A stretch of DNA of 64,000 nt. It comes from Fibrobacter succinogenes (GTDB lineage: Bacteria; Fibrobacterota; Fibrobacteria; Fibrobacterales; Fibrobacteraceae). This document shows positions 1 to 64,000 of this stretch, in pieces (within the stretch, counting starts at the first letter, position 1; each line of letters begins with the position of its first letter). The notes under the pieces are model-generated. The model worked only from the letters and a program-made list of their open reading frames with translations. It had not been told where the DNA came from and searched no databases. The stretch is from assembly GCF_902779965.1 (NCBI RefSeq), contig NZ_CACZDK010000011.1, positions 1-64,000 of the forward strand. The letters run 5' to 3'. A program made the position numbers and the translations under genes.

Positions 1-535
<535 letters not shown>

Positions 536-946
536 ATGGCTAAATACAAAGTAGCAGTTGCCACGAATGACGGAGTAAATGTCAATGTTCACTTTGGACA
601 CGCAGCCGCATTTGACATCTATGAAGTTGACGAAGCAAGCGGAAAATATGAGAAAGTCGAAGTCCGTTTAAAGCCGGAACATTGCGATGGTTCTTGCGGA
701 GACGGCACTTGTGGTCAGCGCGAAGTTCAGCATTCATCGATGTATGCAGCAGCCAAGAATCTAGCCGATTTAGATTACGTGCTTTGCGAACAGCTTGGTC
801 CGCAAGCGATCCAGTCATTGGCCCGCTTCAATGTACGCGCATTCGATATCGCGCTCCCCATCAGCGAAGCCATTGCAAAAATCAACATTTACAGAAACAA
901 AATCGCAGAACGCGCATTACGATTCAAATCAAATCACAACGACTAA
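536..946 (+). CDS. NifX/NifB-C-terminal-like FeMo-cofactor family protein
   Basis: This 136-residue protein of the dinitrogenase iron-molybdenum cofactor family (Nitro_FeMo-Co fold, as in NifX, NafY and the NifB C-terminus) probably binds or carries an Fe-S or FeMo-co precursor. The N-terminal strand KVAVATNDG and the motif VHFGHAAAFDIYEV (about residues 20-33) are typical. A Cys-rich loop, HCDGSCGDGTCG (about residues 47-58), may bind metal. A longer in-frame start at 497 exists, but the ATG at 536 has a strong AAGGAGG at 520-526 and gives the family N-terminus. It diverges from nifH, so a nitrogenase role is inferred from family and position. The downstream GNAT gene starts one base after its stop. 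Confidence 0.82.
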   Translation: MAKYKVAVATNDGVNVNVHFGHAAAFDIYEVDEASGKYEKVEVRLKPEHCDGSCGDGTCGQREVQHSSMYAAAKNLADLDYVLCEQLGPQAIQSLARFNVRAFDIALPISEAIAKINIYRNKIAERALRFKSNHND

Positions 947-947
947 A

Positions 948-1448
948 ATGAGTCTAAGCAAATTTACGATAAGAAAAGCGACGCTATCCGATTGCAATGC
1001 GATTGCCGCAGTGGAAGCAACATGCTTTCCGCCAGCAGAAGCTGCAAAACATGAAGATTTCCAAAAGCGTCTGGAACGCTATGCGGACTATTTTTTGCTG
1101 ATGTTCGATGGCGACAAGCTGATTTCATTCGTAGACGGATTTGTAACGGATATTCCCGATTTGAACGACAAAATGTACGAAGACGCCGGTATGCACAATC
1201 CAAACGGAGCATGGCAAATGATATTCGGAGTCAACACTATCCCCGAATACCGCCATCAAGGTTGCGCAGAAAAGCTATTGAGATTATTCGTCCAAAACGC
1301 AAAAGCAGAAAGCAGACGTGGCGTTGTTCTCACTTGCAAAGAAAAGCTCGTACATTATTACGCCAAAATTGGTTTTGTCGATGAAGGTATTTCGGCAGAT
1401 TCGACTCACGGAAACGTTGTCTGGAATCAAATGCGACTGACGTTTTAA
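948..1448 (+). CDS. GNAT family N-acetyltransferase
   Basis: This 166-residue single-domain protein has the Gcn5 N-acetyltransferase fold. Strand 1 (FTIRKATLSDCNAIAAVEATCF) opens it. The acetyl-CoA pyrophosphate loop is degenerate, reading PEYRHQGCAEKLLR (about residues 100-113) in place of R/Q-x-x-G-x-G/A. The C-terminal HYYAKIGFVDEG segment (about 142-153) is the usual GNAT ending. The ATG at 948 follows the previous stop (TAA, 944-946) by one base, so the two genes are probably translationally coupled. Reading earlier in this frame would run through the upstream gene. The substrate is unknown. Such enzymes often acetylate small amines or protein N-termini. Confidence 0.8.
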   Translation: MSLSKFTIRKATLSDCNAIAAVEATCFPPAEAAKHEDFQKRLERYADYFLLMFDGDKLISFVDGFVTDIPDLNDKMYEDAGMHNPNGAWQMIFGVNTIPEYRHQGCAEKLLRLFVQNAKAESRRGVVLTCKEKLVHYYAKIGFVDEGISADSTHGNVVWNQMRLTF

Positions 1449-1463
1449 CAAAGAGAGGTAAAC

Positions 1464-2450
1464 ATGTCACATATCCACCATTCTATTACAGAACTTATTG
1501 GGCATACACCGCTTCTTGAACTTCACAATTTCGAAAAGAACCACAACGCCCAAGGCCATATTCTTGCCAAGCTCGAATATTTCAACGCTACAGGTTCTGT
1601 CAAGGATCGCGCCGCCCTTAGCATGATCGAAGAAGCCGAACGCACGGGTAAATTGAAACCGGGTGGAGAAATCGTTGACCTCACAAGTGGTAACACAGGC
1701 ATTGCACTTGCCGCTATCGCAGCCGCAAAAGGTTATAAAGTCACGATATTCTTTGAATCCGGCGGTTCCAAGGAACGCGTTCAAGTTATCAAGACTTATG
1801 GCGCGCAGCTTTTCGATTACAAAGATATTCCCGAATTGAAAAAAGCACTTGAAGACGGCACAATTTGTGACAACATCGTTATCGAGGCCATCACAAAGTA
1901 CACCAAAGAGCACAACGCATTTTTCATCAACCAGTGCGAAAACGAATACAATCCCCTAGCCCATTACAACACGACAGGCCCTGAAATCTGGGAAGATACC
2001 GATGGCAAAGTAGATTTCGTTGTTTCGATGGCAGGCACAGGCGGAACACTGAACGGACTTTCAAAATATTTCCGCGAAAAGAATCCGAATGTCAAAATCG
2101 TCGGTGTGCAAGCGACTCCGGACTCCCGCTATTTCACGCCAGAAGCCGAAAAGAATGGCGTTATCGACGGTGTCGCACCATTTGCAAATGTCGCAGAACC
2201 TCCCACGTTCTTGACGGATTCCTCGATTTACGATGAATACATCGAAGTTTCTACATTACAGGCAAAGGCCGTAGCGCACGAGCTCGCCGAACACGAAGGG
2301 CTTTTCCTGGGCACATCAAGTGCAGCAGGCGTTTACGCAGCCTCAATTGTCGCAGCGCGTCCTGAAAATAAAGACAAGAACATCATCGTCATCACAGCCG
2401 ACAACGGATTCAAATACCTTTCCACAAAAGTTTATGCTTTGAATAAGTAA
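1464..2450 (+). CDS. cysK: Cysteine synthase (O-acetylserine sulfhydrylase), paralogue 1
   Basis: This PLP enzyme makes L-cysteine from O-acetyl-L-serine and sulfide in the cytoplasm. Its 328 residues are normal for CysK. The motif TGSVKDR carries the PLP-binding lysine, K47. TSGNTG (about residues 74-79) is the substrate-binding loop, and the glycine-rich AGTGGTL (about 190-196) anchors the PLP phosphate. The ATG follows GAGAGG with good spacing, 15 bp after the GNAT gene. A second copy lies at 5900-6886 and is nearly identical over the first 70 residues, then diverges in the middle (about residues 110-145). It probably opens or belongs to the sulfur cluster downstream. Cystathionine beta-synthase activity cannot be excluded from sequence alone. 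Confidence 0.93.
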   Translation: MSHIHHSITELIGHTPLLELHNFEKNHNAQGHILAKLEYFNATGSVKDRAALSMIEEAERTGKLKPGGEIVDLTSGNTGIALAAIAAAKGYKVTIFFESGGSKERVQVIKTYGAQLFDYKDIPELKKALEDGTICDNIVIEAITKYTKEHNAFFINQCENEYNPLAHYNTTGPEIWEDTDGKVDFVVSMAGTGGTLNGLSKYFREKNPNVKIVGVQATPDSRYFTPEAEKNGVIDGVAPFANVAEPPTFLTDSSIYDEYIEVSTLQAKAVAHELAEHEGLFLGTSSAAGVYAASIVAARPENKDKNIIVITADNGFKYLSTKVYALNK

Positions 2451-2474
2451 GACTCATCGCATAAAACTCCTAAT

Positions 2475-2508
2475 ACTCCTTCTCGTTAACGCGGGAAGGA
2501 GTTTTTTA
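2475..2508 (+). terminator. Rho-independent terminator after cysK paralogue 1
   Basis: An 8-bp perfect stem, ACTCCTTC (2475-2482) with GAAGGAGT (2495-2502), is followed directly by a T run. It separates the first cysK from the barrel/SBP unit. Confidence 0.85.
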
Positions 2509-2550
2509 TAAGTTCCGATAACATAAATCAATACGTATAATCGCGAGCGA

Positions 2551-2655
2551 TAGCACCCAATACTCAAACAAAATTAGAACAAAATATTTTCGAATTATTT
2601 TGTCGTTCCACTTGAAAAAACTCTTTGACTGCGCAAAAGTGCTTTTTACCTTTAA
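2551..2655 (+). promoter_or_regulatory. Duplicated regulatory region, copy 1 (promoter of barrel-SBP1 unit)
   Basis: These 105 bases align without gaps to 4601-4705 with about 22 mismatches. A plausible promoter is TTGACT (2625-2630), 16 bp, TACCTT (2647-2652). The -10 is poor compared with the TATATT boxes elsewhere in the window, which suggests an activator is needed. Upstream lies the inverted repeat ACAAAATA-N9-TATTTTGT (2579-2586 / 2596-2603). A LysR protein is encoded at 10189 and is the obvious candidate regulator, but this is inference. Confidence 0.6.
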
Positions 2656-2693
2656 TCCGACATTAAAAAACAAAACAAACAAGGAGTTTATCA

Positions 2694-3446
2694 ATGAATA
2701 TCAATGCAAAAAAAATTATTTCCGTTATTGCTCTTGCCTCCGTCAGTTCATTTGCTGAATGGGATTATTACACTGTTCTCGACGAACATCAGGGTCAAGC
2801 ACGAATCAAGGCAAACTACTGGTACAATGGAGATTTCCATTCCACATCTTTTGACTTGAATGCCCGCTATACAGTCGTCAAAGGATTAGAATTGAGCCTC
2901 ACCGGTCTCGGCTACCAGCTTTTTGCCGATCCGAATGACAAAACAAAAGAAGGTGACGGATTCAAAGACTTCAGCGTGGGTGCAAAATACGCATTCAATC
3001 CCAACTTCTCCGTTTTCTTGGACGCCAACATTCCTGCAGGCAAAAAAGAAATTTCCAGCCAGGAATTCAGCCTCAAGGGCGGCGTTCAATGGTTCTTGCC
3101 CATCTCCGAACAGTTCGGTATCGGTAATGAATTTGGCTTGACCGTTCCTTTCAAGCATGATGGAGTCCAACGCGGTCTCGTTGCTGATTATGGTTTTGAA
3201 TTCTATTATGCATTCAGCTCCGGTGTTTCTCCGTTTACAGGCTTTGTATTTACGAGCCAGTTGACAGATTCAAAGAACGAAGACAAATCCGAATCCGGAA
3301 CAGGAGCTTCCAACATTTCTTTCTGGGCCGGCATTTCTTACAACGTTAACAAGAACGTCAATCTGACGCTCTACACCGATGTTGAATACGCCGCACATGG
3401 CGCTTATCAATCCGGCTACATTTTCCAAACAACATTCAGCTTCTAA
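2694..3446 (+). CDS. Outer-membrane beta-barrel protein, candidate sulfur-compound porin
   Basis: This 250-residue protein has an N-terminal signal peptide (cleavage after about residue 21, SVSSFA-EWDYY) and repeated amphipathic strands alternating aromatic and polar residues. It ends FQTTFSF, with the terminal phenylalanine typical of BAM-inserted barrels. It resembles the MetA-pathway/transporter-like barrel families (for example PF13557) by pattern only. The ATG follows AAGGAG by 8 bases. It is first in a unit with a periplasmic binding protein 17 bp downstream, so it may let the ligand across the outer membrane. It could also be a structural or assay-neutral barrel, and no pore specificity can be read from sequence. 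Confidence 0.7.
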   Translation: MNINAKKIISVIALASVSSFAEWDYYTVLDEHQGQARIKANYWYNGDFHSTSFDLNARYTVVKGLELSLTGLGYQLFADPNDKTKEGDGFKDFSVGAKYAFNPNFSVFLDANIPAGKKEISSQEFSLKGGVQWFLPISEQFGIGNEFGLTVPFKHDGVQRGLVADYGFEFYYAFSSGVSPFTGFVFTSQLTDSKNEDKSESGTGASNISFWAGISYNVNKNVNLTLYTDVEYAAHGAYQSGYIFQTTFSF

Positions 3447-3463
3447 AAAAGGGGGCGGCAATA

Positions 3464-4561
3464 ATGAATTTTAAACACCTCATTGAAACAACACTTATAA
3501 GCGCTCTGCTTTTCGGAGCAAGCGCTTTCGCCGAAATTAAAACTGTTCGAATCGCCCATTACACAGGAGTGTTGTGCAGTGCTCCGGTTCATACCGCATG
3601 GCTCAAAGGATTTTTCGACGAAGAATTTAAAAAGATCGGGCAGAAATACGAAATGGTACCAATTGCCGAAGGTTCCGGTTCCGTCAACGACTTGATTGTC
3701 GCTGGGAAAGCGGACGCAGGTAATGAACTTCTCGCCACAGAACTTCAGCCTATCCAAAACGGACTCCCGATTATCTTTGTAACAGGCGTACACACAGGCT
3801 GCACCAAGTTCTACGTCACAAAGCAATCGACCATAAAAAAGCTCAAGGACCTGAAAGGGCGCAAAAGCAAAATTGGCGTCATCGGATTATCCGACAGTTC
3901 GATTATGACATTCAAGCGAAAACTCCGTGACCTTGGCGTTGTCGCCGATGGCCCCGAAGCGGATGTCGAATTCGTTGTCTATGGCGCAACTGACTTGCCA
4001 TTGGCACTCCAAAAGGGAGCCGTGGACATTATCGCCCTTCACGATCCGACCGCTACAACAGCCGAAGAAGAATACGGTTTCCGTAAGCTTCTGGACACCG
4101 CCACCGATCCGAAATTTGCCGTAGAATACTGCTGCATCGCATTCGTGAGCCTCAAACTTTGGAAAGAAAATCCGGAAGGTGCAGCCGCATTCACACGTGC
4201 AGTCGCTCGCGGTTCCGCATTCGTCAACGCTAACCCGCGTGAAACAGCAAGACTCCAGCTTGCAAAGGACATCGTCCCCGGAAGCGAAGATTTCAACACC
4301 AAACTGCTTGAAAGCTACACCCACATTCCATCCCGCAAAGCAACGATTCGCACATTCAGAACCGTCGCCACGGAACTCCAAAAAACGGGCGTACTCAAGA
4401 AAAAGTTGAACATCGAAAAGTTCATCACAAGCCACTTTGCCAATTTTGCGTCTAAGGGGATTCACGTTCCTGACGGTTACAAGTACGATAAGGATACAGG
4501 CTCATTTACAGAAACGACCGAAGAACCGAAAACCTTAGCGAAAAATATCGTTGAGAACTAA
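3464..4561 (+). CDS. ABC transporter periplasmic binding protein, NMT1/SsuA-like, paralogue 1
   Basis: This 365-residue binding protein belongs to the NitT/TauT/SsuA class (NMT1-like fold). A signal peptide covers about residues 1-23 (cleavage after FGASAFA). The mature protein begins with the family strand KTVRIAHYTG and has the motifs WLKGFFDEEF, AGKADAGNELLA and FVTGVHTGC. Four cysteines are shared with its neighbour: VLCSAP, HTGCTK and the pair in EYCC. The strong SD GGGGGCGG lies 17 bp after the barrel stop. The class carries sulfonates, nitrate, thiamine precursors or taurine; the cysK, patB and metY context favours an organosulfur ligand. Family assignment is firm, the ligand is not. 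Confidence 0.85.
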   Translation: MNFKHLIETTLISALLFGASAFAEIKTVRIAHYTGVLCSAPVHTAWLKGFFDEEFKKIGQKYEMVPIAEGSGSVNDLIVAGKADAGNELLATELQPIQNGLPIIFVTGVHTGCTKFYVTKQSTIKKLKDLKGRKSKIGVIGLSDSSIMTFKRKLRDLGVVADGPEADVEFVVYGATDLPLALQKGAVDIIALHDPTATTAEEEYGFRKLLDTATDPKFAVEYCCIAFVSLKLWKENPEGAAAFTRAVARGSAFVNANPRETARLQLAKDIVPGSEDFNTKLLESYTHIPSRKATIRTFRTVATELQKTGVLKKKLNIEKFITSHFANFASKGIHVPDGYKYDKDTGSFTETTEEPKTLAKNIVEN

Positions 4562-4600
4562 AAAGTAGGAGCGCAACTAGGTTTATATAACCATAGCCTA

Positions 4601-4705
4601 TAGCGCCCAATATACGAATAAAATTAGAACAAAGTATTTTTGAATTATTTTGTTTTTCCACCTTTAAAACATCTTTGATTTAGAAAAAGTGATTTATACC
4701 TTTTC
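4601..4705 (+). promoter_or_regulatory. Duplicated regulatory region, copy 2 (promoter of SBP2-cysK2 unit)
   Basis: This matches 2551-2655 at about 79% without gaps. The candidate promoter is TTGATT (4675-4680), 16 bp, TACCTT (4697-4702). The upstream dyad is retained with one G:T change (ACAAAGTA-N9-TATTTTGT). It lies between two paralogous binding-protein genes, giving the second one its own control. Confidence 0.6.
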
Positions 4706-4729
4706 ACAATCAAAAATAGGGAATTAAAA

Positions 4730-5815
4730 ATGAATTTACGAAGCATCATTAAGACTACGCTCATAAGCGCCCTCCTCCTCGGAACAAGCGCTTTTGCCGA
4801 TTTCAAACCAGTCCGAATCGCACACTATACTGGTGTGTTGTGTAGTGCCCCGGTTCATGTCGCTTGGCTCAAAGGTTACTTTGACGAGGAATTCAAAAAG
4901 ATTGGTCAGAAATTCGAAATGGTTCCTGTTGATGCCGGAAAGAATTCTGTGAACGAGCTCATCGTCGCAGGCAAAGTCGATGCAGGGAACGACTTGCTCG
5001 CCACCGAACTTCAGCCCATTCAAAACGGGCTCCCCATCGTCTTTGTCACCGGTGTTCATACGGGTTGCACCAAGTATTACGTCACCAAGAAATCAACGAT
5101 TCAAAAGTTGGAAGACCTGAAGGGACGCAAAACCAAGGTAGGCGTTATCGGTTTATCCGATAGTTCCGTGATGTCGTTCAGACGCAAACTCCGCGATTTA
5201 GGTATCGTCGCAGACGGCCCGGAAGCGGATGTTGAATTCATCGTCTATGGCGCAAGCGACTTGCCGATTGCCCTTGAAAAAGGCGCTGTTGACATTATCG
5301 CCCTTCATGATCCAACCGCAGCAACCGCCGAAAAAGAATACGGCTTGCGCAAGTTGCTCGACACCGCAATCGATCCGAAATTTGCCGTAGAATACTGCTG
5401 CGTCGCATTCGTGACACTCAAGCTCTGGAAGGAAAATCCAGAAGGTGCCGCCGCTTACACGCGCGCAGTCGCTCGCGGATCCGCATTTGTGAACAGCAAT
5501 CCGCGTGAAGCCGCAAGACTCCAGCTCTCGAAGGATGTCGTTTCTGGCAGTGAAGAATTCAACGCCCAGCTGCTCGAAAGCTACGGACACATTCCGTCCC
5601 GCAAGGCCGCGCTCCGCACGTTCAATATCGTTGCTGCAGAGCTTCAAAAGACGGGAGTCTTGAAGAAAAAGCTGAACATCGAAAAGTTCGTCAAGAGCCA
5701 CTTTGCAGACTTCGAATCAAAGGGTATCAAAATTCCGGATGGCTACTCCTATGATAAGGCCACCGATAAATTCACAGAAAATTTCGAAGAGCCGAAATCA
5801 TTAGTGAAGAAATAA
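4730..5815 (+). CDS. ABC transporter periplasmic binding protein, NMT1/SsuA-like, paralogue 2
   Basis: This 361-residue paralogue of the preceding gene shares almost all motifs, including the signal peptide (LLGTSAFA), RIAHYTGVLCSAPVH, GVHTGCTKYYV and the EYCC pair. Differences concentrate at the C-terminus and at scattered surface positions, as expected for an older tandem duplication. The ATG follows AGGGA. It has its own promoter region and is probably co-transcribed with the second cysK 84 bp downstream. There are two binding proteins but only one permease and one ATPase in the cluster, so both probably feed the same transporter, perhaps with different ligands or affinities. Confidence 0.85.
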   Translation: MNLRSIIKTTLISALLLGTSAFADFKPVRIAHYTGVLCSAPVHVAWLKGYFDEEFKKIGQKFEMVPVDAGKNSVNELIVAGKVDAGNDLLATELQPIQNGLPIVFVTGVHTGCTKYYVTKKSTIQKLEDLKGRKTKVGVIGLSDSSVMSFRRKLRDLGIVADGPEADVEFIVYGASDLPIALEKGAVDIIALHDPTAATAEKEYGLRKLLDTAIDPKFAVEYCCVAFVTLKLWKENPEGAAAYTRAVARGSAFVNSNPREAARLQLSKDVVSGSEEFNAQLLESYGHIPSRKAALRTFNIVAAELQKTGVLKKKLNIEKFVKSHFADFESKGIKIPDGYSYDKATDKFTENFEEPKSLVKK

Positions 5816-5820
5816 ACATA

Positions 5821-5870
5821 GGCGCCCCCAGCATGGTTCGGTAGGCTCACCAACCTTAGGCGGGGTGACA
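5821..5870. repeat. Palindromic intergenic element between SBP2 and cysK2
   Basis: This stem-loop element has an inner stem GGTT(c)GGT (5835-5842) pairing with ACC AACC (5849-5855) and an outer C5 (5825-5829) facing G4 (5862-5865). It ends in GGGGTGAC, like other dispersed repeats in this window. On the plus strand it is followed by A, not T, so it is not a forward terminator. Confidence 0.5.
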
Positions 5871-5899
5871 AAAAAGTTTAACAGAAAAGAGAGGTAACA

Positions 5900-6886
5900 A
5901 TGTCCAATATTCACCATTCCATTACCGAGCTCGTCGGCCACACTCCGCTGCTGGAGCTCCACAATTTTGAGAAGAATCACAATGCCAAGGGCCATATCCT
6001 GGCAAAACTCGAATACTTCAACCCGTCCGGCTCCGTGAAGGACCGCGCTGCCCTCAGAATGATTGAAGAAGCCGAACGCGAAGGCAAGCTCAAGCCGGGT
6101 GGAGAAATCGTTGAAATCACAAGCGGTAACACGGGCATCGGCCTTGCCGCTATCGCCGCTGCCAAGGGCTACAAACTCACCGTTTTCTTTGAACCGGGTG
6201 GTTCTGAAGAACGCGTACAAGTGATCAAGACCTATGGAGCAACGCTCCTCGGTTACGACGCCCTTCCGAACGTAAGCAAGCTTCTGAAGGAAGGCTCCTT
6301 CTCTGTTGCCGTCTTGCTCTCCGACGTCCGCAAGTATGCCGAAGAACACAATGCATTCTTCATCAACCAGATTGAAAACGAAAACAACCCGCTCGCCCAT
6401 TACTACACCACCGGCCCGGAAATCGTTGCCGATACGGATGGCAAGGTAGACTTTATCGTTTCCATGGCAGGCACGGGCGGTACGCTCAATGGTCTTTCCA
6501 AGTACTTCCGCGAACACAATCCGAACGTGAAAATCGTCGGTGTGCAGGCCACTCCGGATTCTCGCTTCTTCACCCCGGAAGCTGAAGAACATGGCGTGAT
6601 CGATGGTGTTGCCCCGTTCGCAAACGTTCCGGAACCGCCTCCTCTGCTGAACGATTCTTCGATCTATGACGAATACATTGAAGTCTCTACGCTCCAGGCT
6701 ACAGGCGTTGCCCACGAACTCGCCGAAAAGGAAGGCCTCTTCCTCGGAACATCCGGTGCAGCAGGCATCTATGCCGCCTCCATCGTGGCTGCACGTCCTG
6801 AAAACGAAGGAAAGAACATTGTCGTTATTACAGCTGATAACGGATTCAAGTACCTTTCCACTAAGGTGTACGCATTGAAGAAGTAA
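5900..6886 (+). CDS. cysK: Cysteine synthase, paralogue 2
   Basis: This second 328-residue PLP-dependent O-acetylserine sulfhydrylase has the PLP lysine at K47 (SGSVKDR), TSGNTG and AGTGGTL. It matches paralogue 1 closely at both ends but differs at about residues 110-145, near the region that closes over the active site, so substrate preference may differ. The ATG follows AGAGAGG. Codon choice looks more biased toward C-ending codons than in paralogue 1, hinting at higher expression. It lies between a binding protein and the permease/ATPase, which ties cysteine synthesis to the imported sulfur source. Sulfocysteine-synthase (CysM-like) activity is possible. Confidence 0.93.
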   Translation: MSNIHHSITELVGHTPLLELHNFEKNHNAKGHILAKLEYFNPSGSVKDRAALRMIEEAEREGKLKPGGEIVEITSGNTGIGLAAIAAAKGYKLTVFFEPGGSEERVQVIKTYGATLLGYDALPNVSKLLKEGSFSVAVLLSDVRKYAEEHNAFFINQIENENNPLAHYYTTGPEIVADTDGKVDFIVSMAGTGGTLNGLSKYFREHNPNVKIVGVQATPDSRFFTPEAEEHGVIDGVAPFANVPEPPPLLNDSSIYDEYIEVSTLQATGVAHELAEKEGLFLGTSGAAGIYAASIVAARPENEGKNIVVITADNGFKYLSTKVYALKK

Positions 6887-6900
6887 GACTCATTGTGTAC

Positions 6901-6940
6901 AAGCTCCTTCCCGTGACCTCACAAGGGGAGGAGCTTTTTT
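6901..6940 (+). terminator. Intra-cluster terminator-like hairpin between cysK2 and the permease
   Basis: The stem AGCTCCTTCCC (6902-6912) pairs with GGGGAGGAGCT (6925-6935), and a T run follows. The permease ATG is only 16 bases beyond and no promoter fits between. The permease and ATPase genes can therefore be expressed only by read-through, which would lower transporter levels relative to binding protein and CysK. Confidence 0.8.
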
Positions 6941-6955
6941 ATTCAAGGAGTTTAA

Positions 6956-7918
6956 ATGAAGAATAAACTAATAAACACATTAAGAAGATTTTTACCCTTT
7001 TTAGGTGTTATTGTCGCACTTGCCATCCACTTGCTTATCGAAGACAGCGACGAACACCCAGAAGCTGAAGAAGCTTACTACACCTGGATTTTGTATTTCT
7101 TTTTGGTCACTACATTCATCCTCGGCATCGTCTCCACCTTTGTCAAAAAATTGAAGAAAGGCCTGGAATATTCCGGTGCGTTTTGGGGAGGCGTCGGAAT
7201 CGTCATCGCCATCATTGACATTGTCATCGGAAAGCTAGCCCTCTTCCCCGTCTTGTTTTTCCCGAAATACGACAACATTCTCGCCCAGTTTTTCGAAGGC
7301 TACGAAATCATCCTCAAGTGCATTTGGCACTCGACAAAACTTTTAGTCACAGGATTCCTCTACGGTGCCGGATTCGGCTTTATCACAGGCGTTCTCCTTG
7401 GATTCAACAAAAAGTTCAATTATTGGATTAACCCTTACATCAAGCTAATAGGCCCGATTCCCGCAACAATCTGGATTCCGATTTCGCTGACGATTTTTCC
7501 GACAACTTTTGGCGCAAGCGTTTTTATCATTGCACTTTCCGTCTGGTTCTCGGTTGCGCTTATGACGAGCTCTGCAATACAGGCTGTCCCCAAAACCTAT
7601 TTTGAAGTTTCACGCACGCTCGGCGCAAGTAGCGCTTTCCAGATTTTCCGAGTCGGCATCCCGGCCGCCATGCCCTCCATTTTCCTTGGCGTATTCTACG
7701 GCATCATCAGTGCATTCTTGGCGCTCATGACCGCAGAAATGTTCGGCGTCAAATACGGTATCGGCTGGTACATCTCCTGGCAAAAGGCCATGCTCGTCTA
7801 TAGCGGTGTTTATGCAGGAATCATCGTCATTGCAGTTTACTGCATGCTCATACTCACCTTGCTCTTTAAATTGCGCGATAAAATCTTGAATTGGCAAAAG
7901 GGAACTTTGAAATGGTAA
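6956..7918 (+). CDS. ABC transporter permease, SsuC/TauC-like, with N-terminal membrane extension
   Basis: This 320-residue inner-membrane permease partners the binding proteins and the downstream ATPase. About three hydrophobic segments (residues about 12-24, 43-62 and 78-100) precede the usual BPD_transp_1 core (about 125-310). The EAA loop reads SRTLGASSAFQIFRVGIPAAMPS (about residues 219-241), where it contacts the ATPase. SsuC is usually about 260 residues, so the extra N-terminal helices are unusual. AAGGAG precedes the ATG. Its stop overlaps the ATPase start (ATGGTAA), so the two are translationally coupled. Confidence 0.88.
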   Translation: MKNKLINTLRRFLPFLGVIVALAIHLLIEDSDEHPEAEEAYYTWILYFFLVTTFILGIVSTFVKKLKKGLEYSGAFWGGVGIVIAIIDIVIGKLALFPVLFFPKYDNILAQFFEGYEIILKCIWHSTKLLVTGFLYGAGFGFITGVLLGFNKKFNYWINPYIKLIGPIPATIWIPISLTIFPTTFGASVFIIALSVWFSVALMTSSAIQAVPKTYFEVSRTLGASSAFQIFRVGIPAAMPSIFLGVFYGIISAFLALMTAEMFGVKYGIGWYISWQKAMLVYSGVYAGIIVIAVYCMLILTLLFKLRDKILNWQKGTLKW

Positions 7919-8715
7919 CAGAAAATATCGAAAACGTAAAAGGCGCAATCCACATTGAAAATCTTGTAAAGACATTTATCAGTAACGAAGGCGAAACCGT
8001 CGCCGCACTGAGCGGAGTCAATCTCGACATTCCCGCAGGCAGTTTCGTGAGCCTTATCGGTCCATCCGGCTGCGGAAAGACAACGCTCTTGAGGCAAATC
8101 GCAGGACTTGCCGAACCCACTTCGGGCGGCGTATTTGTCGATGGCAAAAAAATTACGAAGCCCGGTGCCGATCGCGGTTTTGCATTCCAGCAAGCAACAC
8201 TTTTTCCATGGCTCAACATCCGCGACAACATTTCGCTTGGGCTCAGGGCCCGCCACGTGTACAAGGAACACAAGCAAGACGTTGACGAATTCATCGAAAC
8301 GGTCGGGCTCAAGGGATTCGAAAAATCATACCCGCACGAACTTTCCGGCGGCATGAATCAGCGAGCAAGCCTTGCAAGAGCGCTTGTCGGCCACCCGGAT
8401 ATTCTCCTTTTGGACGAGCCCCTTGGTGCACTGGACGCTTTCACGCGCATGGCGATGCAAGACGAAATCCACCGCCTTTGGAAAAAATATAAAACCACCA
8501 TGGTGATGGTCACGCACGATGTTGACGAAGCGCTTTACCTCAGCAACTACGTTGTCGTGATGAAGGCCCGCCCCTCAAAAATCGAGCAGGTCATCAAAAT
8601 CGACTTGCCATTCCCGCGCGTGCGCACTCAAGACACCTTTGTGCTATACCGAAAGAAGATTCTTGAAATTCTCAACTTTGCAGGAAAAATTCCAGAACCT
8701 GAATACTACTTATAA
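7912..8715 (+). CDS. ABC transporter ATPase, SsuB/TauB-like
   Basis: This 267-residue cytoplasmic ATPase powers the adjacent permease. Walker A is GPSGCGKTT (about residues 47-55), the Q-loop is FQQATLFPW, the signature is LSGGMNQR, Walker B is ILLLDEPLGALD and the switch histidine is in VTHDVDEAL. This is the nitrate/sulfonate/bicarbonate subfamily. A TTG start at 7891 is possible, but the ATG at 7912 is preceded by AAAGGGA and overlaps the permease stop, the usual coupling arrangement. Confidence 0.9.
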   Translation: MVTENIENVKGAIHIENLVKTFISNEGETVAALSGVNLDIPAGSFVSLIGPSGCGKTTLLRQIAGLAEPTSGGVFVDGKKITKPGADRGFAFQQATLFPWLNIRDNISLGLRARHVYKEHKQDVDEFIETVGLKGFEKSYPHELSGGMNQRASLARALVGHPDILLLDEPLGALDAFTRMAMQDEIHRLWKKYKTTMVMVTHDVDEALYLSNYVVVMKARPSKIEQVIKIDLPFPRVRTQDTFVLYRKKILEILNFAGKIPEPEYYL

Positions 8716-8748
8716 TCAAAATCTATAAAAGGTGCTAGAAATATAATA

Positions 8749-8778
8749 TTGGACAATAATATCAATTCCTTCTATATT
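8749..8778 (+). promoter_or_regulatory. Sigma-70-type promoter of patB
   Basis: TTGGAC (8749-8754), 18 bp, TATATT (8773-8778), with CCTTC just before the -10. The same arrangement (TTGGAC-N18-TATATT with CCTTC) recurs at 12232-12261. Confidence 0.6.
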
Positions 8779-8831
8779 ATGTGCCGGCGTGAAAAGCCTA
8801 CAACTGCAAAATTTTGCAAGGGAGACTCGCC

Positions 8832-10043
8832 ATGTCAGAAGATATAGAACGAAATTTAGACTTTGATACCGTTATCGAGCGTCGCCACACGAACTCTATC
8901 AAATACGACTTCGCGTTGGAACGGCGTGTAGTAAAGCCTGGCGAGGATCCTTATAGCCTTCTCCCGCTTTGGGTCGCTGACATGGATTTCAAGACATCTT
9001 CATTTATCCAAGATGAATTGATTCGCATTGCCGAATATGGAATCTTCGGGTACAGCGAACCCAAAGAAGACTACTACGAAGCTGTCAAAAATTTCTACCG
9101 CCGCCGACACCACTATGATATAGAAGACCGCAAATCGATTATCAAAATTCCCGGTGTGATGTTCGCGCTTGGCATGGCCATCAAAGCCTTTTCAAAAGAA
9201 GGCGACGCCATACTCATTCAAGAACCGGTGTACATGCATTTCATTGACGCCATCGTCGATAACGACCGCAAAGTCGTAAGTAACGATCTTATTTACGGAG
9301 AAGATGGACGATATCACATTGACTTTGAAGATTTCGAAAAGAAAATCGTCGAAAACAATATCAAGCTCTTTTTGCTTTGCAGCCCGCACAATCCCGTTTG
9401 CCGCGTCTGGACTCGCGAAGAACTTACACGCCTCGGAGAGATTTGCCTCAAGCATAATGTAATCGTCGTGAGCGATGAAATCCACAGCGATTTCGTCTTT
9501 GAAGGTACGCACACCGTATTCGCCTCCATAAGCGAAGAACTGGCCAACAAATCCATCATCGTCACGGCGCCAACAAAAACATTCAACTTGGCAGGCATCC
9601 AAATCGCACACGCCTTCATAAAGAATCCATCAATCCGTCGCGCGTTCCGCAAGCAAATCTTTGCCACCGGTTATAGCCAAGTCAGCATCCAGGGAATCGT
9701 CTCGGCGCAAGCCGCCTACAGCAAAGGTGAAGTCTGGCTCGATGCCCTTCTCAAGTACATCAAAGGCAACATCGAATTTACAGACAAATTCATTAAAGAA
9801 AAACTGAAAGGCATCAAGCTTGTGCCAATGGAAGCGACTTACCTCGCATGGATAGACTTCAACGGGACAGGACTTTCGCCAGACGAAATCCAAGATCGCG
9901 TCCGCAACAAGGCACGACTGTGGCTCAACAACGGGATTTTTTTCGGGAACAACGGAGAAGGATTCCAGCGGCTTAACCTTGCTTGTCCACGAAGTATCCT
10001 GGTCGAGGCACTCGATAGACTAAAAGTTGCGTTCAATACATAG
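8832..10043 (+). CDS. patB: PatB/MalY-type pyridoxal-phosphate C-S lyase
   Basis: This 403-residue fold-type I aminotransferase-like enzyme of the MalY/PatB family cleaves C-S bonds of cystathionine or cysteine conjugates, releasing thiol, pyruvate and ammonia. Visible motifs are LPLWVADMDFKT (about residues 37-48), CSPHNPVCRVW (about 183-193), the aspartate in SDEIHSDF and the PLP lysine in TAPTKTFNLAG (about K247). The ATG at 8832 follows AAGGGAG at 8818-8824; the earlier TTG at 8814 lies before the SD. It has its own promoter but follows the sulfur transporter and precedes a LysR gene, so it could release sulfur from the imported compound or perform the last step of methionine synthesis. 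Confidence 0.88.
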   Translation: MSEDIERNLDFDTVIERRHTNSIKYDFALERRVVKPGEDPYSLLPLWVADMDFKTSSFIQDELIRIAEYGIFGYSEPKEDYYEAVKNFYRRRHHYDIEDRKSIIKIPGVMFALGMAIKAFSKEGDAILIQEPVYMHFIDAIVDNDRKVVSNDLIYGEDGRYHIDFEDFEKKIVENNIKLFLLCSPHNPVCRVWTREELTRLGEICLKHNVIVVSDEIHSDFVFEGTHTVFASISEELANKSIIVTAPTKTFNLAGIQIAHAFIKNPSIRRAFRKQIFATGYSQVSIQGIVSAQAAYSKGEVWLDALLKYIKGNIEFTDKFIKEKLKGIKLVPMEATYLAWIDFNGTGLSPDEIQDRVRNKARLWLNNGIFFGNNGEGFQRLNLACPRSILVEALDRLKVAFNT

Positions 10044-10057
10044 GCTACGCACATCGA

Positions 10058-10106
10058 GAAGCCCCCAGGAAGCCTAGAATCCACCTGGGGGTTTCTTCTA
10101 TTTTTA
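10058..10106 (+). terminator. Terminator after patB
   Basis: The stem CCCCCAGG (10062-10069) pairs with CCTGGGGG (10084-10091), followed by a T-rich tract. Confidence 0.85.
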
Positions 10107-10188
10107 ATATTCCTACAACACATATAGGATTAGAAACCAAAAATTTTTATATTTACCGTGTCACATCAATTTTAGGGATTAAAAAACC

Positions 10189-11133
10189 ATGACATTACAA
10201 CAATTACGCTACGCCATCGGGATCTCTAAAGTCGGTTCCTTCAACAAGGCTGCCGAATCTTTATTCATTTCCCAGCCTTCTTTGACGACAGCCATCCACG
10301 ACCTCGAAGACGAAATCGGCATCACGATTTTCAATCGCACGAGCCGCGGTGTGACACTCACGCCCGAAGGCGAAGAATTCATCGCCCGTGCAAACGAACT
10401 TTACAACCACTACACTTCCGTTATCGAACGCTACAGCAAAGAAGAACAGAAGAAAAAGCGCTTCGCCGTTTCAACGCAGCACTACTCTTTCGCTGTCAAG
10501 TCTTTCGTGAACATGGTGAAAAAGTTCAACATCGACGACTACGAATTTGCCCTCCGCGAAACCAAAACGAAAGAAGTCATCGACGATGTGACAAGCCTTC
10601 GCAGTGAAATCGGCATCATCTACTTGAGCGATTTTAACCGCAAGTACATCACCTATCTGCTGAGAGAACACGATCTCGTTTTCCAGAAGTTGATTGATTG
10701 CAACGCATATGCTTACATGTGGAAAAACAATCCGCTCGCCAAGAAACCTTACGTCAATCTCGAAGACCTTTCGGAATACCCGTGCCTTTCTTTTGAACAG
10801 GGCGAAAGCGGCAACTACTACTTCGCCGAAGAAATCTTAAGTACGAACGAATACCACAGAACCATCAAGGCGAACGATCGCGCCACCATGTTGAATTTGA
10901 TGGTGGGCCTCAACGGTTACACGCTCTGCTCCGGCATCATCAGCGAAGAAATCAACGGCTCCGATTACGTGGCCGTGCCCTTTAAGGACGCCAAGGGAGA
11001 AAATGACCGCAAGATGGAAATCGGCTACATCACTAAGAAGAACTTCATGCTCAGCACAATCTGCCGCATTTACATCCGCGAGATGGAAGAATACCTAAGC
11101 GCTTACACTTCTGAACATCGTTCGGAACAATAG
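10189..11133 (+). CDS. LysR-family transcriptional regulator
   Basis: This 314-residue regulator has an N-terminal winged helix-turn-helix (about residues 1-60, with GSFNKAAESLFISQPSLTTAI as the HTH) and a C-terminal periplasmic-binding-like sensor domain (about 90-300). AGGGA precedes the ATG. It lies directly downstream of patB in the same direction and is the only specific regulator in the sulfur region. LysR proteins such as CysB, Cbl and CmbR control sulfur genes in other bacteria with acetylserine as coinducer. The twin promoter regions at 2551 and 4601, with weak -10 boxes and dyads, are its likely targets. That link is inference. Confidence 0.9.
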   Translation: MTLQQLRYAIGISKVGSFNKAAESLFISQPSLTTAIHDLEDEIGITIFNRTSRGVTLTPEGEEFIARANELYNHYTSVIERYSKEEQKKKRFAVSTQHYSFAVKSFVNMVKKFNIDDYEFALRETKTKEVIDDVTSLRSEIGIIYLSDFNRKYITYLLREHDLVFQKLIDCNAYAYMWKNNPLAKKPYVNLEDLSEYPCLSFEQGESGNYYFAEEILSTNEYHRTIKANDRATMLNLMVGLNGYTLCSGIISEEINGSDYVAVPFKDAKGENDRKMEIGYITKKNFMLSTICRIYIREMEEYLSAYTSEHRSEQ

Positions 11134-11138
11134 CATTA

Positions 11139-11165
11139 CCCCGGTTCTATGAACCGGGATTTTCT
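11139..11165 (+). terminator. Terminator after lysR
   Basis: The stem CCCGGTTC (11140-11147) pairs with GAACCGGG (11151-11158) around a 3-base loop, followed by ATTTTCT. Confidence 0.8.
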
Positions 11166-11176
11166 ATAATTGTTTT

Positions 11177-12007
11177 ATGTCCCTTAGCTCTAGCATTTTC
11201 AACCGTACATCGCTCCTGCTCGGCGACGATGTCATGGAAAACATCTATAAAAAGCGAGTCATCATTTTTGGACTCGGCGGTGTCGGTAGCTGGTGTGCCG
11301 AAAGCCTTATCCGTTCAGGAATACAAGAACTTGTTCTCGTTGATTCAGACCGAGTTTGCATCACCAATGTAAACCGCCAACTGATGGCAACCCCCAAAAC
11401 CGTTGGCCAAGTCAAAGTCGAAGTCCTCAAGAAACGCCTTCTCGAAATCAATCCGCACGCCAAAATTATCGCGCTGCAAGACATCTACGAAGCTGCGAAT
11501 ACTGAAAAATTTGAGCTAGACACATTCGACTACATCATCGACGCCATCGACAGCCTCGAAAACAAGATGCAGTTGCTGTATCACGCGTCCAAAACTAAAG
11601 CAACCGTATTTTCTTCGATGGGAGCCGCCCTCAAGATGGATCCCACGCGAATCAAGGTCGCCGAATTCTGGAAAGTTTCCGGATGCCCTCTCGGACGCGC
11701 TCTCCGCGACAAGTTCAAGCGCAAAAAACTTTTCCCGAAAAAGAAAATCATGTGCGTCTATAGCGACGAACTCCTGAAAAATCGCGGGAAAAGCACCTCT
11801 TGCGGAACTGACGCTTGCATGTGCCCCAAAGTCCGTCACGAGCGCAGTGAAGCGGAACTCCAAAATGAAAACCTCGTCGATCACGAATGGTGCAGCACCA
11901 AGGCGCAAATCAACGGAACCATGGCGCACGCCACCGCCATTTTCGGATTCATGATTGCCGGCCTTGTGATGCAAGACATTTATCAAAAAGCAACATTACA
12001 GCAATAA
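11177..12007 (+). CDS. tcdA: tRNA threonylcarbamoyladenosine dehydratase (TcdA/CsdL)
   Basis: This E1-like ThiF-fold ATPase cyclises N6-threonylcarbamoyladenosine at position 37 of tRNA to ct6A. Its 276 residues fit the family. The nucleotide-binding motif GLGGVGSWCAESL (about residues 32-44) is followed by the VDSDRVCITNVNRQ segment that contacts ATP, and by the DAIDSLENK strand (about 120-128). The KSTSCGTDACMCP stretch (about 208-220) holds several cysteines, while TcdA usually has no zinc site. No clear SD is visible before the ATG, so expression may be low. It appears monocistronic between a terminator and a repeat-rich gap. Confidence 0.9.
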   Translation: MSLSSSIFNRTSLLLGDDVMENIYKKRVIIFGLGGVGSWCAESLIRSGIQELVLVDSDRVCITNVNRQLMATPKTVGQVKVEVLKKRLLEINPHAKIIALQDIYEAANTEKFELDTFDYIIDAIDSLENKMQLLYHASKTKATVFSSMGAALKMDPTRIKVAEFWKVSGCPLGRALRDKFKRKKLFPKKKIMCVYSDELLKNRGKSTSCGTDACMCPKVRHERSEAELQNENLVDHEWCSTKAQINGTMAHATAIFGFMIAGLVMQDIYQKATLQQ

Positions 12008-12039
12008 AAATTGTCTTCCTGGATTCTATTCCGAAAACA

Positions 12040-12182
12040 GTATTAACGTCATCCTGAACGTAGTGAAGGATCCAGTAATATTCTTACAACATTAACTGGA
12101 TTCCGCTCCTACGAACCTAACTCTACTAGGGGGCTAAAGCCCCAAGTATCGTATATCGTCCTTTCAGTCCTCGGAATGACGA
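12040..12182. repeat. Dispersed intergenic repeat (GGATCC / GAATGACG family)
   Basis: The left part, TCATCCTGAACGTAGTGAAGG followed by ATCCAGT, is mirrored by ACTGGATTCCGC about 25 bases on. A small hairpin, GGGGCTAAAGCCCC (12131-12144), lies inside, and the element ends CTCGGAATGACG. Related pieces occur at 18274, 19675, 37400 and 37908. Confidence 0.55.
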
Positions 12183-12231
12183 AAGTACTTAGCTATAGAA
12201 AAATTCTATAAAACGTCCTAAAAACAAAGTA

Positions 12232-12261
12232 TTGGACAAACTCATAAACGCCTTCTATATT
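12232..12261 (+). promoter_or_regulatory. Sigma-70-type promoter of the DUF4418/ABC cassette
   Basis: TTGGAC (12232-12237), 18 bp, TATATT (12256-12261), again with CCTTC before the -10. It is closely similar to the patB promoter at 8749. Confidence 0.6.
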
Positions 12262-12290
12262 TGGCATCGAACAAAGACTAGGAGGCATTT

Positions 12291-12719
12291 ATGACAAACG
12301 GCATATTTTTTGGAACTATAACAGTTTTATTAGGCACCATCACTTCGTTACTCTCATTCGTTTTGCTTCCTTTTTGCAAGCCTACGGAGGATTTCGTCAT
12401 GCGATGCCATTACACCTCCATCACTGACGGATTCGTAGGCATCGCAATCGCTCTTGTCGGCATCGCTTACCTGTTGTTACCCAAAGCACAGAAAGCATTG
12501 TCATTTGTAGTAATCGGTCTGGGAGTTTTAACATCGCTCGTCCCCACAGTCATTGTTGGCGTTTGTTCGCACCCGCACATGCACTGTCATTCCATCTCGT
12601 CCCCAGTCCTTCAGTTGATTGGAATCGCGATTGCACTTTTCGGAGTCGCAAACATCGCATTTTTGGCAAGTCGCAACTTTGAATCGGAGAATTTCACTAA
12701 TGAAATATACAACGCTTAA
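12291..12719 (+). CDS. DUF4418 family four-helix membrane protein
   Basis: This 142-residue integral membrane protein has four hydrophobic segments (about residues 4-26, 45-62, 68-88 and 105-125). Two periplasmic-looking loops carry Cys/His motifs: MRCHYT (about residues 37-42) and CSHPHMHCHS (about 92-101). This pattern is characteristic of DUF4418, whose function is unknown. AGGAGG precedes the ATG. Its last 20 bases overlap the following FtsX-like permease gene, so the products are probably made in step and act together. The Cys/His loops suggest metal or redox chemistry, but nothing in the sequence identifies the metal. Confidence 0.75.
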   Translation: MTNGIFFGTITVLLGTITSLLSFVLLPFCKPTEDFVMRCHYTSITDGFVGIAIALVGIAYLLLPKAQKALSFVVIGLGVLTSLVPTVIVGVCSHPHMHCHSISSPVLQLIGIAIALFGVANIAFLASRNFESENFTNEIYNA

Positions 12720-13890
12720 AATTATATATACCAATTTTTGGAGCCATCCTGTACGTAGCCTCGGCCTCGTGATTTTAACAGCCATCGCTTCGGCAACATT
12801 GCTTTCAGGTGTCATTTTTTCAAAAAGTCTTGACGCCGGATTCGAACAACTTTCGTCCCGCATGGGCGCCGATTTGCTTATCGTCCCATTCGGCAGCGAA
12901 GCTAAAAATCAGTCCGTTCTTTTGCAAGGCGACTTGAGCCACAAAACGCTCCCTCGCGAAGTATTGGACTTCACCCGCAAACTTCCAGGAGTAAGCGCCG
13001 CATCACCACAATTCTACTTTACAACGCTCAGCGCCAGCTGCTGCGACAAAAAAGTGAACATCATCGGTTTTGACCCCAAGACGGATTTTACCATCAAGCC
13101 ATGGATCCGTAGAACCTACAAAAAAGACTTTGTTCCCGGTTCTGTCATCGTTGGTAACGACATCAACATTGAAGAAGGTGGCTTCATCAAATTTTTCGGC
13201 AAGGAATTTATCGTTGTCGGAACGCTTGAACCGCTTGGCAACAAGTTGGACCAAGCCGTTTTCGCCGATGTCGAGACTATCGAAATTTTACGCAAGGCAG
13301 CCGCAGAAGTCGGATACAATTTCATCTCCGAAGGCGAACCCTCCGCAATTCTCGCCAACCTTGAAAAAGGTGCTGACTTCGAAAAAATTTCGCAAACGAT
13401 TCACGAGCATTTCGACAACTTGCATGTCATTCCGCGCAAAAACATGTTCGATAGCGTTATAGCAACCGCAGGCTCTTTCAAAATTGCAGTCTGGATTATT
13501 TCTGGATTCTTCTTGCTCATCGTGATTGCCGTGGTCTATATTGCATTCTCGGTTTCGACAAACGAACGCAAACGTGAATTTGCAACGCTCTTGGTTATCG
13601 GGGCTACACGCAAAAAGCTCACCAACATCGTTCTTGGAGAATCCTTGATCGCCAGCGGGAGCGGAGCCTTCGCCGGAACGCTATTCGGAACGGTCGCAAT
13701 CCTCTCCTTCCGTTTTTTGATTCAAGAAAACTTGCAAATACCCTTTTCACTCCCTAACACATCAACCATTCTTTTAACGATTGTCGGAGCTTTGTTCATC
13801 CCCGCCATTGCAGGGCTTGGAGCTTCATACCACATTGCTAAAAAAGTCGGAAAAATCGATGTTTACACCGCATTAAAGGAGGACGCTTAA
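12700..13890 (+). CDS. FtsX/MacB-like ABC transporter permease
   Basis: This 396-residue permease has an N-terminal transmembrane helix (about residues 19-40), a large extracytoplasmic domain (about 45-265) and three C-terminal helices (about 270-390), the MacB/LolC topology. The periplasmic domain includes LSASCCDKKVNIIGFD (about residues 109-124), with a vicinal cysteine pair not general in FtsX proteins. The ATG at 12700 lies inside the end of the DUF4418 gene. An earlier start would read through that gene. The ATPase gene starts at its stop codon. Export or lipoprotein/cofactor extraction are possible roles. Confidence 0.82.
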   Translation: MKYTTLKIIYTNFWSHPVRSLGLVILTAIASATLLSGVIFSKSLDAGFEQLSSRMGADLLIVPFGSEAKNQSVLLQGDLSHKTLPREVLDFTRKLPGVSAASPQFYFTTLSASCCDKKVNIIGFDPKTDFTIKPWIRRTYKKDFVPGSVIVGNDINIEEGGFIKFFGKEFIVVGTLEPLGNKLDQAVFADVETIEILRKAAAEVGYNFISEGEPSAILANLEKGADFEKISQTIHEHFDNLHVIPRKNMFDSVIATAGSFKIAVWIISGFFLLIVIAVVYIAFSVSTNERKREFATLLVIGATRKKLTNIVLGESLIASGSGAFAGTLFGTVAILSFRFLIQENLQIPFSLPNTSTILLTIVGALFIPAIAGLGASYHIAKKVGKIDVYTALKEDA

Positions 13891-14573
13891 TGATACTTAA
13901 TGGAAACAACATAACAAAGCAATATACACGACGTGGCGAAAAATTTAATGCGGTCAACAACGCTGATTTCTTCGCTTGGTCAGGGGATTTCACCGTCATC
14001 TTCGGAGAATCCGGAAGTGGCAAGAGTACACTCTTGAATGCACTCGCAGGCGTTACCGCCCCCACATCAGGGAACGTCGAAATTGACGGGCAGCCGCTCT
14101 TCAACTTGAACGACGAGGATCTTGCTCGTTTGCGCAACGAGCGCATCGGGTACATTCCGCAAAATGCAGCAAGTCTTTCTGCATTCACCGTGGCCGAAAA
14201 CATCACTTTGACATCGACCTTATACAACAAGAAAATAGATAAGGAACATATCAAAGCGCTGTTAAACAAGCTCGGCATTGCGCACCTCGCCAACGAACAC
14301 CCGCAAAATCTTTCCGGTGGTGAATTGCGTCGCGTTGCAATCGCACGCGCTCTCGCCAACAAGCCTGACTTGATTATTGCCGATGAACCGACAAGCAATC
14401 TCGACGAAGAAAACAGCCGTAAAGTCTATAGCCTTTTTGCAAGGCTTGCGCGCAGCGGTGTCGCGGTCGTTATCGCCACGCATGACAAAAATGCATTCGG
14501 CTACAGCAATCGCATTTACCACATGAAATCAGGCTCGCTCGTGCCTGATATCGGAGAATACGGTAACCTGTAA
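13890..14573 (+). CDS. LolD/MacB-type ABC transporter ATPase
   Basis: This 227-residue ATPase is of standard LolD length. Walker A is GESGSGKST (about residues 39-47), the Q-loop is PQNAASLSAF, the signature is LSGGELRRV, Walker B is LIIADEPTSNLD and the H-loop is IATHDKN. The ATG overlaps the last base of the permease stop (TTAATGATA), so the pair is coupled. It energises the permease for mechanotransmission, not classical substrate translocation, judging by the family. Confidence 0.88.
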   Translation: MILNGNNITKQYTRRGEKFNAVNNADFFAWSGDFTVIFGESGSGKSTLLNALAGVTAPTSGNVEIDGQPLFNLNDEDLARLRNERIGYIPQNAASLSAFTVAENITLTSTLYNKKIDKEHIKALLNKLGIAHLANEHPQNLSGGELRRVAIARALANKPDLIIADEPTSNLDEENSRKVYSLFARLARSGVAVVIATHDKNAFGYSNRIYHMKSGSLVPDIGEYGNL

Positions 14574-14590
14574 AATTCTAACTTTAGGTC

Positions 14591-16030
14591 ATGAAACTTC
14601 TCATCATCTACTTTCTTGTTCTTGGATTCATTTGCATCCGCGACTTGTTCAAGGTCAAGAATTTCGACGATTACGTTGTTGCAGGCCGTAAGCAGAGCAG
14701 TCCATTCGTTTTCATGAGCCTCATGGCCACAGTCCTTGGGGCGTCAGCTACGGTGGGCATTGCCGCACGTGCCGAAAGCATCGGCTTCGCCGCATTTTGG
14801 TGGCTCGGCGTCGGAGCTATTGGATTCTGGTTCCAGGCCGCATTTCTGAGCAAACCGGTTCATGACCTTGATGTGAGAACGCTCCCCGAAATTGCAGAAA
14901 AGACCGTCGGGAAAACAGGGCGAAAGCTTGTCGCATTTATCATCGCTATTTCGTGGATTGGGATTATCGCAGCGCAATTTGCAGCCGTCGCAGGATTCAT
15001 CGGGCTTGTGCTAGGGCATGATGCAGGCACGCAATCGGTTTTGATTACCGCAGTCATCGTGATTGTCTATACGCTATTGGGCGGGCAGCTTTCAGTTGTT
15101 CGTACCGACGCACTGCAATTCGGAATTTTGACACTCGGATTTTTTGCAGCCGCCATTTACCTGTTCGGTGGATTTTCCGGCGCGGAAAATGCGGTACTCC
15201 AAACTGTGCAAAACATCGTTGACGGAGCAGCCGCAATTGCGAATGGAACCGCCGCGAACTCCGCAATCGCAACAACATCCGCAGGCCTCGCGACCTTCGG
15301 CGACTTTTCGCTATTGAACGAAAAATTCGGTTTCGCCGATTTAGCGATGATGCTCTTCACCGTTGGCGGCGCGTACTTCCTCGGCCCTGACGTGATTTCA
15401 AGAAACCTCGTTGCCAAAGATTCTTCATCTGCACGCAGGGCTGTTGTTGCCGGTAGTTTCGCCATACTCGTCTTTAGCGTGGTAATCGTTTTGCTTGGCA
15501 TGTGGGCAGCCACTTACGCCCCGAATGCCGCAGGCACCAGCGTGAATCCTTTGTTCCGCCTCGCCTCCGGCGTGCTCCCGCTTCCACTTGCTGCCCTCCT
15601 ATCCGTTGGGCTTTTGTCCGCGCTACTTTCGTCGGCAGACACATGCCTTATCAATTCCGCCGCCATTTTCGGAAGCGACATTCTAAACACGCGCCGCATT
15701 TCCATCGTGCGTTTGCTCGTCGTTGTTATCGGCATCATCGCCACATACCTTGCGCTCCAAGGCAAAGACATCATCGGGCTTTTGACGATGGCGTATTCCG
15801 TTTACACGCCGGGAATTGTGGCCCCGCTCGCCGTCGCCATCATTGCACATAAAAAATTCAACATCAAGAAATCGCTGTGGTACGCAGGCGTTGTTATCGG
15901 CGGGCTCTTCGGGCTCATTCCAGCAATCCTCGCCTCCACCGCAAAAATCCAAAGCCCTGCTTACTTGCCGCTTGTCGGGATTGCAATATCGCTAGTGTTC
16001 GCGCTGGCGAGCTTAAGAAAGAAATCCTAA
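14591..16030 (+). CDS. Sodium:solute symporter family (SSS) transporter
   Basis: This 479-residue inner-membrane symporter has about 12-13 hydrophobic helices. N-terminal features match the SSS family: DDYVVAGRKQSSPF (about residues 21-34), then a second helix with GASATVGIAARAESIGFAAF. The conserved RTDALQFGI (about 171-179) and SADTCLINSAAIFGSDI (about 351-367) segments are also family-typical. The start is 18 bases after the ATPase stop, so it may be in the same transcript. The substrate (amino acid, sugar, carboxylate or pantothenate) cannot be read from sequence. Confidence 0.85.
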   Translation: MKLLIIYFLVLGFICIRDLFKVKNFDDYVVAGRKQSSPFVFMSLMATVLGASATVGIAARAESIGFAAFWWLGVGAIGFWFQAAFLSKPVHDLDVRTLPEIAEKTVGKTGRKLVAFIIAISWIGIIAAQFAAVAGFIGLVLGHDAGTQSVLITAVIVIVYTLLGGQLSVVRTDALQFGILTLGFFAAAIYLFGGFSGAENAVLQTVQNIVDGAAAIANGTAANSAIATTSAGLATFGDFSLLNEKFGFADLAMMLFTVGGAYFLGPDVISRNLVAKDSSSARRAVVAGSFAILVFSVVIVLLGMWAATYAPNAAGTSVNPLFRLASGVLPLPLAALLSVGLLSALLSSADTCLINSAAIFGSDILNTRRISIVRLLVVVIGIIATYLALQGKDIIGLLTMAYSVYTPGIVAPLAVAIIAHKKFNIKKSLWYAGVVIGGLFGLIPAILASTAKIQSPAYLPLVGIAISLVFALASLRKKS

Positions 16031-16036
16031 AGGGAG

Positions 16037-16092
16037 ATGCCCGATCGGTGTCGGGCATGACATAAAAAAGTCGCGAGCATTCCCGCGACTTT
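16037..16092. terminator. Double hairpin between convergent symporter and glnN
   Basis: Hairpin 1 is ATGCCCGA (16037-16044) with TCGGGCAT (16051-16058), a GGGCATGAC-type repeat. Hairpin 2 is AAAGTCGCG (16067-16075) with CGCGACTTT (16084-16092). Read on the minus strand, hairpin 2 is followed by a T run (complement of 16064-16069), giving glnN a terminator. Confidence 0.75.
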
Positions 16093-16094
16093 CC

Positions 16095-16122
16095 CTGTCT
16101 ACTTCTAACTTCCTACTGTCTA
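16095..16122. repeat. CTAC-rich short repeat abutting the glnN stop
   Basis: CTGTCTACTTC-TAACTTC-CTACTGTCTACT consists of near-heptamer units. The same units occur in an inverted pair at 42555-42719. Confidence 0.45.
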
Positions 16123-18240
16123 CTAATAAATAAACAGCATCTCCCTGTACTTCGGCAAAGGCCAAAGTTCGTCGGAAACGAGCTTTTCCAAGCTATCCAC
16201 TTCCTTGCGGAGAGCGGCAATCGCATCGACAATGCCTTCGTGGAGTCCACCGAGAGATTTTTCCATCACATCGATGGCAGCCGTCAAACGAGTCAAGCCT
16301 TCGCCAAGCGATTTTGCGTAACCATCGAGGCCCGGGAAGCCTTGGTTCAAAGCCATTTCATTTGTCTTGAGTGCTTTAGAATACGCTTCGACAACCTTCG
16401 GCAAAATGATGTTCTTTGCCATATCGCGAGCGATTTCGCCTTCGATGTGAATGCGCTTGTGGTAATCTTCTACATTCACTTCGTAACGGGAAACCATTTC
16501 GGCACGGTTCATCACGCCATACTTTTCGAAGAGCGCGATATTTTCTTCCTTCGTCAAAGCCTTGAGCGCTTCCATGGACGTACGGATATTCGGGAGGCCG
16601 CGCTTTTCGGCTTCCTTCACCCATTCTTCCGTATAGCCATTTCCGTTGTACAAAATGCGTTTATGTTCCTTCACGATCTTTTGCAAGATCTTTTGCAAGC
16701 CCGTGTGGAAATTTTTATCATCAAGCTTTTCGAGTTGTTCAGCAATCATATCGAATGCTTCAGCGACAATCGTATTTAGAACAACATTTGGTTCAGAGCA
16801 GCTTTGGCTAGAACCCGGTGCGCGGAATTCAAACTTGTTACCTGTAAATGCAAACGGCGAAGTTCTGTTGCGGTCCGTAGCATCACGCGGGAGCGGCGGA
16901 AGTGTATCAGAGCCAAGTTTCATAGCGCCAGCTTGCTTGCTAGACTTGGGCACACCTTGTTCGAGCTGTTCAATCACGTCCATGAGCTGATCGCCGAGGT
17001 AAATGGAGATGATTGCCGGAGGAGCTTCATGAGCGCCAAGACGATGATCGTTACCAGCACCAGCGCAAGTCATACGGAGCAAATCAGCATGCGTATCAAC
17101 GGCATACATGATGGCGCAAATGGCAGTGAGGAACACAGCATTTTGATGCGGGTCCTTGCCCGGATTGAGCAAATTGCCCTTGCCATAAGAAAGGCTCCAG
17201 TTGTTGTGCTTGCCAGAACCGTTCACACCTGCAAACGGCTTTTCGTGCAACAGACAAACGAGACCGTAGCGGTCAGCCACATTGCGGAGCGTTTCCATCA
17301 CGAGCATGTTGTGGTCGCAAGCGAGGTTCACTTCTTCAAAAAGCGGAGCAAGTTCGAACTGCGCCGGAGCCACTTCGTTGTGGCGGGTCTTTGCCGGAAT
17401 ACCAAGCTTCCACAATTCCTTTTCCACATCGTTCATAAAGTTCAAGATGCGGCTCGGGATGCTGCCAAAATAATGATCATTCATTTGTTGATGCTTTGCT
17501 GGAGTAGCACCAAAAATCGTGCGGCCGGCCTGATACAAATCCGGGCGTTGCAGATAAAATCTCTTATCGATCAGGAAGTATTCCTGTTCGGCGCCGAGCG
17601 TAACGGTCGTCTTTTTCGGACCGGCCTTGAAGCAAGTCATGAGACGGCGAGTCGACTTCGAAAGAGCTTGCAAGCTGCGGAGGAGCGGAGTTTTCTTGTC
17701 GAGAGCTTCACCCGTGTAGCTGCAGAATGCCGTCGGGATGCAGAGCGTAGCACCATTGCCGTGACGCTTGATAAATGCAGGGCTCGTCGGATCCCAAGCG
17801 GTATAACCGCGGGCTTCGAACGTAGAACGGAGTCCGCCGCTCGGAAAGCTTGAAGCATCAGGTTCGCCGACAATCAAGTTCTTGCCGCTGAATGTCATGA
17901 TAGCCTTGCAGCCAGACGGTTCAAGGAAAGAATCGTGCTTTTCAGCAGTAGAACCGGTCAAAGGCTGGAACCAATGCGTAAAATGCGTTGCACCGCGATC
18001 CATCGCCCAGCGCTTCATAGCATGAGCGACATCGCCAGCGATGCTCGGGTCAAGCGCAACACCTTCGTCGATCGTTGCGAGCAACTTTTCGCAAATGTCT
18101 TTCGGGAGGTAAATGCGCATGGCATCGGCATTGAAAACGTCTTCGCCATAGAAATCGACATTGGCAGGAGCGGCAGGCAGCACGGCACTCACCGGAGCAG
18201 TTGCGATATCATAAATGGCTTTATTACGACTACTATTCAT
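16123..18240 (-). CDS. glnN: Glutamine synthetase type III (GlnN)
   Basis: This enzyme makes glutamine from glutamate, ammonia and ATP, the main ammonia-assimilation route. At 705 residues it has GSIII length, well above GSI (about 470). Family hallmarks are VDFYGEDVFNADAM near the N-terminus, THWFQPLTGSTAEKHDSF (about residues 85-102), KFEFRAPGSSQS and the GVNGSGKHNNWS glutamate-binding region (about 337-348). The ATG at 18240 has only a weak GGAA upstream; an in-frame ATG 39 bases earlier (18279) lies inside a dispersed repeat and is less likely. It is divergent from a sigma-54 activator with two palindromes between them, which suggests nitrogen control. Confidence 0.93.
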   Translation of the reverse strand: MNSSRNKAIYDIATAPVSAVLPAAPANVDFYGEDVFNADAMRIYLPKDICEKLLATIDEGVALDPSIAGDVAHAMKRWAMDRGATHFTHWFQPLTGSTAEKHDSFLEPSGCKAIMTFSGKNLIVGEPDASSFPSGGLRSTFEARGYTAWDPTSPAFIKRHGNGATLCIPTAFCSYTGEALDKKTPLLRSLQALSKSTRRLMTCFKAGPKKTTVTLGAEQEYFLIDKRFYLQRPDLYQAGRTIFGATPAKHQQMNDHYFGSIPSRILNFMNDVEKELWKLGIPAKTRHNEVAPAQFELAPLFEEVNLACDHNMLVMETLRNVADRYGLVCLLHEKPFAGVNGSGKHNNWSLSYGKGNLLNPGKDPHQNAVFLTAICAIMYAVDTHADLLRMTCAGAGNDHRLGAHEAPPAIISIYLGDQLMDVIEQLEQGVPKSSKQAGAMKLGSDTLPPLPRDATDRNRTSPFAFTGNKFEFRAPGSSQSCSEPNVVLNTIVAEAFDMIAEQLEKLDDKNFHTGLQKILQKIVKEHKRILYNGNGYTEEWVKEAEKRGLPNIRTSMEALKALTKEENIALFEKYGVMNRAEMVSRYEVNVEDYHKRIHIEGEIARDMAKNIILPKVVEAYSKALKTNEMALNQGFPGLDGYAKSLGEGLTRLTAAIDVMEKSLGGLHEGIVDAIAALRKEVDSLEKLVSDELWPLPKYREMLFIY

Positions 18241-18269
18241 GTTTTTTCCAGTCTTTTTAAAGTGATTAC

Positions 18270-18305
18270 TTAACGTCATGCTGAGTGAAACGAAGCATCC
18301 AGTGA
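18270..18305. repeat. Dispersed repeat fragment upstream of glnN
   Basis: ACGTCATGCTGAGTGAAACG followed by AAGCATCCAGTGAC is the half-element also seen near 12047-12075. It forms part of the glnN leader region on the minus strand. Confidence 0.5.
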
Positions 18306-18386
18306 CATTTTACTTAAGCACACAGAAAATTAGCAACCCAAAACACGCTTTGCATTGAAAAAATCGCCAATTTTTCGCACTTTTCA

Positions 18387-18429
18387 TTACATTTTTGTAA
18401 AAATAAATCAGTTTATTACATTTTTGTAA
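18387..18429. promoter_or_regulatory. Twin palindromic operators TTACATTTTTGTAA
   Basis: Two identical 14-bp dyads, TTACA-N4-TGTAA, lie at 18387-18400 and 18416-18429, 29 bp apart. They are 22 bp upstream of a TATATT -10 box (18451-18456) for the sigma-54 activator gene and also lie in the glnN upstream region. Such paired sites usually bind two dimers of one regulator. The binding protein is not identifiable from the sites. Confidence 0.6.
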
Positions 18430-18531
18430 AGCATATGACAAAATATTTACTATATTAAACCCGTTCATCTCTCCTAGAGCTGCGTCGGGTTACAGCAGGC
18501 CCGGCGCAGCAACAGGGAATCTGGAATAAAC

Positions 18532-19671
18532 ATGGATATACAATCCCTTGAAAACACGACTTTCGCGGCCATCGTCGAGAAAATCCAAAAGGTTCGCAAG
18601 CGTGGCGAGCTTCTTGAAAGCATTCAAGGGATTTTAAAGAAAAACTTCGAATCCATCGAAAACGAGCACCAAATCGAGTGCCAAAAAATCCGCAACATCA
18701 TCGAAGGAATCCCGGGAGAACTCATCGGCAACACCCGCGAAATGCGTGAAGTGAGCAAACTCGTACGGCAAATCGCCCCCACAAGCGCAACAGTGCTTAT
18801 CCGCGGTAAGGCAGGAACCGGTAAAGAATACGTTGCCCGCAGTATTCATGAGCTTTCGGACCGCAAGCAAAGTCCATTCATCGCACTCAACTGCGATGCC
18901 CTCACCGAAGGCGCGAACTCTTTCGAAAGCGAACTCTTCGGCTTTGAACGAGGAGCGTTCACAGGCGCCACCAACAGGCACATCGGCAAGGCGGAACAAG
19001 CAAACGGCGGCACGCTATTTCTAGATGAAGTCGCCGACTTGCCGCTCCCCGCGCAAATCAAGCTACTGCAATTTATTCAAGAACAAAGTTTCAAGCGCCT
19101 CGGCAGCAATATCGAGCAGCGCTGCAACGTGCGTCTCATCGCAAGCACTGGCAAGAATCTCGAAGCAATGATGCAACACGGCACGTTCCGCGAAGACCTT
19201 TATTACCGCCTAAACATTTTCCAGATTTCGCTCCCTGAGCTCATACAACGTAAAACAGATATTTTGCTTTTAGCGGACCATTTCATCGAAAAGATGAATT
19301 ACAAATACGGCAAGAAAATTTTGCGCTTAAGCTCACCCGCCATCGACATGCTCATGAGCTACCATTGGCCGGGAAACGTGCGCGAACTCGAAAACTGCAT
19401 CGAACACGCATGCCTTGCCACAACAGACGTCTGCATCAACGCCTACGACTTGCCGCCCACGCTGCAAACCGACGTCACATCTGGCACATCCGTGCTCCCC
19501 GAAGGCAACAGCCCGCTTGCCACGCTGATGGACAGCTACGAACGCGAAATTTTAAGCGAAGCGCTCCGCCGCCACGATGGCAACATGAGCGCCGCCGGGC
19601 GCGACCTTTCCGTGAGCCCGCGCATGATGCTATACAAAATAAGGCGGCTAGGAATAGCCGCCTCGAATTAG
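18532..19671 (+). CDS. Sigma-54-dependent transcriptional activator
   Basis: This 379-residue activator has a short N-terminal segment (residues 1-65) without a visible receiver or GAF domain. The AAA+ domain (about 66-300) has Walker A GKAGTGKE (about 91-98), the sigma-54-contacting loop GAFTGA (about 141-146), Walker B GGTLFLDEV and the arginine-finger region REDLYYRLN. A Fis-type HTH is at the C-terminus (about 330-375, NMSAAGRDLSVSPRMMLYKI). The N-terminus has the helical, coiled-coil-prone look of a truncated sensor, so activity may be set by expression level or a partner protein. The glnN neighbour and nifH 18 kb away make a nitrogen role plausible but unproved. Confidence 0.9.
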   Translation: MDIQSLENTTFAAIVEKIQKVRKRGELLESIQGILKKNFESIENEHQIECQKIRNIIEGIPGELIGNTREMREVSKLVRQIAPTSATVLIRGKAGTGKEYVARSIHELSDRKQSPFIALNCDALTEGANSFESELFGFERGAFTGATNRHIGKAEQANGGTLFLDEVADLPLPAQIKLLQFIQEQSFKRLGSNIEQRCNVRLIASTGKNLEAMMQHGTFREDLYYRLNIFQISLPELIQRKTDILLLADHFIEKMNYKYGKKILRLSSPAIDMLMSYHWPGNVRELENCIEHACLATTDVCINAYDLPPTLQTDVTSGTSVLPEGNSPLATLMDSYEREILSEALRRHDGNMSAAGRDLSVSPRMMLYKIRRLGIAASN

Positions 19672-19735
19672 CCCCTCGATCAGGTCGAGGATGACAAAAA
19701 GTCATTCCCGCGTAAGCGGGAATCCATTATTTCTC
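19672..19735. repeat. Paired hairpin repeat between sigma-54 activator and lipoprotein gene
   Basis: CCTCGATCAGGTCGAGG (about 19674-19690), followed by ATGAC, and ATTCCCGC-gtaa-GCGGGAAT (about 19706-19725), preceded by GTC, form an inverted pair of GATGAC-type elements between convergent genes. They may act as a bidirectional terminator. Confidence 0.6.
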
Positions 19736-19740
19736 GTTAC

Positions 19741-20823
19741 TTATCTTACGATTGTAACACTGTAGACCGGGAGCATATCCTTCGGAGCTTCAATCTTATT
19801 CAGCTTGCCATCTTCGTATGCATAAAGCGCAGCCTTGGAGCCACGATCACCGATGTAGAGCACACCAGTAGCTTCATCATAAGCAAGACTTTCAACGTCA
19901 TCCACGCCAGAAATCTTTTTCACAGACTTTTCAGCAAGATCAACTTCAGCAAGAGACACACTACCCCACTGTTCAATCACAGGAGCATAGGCAATGCCAT
20001 CTGCAAGAACGATCGTATTCCAGACGCCGCCACCCAACTTCTTGCCATCAACAACCATCGAGGAACTCTTCTTGGCAAAGTCAACCACTTCGATACCACG
20101 AGTATCATCAGCATCCATCTGATAGGTTGCGCTCCATTCACCAGCGGATGCCACATAAAGCTTACCCTTGGTAAAGCCCATTGCCATCGGATTTTTCTTC
20201 GCAAGTCTAATTGTATCCAGCAAATCGCCATTATCAAGCTTATACATAGCAAGGAGAGCCGGAACCTTAAAATTATAATTTTCAGAACGGCCAAAGAGTG
20301 CGAACAAGGTATCGCCACTCACTTCAAGATCCACAAGATTCGGGGACAAAGCTTCGCCCTGGCAGAACTTATCCGTATTAATAGTCTTGGTAATTTCTCC
20401 ATTCTTTACGGACACCTTTACAATTTTAGCGACATTTTCATACGAGACCCAAACTTCATCTTTATTGGCCTTTACAAGGTCGCTCGGGTTGGCTTCTTTA
20501 TCCAATTTTTTCTGCCATTTTGCCTTATTTTCAGAAACATCAACAAGCGTAAGGTTGTCCTTACCCTTTCTTTCAAGGACGAAAAGATTACCATCAAGGC
20601 CAATTATCTTGGTATCTTGATAGAATTCAAGAGACGTTCCGGACAATTTGTCGTCATCCACTCCATAGAGTTCGCCAACGTCACCCGCATATGCATCAGA
20701 CGCAAATGCATAAACAGAACCCGGCTTAAGCGGTTCATCATCAGCAGAAGTGGAGTTGTCCGAGCAAGCCGTCATATAGAGGGCAAGGGACGATGCCGTT
20801 GCAAGCATAAGAAATTTTTTCAT
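19741..20823 (-). CDS. Beta-propeller lipoprotein, candidate BtuG-like B12-binding protein
   Basis: This 360-residue protein has a lipoprotein signal (ALYMTACSDN, Cys20) and a poly-blade architecture. Repeated segments end in short strands such as LYVAS, LYIGD and WVSYE, as in YncE-like seven-bladed propellers. It lies 70 bp downstream of the TonB receptor in the same direction, within the transcript controlled by the cobalamin riboswitch. In Bacteroides, BtuG is a surface propeller lipoprotein that captures B12 and caps BtuB. I infer an analogous role here from architecture and position. No direct homology could be tested, and a generic quinoprotein-like propeller is the alternative. Confidence 0.65.
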   Translation of the reverse strand: MKKFLMLATASSLALYMTACSDNSTSADDEPLKPGSVYAFASDAYAGDVGELYGVDDDKLSGTSLEFYQDTKIIGLDGNLFVLERKGKDNLTLVDVSENKAKWQKKLDKEANPSDLVKANKDEVWVSYENVAKIVKVSVKNGEITKTINTDKFCQGEALSPNLVDLEVSGDTLFALFGRSENYNFKVPALLAMYKLDNGDLLDTIRLAKKNPMAMGFTKGKLYVASAGEWSATYQMDADDTRGIEVVDFAKKSSSMVVDGKKLGGGVWNTIVLADGIAYAPVIEQWGSVSLAEVDLAEKSVKKISGVDDVESLAYDEATGVLYIGDRGSKAALYAYEDGKLNKIEAPKDMLPVYSVTIVR

Positions 20824-20893
20824 AGTGGTTCCTTTTTATGTTTTTCGCAGACGATGTGAATTACAGATTTTGCAAGTCCCATTCTGCGCGGGG

Positions 20894-22990
20894 TTAAAAC
20901 CCCTGTGTTAATGTTAATTTGTATTCTCGCCCCGGTGTCGGGAATGATATATAGGGATTTCTATAAGTTTCATCCGTCAAGTTCCTGAGCGCAAAAACAA
21001 GTCGAGTTTTTGAAAACGGCGTATAGCCCAACGCAAAGTGGTGCAAATCAACAGCAGGCTGTTTTATGCGATTTGCACGGTCATCAAAGATGTCGGTACG
21101 ATATTCCGAAGTCCATGTCAAATCGAGATGGAACGGCAAATCAAATCGAGCCTCCGCATAATACGAACGCGCAGGTTCATTCGGGAGTTGTTTGCCATAG
21201 TAATACTTTTCATCGCTACGATCTTCAGCATCTTGGAATGTCGCTCGTAAAACCACGGAAAGCCATTTTTTCGGCCTACTTTCGAGTTCCGCTTCAAGCC
21301 CACGAATATGCGCTTCTCCAACATTCTTCGGTTTTGAAATACCTGCACTCACCAACCAATAAATTCCATTATCCAAATCGGTTTCAAAATACGTTGCGCG
21401 AATTGCGGTATTGCTTTTGGGAATCATATAATAGCCACCGACTTCAAAACGCAACGCCGATTCATCCTTCAAATCAGGATTTGAGAGCATTCCTGGATAA
21501 ACACCATAAAGCTCCATCAATTGAGGCGTACGAACAAATCGTCCAAAACTCAAGTTGCCACCGAACCGAGAATTCGGTGCATCATAGCGCACAAAGCCTC
21601 GTCCAGACCACGAAACATTACGGTCTTTCGCTGTTTTCAGCACAACCGATGTCGTAGGCTGAACAAATTTTCCACCATGAATATCATCCTTGACAATTAA
21701 CGCCGAAGCTTCACCGCCTACAGAAAGGTTTCGAACAACATCATAAGAAACATCACCAGAGATATTCGTCGCAACACGCATCAAGTTCCATTTACTCGAC
21801 GACGTCCCCCGCTTTTCATAATAGGACGCATCCAAGGATAAACGCAAATTCGCTTCTAGCCGTTCTCCCAAATAACTGGCAACGATTTCAGGGGCGAGGC
21901 TATAACCCGCAGCACCATATTCCTGCATTCCAGACATCGTATAGCCCAGATGATCCAATGGATAATACGAATGCGAAGTCGCCTTTTCATACTTTCCCGT
22001 CAGCGAAAGTTCCAACCAAAGCCAACCGAGCAACTGCGGAAGTTCTGCACGATACGTCGTCTGTACAAACTCGCCCTTGTAGCCCGCCACAGACGTTTGG
22101 TCGTCATCGCGTCCTGGGTTACCGCCTTCAGAACGGCTAAAGTTAAAATTCAAAGTCGAAAACACACCATTCGCATGCAAGACGCGAACTTTGGCAAGCC
22201 CAGAATATTCCGTAAATTCAGCGTTCCTGCGCGTATCCGTAAAATCGTCATCGGGATTGTACGGCGTTCCGTTCTGGCTATCAAATTCGTAATCGTTATC
22301 GCTGTGCCGCGCCGACAAAGACGCACTCACCGAGGCGCTATCCGTCAAACGAGAGAGCAACTGCGTCGAAGCTTCCCACGTGTTGTGGCTACCATAACTC
22401 AAAAGCACACGACCCGACTTTTTCTCTTCAGGCTTGAGCACTGCTTCGGCAGGTTTCGAACCTTTCGTGATAAAGTTGATGGCTCCGCCAATGCCGCGAC
22501 CGCCAAATTTTGCAGGAACTCGATCCTTGTAGACTTCAATCTTTTCAATCTGATTCAAGTCAATCGTTCCAAAATCAACCGCACCACCCGACGCATCGTT
22601 CAACGGGATTCCGTCCATGCAAACGACAATGTTCTTTGCCGAAACTCCACGAATACTCACGGTCTGGAAGCTCCCGACACCGCCCTGACGCGTGTACTGC
22701 ACGCCCGGAAGCGAAGCCAAAACTTCAGCCGCAGAAAGGCCGCGACCTTCCCATGCCTCCGGCGTAATCTCGGCATAGCTCGAAGACGCCTGCAACGGCT
22801 TTACATTTTCTGACGCTGTTCCGAAAACAGACGACTCGCCTAAATCCTGAATAAACTCTTCGGAAAAACTAGAAACGCTCGCAAGCAGTACGGCCGCGCA
22901 CACGCGAACGCCAACACGACTGTAAATGCCTCCGCACACAGTCAAATACCTACGCAAATGCGTGGCTATGCAAAGCGATGTCTTTCGCAC
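20894..22990 (-). CDS. TonB-dependent outer-membrane receptor, BtuB-like
   Basis: This roughly 700-residue TonB-dependent receptor has an N-terminal signal region, a plug domain (about residues 65-175, with SAAEVLASLPGVQ and VSIRGVSAKNIVVCMDG) and a 22-strand barrel ending in TLTQGF. The cobalamin riboswitch immediately upstream indicates B12 or cobinamide as ligand. The start is uncertain. The GTG at 22990 gives a long, arginine-containing leader (43 residues before the likely cleavage after SSFS) and has no clear SD, as expected if the ribosome site is sequestered by the riboswitch. A GGAGG at about 22937 has no good start codon after it. Confidence 0.87.
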   Translation of the reverse strand: MRKTSLCIATHLRRYLTVCGGIYSRVGVRVCAAVLLASVSSFSEEFIQDLGESSVFGTASENVKPLQASSSYAEITPEAWEGRGLSAAEVLASLPGVQYTRQGGVGSFQTVSIRGVSAKNIVVCMDGIPLNDASGGAVDFGTIDLNQIEKIEVYKDRVPAKFGGRGIGGAINFITKGSKPAEAVLKPEEKKSGRVLLSYGSHNTWEASTQLLSRLTDSASVSASLSARHSDNDYEFDSQNGTPYNPDDDFTDTRRNAEFTEYSGLAKVRVLHANGVFSTLNFNFSRSEGGNPGRDDDQTSVAGYKGEFVQTTYRAELPQLLGWLWLELSLTGKYEKATSHSYYPLDHLGYTMSGMQEYGAAGYSLAPEIVASYLGERLEANLRLSLDASYYEKRGTSSSKWNLMRVATNISGDVSYDVVRNLSVGGEASALIVKDDIHGGKFVQPTTSVVLKTAKDRNVSWSGRGFVRYDAPNSRFGGNLSFGRFVRTPQLMELYGVYPGMLSNPDLKDESALRFEVGGYYMIPKSNTAIRATYFETDLDNGIYWLVSAGISKPKNVGEAHIRGLEAELESRPKKWLSVVLRATFQDAEDRSDEKYYYGKQLPNEPARSYYAEARFDLPFHLDLTWTSEYRTDIFDDRANRIKQPAVDLHHFALGYTPFSKTRLVFALRNLTDETYRNPYISFPTPGREYKLTLTQGF

Positions 22991-22994
22991 CGTT

Positions 22995-23225
22995 TAACAA
23001 CCCGTGGCGCAAAGCGCCCGTTGTGCCTTACAGTTCTTCTGACTCGGGGATCACTCTACTTCCAGCCCCTTCACACCCGCCTTTGCAAAACAGAATTTCC
23101 GACTTGCGACGAGCATTGGTTTACGCTAGTTTCGTCCTCCCTTACAGCGGCGAGACCGTTCCCGGCTTTCACGGGATTCTCTTATAAAGCTTTCTTCACG
23201 AAAGCCATACAGCGTTTTACCGCAT
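22995..23225 (-). ncRNA. Cobalamin (AdoCbl) riboswitch
   Basis: Read on the minus strand, GAATCCCGTGAAAGCCGGGA (23180-23161) and then CGGTCTCGCCGCTGTAA (about 23158-23142) are the conserved P3-P5 core of cobalamin riboswitches. GAGTCAGAAGAACTG followed by TAAGGC (23045-23025) is the B12 box. A hairpin GGGCGC-ttt-GCGCC (about 23003-23017), flanked by ACAAC/GTTGT, lies between the B12 box and the receptor start and probably forms the expression platform. The P1 boundaries are estimated. The riboswitch should shut off the receptor and propeller genes when B12 is plentiful. Confidence 0.88.
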
Positions 23226-23308
23226 AAGGCAATTACAACACAAAATATAGTAATAACGGCAAGGGTATGTAACAAATATTTTTCAATTCTACTTTACAAC
23301 TATTCTTT

Positions 23309-23330
23309 TATAATTTCTCGTAAACGAGGA
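23309..23330 (+). promoter_or_regulatory. Promoter -10 and hairpin-embedded SD of the radical SAM gene
   Basis: TATAAT lies at 23309-23314. The mini-hairpin CTCGT-aa-ACGAG (23317-23328) partly covers the SD GAGGA (23326-23330). No good -35 is visible. The cassette therefore has its own short leader, separate from the divergent B12 unit. Confidence 0.4.
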
Positions 23331-23334
23331 ATTT

Positions 23335-24456
23335 ATGAGAGTTTTATTAAGTTTAACCGAAAAATGCAATCTTAGATGTACCTATTGTTATTATAACGAA
23401 AGTCAGAACGAACGATGCGCCGATATGAGCGATGAGGTCAGAGAAGCAAGCCTCCGCTACATTTTAGATAAGACAATTGAGTTCAAACACGATTATTTGT
23501 CCATCACATTTTTCGGAGGAGAACCTCTCCTAAAGTTTGACGCCATACAAAAAAGTGTTTCCTTTCTCAAAAATCTCGTGCAAAGCCGTTTTTCCGAACT
23601 CCCCAAAGGTTTCGCATTGGTTTTCGCCATCAATACAAACGGCACCTTATTAAATGACGAAATTCTCGAATATTTCAAAAAAGAAAAATTCACAATATAT
23701 GTATCAATCGATGGTCCTGCATCACGGCACAATCTTTCAAGACGAACCGTAAACAACAAGGGGAGTTTCGATGCCTTAGCACCATTCATTCCAGAATTGG
23801 TCAAACAAGACGCTTTCGTGATTTCAGTCACCAACAGAAACAACATTAAGGGATTAACCGATTCCGTCAAGTGGCTTAAAGCGCAAGGTTTTAAAAACGT
23901 TCAAAATGCAGTTGACTTCGACGGGCGCTGGACTTCAGAAGACATGGATGCACTCGCAGCCGAGTACACCAAACTTGCAGAACTTTGGTACAATCTCAAA
24001 AAAGAGAAAAGTGATTTTTACATACAAACAATACAGGACCATATTCTGCTCCACGCTCTCGACCTAAAGGTAAAACATTGTTCTTGCGACATTCTCAAAG
24101 GATCCATCGGCATCGCAACGAATGGAAACGTATTCCCATGCAGCCGATTCATTTCCAGCAAGCCCAATGCCCCCTACTTACTTGGTAACGTTCTAGATAA
24201 AGAAGACCACATATACGATAGCCCTGCAGCTCAAGAAGTTTACAGGTTCCTCGAAACTGAAAAAAAGGAATGCATTGGATGCGCCATCCAACGTCGCTGC
24301 GCCGCACATGAATGCGGTTGCACCTCATTTTACACAACGGGAAGCCTATTCGGGGTTTCACCAGAAGTATGCACACACGAGCGCATCCTCAGTGCAATTT
24401 GCGATGAATTTGCCGTCAAACTTCAAAACGAAGGTAAGGCGGAAGACATCCTATAA
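23335..24456 (+). CDS. Radical SAM/SPASM peptide-modifying enzyme
   Basis: This 373-residue enzyme uses a [4Fe-4S] cluster and S-adenosylmethionine to generate a radical. The cluster motif is CNLRCTYC (C11, C15, C18). FFGGEPLL (about residues 59-66) is the SAM-binding GGE motif. The C-terminal SPASM domain has the full pattern: a Cys at about 247, GNVFPC, CIGCAIQRRC-x3-C (Cx2Cx5Cx3C) and a final Cys in PEVCTHE, enough for two auxiliary Fe-S clusters. SPASM enzymes of this size mature ribosomal peptides or activate sulfatases. A 74-residue peptide gene follows after 29 bp, which favours RiPP maturation. No RRE domain or sulfatase neighbour is visible. Confidence 0.88.
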   Translation: MRVLLSLTEKCNLRCTYCYYNESQNERCADMSDEVREASLRYILDKTIEFKHDYLSITFFGGEPLLKFDAIQKSVSFLKNLVQSRFSELPKGFALVFAINTNGTLLNDEILEYFKKEKFTIYVSIDGPASRHNLSRRTVNNKGSFDALAPFIPELVKQDAFVISVTNRNNIKGLTDSVKWLKAQGFKNVQNAVDFDGRWTSEDMDALAAEYTKLAELWYNLKKEKSDFYIQTIQDHILLHALDLKVKHCSCDILKGSIGIATNGNVFPCSRFISSKPNAPYLLGNVLDKEDHIYDSPAAQEVYRFLETEKKECIGCAIQRRCAAHECGCTSFYTTGSLFGVSPEVCTHERILSAICDEFAVKLQNEGKAEDIL

Positions 24457-24485
24457 ATTCAATCCACCTACAACAAGGAGAAATA

Positions 24486-24710
24486 ATGGATAAGAAAACA
24501 ATCAGCATCAATAAAGTCGCTGCCACAGCCGACTTGAAAAAACCGAATACAGACGGCATCCAAGGTCGCATCAAGCCGCTTGAAGGTGACATCGCTCCGG
24601 GTTATATCCCGAAAGGACCGAAGGAACCCATCGTACCGCCCAAAATTACAACAGGCGGCAAGACTCCGCTGAAAGATGCAATTAAGGACAAAGTCAATCT
24701 CAGAAAGTAA
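24486..24710 (+). CDS. Proline/lysine-rich small protein, candidate RiPP precursor
   Basis: This 74-residue protein follows a strong AAGGAG SD, 29 bp after the radical SAM gene. It has no cysteine, tryptophan, histidine or phenylalanine. The only aromatic residue is Y40 in PGYIPKGP. The centre (about residues 36-53) is rich in Pro and Lys, a double glycine occurs at G57-G58, and the C-terminal 16 residues are basic and helical-looking. The N-terminal third (DKKTISINKVAATADLKK) could be a leader. Size, position and lack of any known domain fit a substrate of the upstream enzyme. Y40 is the natural site for a cyclophane or ether crosslink if there is one. A small non-RiPP partner protein is the alternative. 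Confidence 0.65.
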   Translation: MDKKTISINKVAATADLKKPNTDGIQGRIKPLEGDIAPGYIPKGPKEPIVPPKITTGGKTPLKDAIKDKVNLRK

Positions 24711-24714
24711 TTCT

Positions 24715-25671
24715 TTACTTTTTCCATTCCGCGAGCACCATGCCCGCAACAATAGCCGCCGCGCCCGCAAGGGCGACGGCTGTTATTTTTTCGCCAAGCG
24801 CAATCACAGCCGTAATAATCGTCACAAGCGGAATCGCATAGATATAATTGCTCGCCAAAACCGTTCCAAGTTGCTTCAGTACCTTATTCCAGATGAGGTA
24901 TCCAAACATTGACGAGAACACCGTGAGGCAAAGAAAATTGAGCGACACGACAGGTTCCGCAAAGTTCTGCCACAGGACTCCGAGGAAAAGCCCTGCACCC
25001 GCTTCATTTGGAGCAAACGCCGTTTCGCCCAGCATAATGATTATTGACGAAAGCGCGCCATAGAAAAACATCTTTCGAGTTATAAACAACGTAGAATATT
25101 TTTCATTGAGAGGTCGTACAATCAACGAATAAATCGTCCACATGCAAGCCGAGCAGAACGCGAGCAAATCGCCCACCGGCGAAAGTTTTAGAATAAACTT
25201 TCCATTCAGCACCACAAGCACCATGCCAACAAACGTGACAAGGCACCCGATAATTTGCCGTTTGCAAAGACGTTCGCTCTTGTAAATAAGCCCGCCAAAA
25301 ATCATCGTCAAAAGCGGGTTCGTGCAGACAATCAGCGAAACATTGCTCGACGGCGAAATCGAGAGCGCCGTGTTCTCCGCCCAAAAGTAAAGCGTGCAAC
25401 CCGTCAGCCCGCACAAGCAAAGAATCAGTTCGTGCTTCCAGTTTTCACAACGGAATTTTTTATGCGTCATGGCGAGCAGCAGCAAGTACGTCACCGTAAA
25501 GCGCAACGTAAAAATCTGCACCGCCGAGAACCCGTGATTCAAAAGCACCTTCGTGCTCACAAAACTCGTGCCCCAAAATGCAATTGTTCCAATCGCAAGG
25601 ATATGCCAAAGTGCAAGACCACGCGAGGTGTTTGCTGTAGATTCAAAGGCTTTAATCGGAGCAGGTTTCAT
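24715..25671 (-). CDS. EamA/DMT-family membrane transporter
   Basis: This 318-residue drug/metabolite transporter has ten hydrophobic helices arranged as two EamA repeats. The first repeat contains FWGTSFVSTKVLL (about residues 32-44). The second repeat starts near residue 165 with GDLLAFCSACMWTIYSLI. The ATG at 25671 was preferred to the TTG at 25680. The gene converges on the candidate RiPP precursor, with stops 5 bp apart, and no terminator separates them. Many EamA proteins export amino acids or small metabolites, so export of a processed product is conceivable but not supported by gene direction. Confidence 0.85.
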   Translation of the reverse strand: MKPAPIKAFESTANTSRGLALWHILAIGTIAFWGTSFVSTKVLLNHGFSAVQIFTLRFTVTYLLLLAMTHKKFRCENWKHELILCLCGLTGCTLYFWAENTALSISPSSNVSLIVCTNPLLTMIFGGLIYKSERLCKRQIIGCLVTFVGMVLVVLNGKFILKLSPVGDLLAFCSACMWTIYSLIVRPLNEKYSTLFITRKMFFYGALSSIIIMLGETAFAPNEAGAGLFLGVLWQNFAEPVVSLNFLCLTVFSSMFGYLIWNKVLKQLGTVLASNYIYAIPLVTIITAVIALGEKITAVALAGAAAIVAGMVLAEWKK

Positions 25672-25706
25672 CGACCGCAAAGATAGTTTTTTATAAAGCC
25701 AGTAGT

Positions 25707-26849
25707 CTATAACGGGGCCCCATATCGCAAAGGTTCCACACTGTTAACATCTTTATTCGACAAAAGGCAATCGATCGTTTCGCTCGTGGCGGTGCCAAGA
25801 ATGATAGATCTATCTAATGCGACATCCTCGCCTTTGCAAGTTTTCACAATTTCTTTACAAGCATCCATTGGAATATCATCCCAGCAGCCGACAACAATTT
25901 CAAGAGACACATCTTCAACAACCCAATGCGCCCCCGTGTAGTCAAATTCCAGCTTCGTCGTATCATCGACACTGAACGTGTTATACAGCCCATCAATACG
26001 AGAATCAATAGCCACCTTTTCAATATCCTTTTCTGATTTCGCAAAGCAAATGTTCATATCTAAGTTATCCGTATAAAGAGCTGAACAATTCACAATATCA
26101 ATGCCTACACCCTTTAGCGACTCGCGTTCAGCCTTTTCCATTGGGTAATCCTTGATAATCCAAAAACGTCCTGCCACTTGCGTCATAAGCGAATCATCAT
26201 CAATCCTCTTGACAAGAGTTTCTTTACCGCGAGAACTATATACAATACCATCCGCAACAGACTCATCAGCATCATACGTATTGTACACCTCCTCAACTAA
26301 AGACATGATGGTCATTTTTTCAACATCCTTATCAGCTTTCATCAGACAAAGATCCATATAGGAATATTCACTTCTATAACCACTATATTCAAAAAGATAA
26401 TGAATGGAACCGCTGTAGCAACGCAGTCTATGAATTCCAATTTTTTCAAGAGCTTCTGTTTCGGATTTATCAAGATTGCCTGACATTAACAACCAAAAAC
26501 GTCCGGCAGACTGCGTCATTTTAGGATCCGCATCGAATCTTTGGACAGTCTTTTTTTTGTCTCCATTTTTTATGACAATACCACTGACTGTAAACGATGA
26601 ACTCGATTTGGCATCGGGAGCACTCGATGATAACAATTCACTCGATGAAGAAAGGACACTTGAAGAAGAAATCTCTAGAGACGAAACTCCCTCGATAGAA
26701 CTGCTAGAAGATATTACCGTCTCAGAAGACATTGAACCGTTCGATTCAGGCTCCGTCAAAAAATTACTCGACGATGCGGAATCATCCCCACAAGATGCAA
26801 AATAAAATGCAATACAGAATAATGAAATTGCGAGTTTAACGTTCCGCAT
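25707..26849 (-). CDS. Poly-serine-linker lipoprotein with two repeated ~100-residue modules
   Basis: This 380-residue lipoprotein has the lipobox AFYFASCGDD, then a serine-rich linker (about residues 25-85, several SSSS runs) typical of Fibrobacter secreted proteins. Two tandem modules follow. Each starts GIV, includes MTQ-x-AGRFW, KAE/KSE-x-E-x-L, an internal Cys and CLMKADKDVEK or CFAKSEKDIEK, and ends YNTY/F. A third, Cys-rich segment (about 290-380) is unrelated. The ATG at 26849 has AGGAG immediately upstream; the earlier in-frame start lacks support. The function is unknown. Paired cysteines suggest disulfides in an exported domain. Confidence 0.72.
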   Translation of the reverse strand: MRNVKLAISLFCIAFYFASCGDDSASSSNFLTEPESNGSMSSETVISSSSSIEGVSSLEISSSSVLSSSSELLSSSAPDAKSSSSFTVSGIVIKNGDKKKTVQRFDADPKMTQSAGRFWLLMSGNLDKSETEALEKIGIHRLRCYSGSIHYLFEYSGYRSEYSYMDLCLMKADKDVEKMTIMSLVEEVYNTYDADESVADGIVYSSRGKETLVKRIDDDSLMTQVAGRFWIIKDYPMEKAERESLKGVGIDIVNCSALYTDNLDMNICFAKSEKDIEKVAIDSRIDGLYNTFSVDDTTKLEFDYTGAHWVVEDVSLEIVVGCWDDIPMDACKEIVKTCKGEDVALDRSIILGTATSETIDCLLSNKDVNSVEPLRYGAPL

Positions 26850-27028
26850 ACGGTCTCCTTTTCTTGTTCTTAATATACAAACAATATGGAAAGAACGAAA
26901 AACCGTGTTAAAGTCCAAAATGGCAAAATCGATTTTCCACATATAGTTTTTAATTATTACTATCTATAACTTTTACCTAATTTCGCCTATACTTTCTTAC
27001 TTTCAGACATTTTCGAAAACCATTTTAC

Positions 27029-27057
27029 TAGACCATGCTATAGAATCTAACTATATT
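27029..27057 (+). promoter_or_regulatory. Candidate promoter of metY
   Basis: TAGACC (27029-27034), 17 bp, TATATT (27052-27057). The -35 is weak. The box is 34 bp before the metY ATG. Confidence 0.4.
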
Positions 27058-27090
27058 ACAAGCCATAAATAATTTATAAAGGATTACAAA

Positions 27091-28368
27091 ATGTCTAAAA
27101 TCGAAACTCTTTGCATTCAGGGCGGCTGGCAGCCGAAAAACGGCGAACCGCGCGTTCTCCCCATTTACCAGAGCACCACGTTCAAGTACGAGACCACCAA
27201 TGACATGGCCGACTTGTTCGACTTGAAGGCTTCCGGCTACTTCTACACCCGTCTGCAGAACCCGACCAACGACGCCGTCGCTAACAAGATTGCCGCTCTC
27301 GAAGGTGGTGTTGCCGCGATGCTCACGAGTTCCGGTCAGGCAGCAAACTTCTATGCCGTCTTCAACATCTGCGAATCTGGCGACCATTTCATCAGCACTT
27401 CTGCTATTTACGGCGGCACGAGCAACCTCTTCTCCGTGACCATGAAGAAGCTCGGCATCGAATGCACGTTCGTTGACCAGGATGCCTCTGACGAAGAAAT
27501 CGAAAAGGCTTTCCGCCCGAACACCAAGTGCGTCTTCGGCGAAACAGTCGCAAACCCGGCTGGCAAGGTTTTGGACCTCAAGCGCTTTGCTGATCTCGCC
27601 CACAAGCACGGCGTTCCGATGATCGTCGATAACACCTTCCCGACTCCGATTCTCTGCCGTCCGATTGAATTCGGCGTCGATATCGTGACGCATTCCACCA
27701 CCAAGTACATGGATGGCCATGCTACTGCTGTGGGCGGCTGCATCGTCGATAGCGGCAACTTCGACTGGGAAGCAAACCACGACCGTTTCAAGGGCCTCAC
27801 CGAACCGGATCCGAGCTACCACGGTCTCGCCTACACGAAGGCATTCGGCAAGGGCGCTTTCATCACGAAGGCTACCGCACAGCTCATGCGCGACTTTGGT
27901 TCTATCCAGTCTCCGCAGAACGCATTCCTCTTGAACCTCGGTCTTGAAACTTTGCACCTCCGCATGCCGCGCCACTGCGAAAACGCTCTCGCCTGCGCCA
28001 AGTTCCTCAAGAACCACCCGAAGGTGGCCTGGGTCAACTACGCAGGCCTCGAAGGCGACAAGTACTATGAACTCGCCCAGAAGCAGTTCAATGGCGGTCT
28101 CCCGTGCGGCGTTCTCACGTTCGGCATCAAGGGTGGTCGTGAAAAGTCCATCCAGTTCATGGATAGCCTCAAGATGATCTGCATCGTGACTCACGTGGCC
28201 GACGCCCGCAGCTGCGTGCTGCATCCGGCAAGCCACACGCACCGTCAGCTCACCGACGAACAGCTCATCGAAGCAGGCGTTGCACCGGACCTCATCCGTT
28301 TCAGCGTGGGTATCGAGAACGTCGAAGACATTATCGCCGACCTCACGCAGGCTTTGGACAAAGTGTAA
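27091..28368 (+). CDS. metY: O-acetylhomoserine sulfhydrylase (homocysteine synthase)
   Basis: This PLP enzyme of the Cys/Met metabolism family makes homocysteine from O-acetylhomoserine and sulfide, the direct-sulfhydrylation route to methionine. Its 425 residues match MetY, which is longer than MetB (about 390). Motifs include the start IETLCIQGGW, SGQAANFYAVFNI (about residues 77-89), and the PLP lysine K205 in HSTTKYMDGH. AAAGGA precedes the ATG. Codon use is strongly biased to C-ending codons, a sign of high expression. With cysK, patB and the transporter it completes a sulfur-assimilation set in this window. Confidence 0.93.
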   Translation: MSKIETLCIQGGWQPKNGEPRVLPIYQSTTFKYETTNDMADLFDLKASGYFYTRLQNPTNDAVANKIAALEGGVAAMLTSSGQAANFYAVFNICESGDHFISTSAIYGGTSNLFSVTMKKLGIECTFVDQDASDEEIEKAFRPNTKCVFGETVANPAGKVLDLKRFADLAHKHGVPMIVDNTFPTPILCRPIEFGVDIVTHSTTKYMDGHATAVGGCIVDSGNFDWEANHDRFKGLTEPDPSYHGLAYTKAFGKGAFITKATAQLMRDFGSIQSPQNAFLLNLGLETLHLRMPRHCENALACAKFLKNHPKVAWVNYAGLEGDKYYELAQKQFNGGLPCGVLTFGIKGGREKSIQFMDSLKMICIVTHVADARSCVLHPASHTHRQLTDEQLIEAGVAPDLIRFSVGIENVEDIIADLTQALDKV

Positions 28369-28396
28369 ACAATCGTATTACACCTCAATACATCAA

Positions 28397-28427
28397 AAAC
28401 GGCGCTGACCAATCAGCGTCGTTTTCT
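28397..28427 (+). terminator. Terminator after metY
   Basis: ACGGCGCTGA (28399-28408) pairs with TCAGCGTCGT (28413-28422) around a short CCAA loop, followed by TTTTCTT. Confidence 0.82.
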
Positions 28428-28489
28428 TATATAGCCATATCCCGCATATATGCCTATATTTAGGGAACCTCAAAAAGAAGGATATAACA

Positions 28490-29485
28490 ATGCTTAATTT
28501 AATAAGGGCTGTTAGCCGCTTTTTATCGACATACACATCGCTTTTCGTTATCGCATGTGCGATCATCGCGTTTTTCATCCCGACGCTTTTTGGCTGGGTT
28601 CACGGCAACACAAGCTCAATTATTCTCGGCATCATCATGCTCAGCATGGGTCTCACCATCACCATGGACGACGTTCGCAACTTGATGAAACGCCCCGCCG
28701 ACATTTTCCTTGGCGCCGTAGCACAGTACACCATCATGCCGCTCGTTGCGTTTACGCTCACGAAGATTTTCGGACTTGACCCGTATTTGGCTATCGGCAT
28801 TGTCCTTGTCGGTTGCTGCCCAGGCGGCGTTTCGAGCAACGTCATGAGCTTTTTGGCTAAAGGCGACGTCACATACTCCGTAAGCATGACCATGGCAAGT
28901 ACGCTCCTCGCCCCGCTTATGACTCCGCTTTTAGTCCTTTGGCTCGCCGATACAAGCATCGAAGTGAACGCCGTGGGCATGTTCCTCAACATCCTTTACG
29001 TGACGGTGTTTCCGATTCTCATCGGTTTCACTTGCAACTACTTCTTCGGCAAGCGAGCAGGCTTCAAAGAATTCCAATCGAACATGCCTGCCGTAAGCGT
29101 CATCGGCCTCGCGTTAATCGTCGGTGGCGTCATCGTGACCGTGCGTCCGCAACTCTTAACGAACGGCATGGGGCTTATTGCACTCATCCTCGCAGTAGTC
29201 TTTTTGCATAATGGCCTCGGCTATGTGCTCGGCTATAACGTCGGTCGTTTGTTCAAATTTAACACCGCCAAAAAGCGCACCATTTCCATCGAAGTCGGCG
29301 TGCAGAACGCAGGCATGGCAACAGTCCTCGCCGCAGCATTCTTCGCCAACCCAGAAAATCTCGCTCTCCACCCGGAAGCAGCCCTTTGCGTTGTTCCGTG
29401 CGCCATCAGCTGCGCCTACCATTCCATCAGCGGCACAATCCTCGCCGGAATTTTCGCGCACATGGATAAAAAGAAGTCTCAGTAG
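28490..29485 (+). CDS. Bile acid:sodium symporter (BASS) family transporter
   Basis: This 331-residue integral membrane protein has about nine or ten helices. The BASS/SBF signature segments are visible: ILGIIMLSMGLTITMDD (about residues 44-60), GCCPGGVSSNVMSFLAKGD (about 107-125) and ISIEVGVQNAGMATVLA (about 260-276), which line the sodium and substrate sites. AAGGA precedes the ATG, with a TATATT box at 28455-28460. Bacterial members carry pantoate, 2-oxo acids or other organic anions. The metY neighbour may be coincidental, as a terminator lies between. Confidence 0.88.
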   Translation: MLNLIRAVSRFLSTYTSLFVIACAIIAFFIPTLFGWVHGNTSSIILGIIMLSMGLTITMDDVRNLMKRPADIFLGAVAQYTIMPLVAFTLTKIFGLDPYLAIGIVLVGCCPGGVSSNVMSFLAKGDVTYSVSMTMASTLLAPLMTPLLVLWLADTSIEVNAVGMFLNILYVTVFPILIGFTCNYFFGKRAGFKEFQSNMPAVSVIGLALIVGGVIVTVRPQLLTNGMGLIALILAVVFLHNGLGYVLGYNVGRLFKFNTAKKRTISIEVGVQNAGMATVLAAAFFANPENLALHPEAALCVVPCAISCAYHSISGTILAGIFAHMDKKKSQ

Positions 29486-29531
29486 CAAGACATCCATTTT
29501 CACAACACAAACAACCCAACATTACCCATAG

Positions 29532-29562
29532 AAAAAGGTCTTCCCCCAAGGAAGACCTTTTC
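29532..29562. terminator. Bidirectional terminator between BASS transporter and deaminase genes
   Basis: AAAAGGTCTTCC (29533-29544) pairs with GGAAGACCTTTT (29550-29561), giving T runs in both directions between convergent genes. Confidence 0.88.
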
Positions 29563-29583
29563 TGCTAAAGATCTGATAAATTA

Positions 29584-31092
29584 TTAATCATCATTAAAAC
29601 TATCTTCAAAATCCTTCAATTTCGATTCAAAAGCATCACTAATTGTTTTCTTATCGTCATCATTAAGGAAACTATACTTGATACTATTTCGTGCAATCAT
29701 CTTTACTTCATCATAAGTTAAATTATACCTGTAAACAGCACGAGAAAATTCTTCCGTAATAGAAGTGCGAAGAATCCCCGGATCATCAGTAGATATAACT
29801 ATCGGAACTCCACTCTCTTTATAAAGGTTAAACGGATGAGAATCTCCTTTGACACCGAGAATAAACTCGTTACTTGTGAGATTTATCTCAATCGCAATAT
29901 CATTTTCCTTCATCAAATTCAAAAATGAAGCGCTGTCATGTTCAAAGACGATATCAACACCATGACCAATTCTTCTTGCACCTCCAACCATTACAGCATA
30001 AAAAACGTGATACGTAAGGTGTTCTGGTGGAACAAGCCCCATAGTCAACTCACCTGCATGAAGAGCAATATTCGGACCCTTGCCATATTTTTTTTCGAAA
30101 TCTTTTCCTAATTCAGAGAGCATCAACATATGCACCACATAATACTGCATAGAGTTCTCAGAGTTTTCCGCAGCAACAAGATTACAACCAACAATATTTT
30201 TAGCCCCTTCCTGTGTAGTCATTGCCTTCAGAACGATATAAAGCTGGCAAAGCACAATAAGCGGATCTTTATCTCGTGAAGCGTACCCCTGCAATTTAAT
30301 GAGGACATCATCATCTGATACAATGGTTGTATCAAATTTACTTGTTATAAAACTTTCTATTTGCAGCGGGGTCTTAAGTATTGCTACGTTATCTGCTACA
30401 TATTTCTGAACAGTTTGGTAGAGCTCCGAATTAGTATCTTCATATAGTCTATCATATTCGCCAATAATTTTTTTTACACTATTACGGATATTATCTTCAT
30501 AGGTTACTATATCTCGGCTCCATTTTTCAAAATCATCTGCATAGCCTTTACGATCTTTTTCTGATAAAAAAACAGAGTTAGGAACTGTAGGTGAGATACC
30601 GATAGACTCGATATACTGTAGATTTTCCTCCTTAGCTCTAACCTTTAGCTGATGAACAATTTCAGGCAAATACTTATTACCTGCTGCAGCTATGAAATTT
30701 CCGAACAGCGAGAAAAAATACTCGTCAGCACCAAGAGGATACTTATAAGGGTGATAATTCCTTACACTCCATTTATCAATCAGAGACATGCGAGTAGAAT
30801 GGAAATCATATTTTTTACACCCATATTCATCCGCTTCGAAAGTTTTTGCTGTCAATTGGATGTATTTGTCCGCATCATGATACTTTTTAGGATCTGGAGC
30901 ACCATCACTCAATCTCCCGGTATCTGGATTAACATAAAGCTGTGCATTATATGCGATAGCAAATAACGTCTCAGCATAAGCAGCACCGGTAAGATGATGG
31001 TGCAAGTCAGCTCCTTTTGGCATATCGGCAAAAAACTGACGTAATTTCGCTTTATTATGCTTGATTGATTCAAAGTATTCATTTACCGGCAT
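29584..31092 (-). CDS. Adenosine deaminase-family metal hydrolase (ADGF-like length)
   Basis: This 502-residue protein has the adenosine deaminase metal-binding set: DLHHHLTGA (about residues 29-37), ALHAGEL (about 341-347), RIGHGVD (about 371-377) and STDDPGIL (about 445-452). The length is nearer to adenosine-deaminase growth factors than to bacterial Add (about 330), with a long insert (about 60-230). No signal peptide is visible. The usual HLDG is HLTG here. The gene is visibly richer in A/T and in rare codons such as ATA and AGA than its neighbours, which suggests recent acquisition. The substrate may be adenosine or another purine nucleoside. Confidence 0.82.
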   Translation of the reverse strand: MPVNEYFESIKHNKAKLRQFFADMPKGADLHHHLTGAAYAETLFAIAYNAQLYVNPDTGRLSDGAPDPKKYHDADKYIQLTAKTFEADEYGCKKYDFHSTRMSLIDKWSVRNYHPYKYPLGADEYFFSLFGNFIAAAGNKYLPEIVHQLKVRAKEENLQYIESIGISPTVPNSVFLSEKDRKGYADDFEKWSRDIVTYEDNIRNSVKKIIGEYDRLYEDTNSELYQTVQKYVADNVAILKTPLQIESFITSKFDTTIVSDDDVLIKLQGYASRDKDPLIVLCQLYIVLKAMTTQEGAKNIVGCNLVAAENSENSMQYYVVHMLMLSELGKDFEKKYGKGPNIALHAGELTMGLVPPEHLTYHVFYAVMVGGARRIGHGVDIVFEHDSASFLNLMKENDIAIEINLTSNEFILGVKGDSHPFNLYKESGVPIVISTDDPGILRTSITEEFSRAVYRYNLTYDEVKMIARNSIKYSFLNDDDKKTISDAFESKLKDFEDSFNDD

Positions 31093-31194
31093 TGTTTTTC
31101 TCCTTGATTAGTTCGTCTCTATATTATTTATTGCCATTATCCTCCCTTTTACTCCGTAACATCTTATTTACACAAACACAGTGCTCAACATTTG

Positions 31195-31224
31195 AAAAGG
31201 GCGGCCCTTTCGGGTCGCCCTTTG
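31195..31224 (-). terminator. Terminator after the AspT-type transporter
   Basis: AAAGGGCGGCCC (31196-31207) pairs with GGGTCGCCCTTT (31212-31223). On the minus strand a TTTT tail follows. The 111 bases between it and the transporter stop show no gene. Confidence 0.75.
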
Positions 31225-31335
31225 TTATGACCAGGAAAACGTATGTCAATACAACAAAACCAAAAATCCTCAAGAATCTCGCAGCATTTCATGAACAAAC
31301 TTTATTCATCAAAGCGTCGCGTACAAACAATTCCG

Positions 31336-33000
31336 TCAAGAGATCAGCAGTATCGCAAGCACCTGCCCGCTCAAAATTCTTAGCAACATCGTAAGCGGGT
31401 AAACAGAGGCGTAACCGATGTTCGTTGCTTCGGAATTGCTGAGCCCGTTTGCGAACGCGAGCGCCGGAGGGTCTGTCGTTGCACCAGCAAGCACACCGCA
31501 AAGCGAGAGGTAATTGACCTTGAACACGGCCTTACCCACAATCGCCACAATCATCAGCGGAACAAATGTGATAATCGCCGAAAGCGCCATGTAGTAGAAT
31601 CCGTCGCCGTTCAAGAGCACATCAAAGAACTTGATACCGGCATTGAGACCCACGCAGCTGAGGAAAATCGTAATGCCGAGTTCACGCAGCATAAGGTTCG
31701 CGCTATTCGCCATGAAAAAGTTGAGCGGACCCATCTTTCGTTTACGGCTAAGGATAATCGCGACAATCAGCGGACCGCCAGCAAGCCCGAGCTTGAGCGG
31801 AGTCGGCATGCCAGGAATCGCCACCGGGATACTTCCGACAATCACGCCGAGGAAAATTCCGAGGAATGCCGGCAAAATTTCCGGATGGTCAAGCGCCGTG
31901 AGCGAGTCGCCCAATTCCTTTGCCGCAGCAGCAATTGCATCCGGCGTACCCACAACAAGCAATTTGTCTGCAAACTTCACGCGGATATCGAGGCGCCCGG
32001 TGAACTTGAACCCGCCACGCGTCACACGGCTTACCGTCACACCAAAGCGATCGTTAAGCGCAAGCTGCTGGATACTCTTGCCAAGAATTTTCTTGTTCGT
32101 CACGAGAATCGTCTTGACGGCCAAATTCGATTTCTGGAGCGTAATCGGCGTAGCCTGTTTTTCGCCAATAATCTTTTCCAAGCCCTCAATCGCCTCGGGC
32201 ATACCGACCACATGCACCAAGTCGCCAAGTTCCAGCGTCATATCGCCCTTTGGCATGTTAATCACCTGGTCGCGAGCATGGCGCGTCACCACGGCTCCGG
32301 TCGAAATGAGCCCCGGAATATCCTTGATTTTGCACCCTACAAGATTTGCGTTATCGACCCTGAGCGTGCAAGACATGATTTCCTTGGACTGCTCCGCAAT
32401 TTCTTTTTGGTACTCAGCAGCAGCAGTATCCGGTTTCTGCTTAAAGAACACGCGCACAAGAATCATCACAAGGATAATGCCAATCACACCGAACGGATAC
32501 GCCACCGCATACCCCACGCCCGTCAAAGAAGCATCGACACCAGCCGCCGTAAGCGCCGAATTTGCAGCACCAAGCGAAGGAGTATTCGTCACCGCACCGC
32601 AAAGCATACCGATAAGCACCGGAACATTGCCGTGCATACTTGTCGTAAAATAAATAAGGACGGTAGCAAGTACGCCCAGAAGGACAATGCTTACTGCGAG
32701 AATATTAAGCACCAACCCATGTCTTTTTAGGGAGTCTACAAAGCCAGGGCCTACCTGCATACCGATTGTATAAACAAATAAAATAAGGCCAAATTCTTGC
32801 ATAAAATGGAGTACGCTGGGCTCAATCCGCATTCCGATATGACCTAGAAGGATTCCTACGAAAAGAGCTCCAGCTCCTCCAAGGCTAACACCTTTAACCT
32901 TGATTTTCCCCACCATAATACCAATAGCTGCAGTGAGGGAAATTACCAACACCTGTTGTCCGACGGAGGGTTTAACGAGTAAGTCAATAAGCCATTCCAT
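31336..33000 (-). CDS. AspT/YidE-type aspartate:alanine-exchanger family transporter with two RCK_C domains
   Basis: This 554-residue membrane protein has five or six N-terminal helices, two central cytoplasmic TrkA-C (RCK_C) domains (about residues 205-375) and a second half of five or six helices. The order is diagnostic of the AAE family (YidE, YbjL, AspT). The repeated motifs GAVTNTPSLGAANSAL (about 135-150) and GATTDPPALAFANGL (about 505-519), one per half, are the duplicated transport signature. AAGGATGG precedes the ATG. Relatives exchange aspartate for alanine or succinate. Given a succinate-producing host, dicarboxylate transport is an attractive guess. Confidence 0.9.
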   Translation of the reverse strand: MEWLIDLLVKPSVGQQVLVISLTAAIGIMVGKIKVKGVSLGGAGALFVGILLGHIGMRIEPSVLHFMQEFGLILFVYTIGMQVGPGFVDSLKRHGLVLNILAVSIVLLGVLATVLIYFTTSMHGNVPVLIGMLCGAVTNTPSLGAANSALTAAGVDASLTGVGYAVAYPFGVIGIILVMILVRVFFKQKPDTAAAEYQKEIAEQSKEIMSCTLRVDNANLVGCKIKDIPGLISTGAVVTRHARDQVINMPKGDMTLELGDLVHVVGMPEAIEGLEKIIGEKQATPITLQKSNLAVKTILVTNKKILGKSIQQLALNDRFGVTVSRVTRGGFKFTGRLDIRVKFADKLLVVGTPDAIAAAAKELGDSLTALDHPEILPAFLGIFLGVIVGSIPVAIPGMPTPLKLGLAGGPLIVAIILSRKRKMGPLNFFMANSANLMLRELGITIFLSCVGLNAGIKFFDVLLNGDGFYYMALSAIITFVPLMIVAIVGKAVFKVNYLSLCGVLAGATTDPPALAFANGLSNSEATNIGYASVYPLTMLLRILSGQVLAILLIS

Positions 33001-33307
33001 ATACCATCCTTATTTTGCGCCCCAAATGTAGCATTGGAGATTGATAATGACTAATAGATTATTTATATTGTATTAATAACGAAAAATGATAGATAACGCA
33101 CTTACGCCATCTGCTCCCCTTATAATGTTATTTACTAATATAATTCAGCCCGACAAAAACAGCAAATTTCAACCACTTTACTTTTAGCAACTTTCCAAAG
33201 AGAACGCGAAAAAAGCACTACATTTCTATATTATTTTGCAATTGAACCCGGTCTTTCGGCAAAATCAAGGCGTCGCAAAGGCTTGAGCAACAACACAGGT
33301 GGCACAA
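33001..33307. other. Divergent intergenic region, AspT-type transporter / Nudix
   Basis: This 307-bp AT-rich region has no gene. A TATATT box at 33227-33232 could serve the Nudix gene, but no convincing -35 is present. Nothing else structured was seen. Confidence 0.4.
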
Positions 33308-33856
33308 ATGGCAGAAGAAATGATCGATATCCTGAACAGCGACGGAACTCCGGCGGGGTATGCCCGCGGAAGAACAGAAGTCCACGCCAAGGGACTTTGG
33401 CACCGCACGGTCCACATTTGGGCATTCGACACCCACGGCAGAATCGTTTTCCAGCTCCGTAGCCACCTCAAGGAAAACAACCCGAATCTGCTCGATACGA
33501 GCTGCGCAGGGCATATTACCGCAGGCGACGACAGCCGCAACGCCGCCATTCGCGAGCTCCACGAAGAGATGGGAGTTGACAAGCGCCCGGACGATTTCGA
33601 ATACCTCTTTGAAGCGACCCACGAAAATGTCCTGAACAATGGGACGTATTTTGACAACGAATATTATGATACTTATAAGATTATTTTGTCCGATGAAGAG
33701 GCCACGCACTTAATTCCGCAACCAGGCGAAGTTGATGATTTCGTATGGATGACTCCCGCCGAATTTCTTGAAAAACACGCTAAAAACCCCGAAAAATTCG
33801 TAGACCACCCCAAAGATTACACGTGGATACAGTCAATACAACATACGCAAAAATAA
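33308..33856 (+). CDS. Nudix hydrolase, YfcD/Idi-like
   Basis: This 182-residue Nudix protein hydrolyses a nucleoside diphosphate linked to another moiety, or a related pyrophosphate. The Nudix box runs from GHITAG to RELHEEMGV, with D in place of the first E (G-x5-D-x7-RELHEEMGV), as in the isopentenyl diphosphate isomerase-like and YfcD subgroups. The N-terminal EMIDILNSDGTPAG and HRTVHIWAFD also match that subgroup. The ATG at 33308 is preceded by AGGTGG; the GTG at 33299 is an alternative. The substrate is unknown. Confidence 0.85.
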   Translation: MAEEMIDILNSDGTPAGYARGRTEVHAKGLWHRTVHIWAFDTHGRIVFQLRSHLKENNPNLLDTSCAGHITAGDDSRNAAIRELHEEMGVDKRPDDFEYLFEATHENVLNNGTYFDNEYYDTYKIILSDEEATHLIPQPGEVDDFVWMTPAEFLEKHAKNPEKFVDHPKDYTWIQSIQHTQK

Positions 33857-33948
33857 GTATTAAATAGCTAAAGCAAGTTCATATTTTATATACATTCCTT
33901 TAATGGATTTGGGTAAATATTTTAGGAATTTCACGGGGGATGGTATCC

Positions 33949-34815
33949 ATGAAGTACAAAAACACAGCCATTATTGTCGAAGGTGGCGGTTTACGAGGGG
34001 CGTATTCCGGCGGCATTCTCGACATTCTTGCAGATAAAGAAATAAAATTTGGAGGCGCAGCCGGCACATCTGCAGGCGCAATTCATTTGTGCAGTTTCTT
34101 GTCGGGGCAAATCGGGCGCAACTTTCGCGTCGACACAATCCACTCTAAAAGCCCTCGTTACATGAGCTTTAGAAACCTGTTGTTCACAGGCGATTATTTT
34201 GCTTTCGACTATTGTTATAAACAAATTCCATACAAAATCGATCCGTTCGAATTTGACAAGTTCACCGAGCAATGCCAAGAGACCGAATTCCATGTTTGCA
34301 TAACGGATGTGGAAACGGGATTAGCCGAATACCCGCACATCACCGACTATCGCAACGAAGACGAGATGAACTACATCCGCGCCTCCGCGAGCATGCCGAT
34401 TTTGAGCAAGATTGTCGAAATTCACGGAAAAAAATTCCTTGACGGAGGCGTTGCCGACAGCATTCCGTTCGAACAGATGTTCAAAAAGGGATTTGAACGC
34501 GCCGTGGTGATTCTGACGCGCCCGCTCGGCTACCGCAAAAAAATCAACAAAGCCCTCCCGCTTGTAAAACTCGCCTACCGCCATTACCCCAAATTCGTGG
34601 AAGCGGTTGCCACGCGCCATATCCGCTACAACCAGGCGCTTGACAAACTTGCACAACTCGAAGCCGAAGGCAAGGTATTCATTTTCCGCCCGAGCAAACG
34701 GATCAAAATTTCGGACATAGAATCGAATAAAAAGAAAATTGCGGAACTTTACGAGCTAGGAAAACAAGACGCCCACACCAAGATGCCGGAACTGCTGAAG
34801 TTCTTGGAAGGATGA
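33949..34815 (+). CDS. Patatin-like phospholipase (YjjU-like)
   Basis: This 288-residue serine hydrolase has the Ser-Asp dyad of the patatin fold. The oxyanion loop is VEGGGLRGAYSGG (about residues 11-23), the nucleophile serine sits in AGTSAGAIH (G-x-S-x-G, about residue 42), and the aspartate is in DGGVADSIP (about residue 163). There is no signal peptide, so it is probably cytoplasmic or peripheral. The ATG at 33949 has GGGGG nine bases upstream; an ATG nine bases earlier would be too close to that SD. Relatives act on phospholipids or lipid esters. Confidence 0.88.
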   Translation: MKYKNTAIIVEGGGLRGAYSGGILDILADKEIKFGGAAGTSAGAIHLCSFLSGQIGRNFRVDTIHSKSPRYMSFRNLLFTGDYFAFDYCYKQIPYKIDPFEFDKFTEQCQETEFHVCITDVETGLAEYPHITDYRNEDEMNYIRASASMPILSKIVEIHGKKFLDGGVADSIPFEQMFKKGFERAVVILTRPLGYRKKINKALPLVKLAYRHYPKFVEAVATRHIRYNQALDKLAQLEAEGKVFIFRPSKRIKISDIESNKKKIAELYELGKQDAHTKMPELLKFLEG

Positions 34816-34982
34816 ACTAGACGATAGATTGACGAATCAAGGGTGCTACCGGGGTAAAAAGTTCCAGTAAAAAGCCGAAAAAACGCCAAAAACAGCTTTT
34901 TGTTGAACATGTTGCAACGAAAAACAACAGATTCTCAACACTGAATCTCAACGCTTTAGGACAACTATGGTAAATTTATAGT

Positions 34983-35849
34983 ATGCCTGAAGTATTAGAC
35001 TATTTGGAGTACCGTGAGTACCTGAAGGACTGGTTTGTCGAGACTAAAAAAGACAACCCGTTTACCTCGTACCGCTATCTCGGCCAGAAAACCGGCGTAG
35101 ATCCGGCCTGGCTTGTCCGCGTTTTCCAAAAAGAAGGCCATCTGAACGAGAGCACGCTTCCCGTGTTCATCAGAATTTGCGGTCTCGATGACCGTCGCGC
35201 CGAATACTTCAAGACCCTTTACAGGTTCAACAAGACCAAGGCTAAGCAGACACTTTCCGAGCTCTATTACAAGCTCTTGGAGCTCCGCTCGCTCGAAACA
35301 CGCGTGCTTTCGGAACCGGAACTCGCCTACTTTGGCAGCTGGGCATGTGCGGCCCTCCGCGCTCTCATCGGCATTACGAAAGACACAAGCGACATCGCAG
35401 GCCTTGGCAAGCATTTGAACCCGCCCATTTCGCAAGATGACGCCCGCAACGCACTTGGCATCTTGAAGCAGCTTGGGCTCGTAGTTCCTGACGGTACTGG
35501 CGGTTGGAACATTACAGACCAGATTATCAGCACCGGCGGCGAAGTCAAGAGTTCCGCAGTCCGCAGTTTCCACAGGCATACGATGGAACTGGCGCAAGAA
35601 TCGCTCGACCGCCATAAGCCCGAAGAACGAGACATTTCGAGCGTCGTGTTCACTGCAGATGAATCCGACCTGCCCGAAATCAAGCATAAAATCGAGGAAT
35701 TCCGCCGAGGACTCCTGCAATTTGCCCGCAAGAGCGAACGCGCCGACCGTGTTTATGCATTGAATATCGCCATGTTCCCCCTCTCCGACAAGGTAGCAGA
35801 CCCGGCAACAGGCCCTACTTCGCCGCAAAATAACGGAGGTGGGAAATGA
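34983..35849 (+). CDS. TIGR02147/DUF4423-family protein, putative regulator
   Basis: This 288-residue protein matches the TIGR02147 family, expanded in Fibrobacter succinogenes. The N-terminus contains YLEYREYLKDWFVETKK and YRYLGQKTGVDPAWLVRVFQ (about residues 30-49), a helix-turn-helix-like segment. The C-terminal DUF4423 region has MELAQESLDRHKPEERDISSV (about 204-224) and a final helix EFRRGLLQFARKSERADRVYALNIAMFPL. There is no SD before the ATG, and a leaderless message is possible. Its stop overlaps the start of the lipoprotein gene (ATGA), with that gene's SD inside this one. A regulatory role is inferred from the HTH. Confidence 0.85.
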   Translation: MPEVLDYLEYREYLKDWFVETKKDNPFTSYRYLGQKTGVDPAWLVRVFQKEGHLNESTLPVFIRICGLDDRRAEYFKTLYRFNKTKAKQTLSELYYKLLELRSLETRVLSEPELAYFGSWACAALRALIGITKDTSDIAGLGKHLNPPISQDDARNALGILKQLGLVVPDGTGGWNITDQIISTGGEVKSSAVRSFHRHTMELAQESLDRHKPEERDISSVVFTADESDLPEIKHKIEEFRRGLLQFARKSERADRVYALNIAMFPLSDKVADPATGPTSPQNNGGGK

Positions 35850-37171
35850 TTTTCAGAAAGAAATTATATATTAAGGGTATGGAATTGAAGCAGAACAAAA
35901 CCAGACGCGCACTTGCACTGATTGCTCCGATCGCAGTCGGGTTTTTGCTATGCGCCTGCGGTTCTGACAATGTTGCAGGTGGCGGTCCGAGCGGTACAGA
36001 AGCCGGTAACGCCATCACAGCCCAAATCCTTATTGCAAATGCTCCCGCAGCCAATGCCCGAGTCAAGCTTGTCGAACACAACAGCCTGAACGGTATCGAA
36101 GACGGCTTCACAGCCATTGCAAACGATAACGGTTTTGTGACTATCGAAAAAGTTCCTGTCGGCAACTACACAATGGAAGCCTCACTCAACGAGTCTGCCG
36201 TCCAATTGTCTGTTGATATCAAGGACACCATAAACGATGTCGATCTGGGAGCACACAGCTTGCAAAAGTCCGTCTACATCGGCGGTTCTATCGCAAACTT
36301 CGTTGACGATTCTATCAGCGAAAGCATTAAGAACATGACAGGCGTTCTCAAGTTCCGCGGCCTCGACCATTCTGCCACAATCAAGGACGGCAAGTTCGAA
36401 GTCAAGGGCCTCCCAGCCGGAAACCTGAACTTGGTGTTCATCCCGGATAACGCTATCGATACAATATATGTACCGATAAAAACAGATGCAGGCGATTCAA
36501 TTACGTCAATCAAGCCTCAAGATTCCATCCCAGAAAACAAGAACGAAAGATTACTCATCGACGACTTTGAGGATGGAGACAACATCCATCTTTACGGTTC
36601 AGAATTCAGGAACCTGTTTAACCCATTTGACCCTAGCGGGGGATGGTCGATAATCACAGCCTCCAATTTCCAGGCGATGGCACCAGAAAATGAACAAATC
36701 AAAATTTATCCGGAAATTCCATTAGAAAACACTAGTCATCCATTCCTGTTAGTTATTCAACAAAATGACAACAGCGGCAAAGAAGTCCATTTGAACTTTG
36801 ATTTCCCAGATACAGCAAGCTATGAATTATGGGCTTTGGTTGCATTGTACATCGGCAACCAATATACAACCTACGATTTAAGCTCAGTCGACTCAATAGC
36901 CTTTGACGCCTGGGGTTTTGGGGATGCAGAAATCCAAGTCATACGAAAGGACTTTACAGGTAACAGCTACACGACAGGGAAATACGCATTTACTCTTCCA
37001 AAAACGAAGACAAATCTCAAATTCGCTTGGGCAGATATTGTACCCAAAGCAGAAGATCGCAAGAGTGTAACTTTTATTTCTATCGTGTTCCACAACGATG
37101 CGGAACTCCACTTCGACAACTTTGAATTCATCGGCAAAGACCTGATGAACATCTGGAAAACAAAGGAATAA
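35846..37171 (+). CDS. Lipoprotein with carboxypeptidase-regulatory-like and C-terminal beta-sandwich regions
   Basis: This 441-residue lipoprotein has a signal with lipobox GFLLCACGSD (Cys at about residue 34). A carboxypeptidase-regulatory-like segment (about 50-130, with GFVTIEKVPVGNYTMEA) and a second such unit (about 145-210, KFEVKGLPAGNLNLVFI) follow. The C-terminal half (about 230-435) begins LLIDDFEDGD and reads as a jelly-roll carbohydrate-binding-like domain ending in LHFDNFEFIGKD. GGAGG lies six bases before the ATG. It overlaps the TIGR02147 gene, so the regulator and envelope protein are made together. A polysaccharide-binding role is likely but the ligand is unknown. Confidence 0.78.
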   Translation: MIFRKKLYIKGMELKQNKTRRALALIAPIAVGFLLCACGSDNVAGGGPSGTEAGNAITAQILIANAPAANARVKLVEHNSLNGIEDGFTAIANDNGFVTIEKVPVGNYTMEASLNESAVQLSVDIKDTINDVDLGAHSLQKSVYIGGSIANFVDDSISESIKNMTGVLKFRGLDHSATIKDGKFEVKGLPAGNLNLVFIPDNAIDTIYVPIKTDAGDSITSIKPQDSIPENKNERLLIDDFEDGDNIHLYGSEFRNLFNPFDPSGGWSIITASNFQAMAPENEQIKIYPEIPLENTSHPFLLVIQQNDNSGKEVHLNFDFPDTASYELWALVALYIGNQYTTYDLSSVDSIAFDAWGFGDAEIQVIRKDFTGNSYTTGKYAFTLPKTKTNLKFAWADIVPKAEDRKSVTFISIVFHNDAELHFDNFEFIGKDLMNIWKTKE

Positions 37172-38130
37172 TGCCGGGTGCAAATTCCGTAACATCGAAT
37201 CAAGAGACGATTCACAAAGATCTTGAAGAAGTTGTCCGCAAGTATGCGCGGACAACTTTTTTGCGTCCCATCGCAGAGCATACGCGAGAGGCATTTGCCG
37301 AAGTAGAAGAATTCGTAAAAAAGTTCTACGATGCTAGAAATAATGGACAGCCCCAACAAGAGCAAAACGAGAAATTATGGATACACTCCCCTATCGCGCT
37401 ACGCACTCCAGGGTCGAGAATGACGGCAGAGCCGAGTGATGCAGGGATTACACCGCTTGCGGTCATTCTAGATTCCGGTTGTGGCACAGGAGAAAGCACC
37501 ATCCATATCGCCCGACGCTTCCCGAACATTCCGGTCATCGGGATTGACAAGTCCTGCGCTCGTCTCAACAAAGCAGGCAATCCTTCGCAAACATCAGGCG
37601 AAGAAGTCCCTGCAAATGCTTTTTGGATTCGCGCAGAGCTTTTGGATTTTTGGCGACTTGCGCTTGACTGCGTTAAAGCAGGCGAATGGGCAATTCCGTA
37701 CCACGCGGTGTATTACCCGAACCCGTGGCCTAAACAAAGCGAAGCCACAAGGCGATTCCACATGCACCCGATTTTTCCGACGTTACTTGCACTCGGGAAT
37801 ACAATCGAGCTCCGCACGAACTGGGAAATCTACGCCCGCGAATTTGCAGAAGCCGCGAGAATCGTGATTGAAGAACGCACAAGCATAGCCTCGAAAGAAC
37901 TTTATGGATCCCCTTCCTCGCTTCGTTCGGTCGAGGATGACAGCAAGAATGGTCATTCGGCCGAAGTGGACAAAAAGGGAGGTTCCCGCTTGCTTGGACT
38001 GCGTTCAACACAGGCTCTGGCGGGAACGACAATTAAGTGCGAAAGTTTCGACCCAAGCACCCCCGAAACAGCCTTTGAACGGAAATATAAAGATGCCCGC
38101 CAAGCACTCTGGCGGGTGGTTATTTGCTAA
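37171..38130 (+). CDS. trmB: TrmB-like tRNA (guanine-N7)-methyltransferase with two in-frame repeat insertions
   Basis: This 319-residue SAM methyltransferase, longer than TrmB (about 220-240), would make m7G46 in tRNA. TrmB motifs are DSGCGTGEST (motif I, about residues 102-111), YYPNPWPK (about 187-194, usual F-P-D-P-W-P-K), RRFHMHPIFP and a C-terminal FERKY. Two stretches look like inserted intergenic repeats that remain in frame: about residues 77-101 and 246-287. The second lies between the two last conserved elements, where TrmB usually has a short loop. The reading frame is intact throughout. The start overlaps the lipoprotein stop by one base. Activity may or may not survive; a decaying but open gene is possible. 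Confidence 0.75.
   Translation: MPGANSVTSNQETIHKDLEEVVRKYARTTFLRPIAEHTREAFAEVEEFVKKFYDARNNGQPQQEQNEKLWIHSPIALRTPGSRMTAEPSDAGITPLAVILDSGCGTGESTIHIARRFPNIPVIGIDKSCARLNKAGNPSQTSGEEVPANAFWIRAELLDFWRLALDCVKAGEWAIPYHAVYYPNPWPKQSEATRRFHMHPIFPTLLALGNTIELRTNWEIYAREFAEAARIVIEERTSIASKELYGSPSSLRSVEDDSKNGHSAEVDKKGGSRLLGLRSTQALAGTTIKCESFDPSTPETAFERKYKDARQALWRVVIC
37405..37475. repeat. Dispersed repeat inside the trmB-like gene, element 1
   Basis: Arms AGAATGAC (37417-37424) and GTCATTCT (37462-37469) are inverted, extending to 10 of 11 bases with TCGAGAATGAC / GTCATTCTAGA. This is the GAATGAC family seen in intergenic gaps. The right arm encodes VILD, leading directly into SAM motif I. Confidence 0.6.
37908..38030. 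repeat. Dispersed repeats inside the trmB-like gene, element 2 (compound)
   Basis: CCTCG (37916-37920) and CGAGG (37932-37936) form a hairpin followed by ATGACAG, then GAATGGTCATTC. GTTCCCGC (37982-37989) and GCGGGAAC (38020-38027) form an outer inverted pair ending in GAC. The intergenic hairpins at 19672-19735 use the same arms. Confidence 0.6.
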
Positions 38131-38184
38131 TCGCGGCAAAGCCGCATCTTTCGTCTATAGCGAGCAGCGCGAGCGTTCTTTCGT
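38131..38184. repeat. GCGGCAAAGCCGC intergenic repeat
   Basis: The perfect hairpin GCGGC-aaa-GCCGC is followed by ATCTTTCGTCTATAGCGAGC, with a degenerate second copy of TTTCGTCTAT further on. The hairpin recurs at 63715-63727. It lies between convergent genes. Confidence 0.55.
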
Positions 38185-39396
38185 CTATTTACGATCCTTC
38201 ATCCAATTAGCGATGAACTTGAGGTTTCTCGTAAACTTGACATCCATTTCGGCACCGGGCACCACGATAAATTCCGTAAGTCCGTACTTGTCGCCCTTGC
38301 TACCCCAGTCATACGTATAACCCAGACGAGTCCACGGACGAGCATCCGGCCCTTCATAGCACTTCGCTGCACGAGCATCGAACCAGTTCTTGAACCACAT
38401 GATGCGTTCAGAAACTTCGGCATCGTTTCCGTATTCACCTTCAAATGCGGTCCGCATATCAAAAGCCTTCACATCGGGCACATACGCCGGTCGCATCAAG
38501 TCATTCGGGCTTACCCACAAGAATGCCATGTGCGTTACGTTAGACGTTCTCGGTTCGCCAAACAACTGCTTGAATCTCAAATCCCAATTACGCACGCCTT
38601 CACTGTGATCATGGAACCAGCTCAAAAGTTCCTTTTCATTCACGACCCAGACAACGCTATCGGACTTGACCAGTTCGCCATCCTTATAAGTCTCGTCACC
38701 AGACGTAAGCGTTACCACGAGGAGTTTAGATTTATCCGCATTCCACGTGACCTTGTCGCTGTATTCATCAAGCGTCACAATCGTGTACTTTTCTTCTTCA
38801 AGCGCTTCGGCGGCATCCTTCACTGCAGCAGCAAATTTCACGTCCAAAATGGAATCGCGATTGACCATCGAGACTTTTTGGCCCTTGTTATCACGAATTT
38901 CGCAATACGGAATGCTATCCGTATTCACAGCGACCTCGGCCTTTGCAAATTGGTCGCTCAAAATATCTCCATTATATGAAAAAAGCTTATCCCCTTCCAT
39001 AAACGAAATCACGACCTTGCAAAATCCCTTTTCTGGAATCACGACCGACGTGGGGAAACGTTCGTTTCCGGCACCAGCCGTATCAAGCGACATCTTGTTT
39101 TCATTTTCGCCGCATGTGTAATTGTATTCCGTAAGGGTTGCAACACCCGGCTTCATTTCGCTAAAGAACACATTTTCTTGTTCACTGCTAAAAGCCGGTT
39201 TTACTACGATGGATGTGCCACCAAGCATAATCGTATGCGGAATGCCCTCGCCACAGTAATATGCCGGTTGACGGAACACACCGATAATTCCCGTTTTTCC
39301 CTGAAAATTTTCAGCCTTGGAAACACCGCTCTTTGTGAGCGCACAGCCAAACAACGCAAGAGCAAAAGCGCTCCCCAATAAATAAATATTCTTCAT
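38185..39396 (-). CDS. Hypothetical lipoprotein
   Basis: This 403-residue exported lipoprotein has the lipobox ALALFGCALT (Cys at about residue 18). I do not recognise the family. The N-terminal half (about residues 30-150) is beta-rich with scattered cysteines (YYCGEG, YTCGEN, GFCKV). The C-terminal half holds conserved-looking aromatic segments WFHDHSEGVRNWDLRFKQLF, WVSPNDLMRPAY and TRLGYTYDWGS. The ATG at 39396 follows AGGATGAGGA at good spacing; an ATG 12 bases earlier is possible. It converges with the trmB-like gene and is followed upstream by the M6 protease gene. An envelope-associated or enzymatic role cannot be told apart. Confidence 0.72.
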   Translation of the reverse strand: MKNIYLLGSAFALALFGCALTKSGVSKAENFQGKTGIIGVFRQPAYYCGEGIPHTIMLGGTSIVVKPAFSSEQENVFFSEMKPGVATLTEYNYTCGENENKMSLDTAGAGNERFPTSVVIPEKGFCKVVISFMEGDKLFSYNGDILSDQFAKAEVAVNTDSIPYCEIRDNKGQKVSMVNRDSILDVKFAAAVKDAAEALEEEKYTIVTLDEYSDKVTWNADKSKLLVVTLTSGDETYKDGELVKSDSVVWVVNEKELLSWFHDHSEGVRNWDLRFKQLFGEPRTSNVTHMAFLWVSPNDLMRPAYVPDVKAFDMRTAFEGEYGNDAEVSERIMWFKNWFDARAAKCYEGPDARPWTRLGYTYDWGSKGDKYGLTEFIVVPGAEMDVKFTRNLKFIANWMKDRK

Positions 39397-39480
39397 CCGA
39401 ATCCTCATCCTGCTAACGTCATGTCAAGCATCTAACCTATATTCGAAATATAGCTAACTCGCCATTTTTCGCAGGAATTT

Positions 39481-41124
39481 TTAACGGAACTGCACACGTT
39501 TTGCAAGCAAGAGACTGCCGTTCACATCAAGTTGTACAAAGGCGGAACGATTCCACCCAGAAACATCAATGATAGCAGATGAGCCCTCGAACGTATGCGC
39601 ACCGAGATTATTCCCCAAAGCATCGTAAAAGCGGAGCGTCTTTTTGCCCGACATGGGGACATCGACATTCAGCATTCCACGAGACACGTGAATTTTCATT
39701 TGCGGCAAAGTAGTCTGCACTAGCGAAGTGATGCCACTGCTTGAAGAAACTGAACTTGACGATGCGATTGAACTAGAAGATGCAATAACTTTTTCAGGGC
39801 ACTTGTCCAACTTTTTGGATTTGTTCACCGTAAAGCAAACGCGGTCATCACCGTCAAACACGAGATTGAAAACGCCATCAATCTTTGCCTTGCCATTTTT
39901 GTTAACAAAGTCAAATTTTGCAAAAGACTCCTGGTCCTTGCTAAGCACCGTGCGAACTTCAACACGCTGGTGACTTTCATCCCCGTTCGGGTCATTGCTG
40001 AAAAAGGCATTGAAATCATAGTCGATGTACCAAATCATGACTCCGTTCTTACCTTGTTTTCCGCTATAAGACGAGCTTCCGATTTTAGAATCAAAACCCA
40101 CCGCCGGGCGATATTCAATTAAAAAATATTCATCGGGTTTATTCGGGTTCGACACCGCATACGCCTGCATTCCCGAAAGATTTTTCAGTTCATAAACGCT
40201 ATCGGCATCTACGATTTCAGTCGGTTTGAGCCACCCCACCGCTTCGCGTTCAAAAGCAGAAAATGTCGGCGGATACCCGCCACTCCCGTTGCGCAGCCCA
40301 AGCGCCATCACGTCGTACGGCAAAGGACCAATAGTGGCATAGCCTCTGGAATCGTTGCTATACGTATCCTGAAGCCCAATCACATGGCTAAACTCATGGA
40401 CAAAAGTGCCTAACATATTGACATCTTTTGAGCTAGTCGAAGATTCTTTTCCTTCTGCTTTTTGTGAAACGAATGCATAGTTATTAAACTTGTAGCCGTT
40501 TTTAGAATAAACTTGTTTTGCGCTATATTGAAGTTTATACTGATGGTTGAAAAAATCACTGCAATACGAAATAGCTTTATCTCTTGAAAGCGGATGCAAA
40601 ATGATAAACGGAATTTCTTTTTCGTACTTGCTTGCACGCGCCTTGAAATCGGATCGTTCAACAAGGATATCAATTGCAGGTAAAATAAATTCGCTATCGC
40701 TTTTGTAACTGCTAAAATTTTTCGAAAGCGTTATGGGATAAATATCAAAAGTCGGTTTGAATTGTCCGCCAGAACTTTCGACAAAATAATCATGCACGCT
40801 GCCATAATTGCCATTGTCTTTGAAGCCTTTTTCATTGAACATTCTGTACATGAATGCAGAATCCAGCGCCTTGTAATCTGACGTTGACACAAGCATCACC
40901 GGAAAATAGCGTTCACCCGAAGAATATAATTCGGCATCGTTGCTGGAACGTATTTTCGACATGCCGCCTGGAGTGCGCGCAGGGAGCATATCTTCGGAGT
41001 AAATAATTTTCTCCATCACAATGTTTTCTTCAGACTCAGCCGACTGTGCCCACGCCAAAGATGCGCAGGACACGCAAGCCCCAAACAAACCCATCCCAAA
41101 TGACGAACGTATAAACCAACTCAT
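39481..41124 (-). CDS. Secreted M6-family metalloprotease with poly-Ser linker and C-terminal domain
   Basis: This 547-residue secreted zinc protease has a signal peptide (to about residue 27, SLAWAQS). The catalytic domain contains FVHEFSHVIGLQD, with the HExxH zinc site at about H243-H247 and the downstream GLQDTYS. This is the immune-inhibitor-A-like M6 arrangement. A poly-serine linker (about 455-475) leads to a C-terminal beta domain (about 480-547, KTLRFYDALGNNLGAHTFEG) like the sorting or anchoring domains of Fibrobacter exported enzymes. The GTG at 41151 would add nine residues; no strong SD supports either start. Probably cleaves dietary or host proteins outside the cell. Confidence 0.82.
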   Translation of the reverse strand: MSWFIRSSFGMGLFGACVSCASLAWAQSAESEENIVMEKIIYSEDMLPARTPGGMSKIRSSNDAELYSSGERYFPVMLVSTSDYKALDSAFMYRMFNEKGFKDNGNYGSVHDYFVESSGGQFKPTFDIYPITLSKNFSSYKSDSEFILPAIDILVERSDFKARASKYEKEIPFIILHPLSRDKAISYCSDFFNHQYKLQYSAKQVYSKNGYKFNNYAFVSQKAEGKESSTSSKDVNMLGTFVHEFSHVIGLQDTYSNDSRGYATIGPLPYDVMALGLRNGSGGYPPTFSAFEREAVGWLKPTEIVDADSVYELKNLSGMQAYAVSNPNKPDEYFLIEYRPAVGFDSKIGSSSYSGKQGKNGVMIWYIDYDFNAFFSNDPNGDESHQRVEVRTVLSKDQESFAKFDFVNKNGKAKIDGVFNLVFDGDDRVCFTVNKSKKLDKCPEKVIASSSSIASSSSVSSSSGITSLVQTTLPQMKIHVSRGMLNVDVPMSGKKTLRFYDALGNNLGAHTFEGSSAIIDVSGWNRSAFVQLDVNGSLLLAKRVQFR

Positions 41125-41441
41125 AGAAGTGAATATAAATAATAAAAACACAAAAAAGGAGAAGCCTCTAATACAAATGCAAACAAAACTGTATGGATCC
41201 TCCTAACGGAGGATGACTGGGCATGACATTTTGCTGAAGGATGCATTCGTTTGATGGTGGGCGTGACATTTTCCAAAAGGATGCATTCGTTTGATGGTGG
41301 GCGCGGCATTTTACAAAAGGTAGCGCTCGTTCGATGGCAAGCGCGGCAAATCGACGATTTACCAGTATTTTCACAGAATGCGCCGGTACAAGCGATTCCT
41401 AAATTTCTATCTTTACCTGCGTAAAACTAAAGAGGTCTAAA
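41125..41441. repeat. Intergenic region with three 40-bp tandem repeats
   Basis: Between the protease and hisE lies a block of three direct 40-bp units at 41219-41258, 41259-41298 and 41299-41338. Each begins GGGC, contains GACATTTT (GGCATTTT in the third), and holds GATGCATTCGTTTGATGG in the first two. The third unit has diverged and a fragment of a fourth follows. A GGATCC-CTCC element (near 41195-41215) precedes them. The repeats look like a tandem expansion of a dispersed element. The hisE promoter must lie in the last 100 bases. Confidence 0.7.
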
Positions 41442-41702
41442 ATGACGTTTGAAGAAATGTACGCTCTGGCTTGCCAGCGCAAAAAAGACATGCCGGAAGG
41501 CAAGGGCACCACGGAACTTTTCAAGAAGGGTCCGCATGGCATCGGCAAGAAGCTTGTCGAAGAAGCCGCCGAAAGCTGGATGGCCGCCCGCTTTGAATCG
41601 CGCGACGCCCAGTGCCTCGAACTTTCTCAGGTGCTCTACTACGTTGCCGTCATGATGGCAGAAAAAGGTCTCACCCTCGAAGAAGTGTACGCAAAACTAT
41701 GA
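41442..41702 (+). CDS. hisE: Phosphoribosyl-ATP pyrophosphatase
   Basis: This 86-residue HisE releases pyrophosphate from phosphoribosyl-ATP, step two of histidine synthesis. MazG-like helices carry the metal-binding acidic motif KLVEEAAESWMAA (about residues 37-49). The length is normal for stand-alone HisE; no HisI domain is fused. Its stop overlaps the hisG start by ATGA, so the two are translationally coupled, in the reverse of pathway order. Confidence 0.92.
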   Translation: MTFEEMYALACQRKKDMPEGKGTTELFKKGPHGIGKKLVEEAAESWMAARFESRDAQCLELSQVLYYVAVMMAEKGLTLEEVYAKL

Positions 41703-42538
41703 TTAAGGTAGCTCTCCCCAACAAGGGCATGCTCTTTGAGCCCACCCAGGAACTCCTCAAGGCCTGCGGTTACAAGGCATCCAAGCCCTACAAAACTTTG
41801 ACCCAAATCGATACCAAGAACGGCATCGAATTCTTCTTCCTCCGTCCGAGCGACATCCCGATGTACGTGGGTCGCGGTATCATTGACGCAGGTATCACGG
41901 GTATTGATTTTAACGCCGAAGCCAAGAGCCCGGCCGTCAAGGTTTTGGACTTGCCGTTTGGCGCTTCCAAGCTTTGCGCAGCAGTCCCGAACGAAAGCCC
42001 GATCCAGAGCCTCGCCGACTTGAAGGACGCAACGATTGCTACAAGCTTCCCGAACATCGTGGAAAGCTATTACAAGAAGAAGATGGACTTCGTGGTGCTC
42101 GAAGGCGCTGTTGAAATTTCCGTAAGCCTCGGTGTCGCAAACGCTATCGTGGACGTTGTCGAAACGGGTACGACGCTCAAGCAGGCCGGACTGCGCATTA
42201 TTGGCGAACCGCTCTTCCGCAGTAACGCAGCCATTTTCTGCAACCCGCAGAAGACGGAACTCGAAGAAGTCAACACGCTCATCCGTCGCATCCAGGGCAA
42301 GCTCGTCGCACAGACGTACATGATGATCGAGTACGACTGCCCCTCCGAACTTTTGGCAAGGGCTTGCGAAATGACTCCGGGTCTCGACGCCCCGACAGTG
42401 ACGAAGCTCCACGGTCGTGAATGGTACTCCGTGAAGGCCATGGTGCCGCGCGAAGAAGCCAACGCCATCATGGACAAGCTTTGGGACGCAGGCGCAAGGA
42501 GCATTCTCCTGTTCGGCATCGAAAGCGCAAGAATTTAA
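41699..42538 (+). CDS. hisG: ATP phosphoribosyltransferase, long form
   Basis: HisG condenses ATP and PRPP, the first committed and feedback-inhibited step of histidine synthesis. The protein is 279 residues, with the two-lobed catalytic domain starting IKVALPNKGMLFEP. The PRPP-binding signature ATSFPNIVESY and VVETGTTLKQAGLRI (about 152-166) follow. The C-terminal HisG_C regulatory domain (about 205-279) makes it the long, HisZ-independent form. The ATG at 41699 gives the family N-terminus; the earlier in-frame extension through hisE is not coding. Confidence 0.93.
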   Translation: MIKVALPNKGMLFEPTQELLKACGYKASKPYKTLTQIDTKNGIEFFFLRPSDIPMYVGRGIIDAGITGIDFNAEAKSPAVKVLDLPFGASKLCAAVPNESPIQSLADLKDATIATSFPNIVESYYKKKMDFVVLEGAVEISVSLGVANAIVDVVETGTTLKQAGLRIIGEPLFRSNAAIFCNPQKTELEEVNTLIRRIQGKLVAQTYMMIEYDCPSELLARACEMTPGLDAPTVTKLHGREWYSVKAMVPREEANAIMDKLWDAGARSILLFGIESARI

Positions 42539-42554
42539 CGCTCCGCGTTAAATT

Positions 42555-42719
42555 CAGTAGGCAGTGGTTAGTAGTCAGTAGACAGGATTGCAAAGAAAAT
42601 TGCATTTGCAATTGAAATTGTGTATGCCTATCGCGACACATGACTGATAAATCAGCAACTAACCACTCGCCTCAAACAAACCACACTGCCTACTGTCTAC
42701 TTCCTACCGTCTACTGCCC
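42555..42719. repeat. Inverted CTAC-rich repeat pair upstream of the EAL-HDOD gene
   Basis: CAGTAGGCAGTG (42555-42566) is a perfect inverse of CACTGCCTACTG (42684-42695). AGTGGTTAGT (42563-42572) is inverse to ACTAACCACT (42658-42667), and CAGTAGACAG (42576-42585) to CTGTCTACT (42693-42701). The right arm ends at the ATG of the next gene, so that gene has no SD. The same units occur at 16095-16122. Confidence 0.6.
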
Positions 42720-43628
42720 ATGCAATCTCTCGCTTACTTGGCACGTCAACCGATTCTAGACCGCGATGGAAATATCTTCGCGTATGAATTGCTATTCCGA
42801 GACTCGCCAAATAGCGTTACCGCCATCATTGCAAGCGATGTGCAGGCTACCGCTCAGGTGCTAGAGAATGTCCTCAACAGCATCGGGCTTGAGCGTCTTG
42901 TCGGGGGCAAAAAAGCTTTTGTCAATTGCAGCCGCGAGATGCTTTTGGACAACTTGTTCGGGCTTTTAAATCCCAACAGTTTTGTCCTTGAAATTCTCGA
43001 AGATGTTACCGTCGATAGAGCGCTTATCCGCGCCATCGAACGGCATAAGTCTCGCGGTTTTGAACTGGCGCTAGACGATTTTATCATGAACGACGAGTTC
43101 ATAAAGCGCTTCGAGCCATTGTTCAAGCACGTTTCGTACGTCAAGATGGACTTGGTCGATAACACGCCCGAAGCGATGGAAAAAGCAGCCAAGTTCTTTA
43201 AAGAAAAGAACATCAAGATTCTCGCCGAAAAAGTCGAGGACGAAGAAACGTTCAAGCACTGCAAAAATGCCGGATACGAATACTTCCAGGGATTTTTCTT
43301 TGCAAAGCCGGAACTCGTAACCGGACAAAAGATAGACGCGACTTCGGCCGCCATTCTCAAAATCATCCAACTGTTGCACACGCGACCGACACTCGAAAAA
43401 CTCTGCGATGAACTCGACAAGCAGCCGGACATTGCAGCAAACCTCATGCAATTTGTGAATTCGGATGTGCGCGACAAACCCGCTATCGAAACGGTTAAAG
43501 GCGCCATCGTCTGGGTGGGCATGAAGAAAATCCAGGAGTGGCTAAAGCTCATGCTTTACGCCCGCATCGGAACGATTTTCGAACTGAAACTGAACAGCAC
43601 ACAACGATACGTAAGCACTAGCAAATGA
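42720..43628 (+). CDS. Degenerate EAL plus truncated HDOD protein (YuxH-like)
   Basis: This 302-residue protein begins AYLARQPILDRDGNIFAYELLFR. The E-L-L-F-R in place of a canonical EAL is usual for YuxH proteins, which do not hydrolyse cyclic-di-GMP. LALDDF (about residues 119-124), VKMDLVD and YFQGFFFAKP (about 185-194) keep the EAL fold. The HDOD part (about 215-285) is cut short; full YuxH proteins are about 400 residues. It sits at the head of an overlapping gene string (ATGA with recR), with repeat DNA right up to the ATG. A signalling or scaffold role in the c-di-GMP network is possible. Confidence 0.8.
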   Translation: MQSLAYLARQPILDRDGNIFAYELLFRDSPNSVTAIIASDVQATAQVLENVLNSIGLERLVGGKKAFVNCSREMLLDNLFGLLNPNSFVLEILEDVTVDRALIRAIERHKSRGFELALDDFIMNDEFIKRFEPLFKHVSYVKMDLVDNTPEAMEKAAKFFKEKNIKILAEKVEDEETFKHCKNAGYEYFQGFFFAKPELVTGQKIDATSAAILKIIQLLHTRPTLEKLCDELDKQPDIAANLMQFVNSDVRDKPAIETVKGAIVWVGMKKIQEWLKLMLYARIGTIFELKLNSTQRYVSTSK

Positions 43629-44221
43629 ACGTTGAACCGCAAAGTCTGGAAAATTTGATTTCCGAATTCGCCTCCCTCCCGGGGATCGGTTTAAAGACGG
43701 CTCGCCGCCTAGCCTACCATATGCTCTCGCGCCGCAAGAGCGATGTAGAACGCTTTGCCGACAGCTTGATGCAAGCCGCAGAAAAAGTCCACCCGTGCCC
43801 GCGTTGCCACGCTTTCACCGATGAAGAAATCTGCCCCACTTGCAGGGCTCGCGAAGGCGCCAAGTCCATTTGCGTTGTCGAAAAAAATTCAGATATTTTA
43901 CCTTTTGAACGTTCATCCGTCCACAAGGGTCTTTACTTTGTCCTTGGCGGTGTAATTTCTCCGCTCGACGGCATTGGTCCCGAAGCGCTCCACTTGCCGC
44001 AACTCGTGGAACGCATCAAGCAAGAAAATATCGAAGAACTGGTCCTAGCCTTGGGCTCTAGCCCCGAAGCCGACAGCACCGCACTCATGATTGACCGCAT
44101 GCTAGACGGCGTCAACGTCAAGCGCACTCGCCTCGCCCGCGGAATCCCGATGGGCAGCGATCTGGAATTCATCGACGAAGTCACCATGCTTCGCGCATTC
44201 GAAGGGAGAGTTTCCTTATGA
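43625..44221 (+). CDS. recR: Recombination mediator RecR
   Basis: This 198-residue RecR (with RecO, and RecF) loads RecA at single-strand gaps. The N-terminal helix-hairpin-helix (LPGIGLKTARRLAYHML) is followed by a four-Cys zinc finger, CPRCHAFTDEEICPTC (about 59-74), a TOPRIM domain (ICVVEKNSDI through the D/E residues) and a C-terminal Walker-B-like strand. Length is normal. It overlaps its neighbours by ATGA at both ends, so it is in the middle of one operon. Confidence 0.94.
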   Translation: MNVEPQSLENLISEFASLPGIGLKTARRLAYHMLSRRKSDVERFADSLMQAAEKVHPCPRCHAFTDEEICPTCRAREGAKSICVVEKNSDILPFERSSVHKGLYFVLGGVISPLDGIGPEALHLPQLVERIKQENIEELVLALGSSPEADSTALMIDRMLDGVNVKRTRLARGIPMGSDLEFIDEVTMLRAFEGRVSL

Positions 44222-44865
44222 GTACAAAAGAAAACATTCACCAAGCTCCCGTCGAGGTGGGCGGCTATACCATCCGTTCGGCAAAATTTGTCAAAGCCGC
44301 TGTCAATCTCAAAGGCCTCCCTGAAGAACGCCTCCCGCAGGTAGCATTCCTCGGGCGATCCAACGTGGGCAAGTCTTCGCTCATGAATGCGCTCATGGGT
44401 CAAAAAAAGCTCGTGAAAGTGAGCTCAACCCCCGGAAAAACGCGCGAAATCAATTTTTTCAAAGTCAACGAGGAATTTTTTCTTGTAGATTTACCAGGTG
44501 TAGGGTTCGCTAAAGTCAACAATGCCAAACGCGACCAGATGTCCGACTTTATCCGTGAATACGTCGAAAAGTGCAAGGACCTCAAGGGGCTTATCTACCT
44601 CGTAGATATCCGCCACGGAGGAACGCCGATTGACATCGAAACAGTCGAAAGCATCCGTGCCACAGGTTGCCCAGTCCTGATTGTCGCAAGCAAACGTGAC
44701 AAGGTGAACCAATCCGAACTCGCCAAAGGGCTTAGGGATATCCAGCAACGCTTGGATCTAGACCACAAGCCGCTTTGCGTAAGTGCTCTGAAAAAATTTG
44801 GACTTGATGAACTCTGGACGGAAATTCTAGAAGCAATTCATAGCGATGCAAGAGAAGCAACTTAA
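44218..44865 (+). CDS. engB: Ribosome biogenesis GTPase YsxC/EngB
   Basis: This 215-residue TrmE-Era-EngA-YihA-Septin GTPase takes part in 50S ribosome assembly. The G1 motif is GRSNVGKSS (about residues 46-54), G2 is in STPGKTREINFF, G3 is DLPGVGFA (about 92-99), G4 is ASKRDK (about 155-160) and G5 is SALKK. The start overlaps recR by ATGA, and its last 20 bases overlap the mlaE start. Confidence 0.93.
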   Translation: MSTKENIHQAPVEVGGYTIRSAKFVKAAVNLKGLPEERLPQVAFLGRSNVGKSSLMNALMGQKKLVKVSSTPGKTREINFFKVNEEFFLVDLPGVGFAKVNNAKRDQMSDFIREYVEKCKDLKGLIYLVDIRHGGTPIDIETVESIRATGCPVLIVASKRDKVNQSELAKGLRDIQQRLDLDHKPLCVSALKKFGLDELWTEILEAIHSDAREAT

Positions 44866-45724
44866 AAACTGGCAAAAGATGACTCCCATCGGGCGTTTGT
44901 TCCACACGCTCGGGATTTTCATCTTGAAAAGGAGAATAGGGCAACTAATAGCCTTGTTCTTCCGTACAGTAGCATCTCTCTTCGACAAAAGCCACAACTT
45001 CAAGAGCGACACCCGCAATATCATATTGCAGACTTTCTTTACGGGCGTCGAAATTATTATACCGCTGTTCATCGTCGCCACGTTGTTCGGAACCGTCGTC
45101 ATCATCGAAGTGCTTTCGCTCATGGGCAAAATGGGTTTCTCGGATATTGTGGGTAACCTCATGGTGGTGGTCATTATCCGCGAATTAAGCCCGATTCTTA
45201 CAGCGTTTCTCATCGCAGGCCGTTCTGGATCTTCGCTCACGACCTACATTGGCAGCATGGTCATCGATTCCGAAGTGGACGCGCTTGCGACCATGGGCAT
45301 CAACCCCATCCGTTATCTGGTCATGCCTAGCGTTATCGGCGGCACAATCGCAACGATTATCTCGAACATCATCTTTAGTGCAAGCGCAATCGGAGCAGGC
45401 TTCCTCGTCACGAAGGGAATCATCTTCATTACCGGTAACGCCCCCAACTTGCAAATCACCTGGAATTACCTTTCTACCGAAATCATCAAGGCGCTTACCA
45501 TTCCCGACTTTGTCTTTGCGATTGTAAAACCGTTTGTCTTCGGAATCATCATCACCATCAACGCTTGCTACCAGGCACTGAATATCAAACGCGATATCCG
45601 CCTCGTGCCCAAAGCTACATCGCGTTCGGTCATTACCTCTTTCCTCTATATCGTTTTTGCTGACGTCGTGCTCTCGTTGTTCTACTTTATCAGTTACATG
45701 CAGAACCTCTCAACGATTATCTAA
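44846..45724 (+). CDS. mlaE: MlaE-family phospholipid ABC transporter permease
   Basis: This 292-residue permease of the MlaE (DUF140) family shuttles phospholipids between membranes, and with MlaF forms the inner-membrane core of the Mla system. Five or six helices and the conserved VVVIIRELSPILTAFLIAGRSGSS (about 108-131) and DALATMGINPIRYLVMP (about 147-163) segments identify it. It starts inside engB. The ATG at 44879 (33 bases downstream) is an alternative. No MlaD or other substrate-binding gene is adjacent. Confidence 0.9.
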   Translation: MQEKQLKNWQKMTPIGRLFHTLGIFILKRRIGQLIALFFRTVASLFDKSHNFKSDTRNIILQTFFTGVEIIIPLFIVATLFGTVVIIEVLSLMGKMGFSDIVGNLMVVVIIRELSPILTAFLIAGRSGSSLTTYIGSMVIDSEVDALATMGINPIRYLVMPSVIGGTIATIISNIIFSASAIGAGFLVTKGIIFITGNAPNLQITWNYLSTEIIKALTIPDFVFAIVKPFVFGIIITINACYQALNIKRDIRLVPKATSRSVITSFLYIVFADVVLSLFYFISYMQNLSTII

Positions 45725-45727
45725 GAT

Positions 45728-46552
45728 ATGCTAGACGAAGCCCTAAGACTTGAAGATATATACCTTTCGACAAGCGAACTGTCGGGAACTCTGTTCTCGA
45801 TCCCAAGAGCCGTTAGCTACTTTGAAAACATCAGATCGAGTGAAAGCAACGAGGACTACCAACTCATCGCAGGCGCTAATCTCTCATTAAAGCTTGGCGA
45901 AACGATTTGCATTGGCGGACCATCCGGTAAAGGTAAAAGCGCCATTCTCCGCATGATTGCGGGGCTTGCACGCCCCCTCAAAGGGCATATCTATTACTTT
46001 GGCGAATACATTCCGGCAGAACGCCTCGACGCACTTGAAGTCGCTAAACGTCAAGTTGGCTTTGTTCTCCAGAACGCCGCCCTTATTTCGAACCTGAGAG
46101 TTGTAGACAACATCGCACTTCCGCTTCGTTACCATAAAATGGGCACTGACGAAGAAATTACGAAAAAAGTCAACATGGCTATGGACTTGATGCGCGTCCG
46201 CAATTTTGCAAACATGTTCCCGCACGAACTGAGTGTGGGCATGCAAAAGCGTGTGGCCATCGCTAGGTCTTGGGCCATGGACCCGAAGCTTTTGCTCATG
46301 GATGAACCGACCGCGGGCCTCGACAACTACAACCGCCGAAACTTGCTGCCGTTGATTGACAACATGCGTACCATGTTCAAGACGACCATCATTATCGTTA
46401 CGCATGATCTCATGATTGCAAAAGAACTGAACTGCAACCTCGTATTTTTGCACAAGAAAAAATTCACCGAACCGCATTCTTTTGACTACTGGCTCCACTC
46501 GGATAGTGAAATTTCGAAGGACCAGTTCCGCGATCTACAATCCAATGAATAA
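45728..46552 (+). CDS. mlaF: MlaF-like ABC transporter ATPase
   Basis: This 274-residue ATPase pairs with MlaE three bases upstream. Walker A is GGPSGKGKSA (about residues 62-71), the Q-loop is VLQNAALISN, the signature is LSVGMQKR (LSGGQ variant) and Walker B is LLLMDEPTAGLD, with the switch histidine in VTHDLM. The N-terminal 45 residues are longer than in E. coli MlaF, which may reflect a start further downstream. The spacing and order with mlaE support one transcript. Confidence 0.87.
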   Translation: MLDEALRLEDIYLSTSELSGTLFSIPRAVSYFENIRSSESNEDYQLIAGANLSLKLGETICIGGPSGKGKSAILRMIAGLARPLKGHIYYFGEYIPAERLDALEVAKRQVGFVLQNAALISNLRVVDNIALPLRYHKMGTDEEITKKVNMAMDLMRVRNFANMFPHELSVGMQKRVAIARSWAMDPKLLLMDEPTAGLDNYNRRNLLPLIDNMRTMFKTTIIIVTHDLMIAKELNCNLVFLHKKKFTEPHSFDYWLHSDSEISKDQFRDLQSNE

Positions 46553-46598
46553 TTCTGAATTCATATTCCAGAATTGACCATTTTTTAGAGAAAGCAAA

Positions 46599-47627
46599 AT
46601 GACATCGACTCCAAACAACACCGAACTTACCCTTCCTTTACCTGACGATTTTCATGCCCATTTACGCCAGGGCGAACTCATGCCCGGTTATGTCCGCGAT
46701 CTCGTAAGCCAGTTTGGTCGCGCCATCATTATGCCGAACACCGTGCCCGCCATGACAAGCGCAGCTGCGATTGCCGATTACAAAAAGCAGATTCTCGAAG
46801 CGGCCGCTCCCGTGCGTCCGGATTTTGAACCGCTCATGACATTCAAGCTGAACCCGAATTACACGGAACAAGACTTGAAGGACATGATGGCCGTAGGTGT
46901 TGTCGCCGGCAAATACTACCCCGCAGGCGTCACGACAAATAGCGCCGACGGCATCAGCGATTTTGAAGCGGTCTTCCCCGTTGTCGCCATGATGGAAAAA
47001 CTCGGCCTTGTGCTGTGCGTCCACGGCGAAGAACCCGGCGAATTCTGCCTCGACCGCGAACCGGCATTTATCAAGCGAGTGGAAACACTTGCCGAAAAGT
47101 TTCCGAAGCTCCGCATCGTCTTTGAGCACCTGAGCAGCGCCAAATCCGTCGAAGCGGTAAAACGCCTCCCGGCAAACGTCGCTGCCACATTCACGGTGCA
47201 CCATCTGATGATGACTCTCGACGATATCGTTGGCGATGCACTCCGCCCGCACCATTTCTGCAAGCCGCTCCCCAAGCGTCCTGAAGACCGCAAAGCCATC
47301 CGCGAAGCAGCCTTCAGCGGAAACCCGAAATTCTTCCTCGGTACCGATTCCGCACCCCACCAGCAAGGCAAAAAAGAATGCCCATGCGGAGCCGCCGGCG
47401 TTTACAGCGCCCCCGTCGCCATCCCGCTTCTGGTGCAGGAATTTGAACGCGCAGGCGCACTCGACAAGCTCCCCAACTTTATCGCAGGATTCGGCGCCGA
47501 TTTTTACGGTTTACCGCGTACCACAAAGCAAATCAAGGTTGTCAAGGAATTGTGGACCGTGCCCGCCATCGTGAACGGAGTTGTTCCGCTCGCCGCCGGA
47601 CAAACGCTCGAATGGAAGCTGAAATAA
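46599..47627 (+). CDS. pyrC: Dihydroorotase (homodimeric type)
   Basis: This 342-residue PyrC reversibly cyclises N-carbamoyl-L-aspartate to dihydroorotate in pyrimidine synthesis. DFHAHLRQG (about 17-25) binds zinc. The carboxylated lysine is in GKYYPAG (about K104), and the histidines are in VHGEE, FEHLSS and LGTDSAPH, with the aspartate in TDSAPH (about 249). Length is standard for the class II enzyme. AGAGAAAG precedes the ATG, and a terminator follows. Confidence 0.93.
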   Translation: MTSTPNNTELTLPLPDDFHAHLRQGELMPGYVRDLVSQFGRAIIMPNTVPAMTSAAAIADYKKQILEAAAPVRPDFEPLMTFKLNPNYTEQDLKDMMAVGVVAGKYYPAGVTTNSADGISDFEAVFPVVAMMEKLGLVLCVHGEEPGEFCLDREPAFIKRVETLAEKFPKLRIVFEHLSSAKSVEAVKRLPANVAATFTVHHLMMTLDDIVGDALRPHHFCKPLPKRPEDRKAIREAAFSGNPKFFLGTDSAPHQQGKKECPCGAAGVYSAPVAIPLLVQEFERAGALDKLPNFIAGFGADFYGLPRTTKQIKVVKELWTVPAIVNGVVPLAAGQTLEWKLK

Positions 47628-47662
47628 CGTTTTTTTCGTTAAAAAAAGCCATTTTTTATACA

Positions 47663-47692
47663 AAAATTCGCCGTAAAAGGCGAATTTTTTTT
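47663..47692 (+). terminator. Terminator after pyrC
   Basis: AAATTCGCC (47664-47672) pairs with GGCGAATTT (47679-47687), followed by eight T residues. Confidence 0.85.
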
Positions 47693-47789
47693 ATACATAT
47701 AAAAAAATTTTTCCTTATTTACTTTTTTTACTTATATTAGAAAAGCTAATCCAAAGGAATCATACCATATTTCAATCGGAGGTTTCATA

Positions 47790-48404
47790 ATGAATTTGGT
47801 AAAAACAATTGGTCGTTTTCTTCCGGTAGCTCTTTCTCTCGCAGTGCTCGTGGCCTGCGGCGATAAAAAAACTGAAAAACCCGCTCCAGTAAAGCAGCCC
47901 GAACCGGTCAAGGTCGAGGCTCCGGCACCGGAACCAGAACAGCCGGCACCGTTCGACTTCTCCAAGTTTGCCGCCATCAAGAACAACTCTCAGGTATTCT
48001 TGACCACCCGTGGCGAAGTGGCTGCATTCCTTAACGACGCTTTTGCCAAGGTTGAAAAAGGTCAGGCCTCTGCAATTGAATTCCCGAACGTAAGCAGCCT
48101 CTTTGAACTCGCCAGTGCAGAACTCAGCAGCGAAGGCCGCGCCATCATCGCAGAACTCGCACCCAAGTTTGCACAGACCAACATGGAAGCAACGATTCTC
48201 GTTGAAGGTTACACCTGCGACCTCGGTTCCGTGGCATACAACGATGAACTTTCTCAGCGCCGCGCCGAAACCGTCAAGGCTGAAATCGCCAAATACGTTC
48301 CGGCATCCAAGATCACAGCAAAGTGGTACGGCAAGCGCATGTTCAAGAAGTTCAAGTACGATACAAGAGACGAATACCGTCGCGTGAACATCCGCATCCA
48401 GTAA
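47790..48404 (+). CDS. Pal/OmpA-type peptidoglycan-associated lipoprotein
   Basis: This 204-residue protein has a lipobox ending in LVACGDKK (Cys at about residue 23) and a Pro/Glu/Lys-rich linker (about 27-50). The C-terminal OmpA-like domain (about 90-204) holds LVEGYTCDLGS, the NDELSQRRAETVKAEI helix (peptidoglycan-binding) and a final strand RRVNIRIQ. A Pal-type outer-membrane anchor is the best reading. A strong GGAGG lies upstream, with a TATATT-like -10 at about 47731. It is an isolated single-gene unit between two terminators. No tol genes are adjacent. Confidence 0.86.
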   Translation: MNLVKTIGRFLPVALSLAVLVACGDKKTEKPAPVKQPEPVKVEAPAPEPEQPAPFDFSKFAAIKNNSQVFLTTRGEVAAFLNDAFAKVEKGQASAIEFPNVSSLFELASAELSSEGRAIIAELAPKFAQTNMEATILVEGYTCDLGSVAYNDELSQRRAETVKAEIAKYVPASKITAKWYGKRMFKKFKYDTRDEYRRVNIRIQ

Positions 48405-48433
48405 TTCTTCTTTACGGATAAACGTTACAGAAA

Positions 48434-48460
48434 AGGTCCCGCTCGATGGCGGGACTTTTT
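48434..48460. terminator. Terminator after the Pal-like gene
   Basis: GTCCCGC (48436-48442) pairs with GCGGGAC (48449-48455), followed by five T residues. It faces the convergent TPR gene. Confidence 0.8.
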
Positions 48461-48548
48461 CGTTATAAAATTCTGAGATAAATAAGGCGCGTGAACAAGA
48501 CGCAGCACAGGCGCGCGAGAAGCCACGCTGGAGAATGCCGCAAAAGTA

Positions 48549-50579
48549 CTAGTACTTAAACACCGACATTTTGGTAATATTACCTTCTGCATCGAAAGTG
48601 ATATCGAAATAGCCTTTACCTTCAAGAGTGCTTATATATAGCGGGACCGTCTTTGATGCGAATGCCGATTGCTTATCAAAAGAGACATCGATATTTTCAC
48701 CATTCAAAACCACCGACGACGCAAGCATCGCATCTTTACTATTCAACTCACCGAACGAGAAGAACGGATTTAACGCCACCAAGGATCTCGGAAAATGAAA
48801 CACCATTTTCTTTGAGCCAACCATGCTACTCAACAAGCCCTCTTTTTCTTTCATTTCATAAGAACAACCTGTAGTGAGCTGATGGAGGGTAGCCTTGCTA
48901 AAGCGTTTAGCGCCCATCTTTTTCGAAATATTCGTACGCTTGATCTTATCTTCATCGACCCAGATAATCAAGCTATCCGTCATGATAATAGCTCTTGCAG
49001 AAACGATGTCCTCGACGCTATTCTTTTGTTTCCCGTACAATTCATAATTCAGTTGCAGCTTTCCGAAACTCGCCTTGGAATAAGGCTCGATGTTATTGAT
49101 TGTCGTTTCCATTTTCTTCACCAAATAATCATCGGCATACATATCGGTCATATGCAAGCAGATAAACAGGCGAACATTCGAAAGGCGCTTGTCGGAGCGG
49201 TTTTCAATTTCAATGGCAAGCTTATCCGAAAACGAAAGCGTCGGATTGTACGTCTGCAAATCCAAGAAAGAATGTTCTTCAAAAATCATATCCAAAATTT
49301 TGGGCATATAGCGTTCCACAAACTTCATGTCAGAAATCAAGTAATCATACACTTCTTGATTTCCGCGACGGAAAAAGTGTTTTAAAATTTCTTCTTTAGC
49401 ATTGGCAAAATTTCCTTTATTATAAGCGACCATTGCCTTTTGGAAGTTCGGCGAATAAAATCCAAAGCCTTCCATCATGGACTTATAGTGTTCCAAAACC
49501 ACATGGCCTTCTTTGGATTTCAGAATGTAATTGCGGTAATTGTAGGAATTGTACATGTCCAATAATTTTTCCGCTTCGCGAGGATATTCCACAGAAGACT
49601 GATCAAACAAGGTTGCAGCCTTTTTATCGTCACCCAGCAATGTGTAATATGTTCCCAACAAAAGCAATGCTGGCGCCGCTCTATCAGGATGTTCCTTTAC
49701 GTATTGATTCAGAATGTCGCGAGCGTTATCCGCATTATGCACATCACCGGAAACGCCTATACCTTGTTCCGCTTTATAAAGCAAGCAAAAAGATTTAAGC
49801 AGTTGCGATTCTGAATCAGTAGGATACTTCTGTAGCACCGCATTGAGCGATTCCAGCGCGCCATCAATATCGCCATTGTTGATGGCAAGGTACGCCTTAT
49901 CACGCAACAGGCACATTTCATTCCACATTGCCAAATATTTCAAATAAAGTACTGTATATTCGCTTAAATAGCTTAAGTAAGCTTCTTTATTTTCTTCAAG
50001 AGCCTTTTTTGCGCTTTTTTCAATTTCATCATTTCTCTGGATTTCGGTATAAAAATTTGTTCCCGAAGCAAGGCTCATTGTCGCAAGTGATACAAATGCT
50101 GTAGGATCAAAACCTCCCGTTGCAGCGATTTGCGCAATCGGAGAAGTTACTGTTTTAAGATCGACAGAATTTTTTATAGCGCCCCAATAACGTCTCTTTT
50201 GCGTTTCATTCAAATCATATTCGGCCGTGCGAATGCCCTTATAAAGCGGGAGCAATTTCTTTTCCGCTTCGAGGACTTCATCCGGAATGCCGCTATAATC
50301 TTGAGCCGCCATGAACTGCAAGTACTCGAACATGCTCTTCGTTGTCGAATACCCATCGTTCAAAATATGGAACAGGCGGATTGTCTTTTCAAGATCAAGC
50401 GGTTTAGATTCTCGCGGCTCGGGAGATTTACGTTCCTCTTTTTCCGCATTTTCGAAAACAGTCTCGACCGAATCAATTTCTTTTTGAATCTCGACTTTTT
50501 TCGAGTGATTCGATATCAAAAGATACGCGACAGGAACCGCAATAGCAACAATCAGAAATAGCAAGCAACCTTTTTTCAT
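48549..50579 (-). CDS. Membrane-anchored TPR-containing protein
   Basis: This 676-residue protein has a single N-terminal helix (about residues 5-23) and a low-complexity charged stretch (about 40-60). A helical region with TPR-like units follows (about 215-330, for example YLAINNGDIDGALESLNAVLQ and LLGTYYTLLGDDKKAATLFDQ). The C-terminal 230 residues form a separate beta-rich part. I do not recognise a family. It starts two bases after the stop of the RCK/RyR-domain gene, so the two are co-expressed and probably act together at the membrane. Confidence 0.72.
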   Translation of the reverse strand: MKKGCLLFLIVAIAVPVAYLLISNHSKKVEIQKEIDSVETVFENAEKEERKSPEPRESKPLDLEKTIRLFHILNDGYSTTKSMFEYLQFMAAQDYSGIPDEVLEAEKKLLPLYKGIRTAEYDLNETQKRRYWGAIKNSVDLKTVTSPIAQIAATGGFDPTAFVSLATMSLASGTNFYTEIQRNDEIEKSAKKALEENKEAYLSYLSEYTVLYLKYLAMWNEMCLLRDKAYLAINNGDIDGALESLNAVLQKYPTDSESQLLKSFCLLYKAEQGIGVSGDVHNADNARDILNQYVKEHPDRAAPALLLLGTYYTLLGDDKKAATLFDQSSVEYPREAEKLLDMYNSYNYRNYILKSKEGHVVLEHYKSMMEGFGFYSPNFQKAMVAYNKGNFANAKEEILKHFFRRGNQEVYDYLISDMKFVERYMPKILDMIFEEHSFLDLQTYNPTLSFSDKLAIEIENRSDKRLSNVRLFICLHMTDMYADDYLVKKMETTINNIEPYSKASFGKLQLNYELYGKQKNSVEDIVSARAIIMTDSLIIWVDEDKIKRTNISKKMGAKRFSKATLHQLTTGCSYEMKEKEGLLSSMVGSKKMVFHFPRSLVALNPFFSFGELNSKDAMLASSVVLNGENIDVSFDKQSAFASKTVPLYISTLEGKGYFDITFDAEGNITKMSVFKY

Positions 50580-50581
50580 TT

Positions 50582-52228
50582 TTACCCGTTCATAATGTAC
50601 TCGGCATTTTCGAGGATGTACGAATCCTTCATTTTCAAGTCTTCGGGCAAGCGGTCAAACGGAATGATATCGTGACGCGTGAAAGTCTTTTCGTCAGTCG
50701 GGCCCGAGCGATAGCCCATCAAAAGCATGGACATCATCCAGCGTCGATGTTCCGCATCGCGCAACAGAGAATCATCATCCGTAATTTCAAAACAACGCTT
50801 ACGGAGCGGCAAAGCATTGGCACAGTAAATGGCGGCAGTCTTGTCGGCTTCGCTCAAGCGGTACCACATTTTTTCTTCGGTGTCGCGAGTATCGGGATTT
50901 AAGCGACGTTCACGAACATAGTTCGCACGCTGCCCACGTTCCACGCGCCTGGAATGCACGAATTCCTTCATTTCGTCGATATCACCCATGATGCGCACAT
51001 AGCCATACATTCCGCTTTCGTTGATATGCTTGATGATATCGTCATTCGCTTCGCGCCAATACACCGCAATATCGGCATTATCGTAAACAGCACGCGGCAA
51101 ATGCACGAGCGTCGAAATTGCCTTGGAAGCATCTTCCTTGCAAATGCACACGACAAGACGTTCCTTGGGGCTCGCCGCCACAGCCGCAATAAAGTTACGT
51201 GCCAAATCCGCTTCGCAGTAGGCATCTACAAAATTCCATTCTACGTCAAGGTAATCGCCGCGCGTTGTCTCAGGGTCATGAGTTACTTTATTTCCATTTG
51301 CATCGACATACGTGTACTTTGAAAGTCTAAAAAGTCCCATGCGAGAGACCACCAAACGGTCCACCCACTTTTCGCAATCTTCATCAACAAACGTGATGCA
51401 AGTCTTCAAATTCGTCCGCTTAAAATTCGGGTAATGGCAGACATTCGCCACGGCAAATGCAACCGCCTGCGCAATCGGGCCTGTTCCAATCAGCACCACA
51501 TGCAGGCGCTCATTTTCCGCTTCTCGAATAGTCGGCAAAAAATCCGTCCCGACAAGCAACTGTTCCGACATGAATTCGTATTCGTTAAAAACATCGACTA
51601 GCAAATGACCCTTGTTCTGTTCTGGAGCCTTCAAATACCGTAAAATTTCAGACGTAGAAGGTTCACTCAGCAACAAATGGCAATGGATATCGCGCAAAGC
51701 CTTTTCGCTGAGGCCACGTAACACTTCAATGCAATGCAAGTTACGGGAATCGCGTTCAGGGCCATCTTCGCCAATCACGAGAATCATATCCGCCAAAAGC
51801 GCACCCGCATAAAGCAAATCTTCTTCGTTCTCGTAATCCTTCTTGTAATGAATAAAACGCCCTTCAATATCGCGACGGCTCATCACAACGATCGGACGCT
51901 TATCGCCTTTGAGCGCACGCAAAATACTTTTGAGCTGGTGACCCGCGCCAAGTACAAGCACATGACCGCGAACATCAATATGCTTTTTGCCTTCGCGCAT
52001 GGACTCCGACGTATTCTTGAACACATTGATCATGACGCTGATAAACAACACCGCAAAAACAACGTAGCCCGACAAAAAGCCTTTCCAGCCAAGCGACTTT
52101 TCGCCAAGCACCCACGAGCCAAGCATTACACCAATAACAAAAATAATGAGCGACAGGAACAACAAAATCAAAAGTTTCTTGGCGATTCCATTGGACCACG
52201 CGCCTGTTATTAGACTTTTAAAATTCAT
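50582..52228 (-). CDS. Two-helix membrane protein with RCK-like Rossmann domains and C-terminal RyR domain
   Basis: This 548-residue protein has two N-terminal helices (about residues 17-37 and 48-70), with no recognisable TVGYG selectivity filter between them. Two nucleotide-binding-like segments follow, HVLVLGAGHQLKSILRA (about 88-104) and HVVLIGTGPIAQAVAFA (about 244-260), both TrkA-N-like. The C-terminus (about 480-548) has HRRWMMSMLLMGYRSG and FDRLPEDLKMKDSYIL, a RyR domain as in ryanodine receptors. Relatives are the CASTOR/POLLUX-like (DUF1012) proteins. Without a filter it may be a sensor, not a channel. Confidence 0.8.
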   Translation of the reverse strand: MNFKSLITGAWSNGIAKKLLILLFLSLIIFVIGVMLGSWVLGEKSLGWKGFLSGYVVFAVLFISVMINVFKNTSESMREGKKHIDVRGHVLVLGAGHQLKSILRALKGDKRPIVVMSRRDIEGRFIHYKKDYENEEDLLYAGALLADMILVIGEDGPERDSRNLHCIEVLRGLSEKALRDIHCHLLLSEPSTSEILRYLKAPEQNKGHLLVDVFNEYEFMSEQLLVGTDFLPTIREAENERLHVVLIGTGPIAQAVAFAVANVCHYPNFKRTNLKTCITFVDEDCEKWVDRLVVSRMGLFRLSKYTYVDANGNKVTHDPETTRGDYLDVEWNFVDAYCEADLARNFIAAVAASPKERLVVCICKEDASKAISTLVHLPRAVYDNADIAVYWREANDDIIKHINESGMYGYVRIMGDIDEMKEFVHSRRVERGQRANYVRERRLNPDTRDTEEKMWYRLSEADKTAAIYCANALPLRKRCFEITDDDSLLRDAEHRRWMMSMLLMGYRSGPTDEKTFTRHDIIPFDRLPEDLKMKDSYILENAEYIMNG

Positions 52229-52287
52229 GATACGCCCCTAACAAATTTGATAATATTATTATAGCTATTTTTTTAGAACACAACACT

Positions 52288-55200
52288 TCAGCTTTTCACA
52301 CCGGCGCCACTGAGGACGCTGCGGCCACCGCAAGGCGTAACTTCGATATGCGTGGGGAGTTCATTCTTGACCAAATCCACATGCGTAATCACGCCGAGAA
52401 GCTTGCCTTTCTCCTGCTGCATTTTCTGGAGCACAAAAACCGTTTCCTGAAGCATCTTGGCATCGAGCGTTCCAAAACCTTCATCAAGGAACATGGAATC
52501 TATGCGCACGTTGCGACTTGCGAGAGTCGAAATTCCAAGCGCAAGTGAGAGGCTCACAAGAAATCCTTCACCACCCGAGATGTTGTCAATCGGACGCACG
52601 ACATCGCTGTTGTCATGATCGACAAGCTGGATGTTGAGCGTATTCGGCGCCGTTACCATTTCATACCGCGGGAACATATCGCGCAAATAGCCGTTCGCAA
52701 TTTTTAACAAATTACGCAACGTAATCGTCTGGATGAATCGAACGAACACATCGCCATTACCCGTGTCAAGTCTGTTGCCATTAAACCAGCGTTGCATTTG
52801 CTCCCAATCAGCGCGCTTCGACTTGAGTTTTAAAAGTTCCGCCTGCATGTCGTTGAACTTTTGGCGGAGCAAATCATCACTCTTTTTCTGTTCTGTCCAT
52901 GTCGCGAGATTTACAGTGCATTCGTTCAATTTCGCTTTTGCGGTGTCGCGATTTTGCTTTGCCGTTTCTTCGGATTCTTCAAAGTTCTGCTTCTCTAGAT
53001 GTTTCGCCAACTGGTCATTAAAATTCTTGACCGAAGTCTGCGCGGTTGTCAAATTGTCGTCTACGTTCTTTTGCAATTGCTGGAGCGATTTTCGTTCCGC
53101 TTCGGGAAGTTTTGCAGCGGCAAATTCCTGCTCATCCGCAAAGCCTTTCATCGAAAGATTTTCCAAGAAATTCGCCTGCGATTGTGTAAGCTTCGGCTCG
53201 GCCTCGGCTATATGGCGGTCAAGTTCCGCAATGGAATTGTCAAGAGCCATTTTCGTTTCGCGCATTTGCTGTTCTTTGCGAAGCGATTCGTTCGCCCAAC
53301 TTTCCGCGGATTCGCGTAAAGTTCGCGCCTTATTGCGTTCCATTTCTACAGACTTTTCACCAAAAATTTCTTTGCGCTTTGTATCGAGCGCATCCAGATT
53401 TTGCTGGATTTCATTTTGCTTGGCAGCCGCTTCGTCCAACCGCATTTTGGCCTGCGCAAGATTTTCTTGATGCTGAACTTTAGCGGAGCGGTCCATGTTC
53501 AATTCATTCTCGACCTTGAGCTTTTTCTCCTGCGCCTTTTTCCACCAGGAATTTTTCTTTTCTAGTTCGGCAAGCAGCGCATCAACATCTTCCATGCGGA
53601 TGTTCGAGAACCATTCTGCAAGAGCAGTTTCAATTTCCTGAGAAACTTTTTGCAATTTAGATTGGGATTTTTTTAGCGATTCTTCGGCGGCATTTGCTTC
53701 ACCCACAAGGCTTGCACGATTTACCGCAGCGTGATTGACTTCGTTCTGCAAAGCATCGGCTTTTTCTTTTTTCTGCAAGTAGGCGTTCTTCAATTCAGAA
53801 AGTTTTTGCAAAATTGCGCGCGCCGTTTCAAGCGTTGCAGAGATTTTCCAAGGTTCGAGTTTTGCATTCAGCTGTTCTAGCGCACTCGAATCCGCATCTG
53901 ATTCTTCTTTTTGCTTTTGCGCATTTTCACTGAGCACTTCTTCAAAATGCTTCTGTTGCGTTGTAAAGCTATCCAATGAACGTTGGAGTTGCTCCATCTC
54001 GCTATTGATTTTGCGCAATTTATCTGCAAAATCATTAAGGCTATTTGTGCCATTTTCAATCTTTACGGAATCCTCGCAAGAGATGTGCTCGCGAGAACCG
54101 CAAACAGGGCAAGGTTCGTGAGGCTTCAAGTTACGGCGCAATTCCGCGACAACAACAGGAATATCTTCTTGAATAATCGTTTCTTTATTTTTTTGCAAAG
54201 CGGTTAGTTTTTCAAGAATTTGCGAACATTCGGCCTTCACATTTTCGAGTTGCTTTTGCTTTGCAGCGATTTCAATTTGCAAGCGCACCAATTCTTTATG
54301 ATGGCGTTCCGCATCATTTGCCAAGCCATTCATTTCAGGAAGAACATTTACAAGTTCCGCATCTGCTTGATGTTCCGTCAAATATTCCTGCAACGATCGC
54401 AAATCCAACTTTTGTTTTTCAAAGTCCGCATCAAAATCTTGCAAAGCTTTTTTCAGAACTTCTAGTTTTTGCACTTCGACAGAAACATTTTCGCTTTCAT
54501 TTTTCCATTCTGCAATCTGCGATTTCAAAAGCGAAAGTTGACCATCAATCGATTCGTCTTTCTGATTTTCGGCAATGTACTTTTCCACTTTTTCCAAAGC
54601 CATTTCATTATCAGAAAGCCGCTTGTCCGTGTCGCTAATTTTCTTTTGCGTTTCTTCGGCTTCGCCCGCTATCTTTGCAACAGCATCCTTTGCGTTCTTC
54701 AACTGCACACGAGCATTGCGAATATCAGCATCAATTGAAGAAACCTGTTCCCAAACAGATTCATTCGCAGAATATTCCGCCTTGCACTTTTCAAAAGCAG
54801 CCTGCGCCTCGCGATTTTGAGCAGAAGCCTTTTCAAGATTTTCCGCAGCAGCAGGGAGTTTCGTCTTATTCTCTTCGAGTTGCGATTTCATGCGGGCAAG
54901 ATTATCGCGAACTGATTTAAATTCGACAAATGACGATTCCACTTCTTGCGCATGCAACGCACGTTCCAATTTTTTGCGATTCGGTTCGAACTCCGTTTGC
55001 GCGCTTTTCGCTTTTTCTAATTGATTTTTCGCATCCGACAAAAGCTTTTCAAAGCCATGCAGATTTTCAAACCATGTGCAAATATAAAGAAGGCGTTCCG
55101 CATCTTCGGCAAGCCTTTTCTTTTGCTGTTCGGCATCCGTAATTTTTGCACTCAATTCCGCGAGCTCTTCATCGCTCAACAAACTCACATCGCCAATTTT

Positions 55201-55815
55201 AACTTCAATATCCTCGACCGCACGATTTGCACTCGCATACAAATCATGAACGGCAACAGCAATCTTTCTGTAAATTCCATCGCCCGTGAGTTTTTCGAGA
55301 ATTGCAGCGCGTTCATTCTCATTGCACTTTAGGAACTTGTTAAATTCGCCCTGCGCAAGCATCATCGACTTGGTAAACTGACCAAAATCAAGGCCAATCA
55401 CGCGCGTCATCGTCGCTTCGATTTCAGACTGCTTCGAGAAAGAAGCCTCCACCGTTTGCAATGTTTCATTCGTCAGCACCCAAGAATATTTCTGGAGTTT
55501 ATTCGTCCTTACAGAACGATGCTGGTCCCAACGCGCAGAATATACAGTACCTCCACATTCAAAAGTCACCTTGGCGTAGCAATTCTTGGCGCCATACGTC
55601 ATCACCTCATTCGTATCGCCCACAATGGCGCCCAAGCGCGGCGTCTTACCATACAAACCAAGGCAAATGGCATCAAGAATCGAAGTCTTTCCAGAACCGG
55701 TCGGCCCCGAAATGCAAAACATACCGCTCTTCGCAAAATCAGGAGATTCAAAATCAATCGTCCATTCATGAGCAAGGGAGTTGATATTGCAAAATTCAAT
55801 CTTCTTAATCTTCAT
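52288..55815 (-). CDS. sbcC: Exonuclease subunit SbcC (Rad50-like)
   Basis: This 1175-residue SMC-like ATPase forms, with SbcD, the nuclease that opens hairpins and trims DNA ends. Walker A is GPTGSGKTS (about residues 38-46). Long coiled coils flank a zinc-hook CPVC near residue 568, close to the middle as expected. The C-terminus has the ABC signature and Walker B: ISGGEGFLVSLSLALG and SMFLDEGFGTLD, followed by the Thr-His. It follows sbcD with a 9-base gap. Confidence 0.93.
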   Translation of the reverse strand: MKIKKIEFCNINSLAHEWTIDFESPDFAKSGMFCISGPTGSGKTSILDAICLGLYGKTPRLGAIVGDTNEVMTYGAKNCYAKVTFECGGTVYSARWDQHRSVRTNKLQKYSWVLTNETLQTVEASFSKQSEIEATMTRVIGLDFGQFTKSMMLAQGEFNKFLKCNENERAAILEKLTGDGIYRKIAVAVHDLYASANRAVEDIEVKIGDVSLLSDEELAELSAKITDAEQQKKRLAEDAERLLYICTWFENLHGFEKLLSDAKNQLEKAKSAQTEFEPNRKKLERALHAQEVESSFVEFKSVRDNLARMKSQLEENKTKLPAAAENLEKASAQNREAQAAFEKCKAEYSANESVWEQVSSIDADIRNARVQLKNAKDAVAKIAGEAEETQKKISDTDKRLSDNEMALEKVEKYIAENQKDESIDGQLSLLKSQIAEWKNESENVSVEVQKLEVLKKALQDFDADFEKQKLDLRSLQEYLTEHQADAELVNVLPEMNGLANDAERHHKELVRLQIEIAAKQKQLENVKAECSQILEKLTALQKNKETIIQEDIPVVVAELRRNLKPHEPCPVCGSREHISCEDSVKIENGTNSLNDFADKLRKINSEMEQLQRSLDSFTTQQKHFEEVLSENAQKQKEESDADSSALEQLNAKLEPWKISATLETARAILQKLSELKNAYLQKKEKADALQNEVNHAAVNRASLVGEANAAEESLKKSQSKLQKVSQEIETALAEWFSNIRMEDVDALLAELEKKNSWWKKAQEKKLKVENELNMDRSAKVQHQENLAQAKMRLDEAAAKQNEIQQNLDALDTKRKEIFGEKSVEMERNKARTLRESAESWANESLRKEQQMRETKMALDNSIAELDRHIAEAEPKLTQSQANFLENLSMKGFADEQEFAAAKLPEAERKSLQQLQKNVDDNLTTAQTSVKNFNDQLAKHLEKQNFEESEETAKQNRDTAKAKLNECTVNLATWTEQKKSDDLLRQKFNDMQAELLKLKSKRADWEQMQRWFNGNRLDTGNGDVFVRFIQTITLRNLLKIANGYLRDMFPRYEMVTAPNTLNIQLVDHDNSDVVRPIDNISGGEGFLVSLSLALGISTLASRNVRIDSMFLDEGFGTLDAKMLQETVFVLQKMQQEKGKLLGVITHVDLVKNELPTHIEVTPCGGRSVLSGAGVKS

Positions 55816-55824
55816 CGTACTACC

Positions 55825-57093
55825 CTATTCGTGCGCCTTGCTTACAGCCTCATTGAACAAACTAATAAACTTATCGTATTGATTTTTTACAGCAGCCGAT
55901 TCATCGTTTTCTTGAAGATTCGAAGCAATCAACATTCTAAAATAATCTTCTTTCGTGTACTGTTTTGTCGATTCAACACAATCATCAAAACTGGTTCCAC
56001 TACGCAATACATCACGCGAAATACGGTGGCGCTTGACCACAAAATGCTTGCCCGTTTCTTCTTTTTCCAAAGCATCATTCAAGCTCACAAATTCACCTGA
56101 TGTCAAAAGCAAATCGACATACGTTTCCATCGGATTCGCAACGAGTTCCTTTTCCAAGTCGCGCAATTTCAATTTGAGCGTTTCGAAATCACCCTTGAAC
56201 TGTTCAAAACGAATCGCCTTCGGAACTTCAATTTTATCAACTGTAGGAACCGCACCTTGAGCCACATCAACCGCAAGCACATAGCGTTTGCAATTCGCCT
56301 CATCAAAGCCCATCACGAATGGCGAACCAGAATAGCGCACTTTCGGATTTTTGGCGACCATCGATGTATAGTGAATATGCCCGAGCGCTACATAATCCGC
56401 TTCACTCGGGAACGTTGAAACATCCACATTGCCAAGCGTCCCAACAACTTCACGAACACCGTCATCTACAGCAATTCCAGCATCGCGGCCCGAGAGATTC
56501 GATGCATACAAATGTCCCGTTGCAATAATGGGAATGTTGCGACCCCCACGCAATTCAACAGCACGACGATATACATCAGCATAAAGGCGCTTTAACAAAT
56601 CATCTGAAGCAACATCCGCACATTCTCCACCAACAGGCTTTTCGGAATACTTGTAAAATTGTTCCAATTCCAAATCGCGCATGAACGGCACTGCGCAGCA
56701 AATGCCAATCGCATTCCCCTGGGCATCATTCAATTCAAAAACCAAATCATTAACTTCGCGATTATTGATGGAGCCAATCACTTTAATGTTCAACGCATCA
56801 AGGATGCCTGCAGGCGCATCCAAGAGCGTTCCAGAATCATGATTCCCGCCAATAACAACAACATTGGAGCATTTCGTCTTAAAGAGCGATGACAAAAAAT
56901 TGTAGTACTGCGTTTTTGCCATGTTCGAAGGATTCACCACATCGAAGATATCCCCCGCAATGATAAGCGCCTGAGCGCCAACCGTTTCAATTTCCGATTT
57001 AAGCCATTCTAAAAACGCACCCGATTCTCGCGTGCGATCAATATCGTGCATCGTATTGCCAAGATGCCAGTCTGCGGTATGGATAAACTTCAT
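55825..57093 (-). CDS. sbcD: Exonuclease subunit SbcD (Mre11-like)
   Basis: This 422-residue calcineurin-fold nuclease has the metal ligands of Mre11: HTADWHLG (D-x-H, about residues 5-12), IAGDIFD (about 46-52), GGNHDSG (about 80-86), ATGHLYAS and LGHIHYTSM. It works with SbcC. GAGGC precedes the ATG. The length is within the SbcD range. Confidence 0.93.
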   Translation of the reverse strand: MKFIHTADWHLGNTMHDIDRTRESGAFLEWLKSEIETVGAQALIIAGDIFDVVNPSNMAKTQYYNFLSSLFKTKCSNVVVIGGNHDSGTLLDAPAGILDALNIKVIGSINNREVNDLVFELNDAQGNAIGICCAVPFMRDLELEQFYKYSEKPVGGECADVASDDLLKRLYADVYRRAVELRGGRNIPIIATGHLYASNLSGRDAGIAVDDGVREVVGTLGNVDVSTFPSEADYVALGHIHYTSMVAKNPKVRYSGSPFVMGFDEANCKRYVLAVDVAQGAVPTVDKIEVPKAIRFEQFKGDFETLKLKLRDLEKELVANPMETYVDLLLTSGEFVSLNDALEKEETGKHFVVKRHRISRDVLRSGTSFDDCVESTKQYTKEDYFRMLIASNLQENDESAAVKNQYDKFISLFNEAVSKAHE

Positions 57094-57195
57094 TATAACG
57101 TGCCTCTATTCGTAGTAAAAATAAAATTTATTGAGTCTATAAATTTCCAATTGCAGTCGGAATGACGATAAAGTCGAGAAACACGAGTAAGTTGA

Positions 57196-58332
57196 TTACT
57201 TTAACTTTTCATTGACAGTCTTGGTGCTTGTAATTCCAAGCTGTTTCATGGTTTCAAAGCGACTGAGAATATTTCCTTTGCCATCTTTTAATTGCGCAAG
57301 CGCATCGGCGTAAGTTGTCTGTGCCACATTCAACTGACGCCCCACCTTCACAAAGTTGTCCGTAAAACCGCAGAATTTTTCATAAAGGCCCTCTGCCGTT
57401 TTCATGATGTTCACACAATTTTCTTCTTGCCGCGTATTCTGCCACGTGAGCAAAATTAGGTTCAGCGCAAGCATCAAATTCGTCGGATTGATAATCAGTA
57501 CACCCTTACGGTACGCCTTTTGCGCAATAGCCGGATCCTTATTCACCGCCAAAATGTAGCTACCTTCATTCGGTACAAACATGAGCACATAAGGCACCGC
57601 ATGCGGCACCACCTTCGGATAATTCTTATTGGCAAGTTCATCGACATGTTTCACAATGCTTGCCAAATTTTCCTTGCATGCCGCTTCACGCGCTTCATCA
57701 TTTTCTGCCGAAACGTAATCCGTATAAGCAGTAAGCGAGACCTTCGAATCGACAATCACATTCGAGCCATCAGAACATTTCACGACAACATCCGGGCGCA
57801 ATTCACGTCCATTTTCATCCGTATAGCTTTTTTGCGTAAAGTATTCCAAATTTTCGCGCAAGCCGCTGTCACTCAAAATATTAGCAAGCACGACTTCGCC
57901 CCAATCGCCTTGCACCTTGCCCCGATTCTTGAGAGCATCAGCAAGATTTTCGGCATCAATCCCAAGCTTTCTGGATTGTTCTACCATCGTCTTGATGGCG
58001 CCATTCAGTTCCGCAATATTTTTGTCGTTACCTTCTTTTGCGCGCCCGAGCATTTCGCGCATATCATCGAGTTCCTTGAGCAAAGGCTTTGTAAACGTTT
58101 CCATGTGCTCGCGATTTTCATCCTTAAATTCTTCGCTGCGTTCCTTGAAAAGTCGTGCAGAAACCGCCTCGAATTGCGACTTCATCGCCGAAAGTTCCGC
58201 ATTGAAAAGCGCCTCACGATTTGCATGAACAGAACGCCCCATTTTATGCACTACAAGCGCCCCCACCAAAATACCAATCGCAAAAGCAAAAACCGCAACC
58301 GTCGCAACAATCAAATAAGTCATATCCATCAT
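57196..58332 (-). CDS. rmuC: DNA recombination protein RmuC
   Basis: This 378-residue RmuC has an N-terminal helix (about residues 4-25), a coiled-coil region (about 30-120) and the RmuC nuclease-like core (about 135-330, with QGDWGEVVLANILSDSGL, RPDVVVKCSDGSNVIVDSKVSL and VPYVLMFVPNEGS). It limits inverted-repeat rearrangements in E. coli. Two adjacent starts exist: the ATG at 58332 and the ATG at 58329, the latter better spaced from GAGG. It is separated from sbcD by about 100 bases. Confidence 0.92.
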   Translation of the reverse strand: MMDMTYLIVATVAVFAFAIGILVGALVVHKMGRSVHANREALFNAELSAMKSQFEAVSARLFKERSEEFKDENREHMETFTKPLLKELDDMREMLGRAKEGNDKNIAELNGAIKTMVEQSRKLGIDAENLADALKNRGKVQGDWGEVVLANILSDSGLRENLEYFTQKSYTDENGRELRPDVVVKCSDGSNVIVDSKVSLTAYTDYVSAENDEAREAACKENLASIVKHVDELANKNYPKVVPHAVPYVLMFVPNEGSYILAVNKDPAIAQKAYRKGVLIINPTNLMLALNLILLTWQNTRQEENCVNIMKTAEGLYEKFCGFTDNFVKVGRQLNVAQTTYADALAQLKDGKGNILSRFETMKQLGITSTKTVNEKLK

Positions 58333-58473
58333 TTTACCTCAGCCCAAATATACAAATAGTACATGTCTAATTCTGACATTTAGAAGAATAAGCTGCGACA
58401 CTGTTGGCCGAACTTAGAACTATTTTAGTCGGGGCATTCAAAGTTCCGAACTAAATTAATTATCTTTATCGCA

Positions 58474-58821
58474 ATGGATTACGAATACAGCGTCATTGGT
58501 TCTATTTTCTGTAAAGCAGACATGCTTTCCGCTACTGCGGATTCCGAATTTACGTACAAAAGTTATACTTTTTCGCTCCGCAAAATGAGCGACCGCATAA
58601 GCGTAAACCTTCGAGGCATGAGCGATTGCGAAAACATTCCCGAAGCAGACGTTTCTGCCGTTTGCAAGCTACTTTCCGAAAAATTCACTTGCAAAGTTTC
58701 CATGCGCAAAGGCTACGAAGTTTACGGCAACGCCAACGTTTTCAACGGCGGCTCCGATTACGAAGTCATCGAAGAAAAATGGTTTAATGTGGAATTCGAC
58801 AACGGAATTCAAGAAAACTAA
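58474..58821 (+). CDS. Small hypothetical protein
   Basis: This 115-residue soluble protein has no signal or membrane segment and a balanced composition. I do not recognise a family. Features are the phrase RISVNLRGMSDCENI (about residues 41-55) and a C-terminal acidic WFNVEFDNG. There is no clear SD before the ATG. Its stop shares bases with the stop of the minus-strand kinase gene (tail-to-tail overlap of three to four bases). It is divergent from rmuC. Confidence 0.55.
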   Translation: MDYEYSVIGSIFCKADMLSATADSEFTYKSYTFSLRKMSDRISVNLRGMSDCENIPEADVSAVCKLLSEKFTCKVSMRKGYEVYGNANVFNGGSDYEVIEEKWFNVEFDNGIQEN

Positions 58822-61800
58822 CGGAAGAATTTCGCAAGGATTGCGCAAAGGACTTCGACATCGACAGGCTTTGCCACGTGATCGTTCATGCCAGCATCCA
58901 TTGCGGCTCGTTTATCTTCTTCAAACGCATTCGCTGTCATTGCAATAATCGGCACATTGGCAATATCGGGATTTTCCAACTTACGAATCTGGCGCGTAGC
59001 CTCGTAACCATCTATACCCGGCATCTGAATATCCATCAAAACGGCATCGTACTTGACTGTTGAATACTTGAGCTTTTCTACCGCAAGGTCTCCACGCTCC
59101 ATCGCAGTCACTTCAACACCTCGATCTTCAAGAATTTCCGTCGAAATTTCACGATTGAGTATGTTGTCTTCAACAATCATCACCTTTCGACCAGTAAAAT
59201 CGTATTTTTTCGGTTCGTCAGAAAGCGTTTCATGATCAAGTTTCAGATCCGATGAACTGCCACAGAACTTTTGCAGAATGCAATGCAAATCTGACGGGAA
59301 CAAAGGCTTCGCAAAGAACGACGTCACACCAGCTTCAATCGCTTCTTTCTCGATATCAATCCAATCGTACGAAGTCAGCACGACAACCGGCACAGTCATT
59401 CCAATAACTTTGCGGATTTGCCGCGTAATCTGGATTCCCTTCATTTCAGGCATATTCCAGTCTACAAGAATCAAACAATAATCATCATTTGCAGCATGCG
59501 ACTTTTCAATATAAGCAAGAGCCTCGTCACCCGACATGCACAAATCAAAACGCAAGCCTTCCTTCTTTAGCGCGGCATCTACAGTTCTACAAATATTTGG
59601 ACGATCGTTTATAATCAAGCAATGGACCCCTGCAAATTTTCCACTTGCAGCCAAAGCAACAGGCTTATTACAAAGCTTAAACTTAAAGGTCATGAAAACT
59701 TCCGTTCCCACCTGTTCTCGGCTCGAAATTTCAATGGTACCACCCATCATATCCACTATATTCTTCGTGATGGACATGCCAAGGCCAGTTCCCTGAATGC
59801 CGCTTACCGTCGAAGAATTCACACGGGTAAACGGTGCAAAAATTTGCTTCAAGAACTCTTCATTCATGCCGATACCATTGTCTTTAACCATAAATTCATA
59901 AATGGCGTAACCCGGCTCAGCAGACACTTCCTTGATGTTCATCAAGACGATTCCCTTTTCGGGCGTGTACTTGATTGCATTAGAAACAACATTCAACAAG
60001 ACTTGATTCAGGCGCAATTTATCGCACATGATCATTTCATTATGAACATTTTCAAGTTCAACAACAAATTGCTGCCCACGAGAGCGAACATCCGAAAGAA
60101 CAATTCCCTTTAGCGTATGGATTATATCCGAAAGACTTTCTGGACGATCCGTTATATTCATCTTTCCAGACTCAATGCGGCTCATATCAAGAACATCATT
60201 GATGAGCGAAAGCAAATGTTCCGAAGAGCGACTGATTTTTGAAAGATAATCAATCACTTGTTCCTTATTGTCAATATGCTCCGTTGCAAGTCCCGTAAAA
60301 CCAATGATAGCGTTCATCGGTGTTCGAATATCATGGCTCATATTGTTGAGGAAGGTTGTCTTGGCTCGGCTTGCAGAATTAGCCATCAAAAGCGCTTTTT
60401 CCAAAGCCTCCTTATCCTTTTTCTGTTTGCGTGTTTCTTCATCAACGCTATGGAAACCCGCAACAATTTGCACCGGGTTCGTCGCCGTCAACACAAATTT
60501 AATTTGCCAATATTCAATATGCCCTAAAACATCAGCCTTGAAATTGACATAATAAGCGTTTTTACTCTTTAGATTTTCAAGGATTACATCTCTACGGGTG
60601 GACTTCAAGAATAATTCGTAATCGTCTTTACATACAAACTTTTCAACAATTACACCAAGACGTTCATTAAAGCCCTTAATTTTATCCCACTCTGGGAATA
60701 CACGCGGGAAAAGATCCGTACAACGGTAAACATTTTCACGCATAGAAACAGCATCAATATAGCACACCAAATCAAAATCTTCGGCAAGGCCCTGGATTAC
60801 AGCCTGCTGCTGAATTTCCTTGCGCAAAACATCATCCTTATCGGCAAAACCAAGCGCCGCAAATTTCGGATGATCCGAATCGCCCACCTTCACAAACTTC
60901 ATTTCGCAATAGCGATTGAGGAAGTTCACGTACATGGTCTCAAAGCTTTTTCGTTTCGAAAGTTGCTCGCGGATATTCTTGATGGATCCGGCCTGGAGCA
61001 TTCGATTCTTGTAAATGCCGCTCACAAACTTATCTACATAAACAGAATACGCCGCCGAATACTTGACATTGCGCTTGAACGTTTCGCCAAAAGAATTCGC
61101 AGTTGTCTTATTCATGGAATAAGGCGTGATTTCTTCTGTTTCGAGATTGATATAATAAACCGATGTGTATTCAGCAGAAAGCGCTTCAATAATGGAAATA
61201 TTGCGTTCCAGTTCTTCTTTCTGTTCTGCAATTTTCTTGTTCAGCTGAATCTTTTCGACGCGTTTCTTATCCACAACAGAAAACGTCATAATGACAAGAG
61301 TCGCGACACCATTCCGACGTTCCACAACCTGCATTACAAAACTCAGCCAAGGATCATTAAAGCAAGAGGCCTTAAAGAGCAATTCACGACGGTCATCATG
61401 AGCCAGCAATCGTTGGATATACTGAGGACTAGCAAGACGGAGCCATTCATCCTTGTACTCGCTATCGACTAGTTGCACCATTCTGTAAGCACGATAAGAA
61501 CAAGTGCTACGCTGCCTTTTATCGCCAAAATCAACTTTCTTCGATGGCAAAATTTCACGGGCGGTATCATTCGACAAATCGCAAAGGAGAATGGCCTCGT
61601 ATTCCGCCATAATTTTTTCATGCACAAAACGAGCACTGACTTCTTCATCGCGGTCGGCAAAAGCAACAACCATAGCCGTCGGCTCTTCGTTCACAGCATT
61701 GACCTTTACAAACTTCATTTCGCTGTAACGCACTTGTCCAGCGAGATTCGAACGGAAAAGAGCAACATACGTCTTATTATTTCTAAGGAAAGCCTTGATA

Positions 61801-63317
61801 TTTTTAATATCGCCGGCCTCAAGCATTCTCTCTTTATCGGCATCGTAAACAAAGTCGTGTACAAAATGCAAATATGCATCATTATACTTTGTTCCATCTT
61901 TTAACATTGCACCGTAATAATGCCTTGACATCTCGTTCATGGAATACGGAATCACTTCATCCGTTAAAAGATTGATATACATGACCGATGAATATTCTGA
62001 CGCCAGCACATCGATAATCGAAAGGTTGACTTCCAATTCCTTTTTCTGGAGTTCTAGCTTTTCGTTCATGCTAAGACGTTCAGATTGGTCCCTATCCACC
62101 GAAGTACTCGTCAACACGAGCGTTACCGGAACACCATCAATCCTATCAAGAACTCTAAATACACTTCGGCACCAAAAGAAAGATCCATCTTCAGTCAAAT
62201 GCTTAAAGATCAACTCACGACTATCATCTTTTGCAAATAGTTGCTTTAGGTAATTGACATCACCCAATTTTTTCCATTGTTCATGATGATCTTTGTGAAC
62301 AAAAGTCAGCGCATTGCTAAAGGCTTCACCGTAACTATAAACTTCCTTAGCTTTATCAATCGTGTTATACTTAGACTGGCGAACTACATGGACCAAAACT
62401 TCTTCAAGATCAATAAGGTAAATACTTGCAAATTCATCGCGTACTTTTTCATTAATTTTTTGGGTAATGACTTCTTCATTTTTATTGACAAAACCCACCA
62501 AAAATTCGTTTTCTTCGCCAATGTCAAAACGCATCACGCGGACTTCGTACCAGCGAGCATACCCAAGCGCGACATCACGGAACAAATAACGGAAACTGTG
62601 TTCGTGAGAAAGGCGTTCAAGAATGCGTTTCCTATCAAGGCCTTCACGTATCATTTTACGATCGGCCGGATGGATTACGTTCATTGCAACAAATTCACCG
62701 GTACTTTCCAAGCTTCCTTCGAGCGGGAAAAAGCCTTTAAGTTCTTCCTTGCAATAAAGCGTTCTAAACGTATTCCTTGTCGGATTAAAGACAAACACAG
62801 ATTCCACTTGCTCGCCAAACTTCATGACAATGCTTTCGTTGAGATGGCGATCAAGTTCGTAGCGCTGTTTTGAACGAATGTCACGATCAACATTGCGCAG
62901 TCTCATCACAATCCCTTTAAGCGCCTTGGATTCATCACGGTCAGCAAAGAAGCCCATTTGGAAATACACTTCTTTGCCGTCAATATCACACTTAAAAGGA
63001 ACTACATACTGCGTTTTTTTTTCAAGATTTTCTAGAATAATTTCACGACGAGTACTTTTATAAAAAACTTCGCGATCACTATCACAAACAAAATTATTGC
63101 AAAGAATATCCAAACGTTTATGGAAATTGCACTCACCCTGAAGAGCAGGGACACGAGTCACAAGAAACGGGCTTATATGAAAGATCTCAACATCGTCATC
63201 TTCAGGATTTTTTTTCAAGTCAACGTAGCAAACACAATCATATTCATCCGCTATGGATTCAATGATTGCGTTACCCTTCTCAATCCAAGACTGTTGGTTC
63301 AAATCTTTTCTTATCAT
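58818..63317 (-). CDS. Multi-sensor hybrid histidine kinase with two receiver domains
   Basis: This 1499-residue protein has no membrane helix and is probably cytosolic. About seven PAS-like sensor modules fill residues 1-970. They come in repeat types: one type near 15-140 and 840-970 (each with KSTRR and an ILENL element), another near 290-430 and 565-700, a third near 432-560 and 705-830 (YSMNE/YSMNK, EMKFVKV). The phospho-accepting His is H995 (NNMSHDIRTP). The ATPase has DNGIGM and TGLGMSI. Receiver 1 has D1286 in VDWNMPE; receiver 2 has D1429 in LMDIQMPG. The kinase lies alone; its response gene is not adjacent. Confidence 0.88.
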   Translation of the reverse strand: MIRKDLNQQSWIEKGNAIIESIADEYDCVCYVDLKKNPEDDDVEIFHISPFLVTRVPALQGECNFHKRLDILCNNFVCDSDREVFYKSTRREIILENLEKKTQYVVPFKCDIDGKEVYFQMGFFADRDESKALKGIVMRLRNVDRDIRSKQRYELDRHLNESIVMKFGEQVESVFVFNPTRNTFRTLYCKEELKGFFPLEGSLESTGEFVAMNVIHPADRKMIREGLDRKRILERLSHEHSFRYLFRDVALGYARWYEVRVMRFDIGEENEFLVGFVNKNEEVITQKINEKVRDEFASIYLIDLEEVLVHVVRQSKYNTIDKAKEVYSYGEAFSNALTFVHKDHHEQWKKLGDVNYLKQLFAKDDSRELIFKHLTEDGSFFWCRSVFRVLDRIDGVPVTLVLTSTSVDRDQSERLSMNEKLELQKKELEVNLSIIDVLASEYSSVMYINLLTDEVIPYSMNEMSRHYYGAMLKDGTKYNDAYLHFVHDFVYDADKERMLEAGDIKNIKAFLRNNKTYVALFRSNLAGQVRYSEMKFVKVNAVNEEPTAMVVAFADRDEEVSARFVHEKIMAEYEAILLCDLSNDTAREILPSKKVDFGDKRQRSTCSYRAYRMVQLVDSEYKDEWLRLASPQYIQRLLAHDDRRELLFKASCFNDPWLSFVMQVVERRNGVATLVIMTFSVVDKKRVEKIQLNKKIAEQKEELERNISIIEALSAEYTSVYYINLETEEITPYSMNKTTANSFGETFKRNVKYSAAYSVYVDKFVSGIYKNRMLQAGSIKNIREQLSKRKSFETMYVNFLNRYCEMKFVKVGDSDHPKFAALGFADKDDVLRKEIQQQAVIQGLAEDFDLVCYIDAVSMRENVYRCTDLFPRVFPEWDKIKGFNERLGVIVEKFVCKDDYELFLKSTRRDVILENLKSKNAYYVNFKADVLGHIEYWQIKFVLTATNPVQIVAGFHSVDEETRKQKKDKEALEKALLMANSASRAKTTFLNNMSHDIRTPMNAIIGFTGLATEHIDNKEQVIDYLSKISRSSEHLLSLINDVLDMSRIESGKMNITDRPESLSDIIHTLKGIVLSDVRSRGQQFVVELENVHNEMIMCDKLRLNQVLLNVVSNAIKYTPEKGIVLMNIKEVSAEPGYAIYEFMVKDNGIGMNEEFLKQIFAPFTRVNSSTVSGIQGTGLGMSITKNIVDMMGGTIEISSREQVGTEVFMTFKFKLCNKPVALAASGKFAGVHCLIINDRPNICRTVDAALKKEGLRFDLCMSGDEALAYIEKSHAANDDYCLILVDWNMPEMKGIQITRQIRKVIGMTVPVVVLTSYDWIDIEKEAIEAGVTSFFAKPLFPSDLHCILQKFCGSSSDLKLDHETLSDEPKKYDFTGRKVMIVEDNILNREISTEILEDRGVEVTAMERGDLAVEKLKYSTVKYDAVLMDIQMPGIDGYEATRQIRKLENPDIANVPIIAMTANAFEEDKRAAMDAGMNDHVAKPVDVEVLCAILAKFFR

Positions 63318-63423
63318 GTCTGCCCCATCCTACAAAATATATGAAAAAAAGCAAAAAAGTTAAGATTTTCCAACAGAACATGCGACAAGCGTCACAAATA
63401 CTTTAAAGTCTGTTTTTTGCGCC

Positions 63424-63633
63424 TTAAAAGTCCATTTTTTCTAGCATTTTTTCGTCGCGATTGTCTTCTAAATGACGCTCTGCGGCCTCTGCTATTTTGG
63501 CGTTATGACCACGTAAAGCAGCAAACGGGCTAAATATTTTAGCACGAGATTCAATCGACATTCGCGGATGCTTCATCAAGAAGTTCCAGTCATCTCGCGG
63601 ATACGGCAAATCAATTATGTCTTTGTAATCCAT
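63424..63633 (-). CDS. YolD-like small protein
   Basis: This 69-residue protein has the pattern HPRMSIESRAKIFSPFAALRGHN (about residues 22-44). YolD-like proteins beside UmuC-type polymerases in Firmicutes carry this pattern. It lies just downstream of a Y-family polymerase on the same strand, separated by repeat DNA, which supports the assignment. No SD is visible before the ATG. Its job is unknown; in other bacteria it is linked to translesion synthesis. Confidence 0.7.
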   Translation of the reverse strand: MDYKDIIDLPYPRDDWNFLMKHPRMSIESRAKIFSPFAALRGHNAKIAEAAERHLEDNRDEKMLEKMDF

Positions 63634-63636
63634 AAA

Positions 63637-63727
63637 AAGTTACTAGTTGATGGATACTAGTTACTAGTGAATTTAAAAAATTTTCTAGCAACTAGTAACT
63701 TCAAGCTCAAAACTGCGGCAAAGCCGC
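63637..63727. repeat. Inverted repeat and GCGGCAAAGCCGC hairpin between polymerase and YolD-like genes
   Basis: AAGTTACTAGTTG (63637-63649) is a perfect 13-bp inverse of CAACTAGTAACTT (63689-63701), with further ACTAGT units between. It resembles the CTAC-rich repeats. The adjacent GCGGCAAAGCCGC hairpin (63715-63727) abuts the polymerase stop. Confidence 0.65.
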
Positions 63728-63728
63728 A

Positions 63729-64000
63729 TCATGCCTTGTGCCCTCCGATTTGTTCGTTGCGTTCACGAGTTGTGGCTCCTTCCTGCATATCCATACCCTT
63801 GAAAATCGCATTCTTGCCAAAGCGCTTTTTTATGGCAATTTGCGCAAGCATCATCTTCTTTTCGCGTTCGACTTTTTTCACATCCGTGAACAAGTCATAG
63901 CTCTCTTGTGTTGCGCTTAAAACATTATTCGCCGTCAAGTTCAAACGTTTCACCGAAAGCATCGGGTTCATGATGCGGTCCGCAAGTTTCATCACCGCTT
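63729..64000 (-). CDS. Y-family DNA polymerase (UmuC/DinB-like), C-terminal fragment at window edge
   Basis: This is the last 90 or so residues of a translesion polymerase; the rest lies to the right. The C-terminal segments SVKRLNLTANNVL, SYDLFTD, KKRFGKNAIFKG and ATTRERNEQIGGHKA match the UmuC/ImpB-type ending (IGGHKA/IGGHRS). Paired with the YolD-like gene it looks like an SOS-type lesion bypass module. The first ATG or GTG seen in the fragment is internal, not the start. Confidence 0.85.
   Translation of the reverse strand, partial: AVMKLADRIMNPMLSVKRLNLTANNVLSATQESYDLFTDVKKVEREKKMMLAQIAIKKRFGKNAIFKGMDMQEGATTRERNEQIGGHKA

Follow-up and report, generated by a model that had tools for sequence, protein, structure and literature searches.

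The window, by which we mean the whole 64,000-nucleotide stretch of a Fibrobacter succinogenes contig that was analyzed, contains a two-gene cassette on its forward strand. The first open reading frame (positions 23335 to 24456, +) is complete and encodes a radical SAM/SPASM enzyme of 373 amino acids, while the second (24486 to 24710, +) encodes a Pro/Lys-rich peptide of 74 amino acids. The genes are 29 bp apart, and a Shine-Dalgarno sequence, AAGGAG, was located ahead of the peptide gene at 24475 to 24480 (+) both by reading the sequence and by the script used to find partner genes, so that the arrangement described in an earlier sequence-only reading of this DNA was borne out. That reading had also assigned the enzyme gene its own −10 box. 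The hexamer TATAAT is present at 23309 to 23314 (+), but a promoter here is no more than plausible, since scanning for the sigma-70 consensus gave no full match at this position and the nearest relative, genome G014, has TATAGT in its place. A gene for a TonB-dependent, BtuB-like receptor (20894 to 22990) lies upstream and is divergent from the enzyme gene. It is preceded by a cobalamin riboswitch (RF00174, 74.8 bits) at 23012 to 23227 on the reverse strand, and the riboswitch lies in the intergenic region from which the radical SAM gene also starts. Downstream, a gene for an EamA-like (EamA-type) transporter (24715 to 25680) is convergent to the cassette, in agreement with the earlier remark that no exporter or protease gene follows in the same direction.

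The window enzyme matched PF04055 with 63.7 bits and PF13186 with 25.7 bits (cut-off, 21.5). The CX3CX2C radical SAM cluster motif, which here takes the form CNLRCTYC (C11, C15, and C18; 23365 to 23388, +), and the eight SPASM cysteines (24085 to 24372, +), arranged as C251-x12-G-x4-C269 ... C313x2C316x5C322x4C327xC329 ... C346, were invariant in all 81 family enzymes aligned. An AlphaFold2 model of the enzyme had a mean pLDDT of 91.5, and the nearest solved folds belonged to maturases of peptides or proteins, namely, a sactipeptide thioether maturase (PDB 5wgg; Z 36) and ChlB and anSME (Z 33 for both), followed by TigE (PDB 8vpo; Z 27). The chains of EpeE gave a Z of 15 against the 36 of the best maturase. 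The maturase of 5wgg and 5why, which we take to be CteB, and anSME (4k36 to 4k39) share the fold of the window enzyme over ~340 residues, although they are only 20 to 24% identical to it and act on other substrates, and the 453-amino-acid 5wgg chain carries ~95 additional N-terminal residues that are absent from the window enzyme. ChlB (PDB 9gm3 and 9gmc), a radical SAM enzyme of 372 to 375 residues that was solved with its precursor leader, is ~20% identical.

Among the 25 best NCBIfam families, the window enzyme reached the curated cut-off of none. The nearest model was that of the PapB family of radical SAM/SPASM ranthipeptide maturases (NF047865), which matched across the radical SAM and SPASM region with 198.4 bits against a cut-off of 340. 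PapB links Cys to Asp or Glu (PMC9413430), a chemistry that uses Cys, whereas the window peptide has none. The sequence-only reading had named clustering with sulfatase-activating enzymes as a ground for refutation; the score against the sulfatase maturase model TIGR03942 was far too low for membership, at 118.3 bits for a cut-off of 349.45. A PADLOC match of the enzyme to pVip was limited to the shared radical SAM domain.

A search of 80 genomes of the genus Fibrobacter (E < 1e-30) returned 112 matches, one gene being split in two, from 60 of the genomes, and a search of the Fibrobacteraceae added a few family members from other genera. When a profile was run against 151 genomes of the phylum, all 98 matches had E values of 2.4e-148 or better and no others appeared from there to the limit of 1e-60, so the family is sharply bounded. 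Beyond the phylum, coverage came from a pattern scan of public species genomes, in which close relatives occurred only in Fibrobacter together with two distant matches, and from a scan of viral contigs, which returned only distant SPASM relatives. As judged by these sequence searches, the enzyme family is found here only in Fibrobacteraceae. One of the two distant relatives, from Bacteroidales, has no comparable neighbor gene. The other, from Desulfobacteraceae (locus L051, 25% identity), is followed by a gene for a 107-amino-acid Cys-containing protein (5786 to 6109) and is surrounded by genes resembling those for heme proteins, which suggests quinohemoprotein maturation at that locus.

In a tree of 81 family enzymes, which are 44 to 93% identical to the window enzyme, the window enzyme fell in a clade of 6 members (clade 1; support, 100/100). 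Clade 2 comprised 28 members in two groups of 14, one of which grouped with clade 1, and the branching of these two groups was less well supported; the remaining 47 enzymes made up clades 3 to 5. All of the 81 enzymes examined had an adjacent partner gene, and the partners were of three types. The 34 enzymes of clades 1 and 2 were each followed, after a gap of 11 to 40 bp, by a small gene with a Shine-Dalgarno-like stretch that encodes a small and mostly basic protein (33 were found by the script, and that of genome G078 was found by reading the sequence). As a control, genes of at least 250 codons from the same loci were examined, and 5 of 223 had a comparable small gene downstream, or 3 of 221 after the removal of two edge copies of the family cassettes. 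The small basic partners of the sister clade are 96 to 183 amino acids long, and the one that was modeled was predicted to form two helices with modest confidence (pLDDT 71).

The enzymes of clades 3 to 5 had instead a Ser-rich lipoprotein-like protein encoded just upstream in 47 of 47 cases, the assignment having been made by eye from a Lys-rich N terminus, a hydrophobic stretch, and a Cys. The Bacteroidetes rSAM/lipoprotein system (TIGR04133 and TIGR04134) likewise pairs a lipoprotein with a neighboring radical SAM enzyme; the 25 families that scored best with the window enzyme did not include TIGR04133. A clade-3 partner lipoprotein matched no NCBIfam family, and a literature search on radical SAM lipoproteins or RiPPs of Fibrobacter found nothing relevant. 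At some loci (L133 on contig G097:C49, L067, and L069) Ser-rich lipoprotein genes occur in tandem copies with one or two enzymes, and many of the tandem lipoproteins have SMVTTFE or SMVSTYD at the C-terminal end, frequently with DDI after it, which may be a recognition tail.

The cassettes come and go, as seen at the interval between hemB and hemL. Several genomes have a clade-2 cassette between these two genes (L103, L104, L055, L105, L111, L056, L117, and L166 to L195), whereas in most genomes examined, including that of the window, hemB lies near hemL and no family enzyme was found between them. Four genomes have, directly after a clade-2 cassette, the EamA-like gene found next to the clade-1 cassette in the window, and in one of these (G084) a TonB receptor gene lies beyond it. 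The window's genome itself carries two further family cassettes, both of clade 2 and 6 kb apart on one contig (L053, listed under G000:C52, and L054, under G000:C1), as well as a fourth family enzyme with a lipoprotein partner.

The peptide gene in the window is a real gene that is co-inherited with the enzyme gene and is under purifying selection. A profile built from the six known clade-1 peptides and run on the 80 genus genomes found the peptide in 6 of them, exactly those that hold a clade-1 enzyme, with every copy adjacent to it, and in none of the 74 genomes lacking one; two other matches were weak (E ~0.07) and lay inside frames of >1300 codons. Peptide homologs without the enzyme, a case that the sequence-only reading had singled out, were therefore not found among these genomes. 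The clade-1 cassette occupies two genomic sites, beside the TonB receptor gene in the window and G014 and after a purF-like gene in G008, G018, G031, and G089, so the adjacency of enzyme and peptide is not due to shared surroundings alone. The peptides of the window and G014 are 77% identical, with a dN of 0.18 and a dS of 0.82 (dN/dS ~0.22), and the corresponding enzymes have a dN of 0.038 and a dS of 0.85. No fitting family for the peptide was found in NCBIfam, Pfam, PHROGs, or PADLOC, and neither an RRE nor another known domain was found in the clade-1 peptide with NCBIfam, Pfam, and PHROGs; the earlier reading, likewise, had not recognized it as any described RiPP precursor class.

As had been noted earlier, the window peptide contains no Cys, and Y40 is its only aromatic residue. 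The alignment of the six peptides provided the conserved positions that the sequence-only reading had asked for, namely, nine invariant columns (M1, K10, G34, P38, P48, P52, G57, G58, and K69). K10 falls in the N-terminal part (residues 1 to 30; 24486 to 24575, +), which may be a recognition, or leader, segment. The N termini of the clade-1 peptides and the lipoproteins are both Lys-rich and follow the pattern hydrophobic-x-[IV]-[EKNQ]-K (IKVEK and INIQK in the former, MKIEK and MNIQK in the latter), and this stretch is perhaps a common enzyme-binding segment. Y40, within PGYIPK, is present only in the window and G014 peptides, four of the six homologs have no F, W, or Y at all, and a single Cys occurs in three of the six at nonconserved positions. 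Thioether and Tyr chemistries are thus not common to the family, and the earlier exclusion of thioether bonds is supported by the lack of a conserved Cys.

The other invariant residues include those of a short glycine box, G-[GD]-x-[RTA]-[PAVH]-[LIVG], which occurs exactly twice in each of the six peptides (12 occurrences, compared with 0.12 in shuffled sequences); the pattern was written with the alignment already in view, and its P value therefore overstates the significance. In the window, box 1 is GDIAPG (residues 34 to 39; 24585 to 24602, +), in which G34 and P38 are invariant, and box 2 is GGKTPL (residues 57 to 62; 24654 to 24671, +), in which G57 and G58 are invariant. The Gly-Gly pair at 57-58, which had been proposed as a processing site, is rather part of the second copy of the duplicated box and was rejected as a leader cleavage site. 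Independently of this pattern, the G008 peptide contains an exact 10-residue repeat, NSPIGGKTPV, its best 8-residue self-match having a P value of 0.003; the window peptide has no outstanding self-match.

Glycine-centered motifs were also found in the other partner classes. In 12 diverged partners of clade 2, a single column is invariant; it holds a Gly, after which [IYL]-[PI] is the usual continuation. In the other clade-2 group, 11 of 12 partners retain a Gly. The pattern G-hydrophobic-[PIV] occurred 42 times in the lipoproteins (13.7 in shuffled sequences) and 21 times in the clade-2 partners (5.1 in shuffled sequences), where it was present in 14 of 18 sequences, a number that random natural segments reached with a P of 0.0024. 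It showed no clear enrichment in the clade-1 peptides (5 compared with 3.2) and was 1.2-fold enriched in natural proteins of the same loci. These regular expressions, too, were picked with the sequences already known. A weight matrix trained on the lipoproteins alone recognized the clade-2 partners (P 6e-5 against shuffles) but not the clade-1 peptides (combined P 0.10), and a single motif for all three partner classes is therefore retained as a lead only. Its best match in the window peptide was PLEGDIAP, which is box 1. The partner in G078, which was outside the set that defined the motif, contains TAGDV and TAGIPV. A Gly-anchored target appears likely for clades 2 to 5 and plausible for clade 1, and the idea of a common target rests mainly on the former because the motif was not significantly enriched in the window's own clade.

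We consider it rather probable that the enzyme of the cassette is a SPASM radical SAM maturase and that the peptide is its dedicated substrate. Acting in the cytosol, the enzyme would bind the peptide by its conserved N-terminal part, generate a 5'-deoxyadenosyl radical, and abstract a hydrogen atom from a residue in or beside each Gly box, so that the change, made once per box, would fall on an aliphatic residue or on the backbone carbon beside Gly. Such a modification would need neither a thiol nor an aromatic ring and would most plausibly be an epimerization, the formation of a cyclopropane, or an aliphatic C-C link. We propose that it is anchored at glycine because Gly-hydrophobic-[Pro/Ile/Val] is enriched in the other partner classes, and this motif is probably what enzymes of the same type modify in the sister clades, in small basic proteins and, before export, in Ser-rich lipoproteins. 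A possible precedent is TvgB, which converts the Val of a repeated TVGG motif to cyclopropylglycine (PMC9062424), a reaction that joins the two gamma-carbons of Val, and whose target, like the one proposed here, is an aliphatic residue beside Gly. The TVGG repeat is absent from clade-1 peptides, which have the glycine boxes given above, and in clades 2 to 5 the hydrophobic residue comes after the Gly, unlike in TvgB. By analogy, TvgB may serve as a precedent for a Gly-flanked aliphatic repeat, with epimerization equally open.

The precursor role of the peptide is thus read from its sequence and context, and its status as a RiPP is unproven. The RiPP-like cassette of the sequence-only reading stands insofar as the partner is dedicated and co-inherited (adjacent in six of six cases) and falls short in that no exporter or protease is linked to it: when the neighbors at both clade-1 sites were read, no gene for an RRE-type binding domain, an exporter, or a protease was found near the cassettes. 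RiPP cassettes usually, though not obligatorily, include an exporter or a leader peptidase. The lack of a linked exporter or protease, together with sister enzymes that sit beside basic proteins or Ser-rich lipoproteins, leaves RiPP status unproven, and with the lipoprotein partners in particular it argues against a secreted antibiotic. A plain secreted antimicrobial or signaling RiPP, in which one Gly box would be a protease site, would be in keeping with the accessory nature of the cassettes (empty sites in relatives were seen for clade 2) and with the scarcity of clade 1. We nevertheless regard it as unlikely, since apart from the convergent EamA-like gene no peptidase, transporter, or immunity gene was recognized at either clade-1 site, and because the two boxes are alike a single cleavage at the Gly-Gly pair fits badly.

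The small proteins might also be accessory factors, substrate chaperones like PqqD for PqqE, with the true substrate encoded elsewhere. The helices predicted for a clade-2 partner, the Lys/Ala-rich composition of clade-2 partners, and the lack of a linked gene for leader cleavage or export would suit such a role, for which there is a precedent in graspetide loci, which are reported to encode, immediately ahead of SPASM enzymes, small proteins regarded as PqqD-like (PMC8939145). The clade-1 peptide, however, lacks an RRE or known domain and is substrate-like in being Pro/Gly-rich with a duplicated short box, and the partner classes share little beyond Gly-centered motifs while the enzymes remain 44 to 93% identical to that of the window, a pattern that fits substrates rather than a shared chaperone; we judge this alternative improbable. 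Far less credence is given to an enzyme like the sulfatase maturases that would oxidize a residue of a distant protein, with the small gene as a passenger. The fold is close to that of anSME, also by Foldseek, yet the score against the sulfatase maturase model is low, the SPASM spacing is Cx4CxC, and peptide and enzyme are strictly co-inherited. Equally slight is the chance of a cross-link centered on Y40, a cyclophane or an aryl-alkyl link, which the sequence-only reading had listed, together with epimerization and Lys modification, once thioethers were set aside. It would draw on the PGYIPK of the window and its closest relative, but it was rejected as Y40 is not conserved and most of the homologs have no aromatic residue, and when scored against the models for the cyclophane maturases YhhB, GrrM/OscB, AmcB, and FxsB, the enzyme stayed below every cut-off. 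What persists of the earlier cassette reading is a SPASM enzyme with a dedicated small partner of no known family, without the tyrosine chemistry and the Gly-Gly processing site.

The system formed by the maturase and its proposed substrate would be of a known kind, a SPASM maturase with a dedicated substrate, restricted to one family, and we found no description of it. We suggest more tentatively, as a possibility that falls somewhat short of probable, that in most species of Fibrobacter a Fibrobacteraceae-specific enzyme family installs one kind of modification, anchored at glycine and involving neither a thioether nor an aromatic residue, on proteins of three unrelated sorts (peptides with duplicated Gly boxes, Ser-rich lipoproteins, and small basic proteins that are helical), and that this may be a general modification of the envelope and of small proteins rather than a secreted natural product. 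Most characterized SPASM maturases act on Cys or aromatic residues. In Fibrobacter, a genus known for rumen cellulose degradation, 60 of 80 genomes hold members of this compact family, whose partners conserve neither but, in all three types, keep Gly-centered motifs. Provided that the pairing is functional, a peptide modification that may be new could be tested in a small system of two genes, and the pairing would suggest that much of the radical SAM chemistry of this family in Fibrobacter is directed at lipoproteins and not at exported antibiotics.
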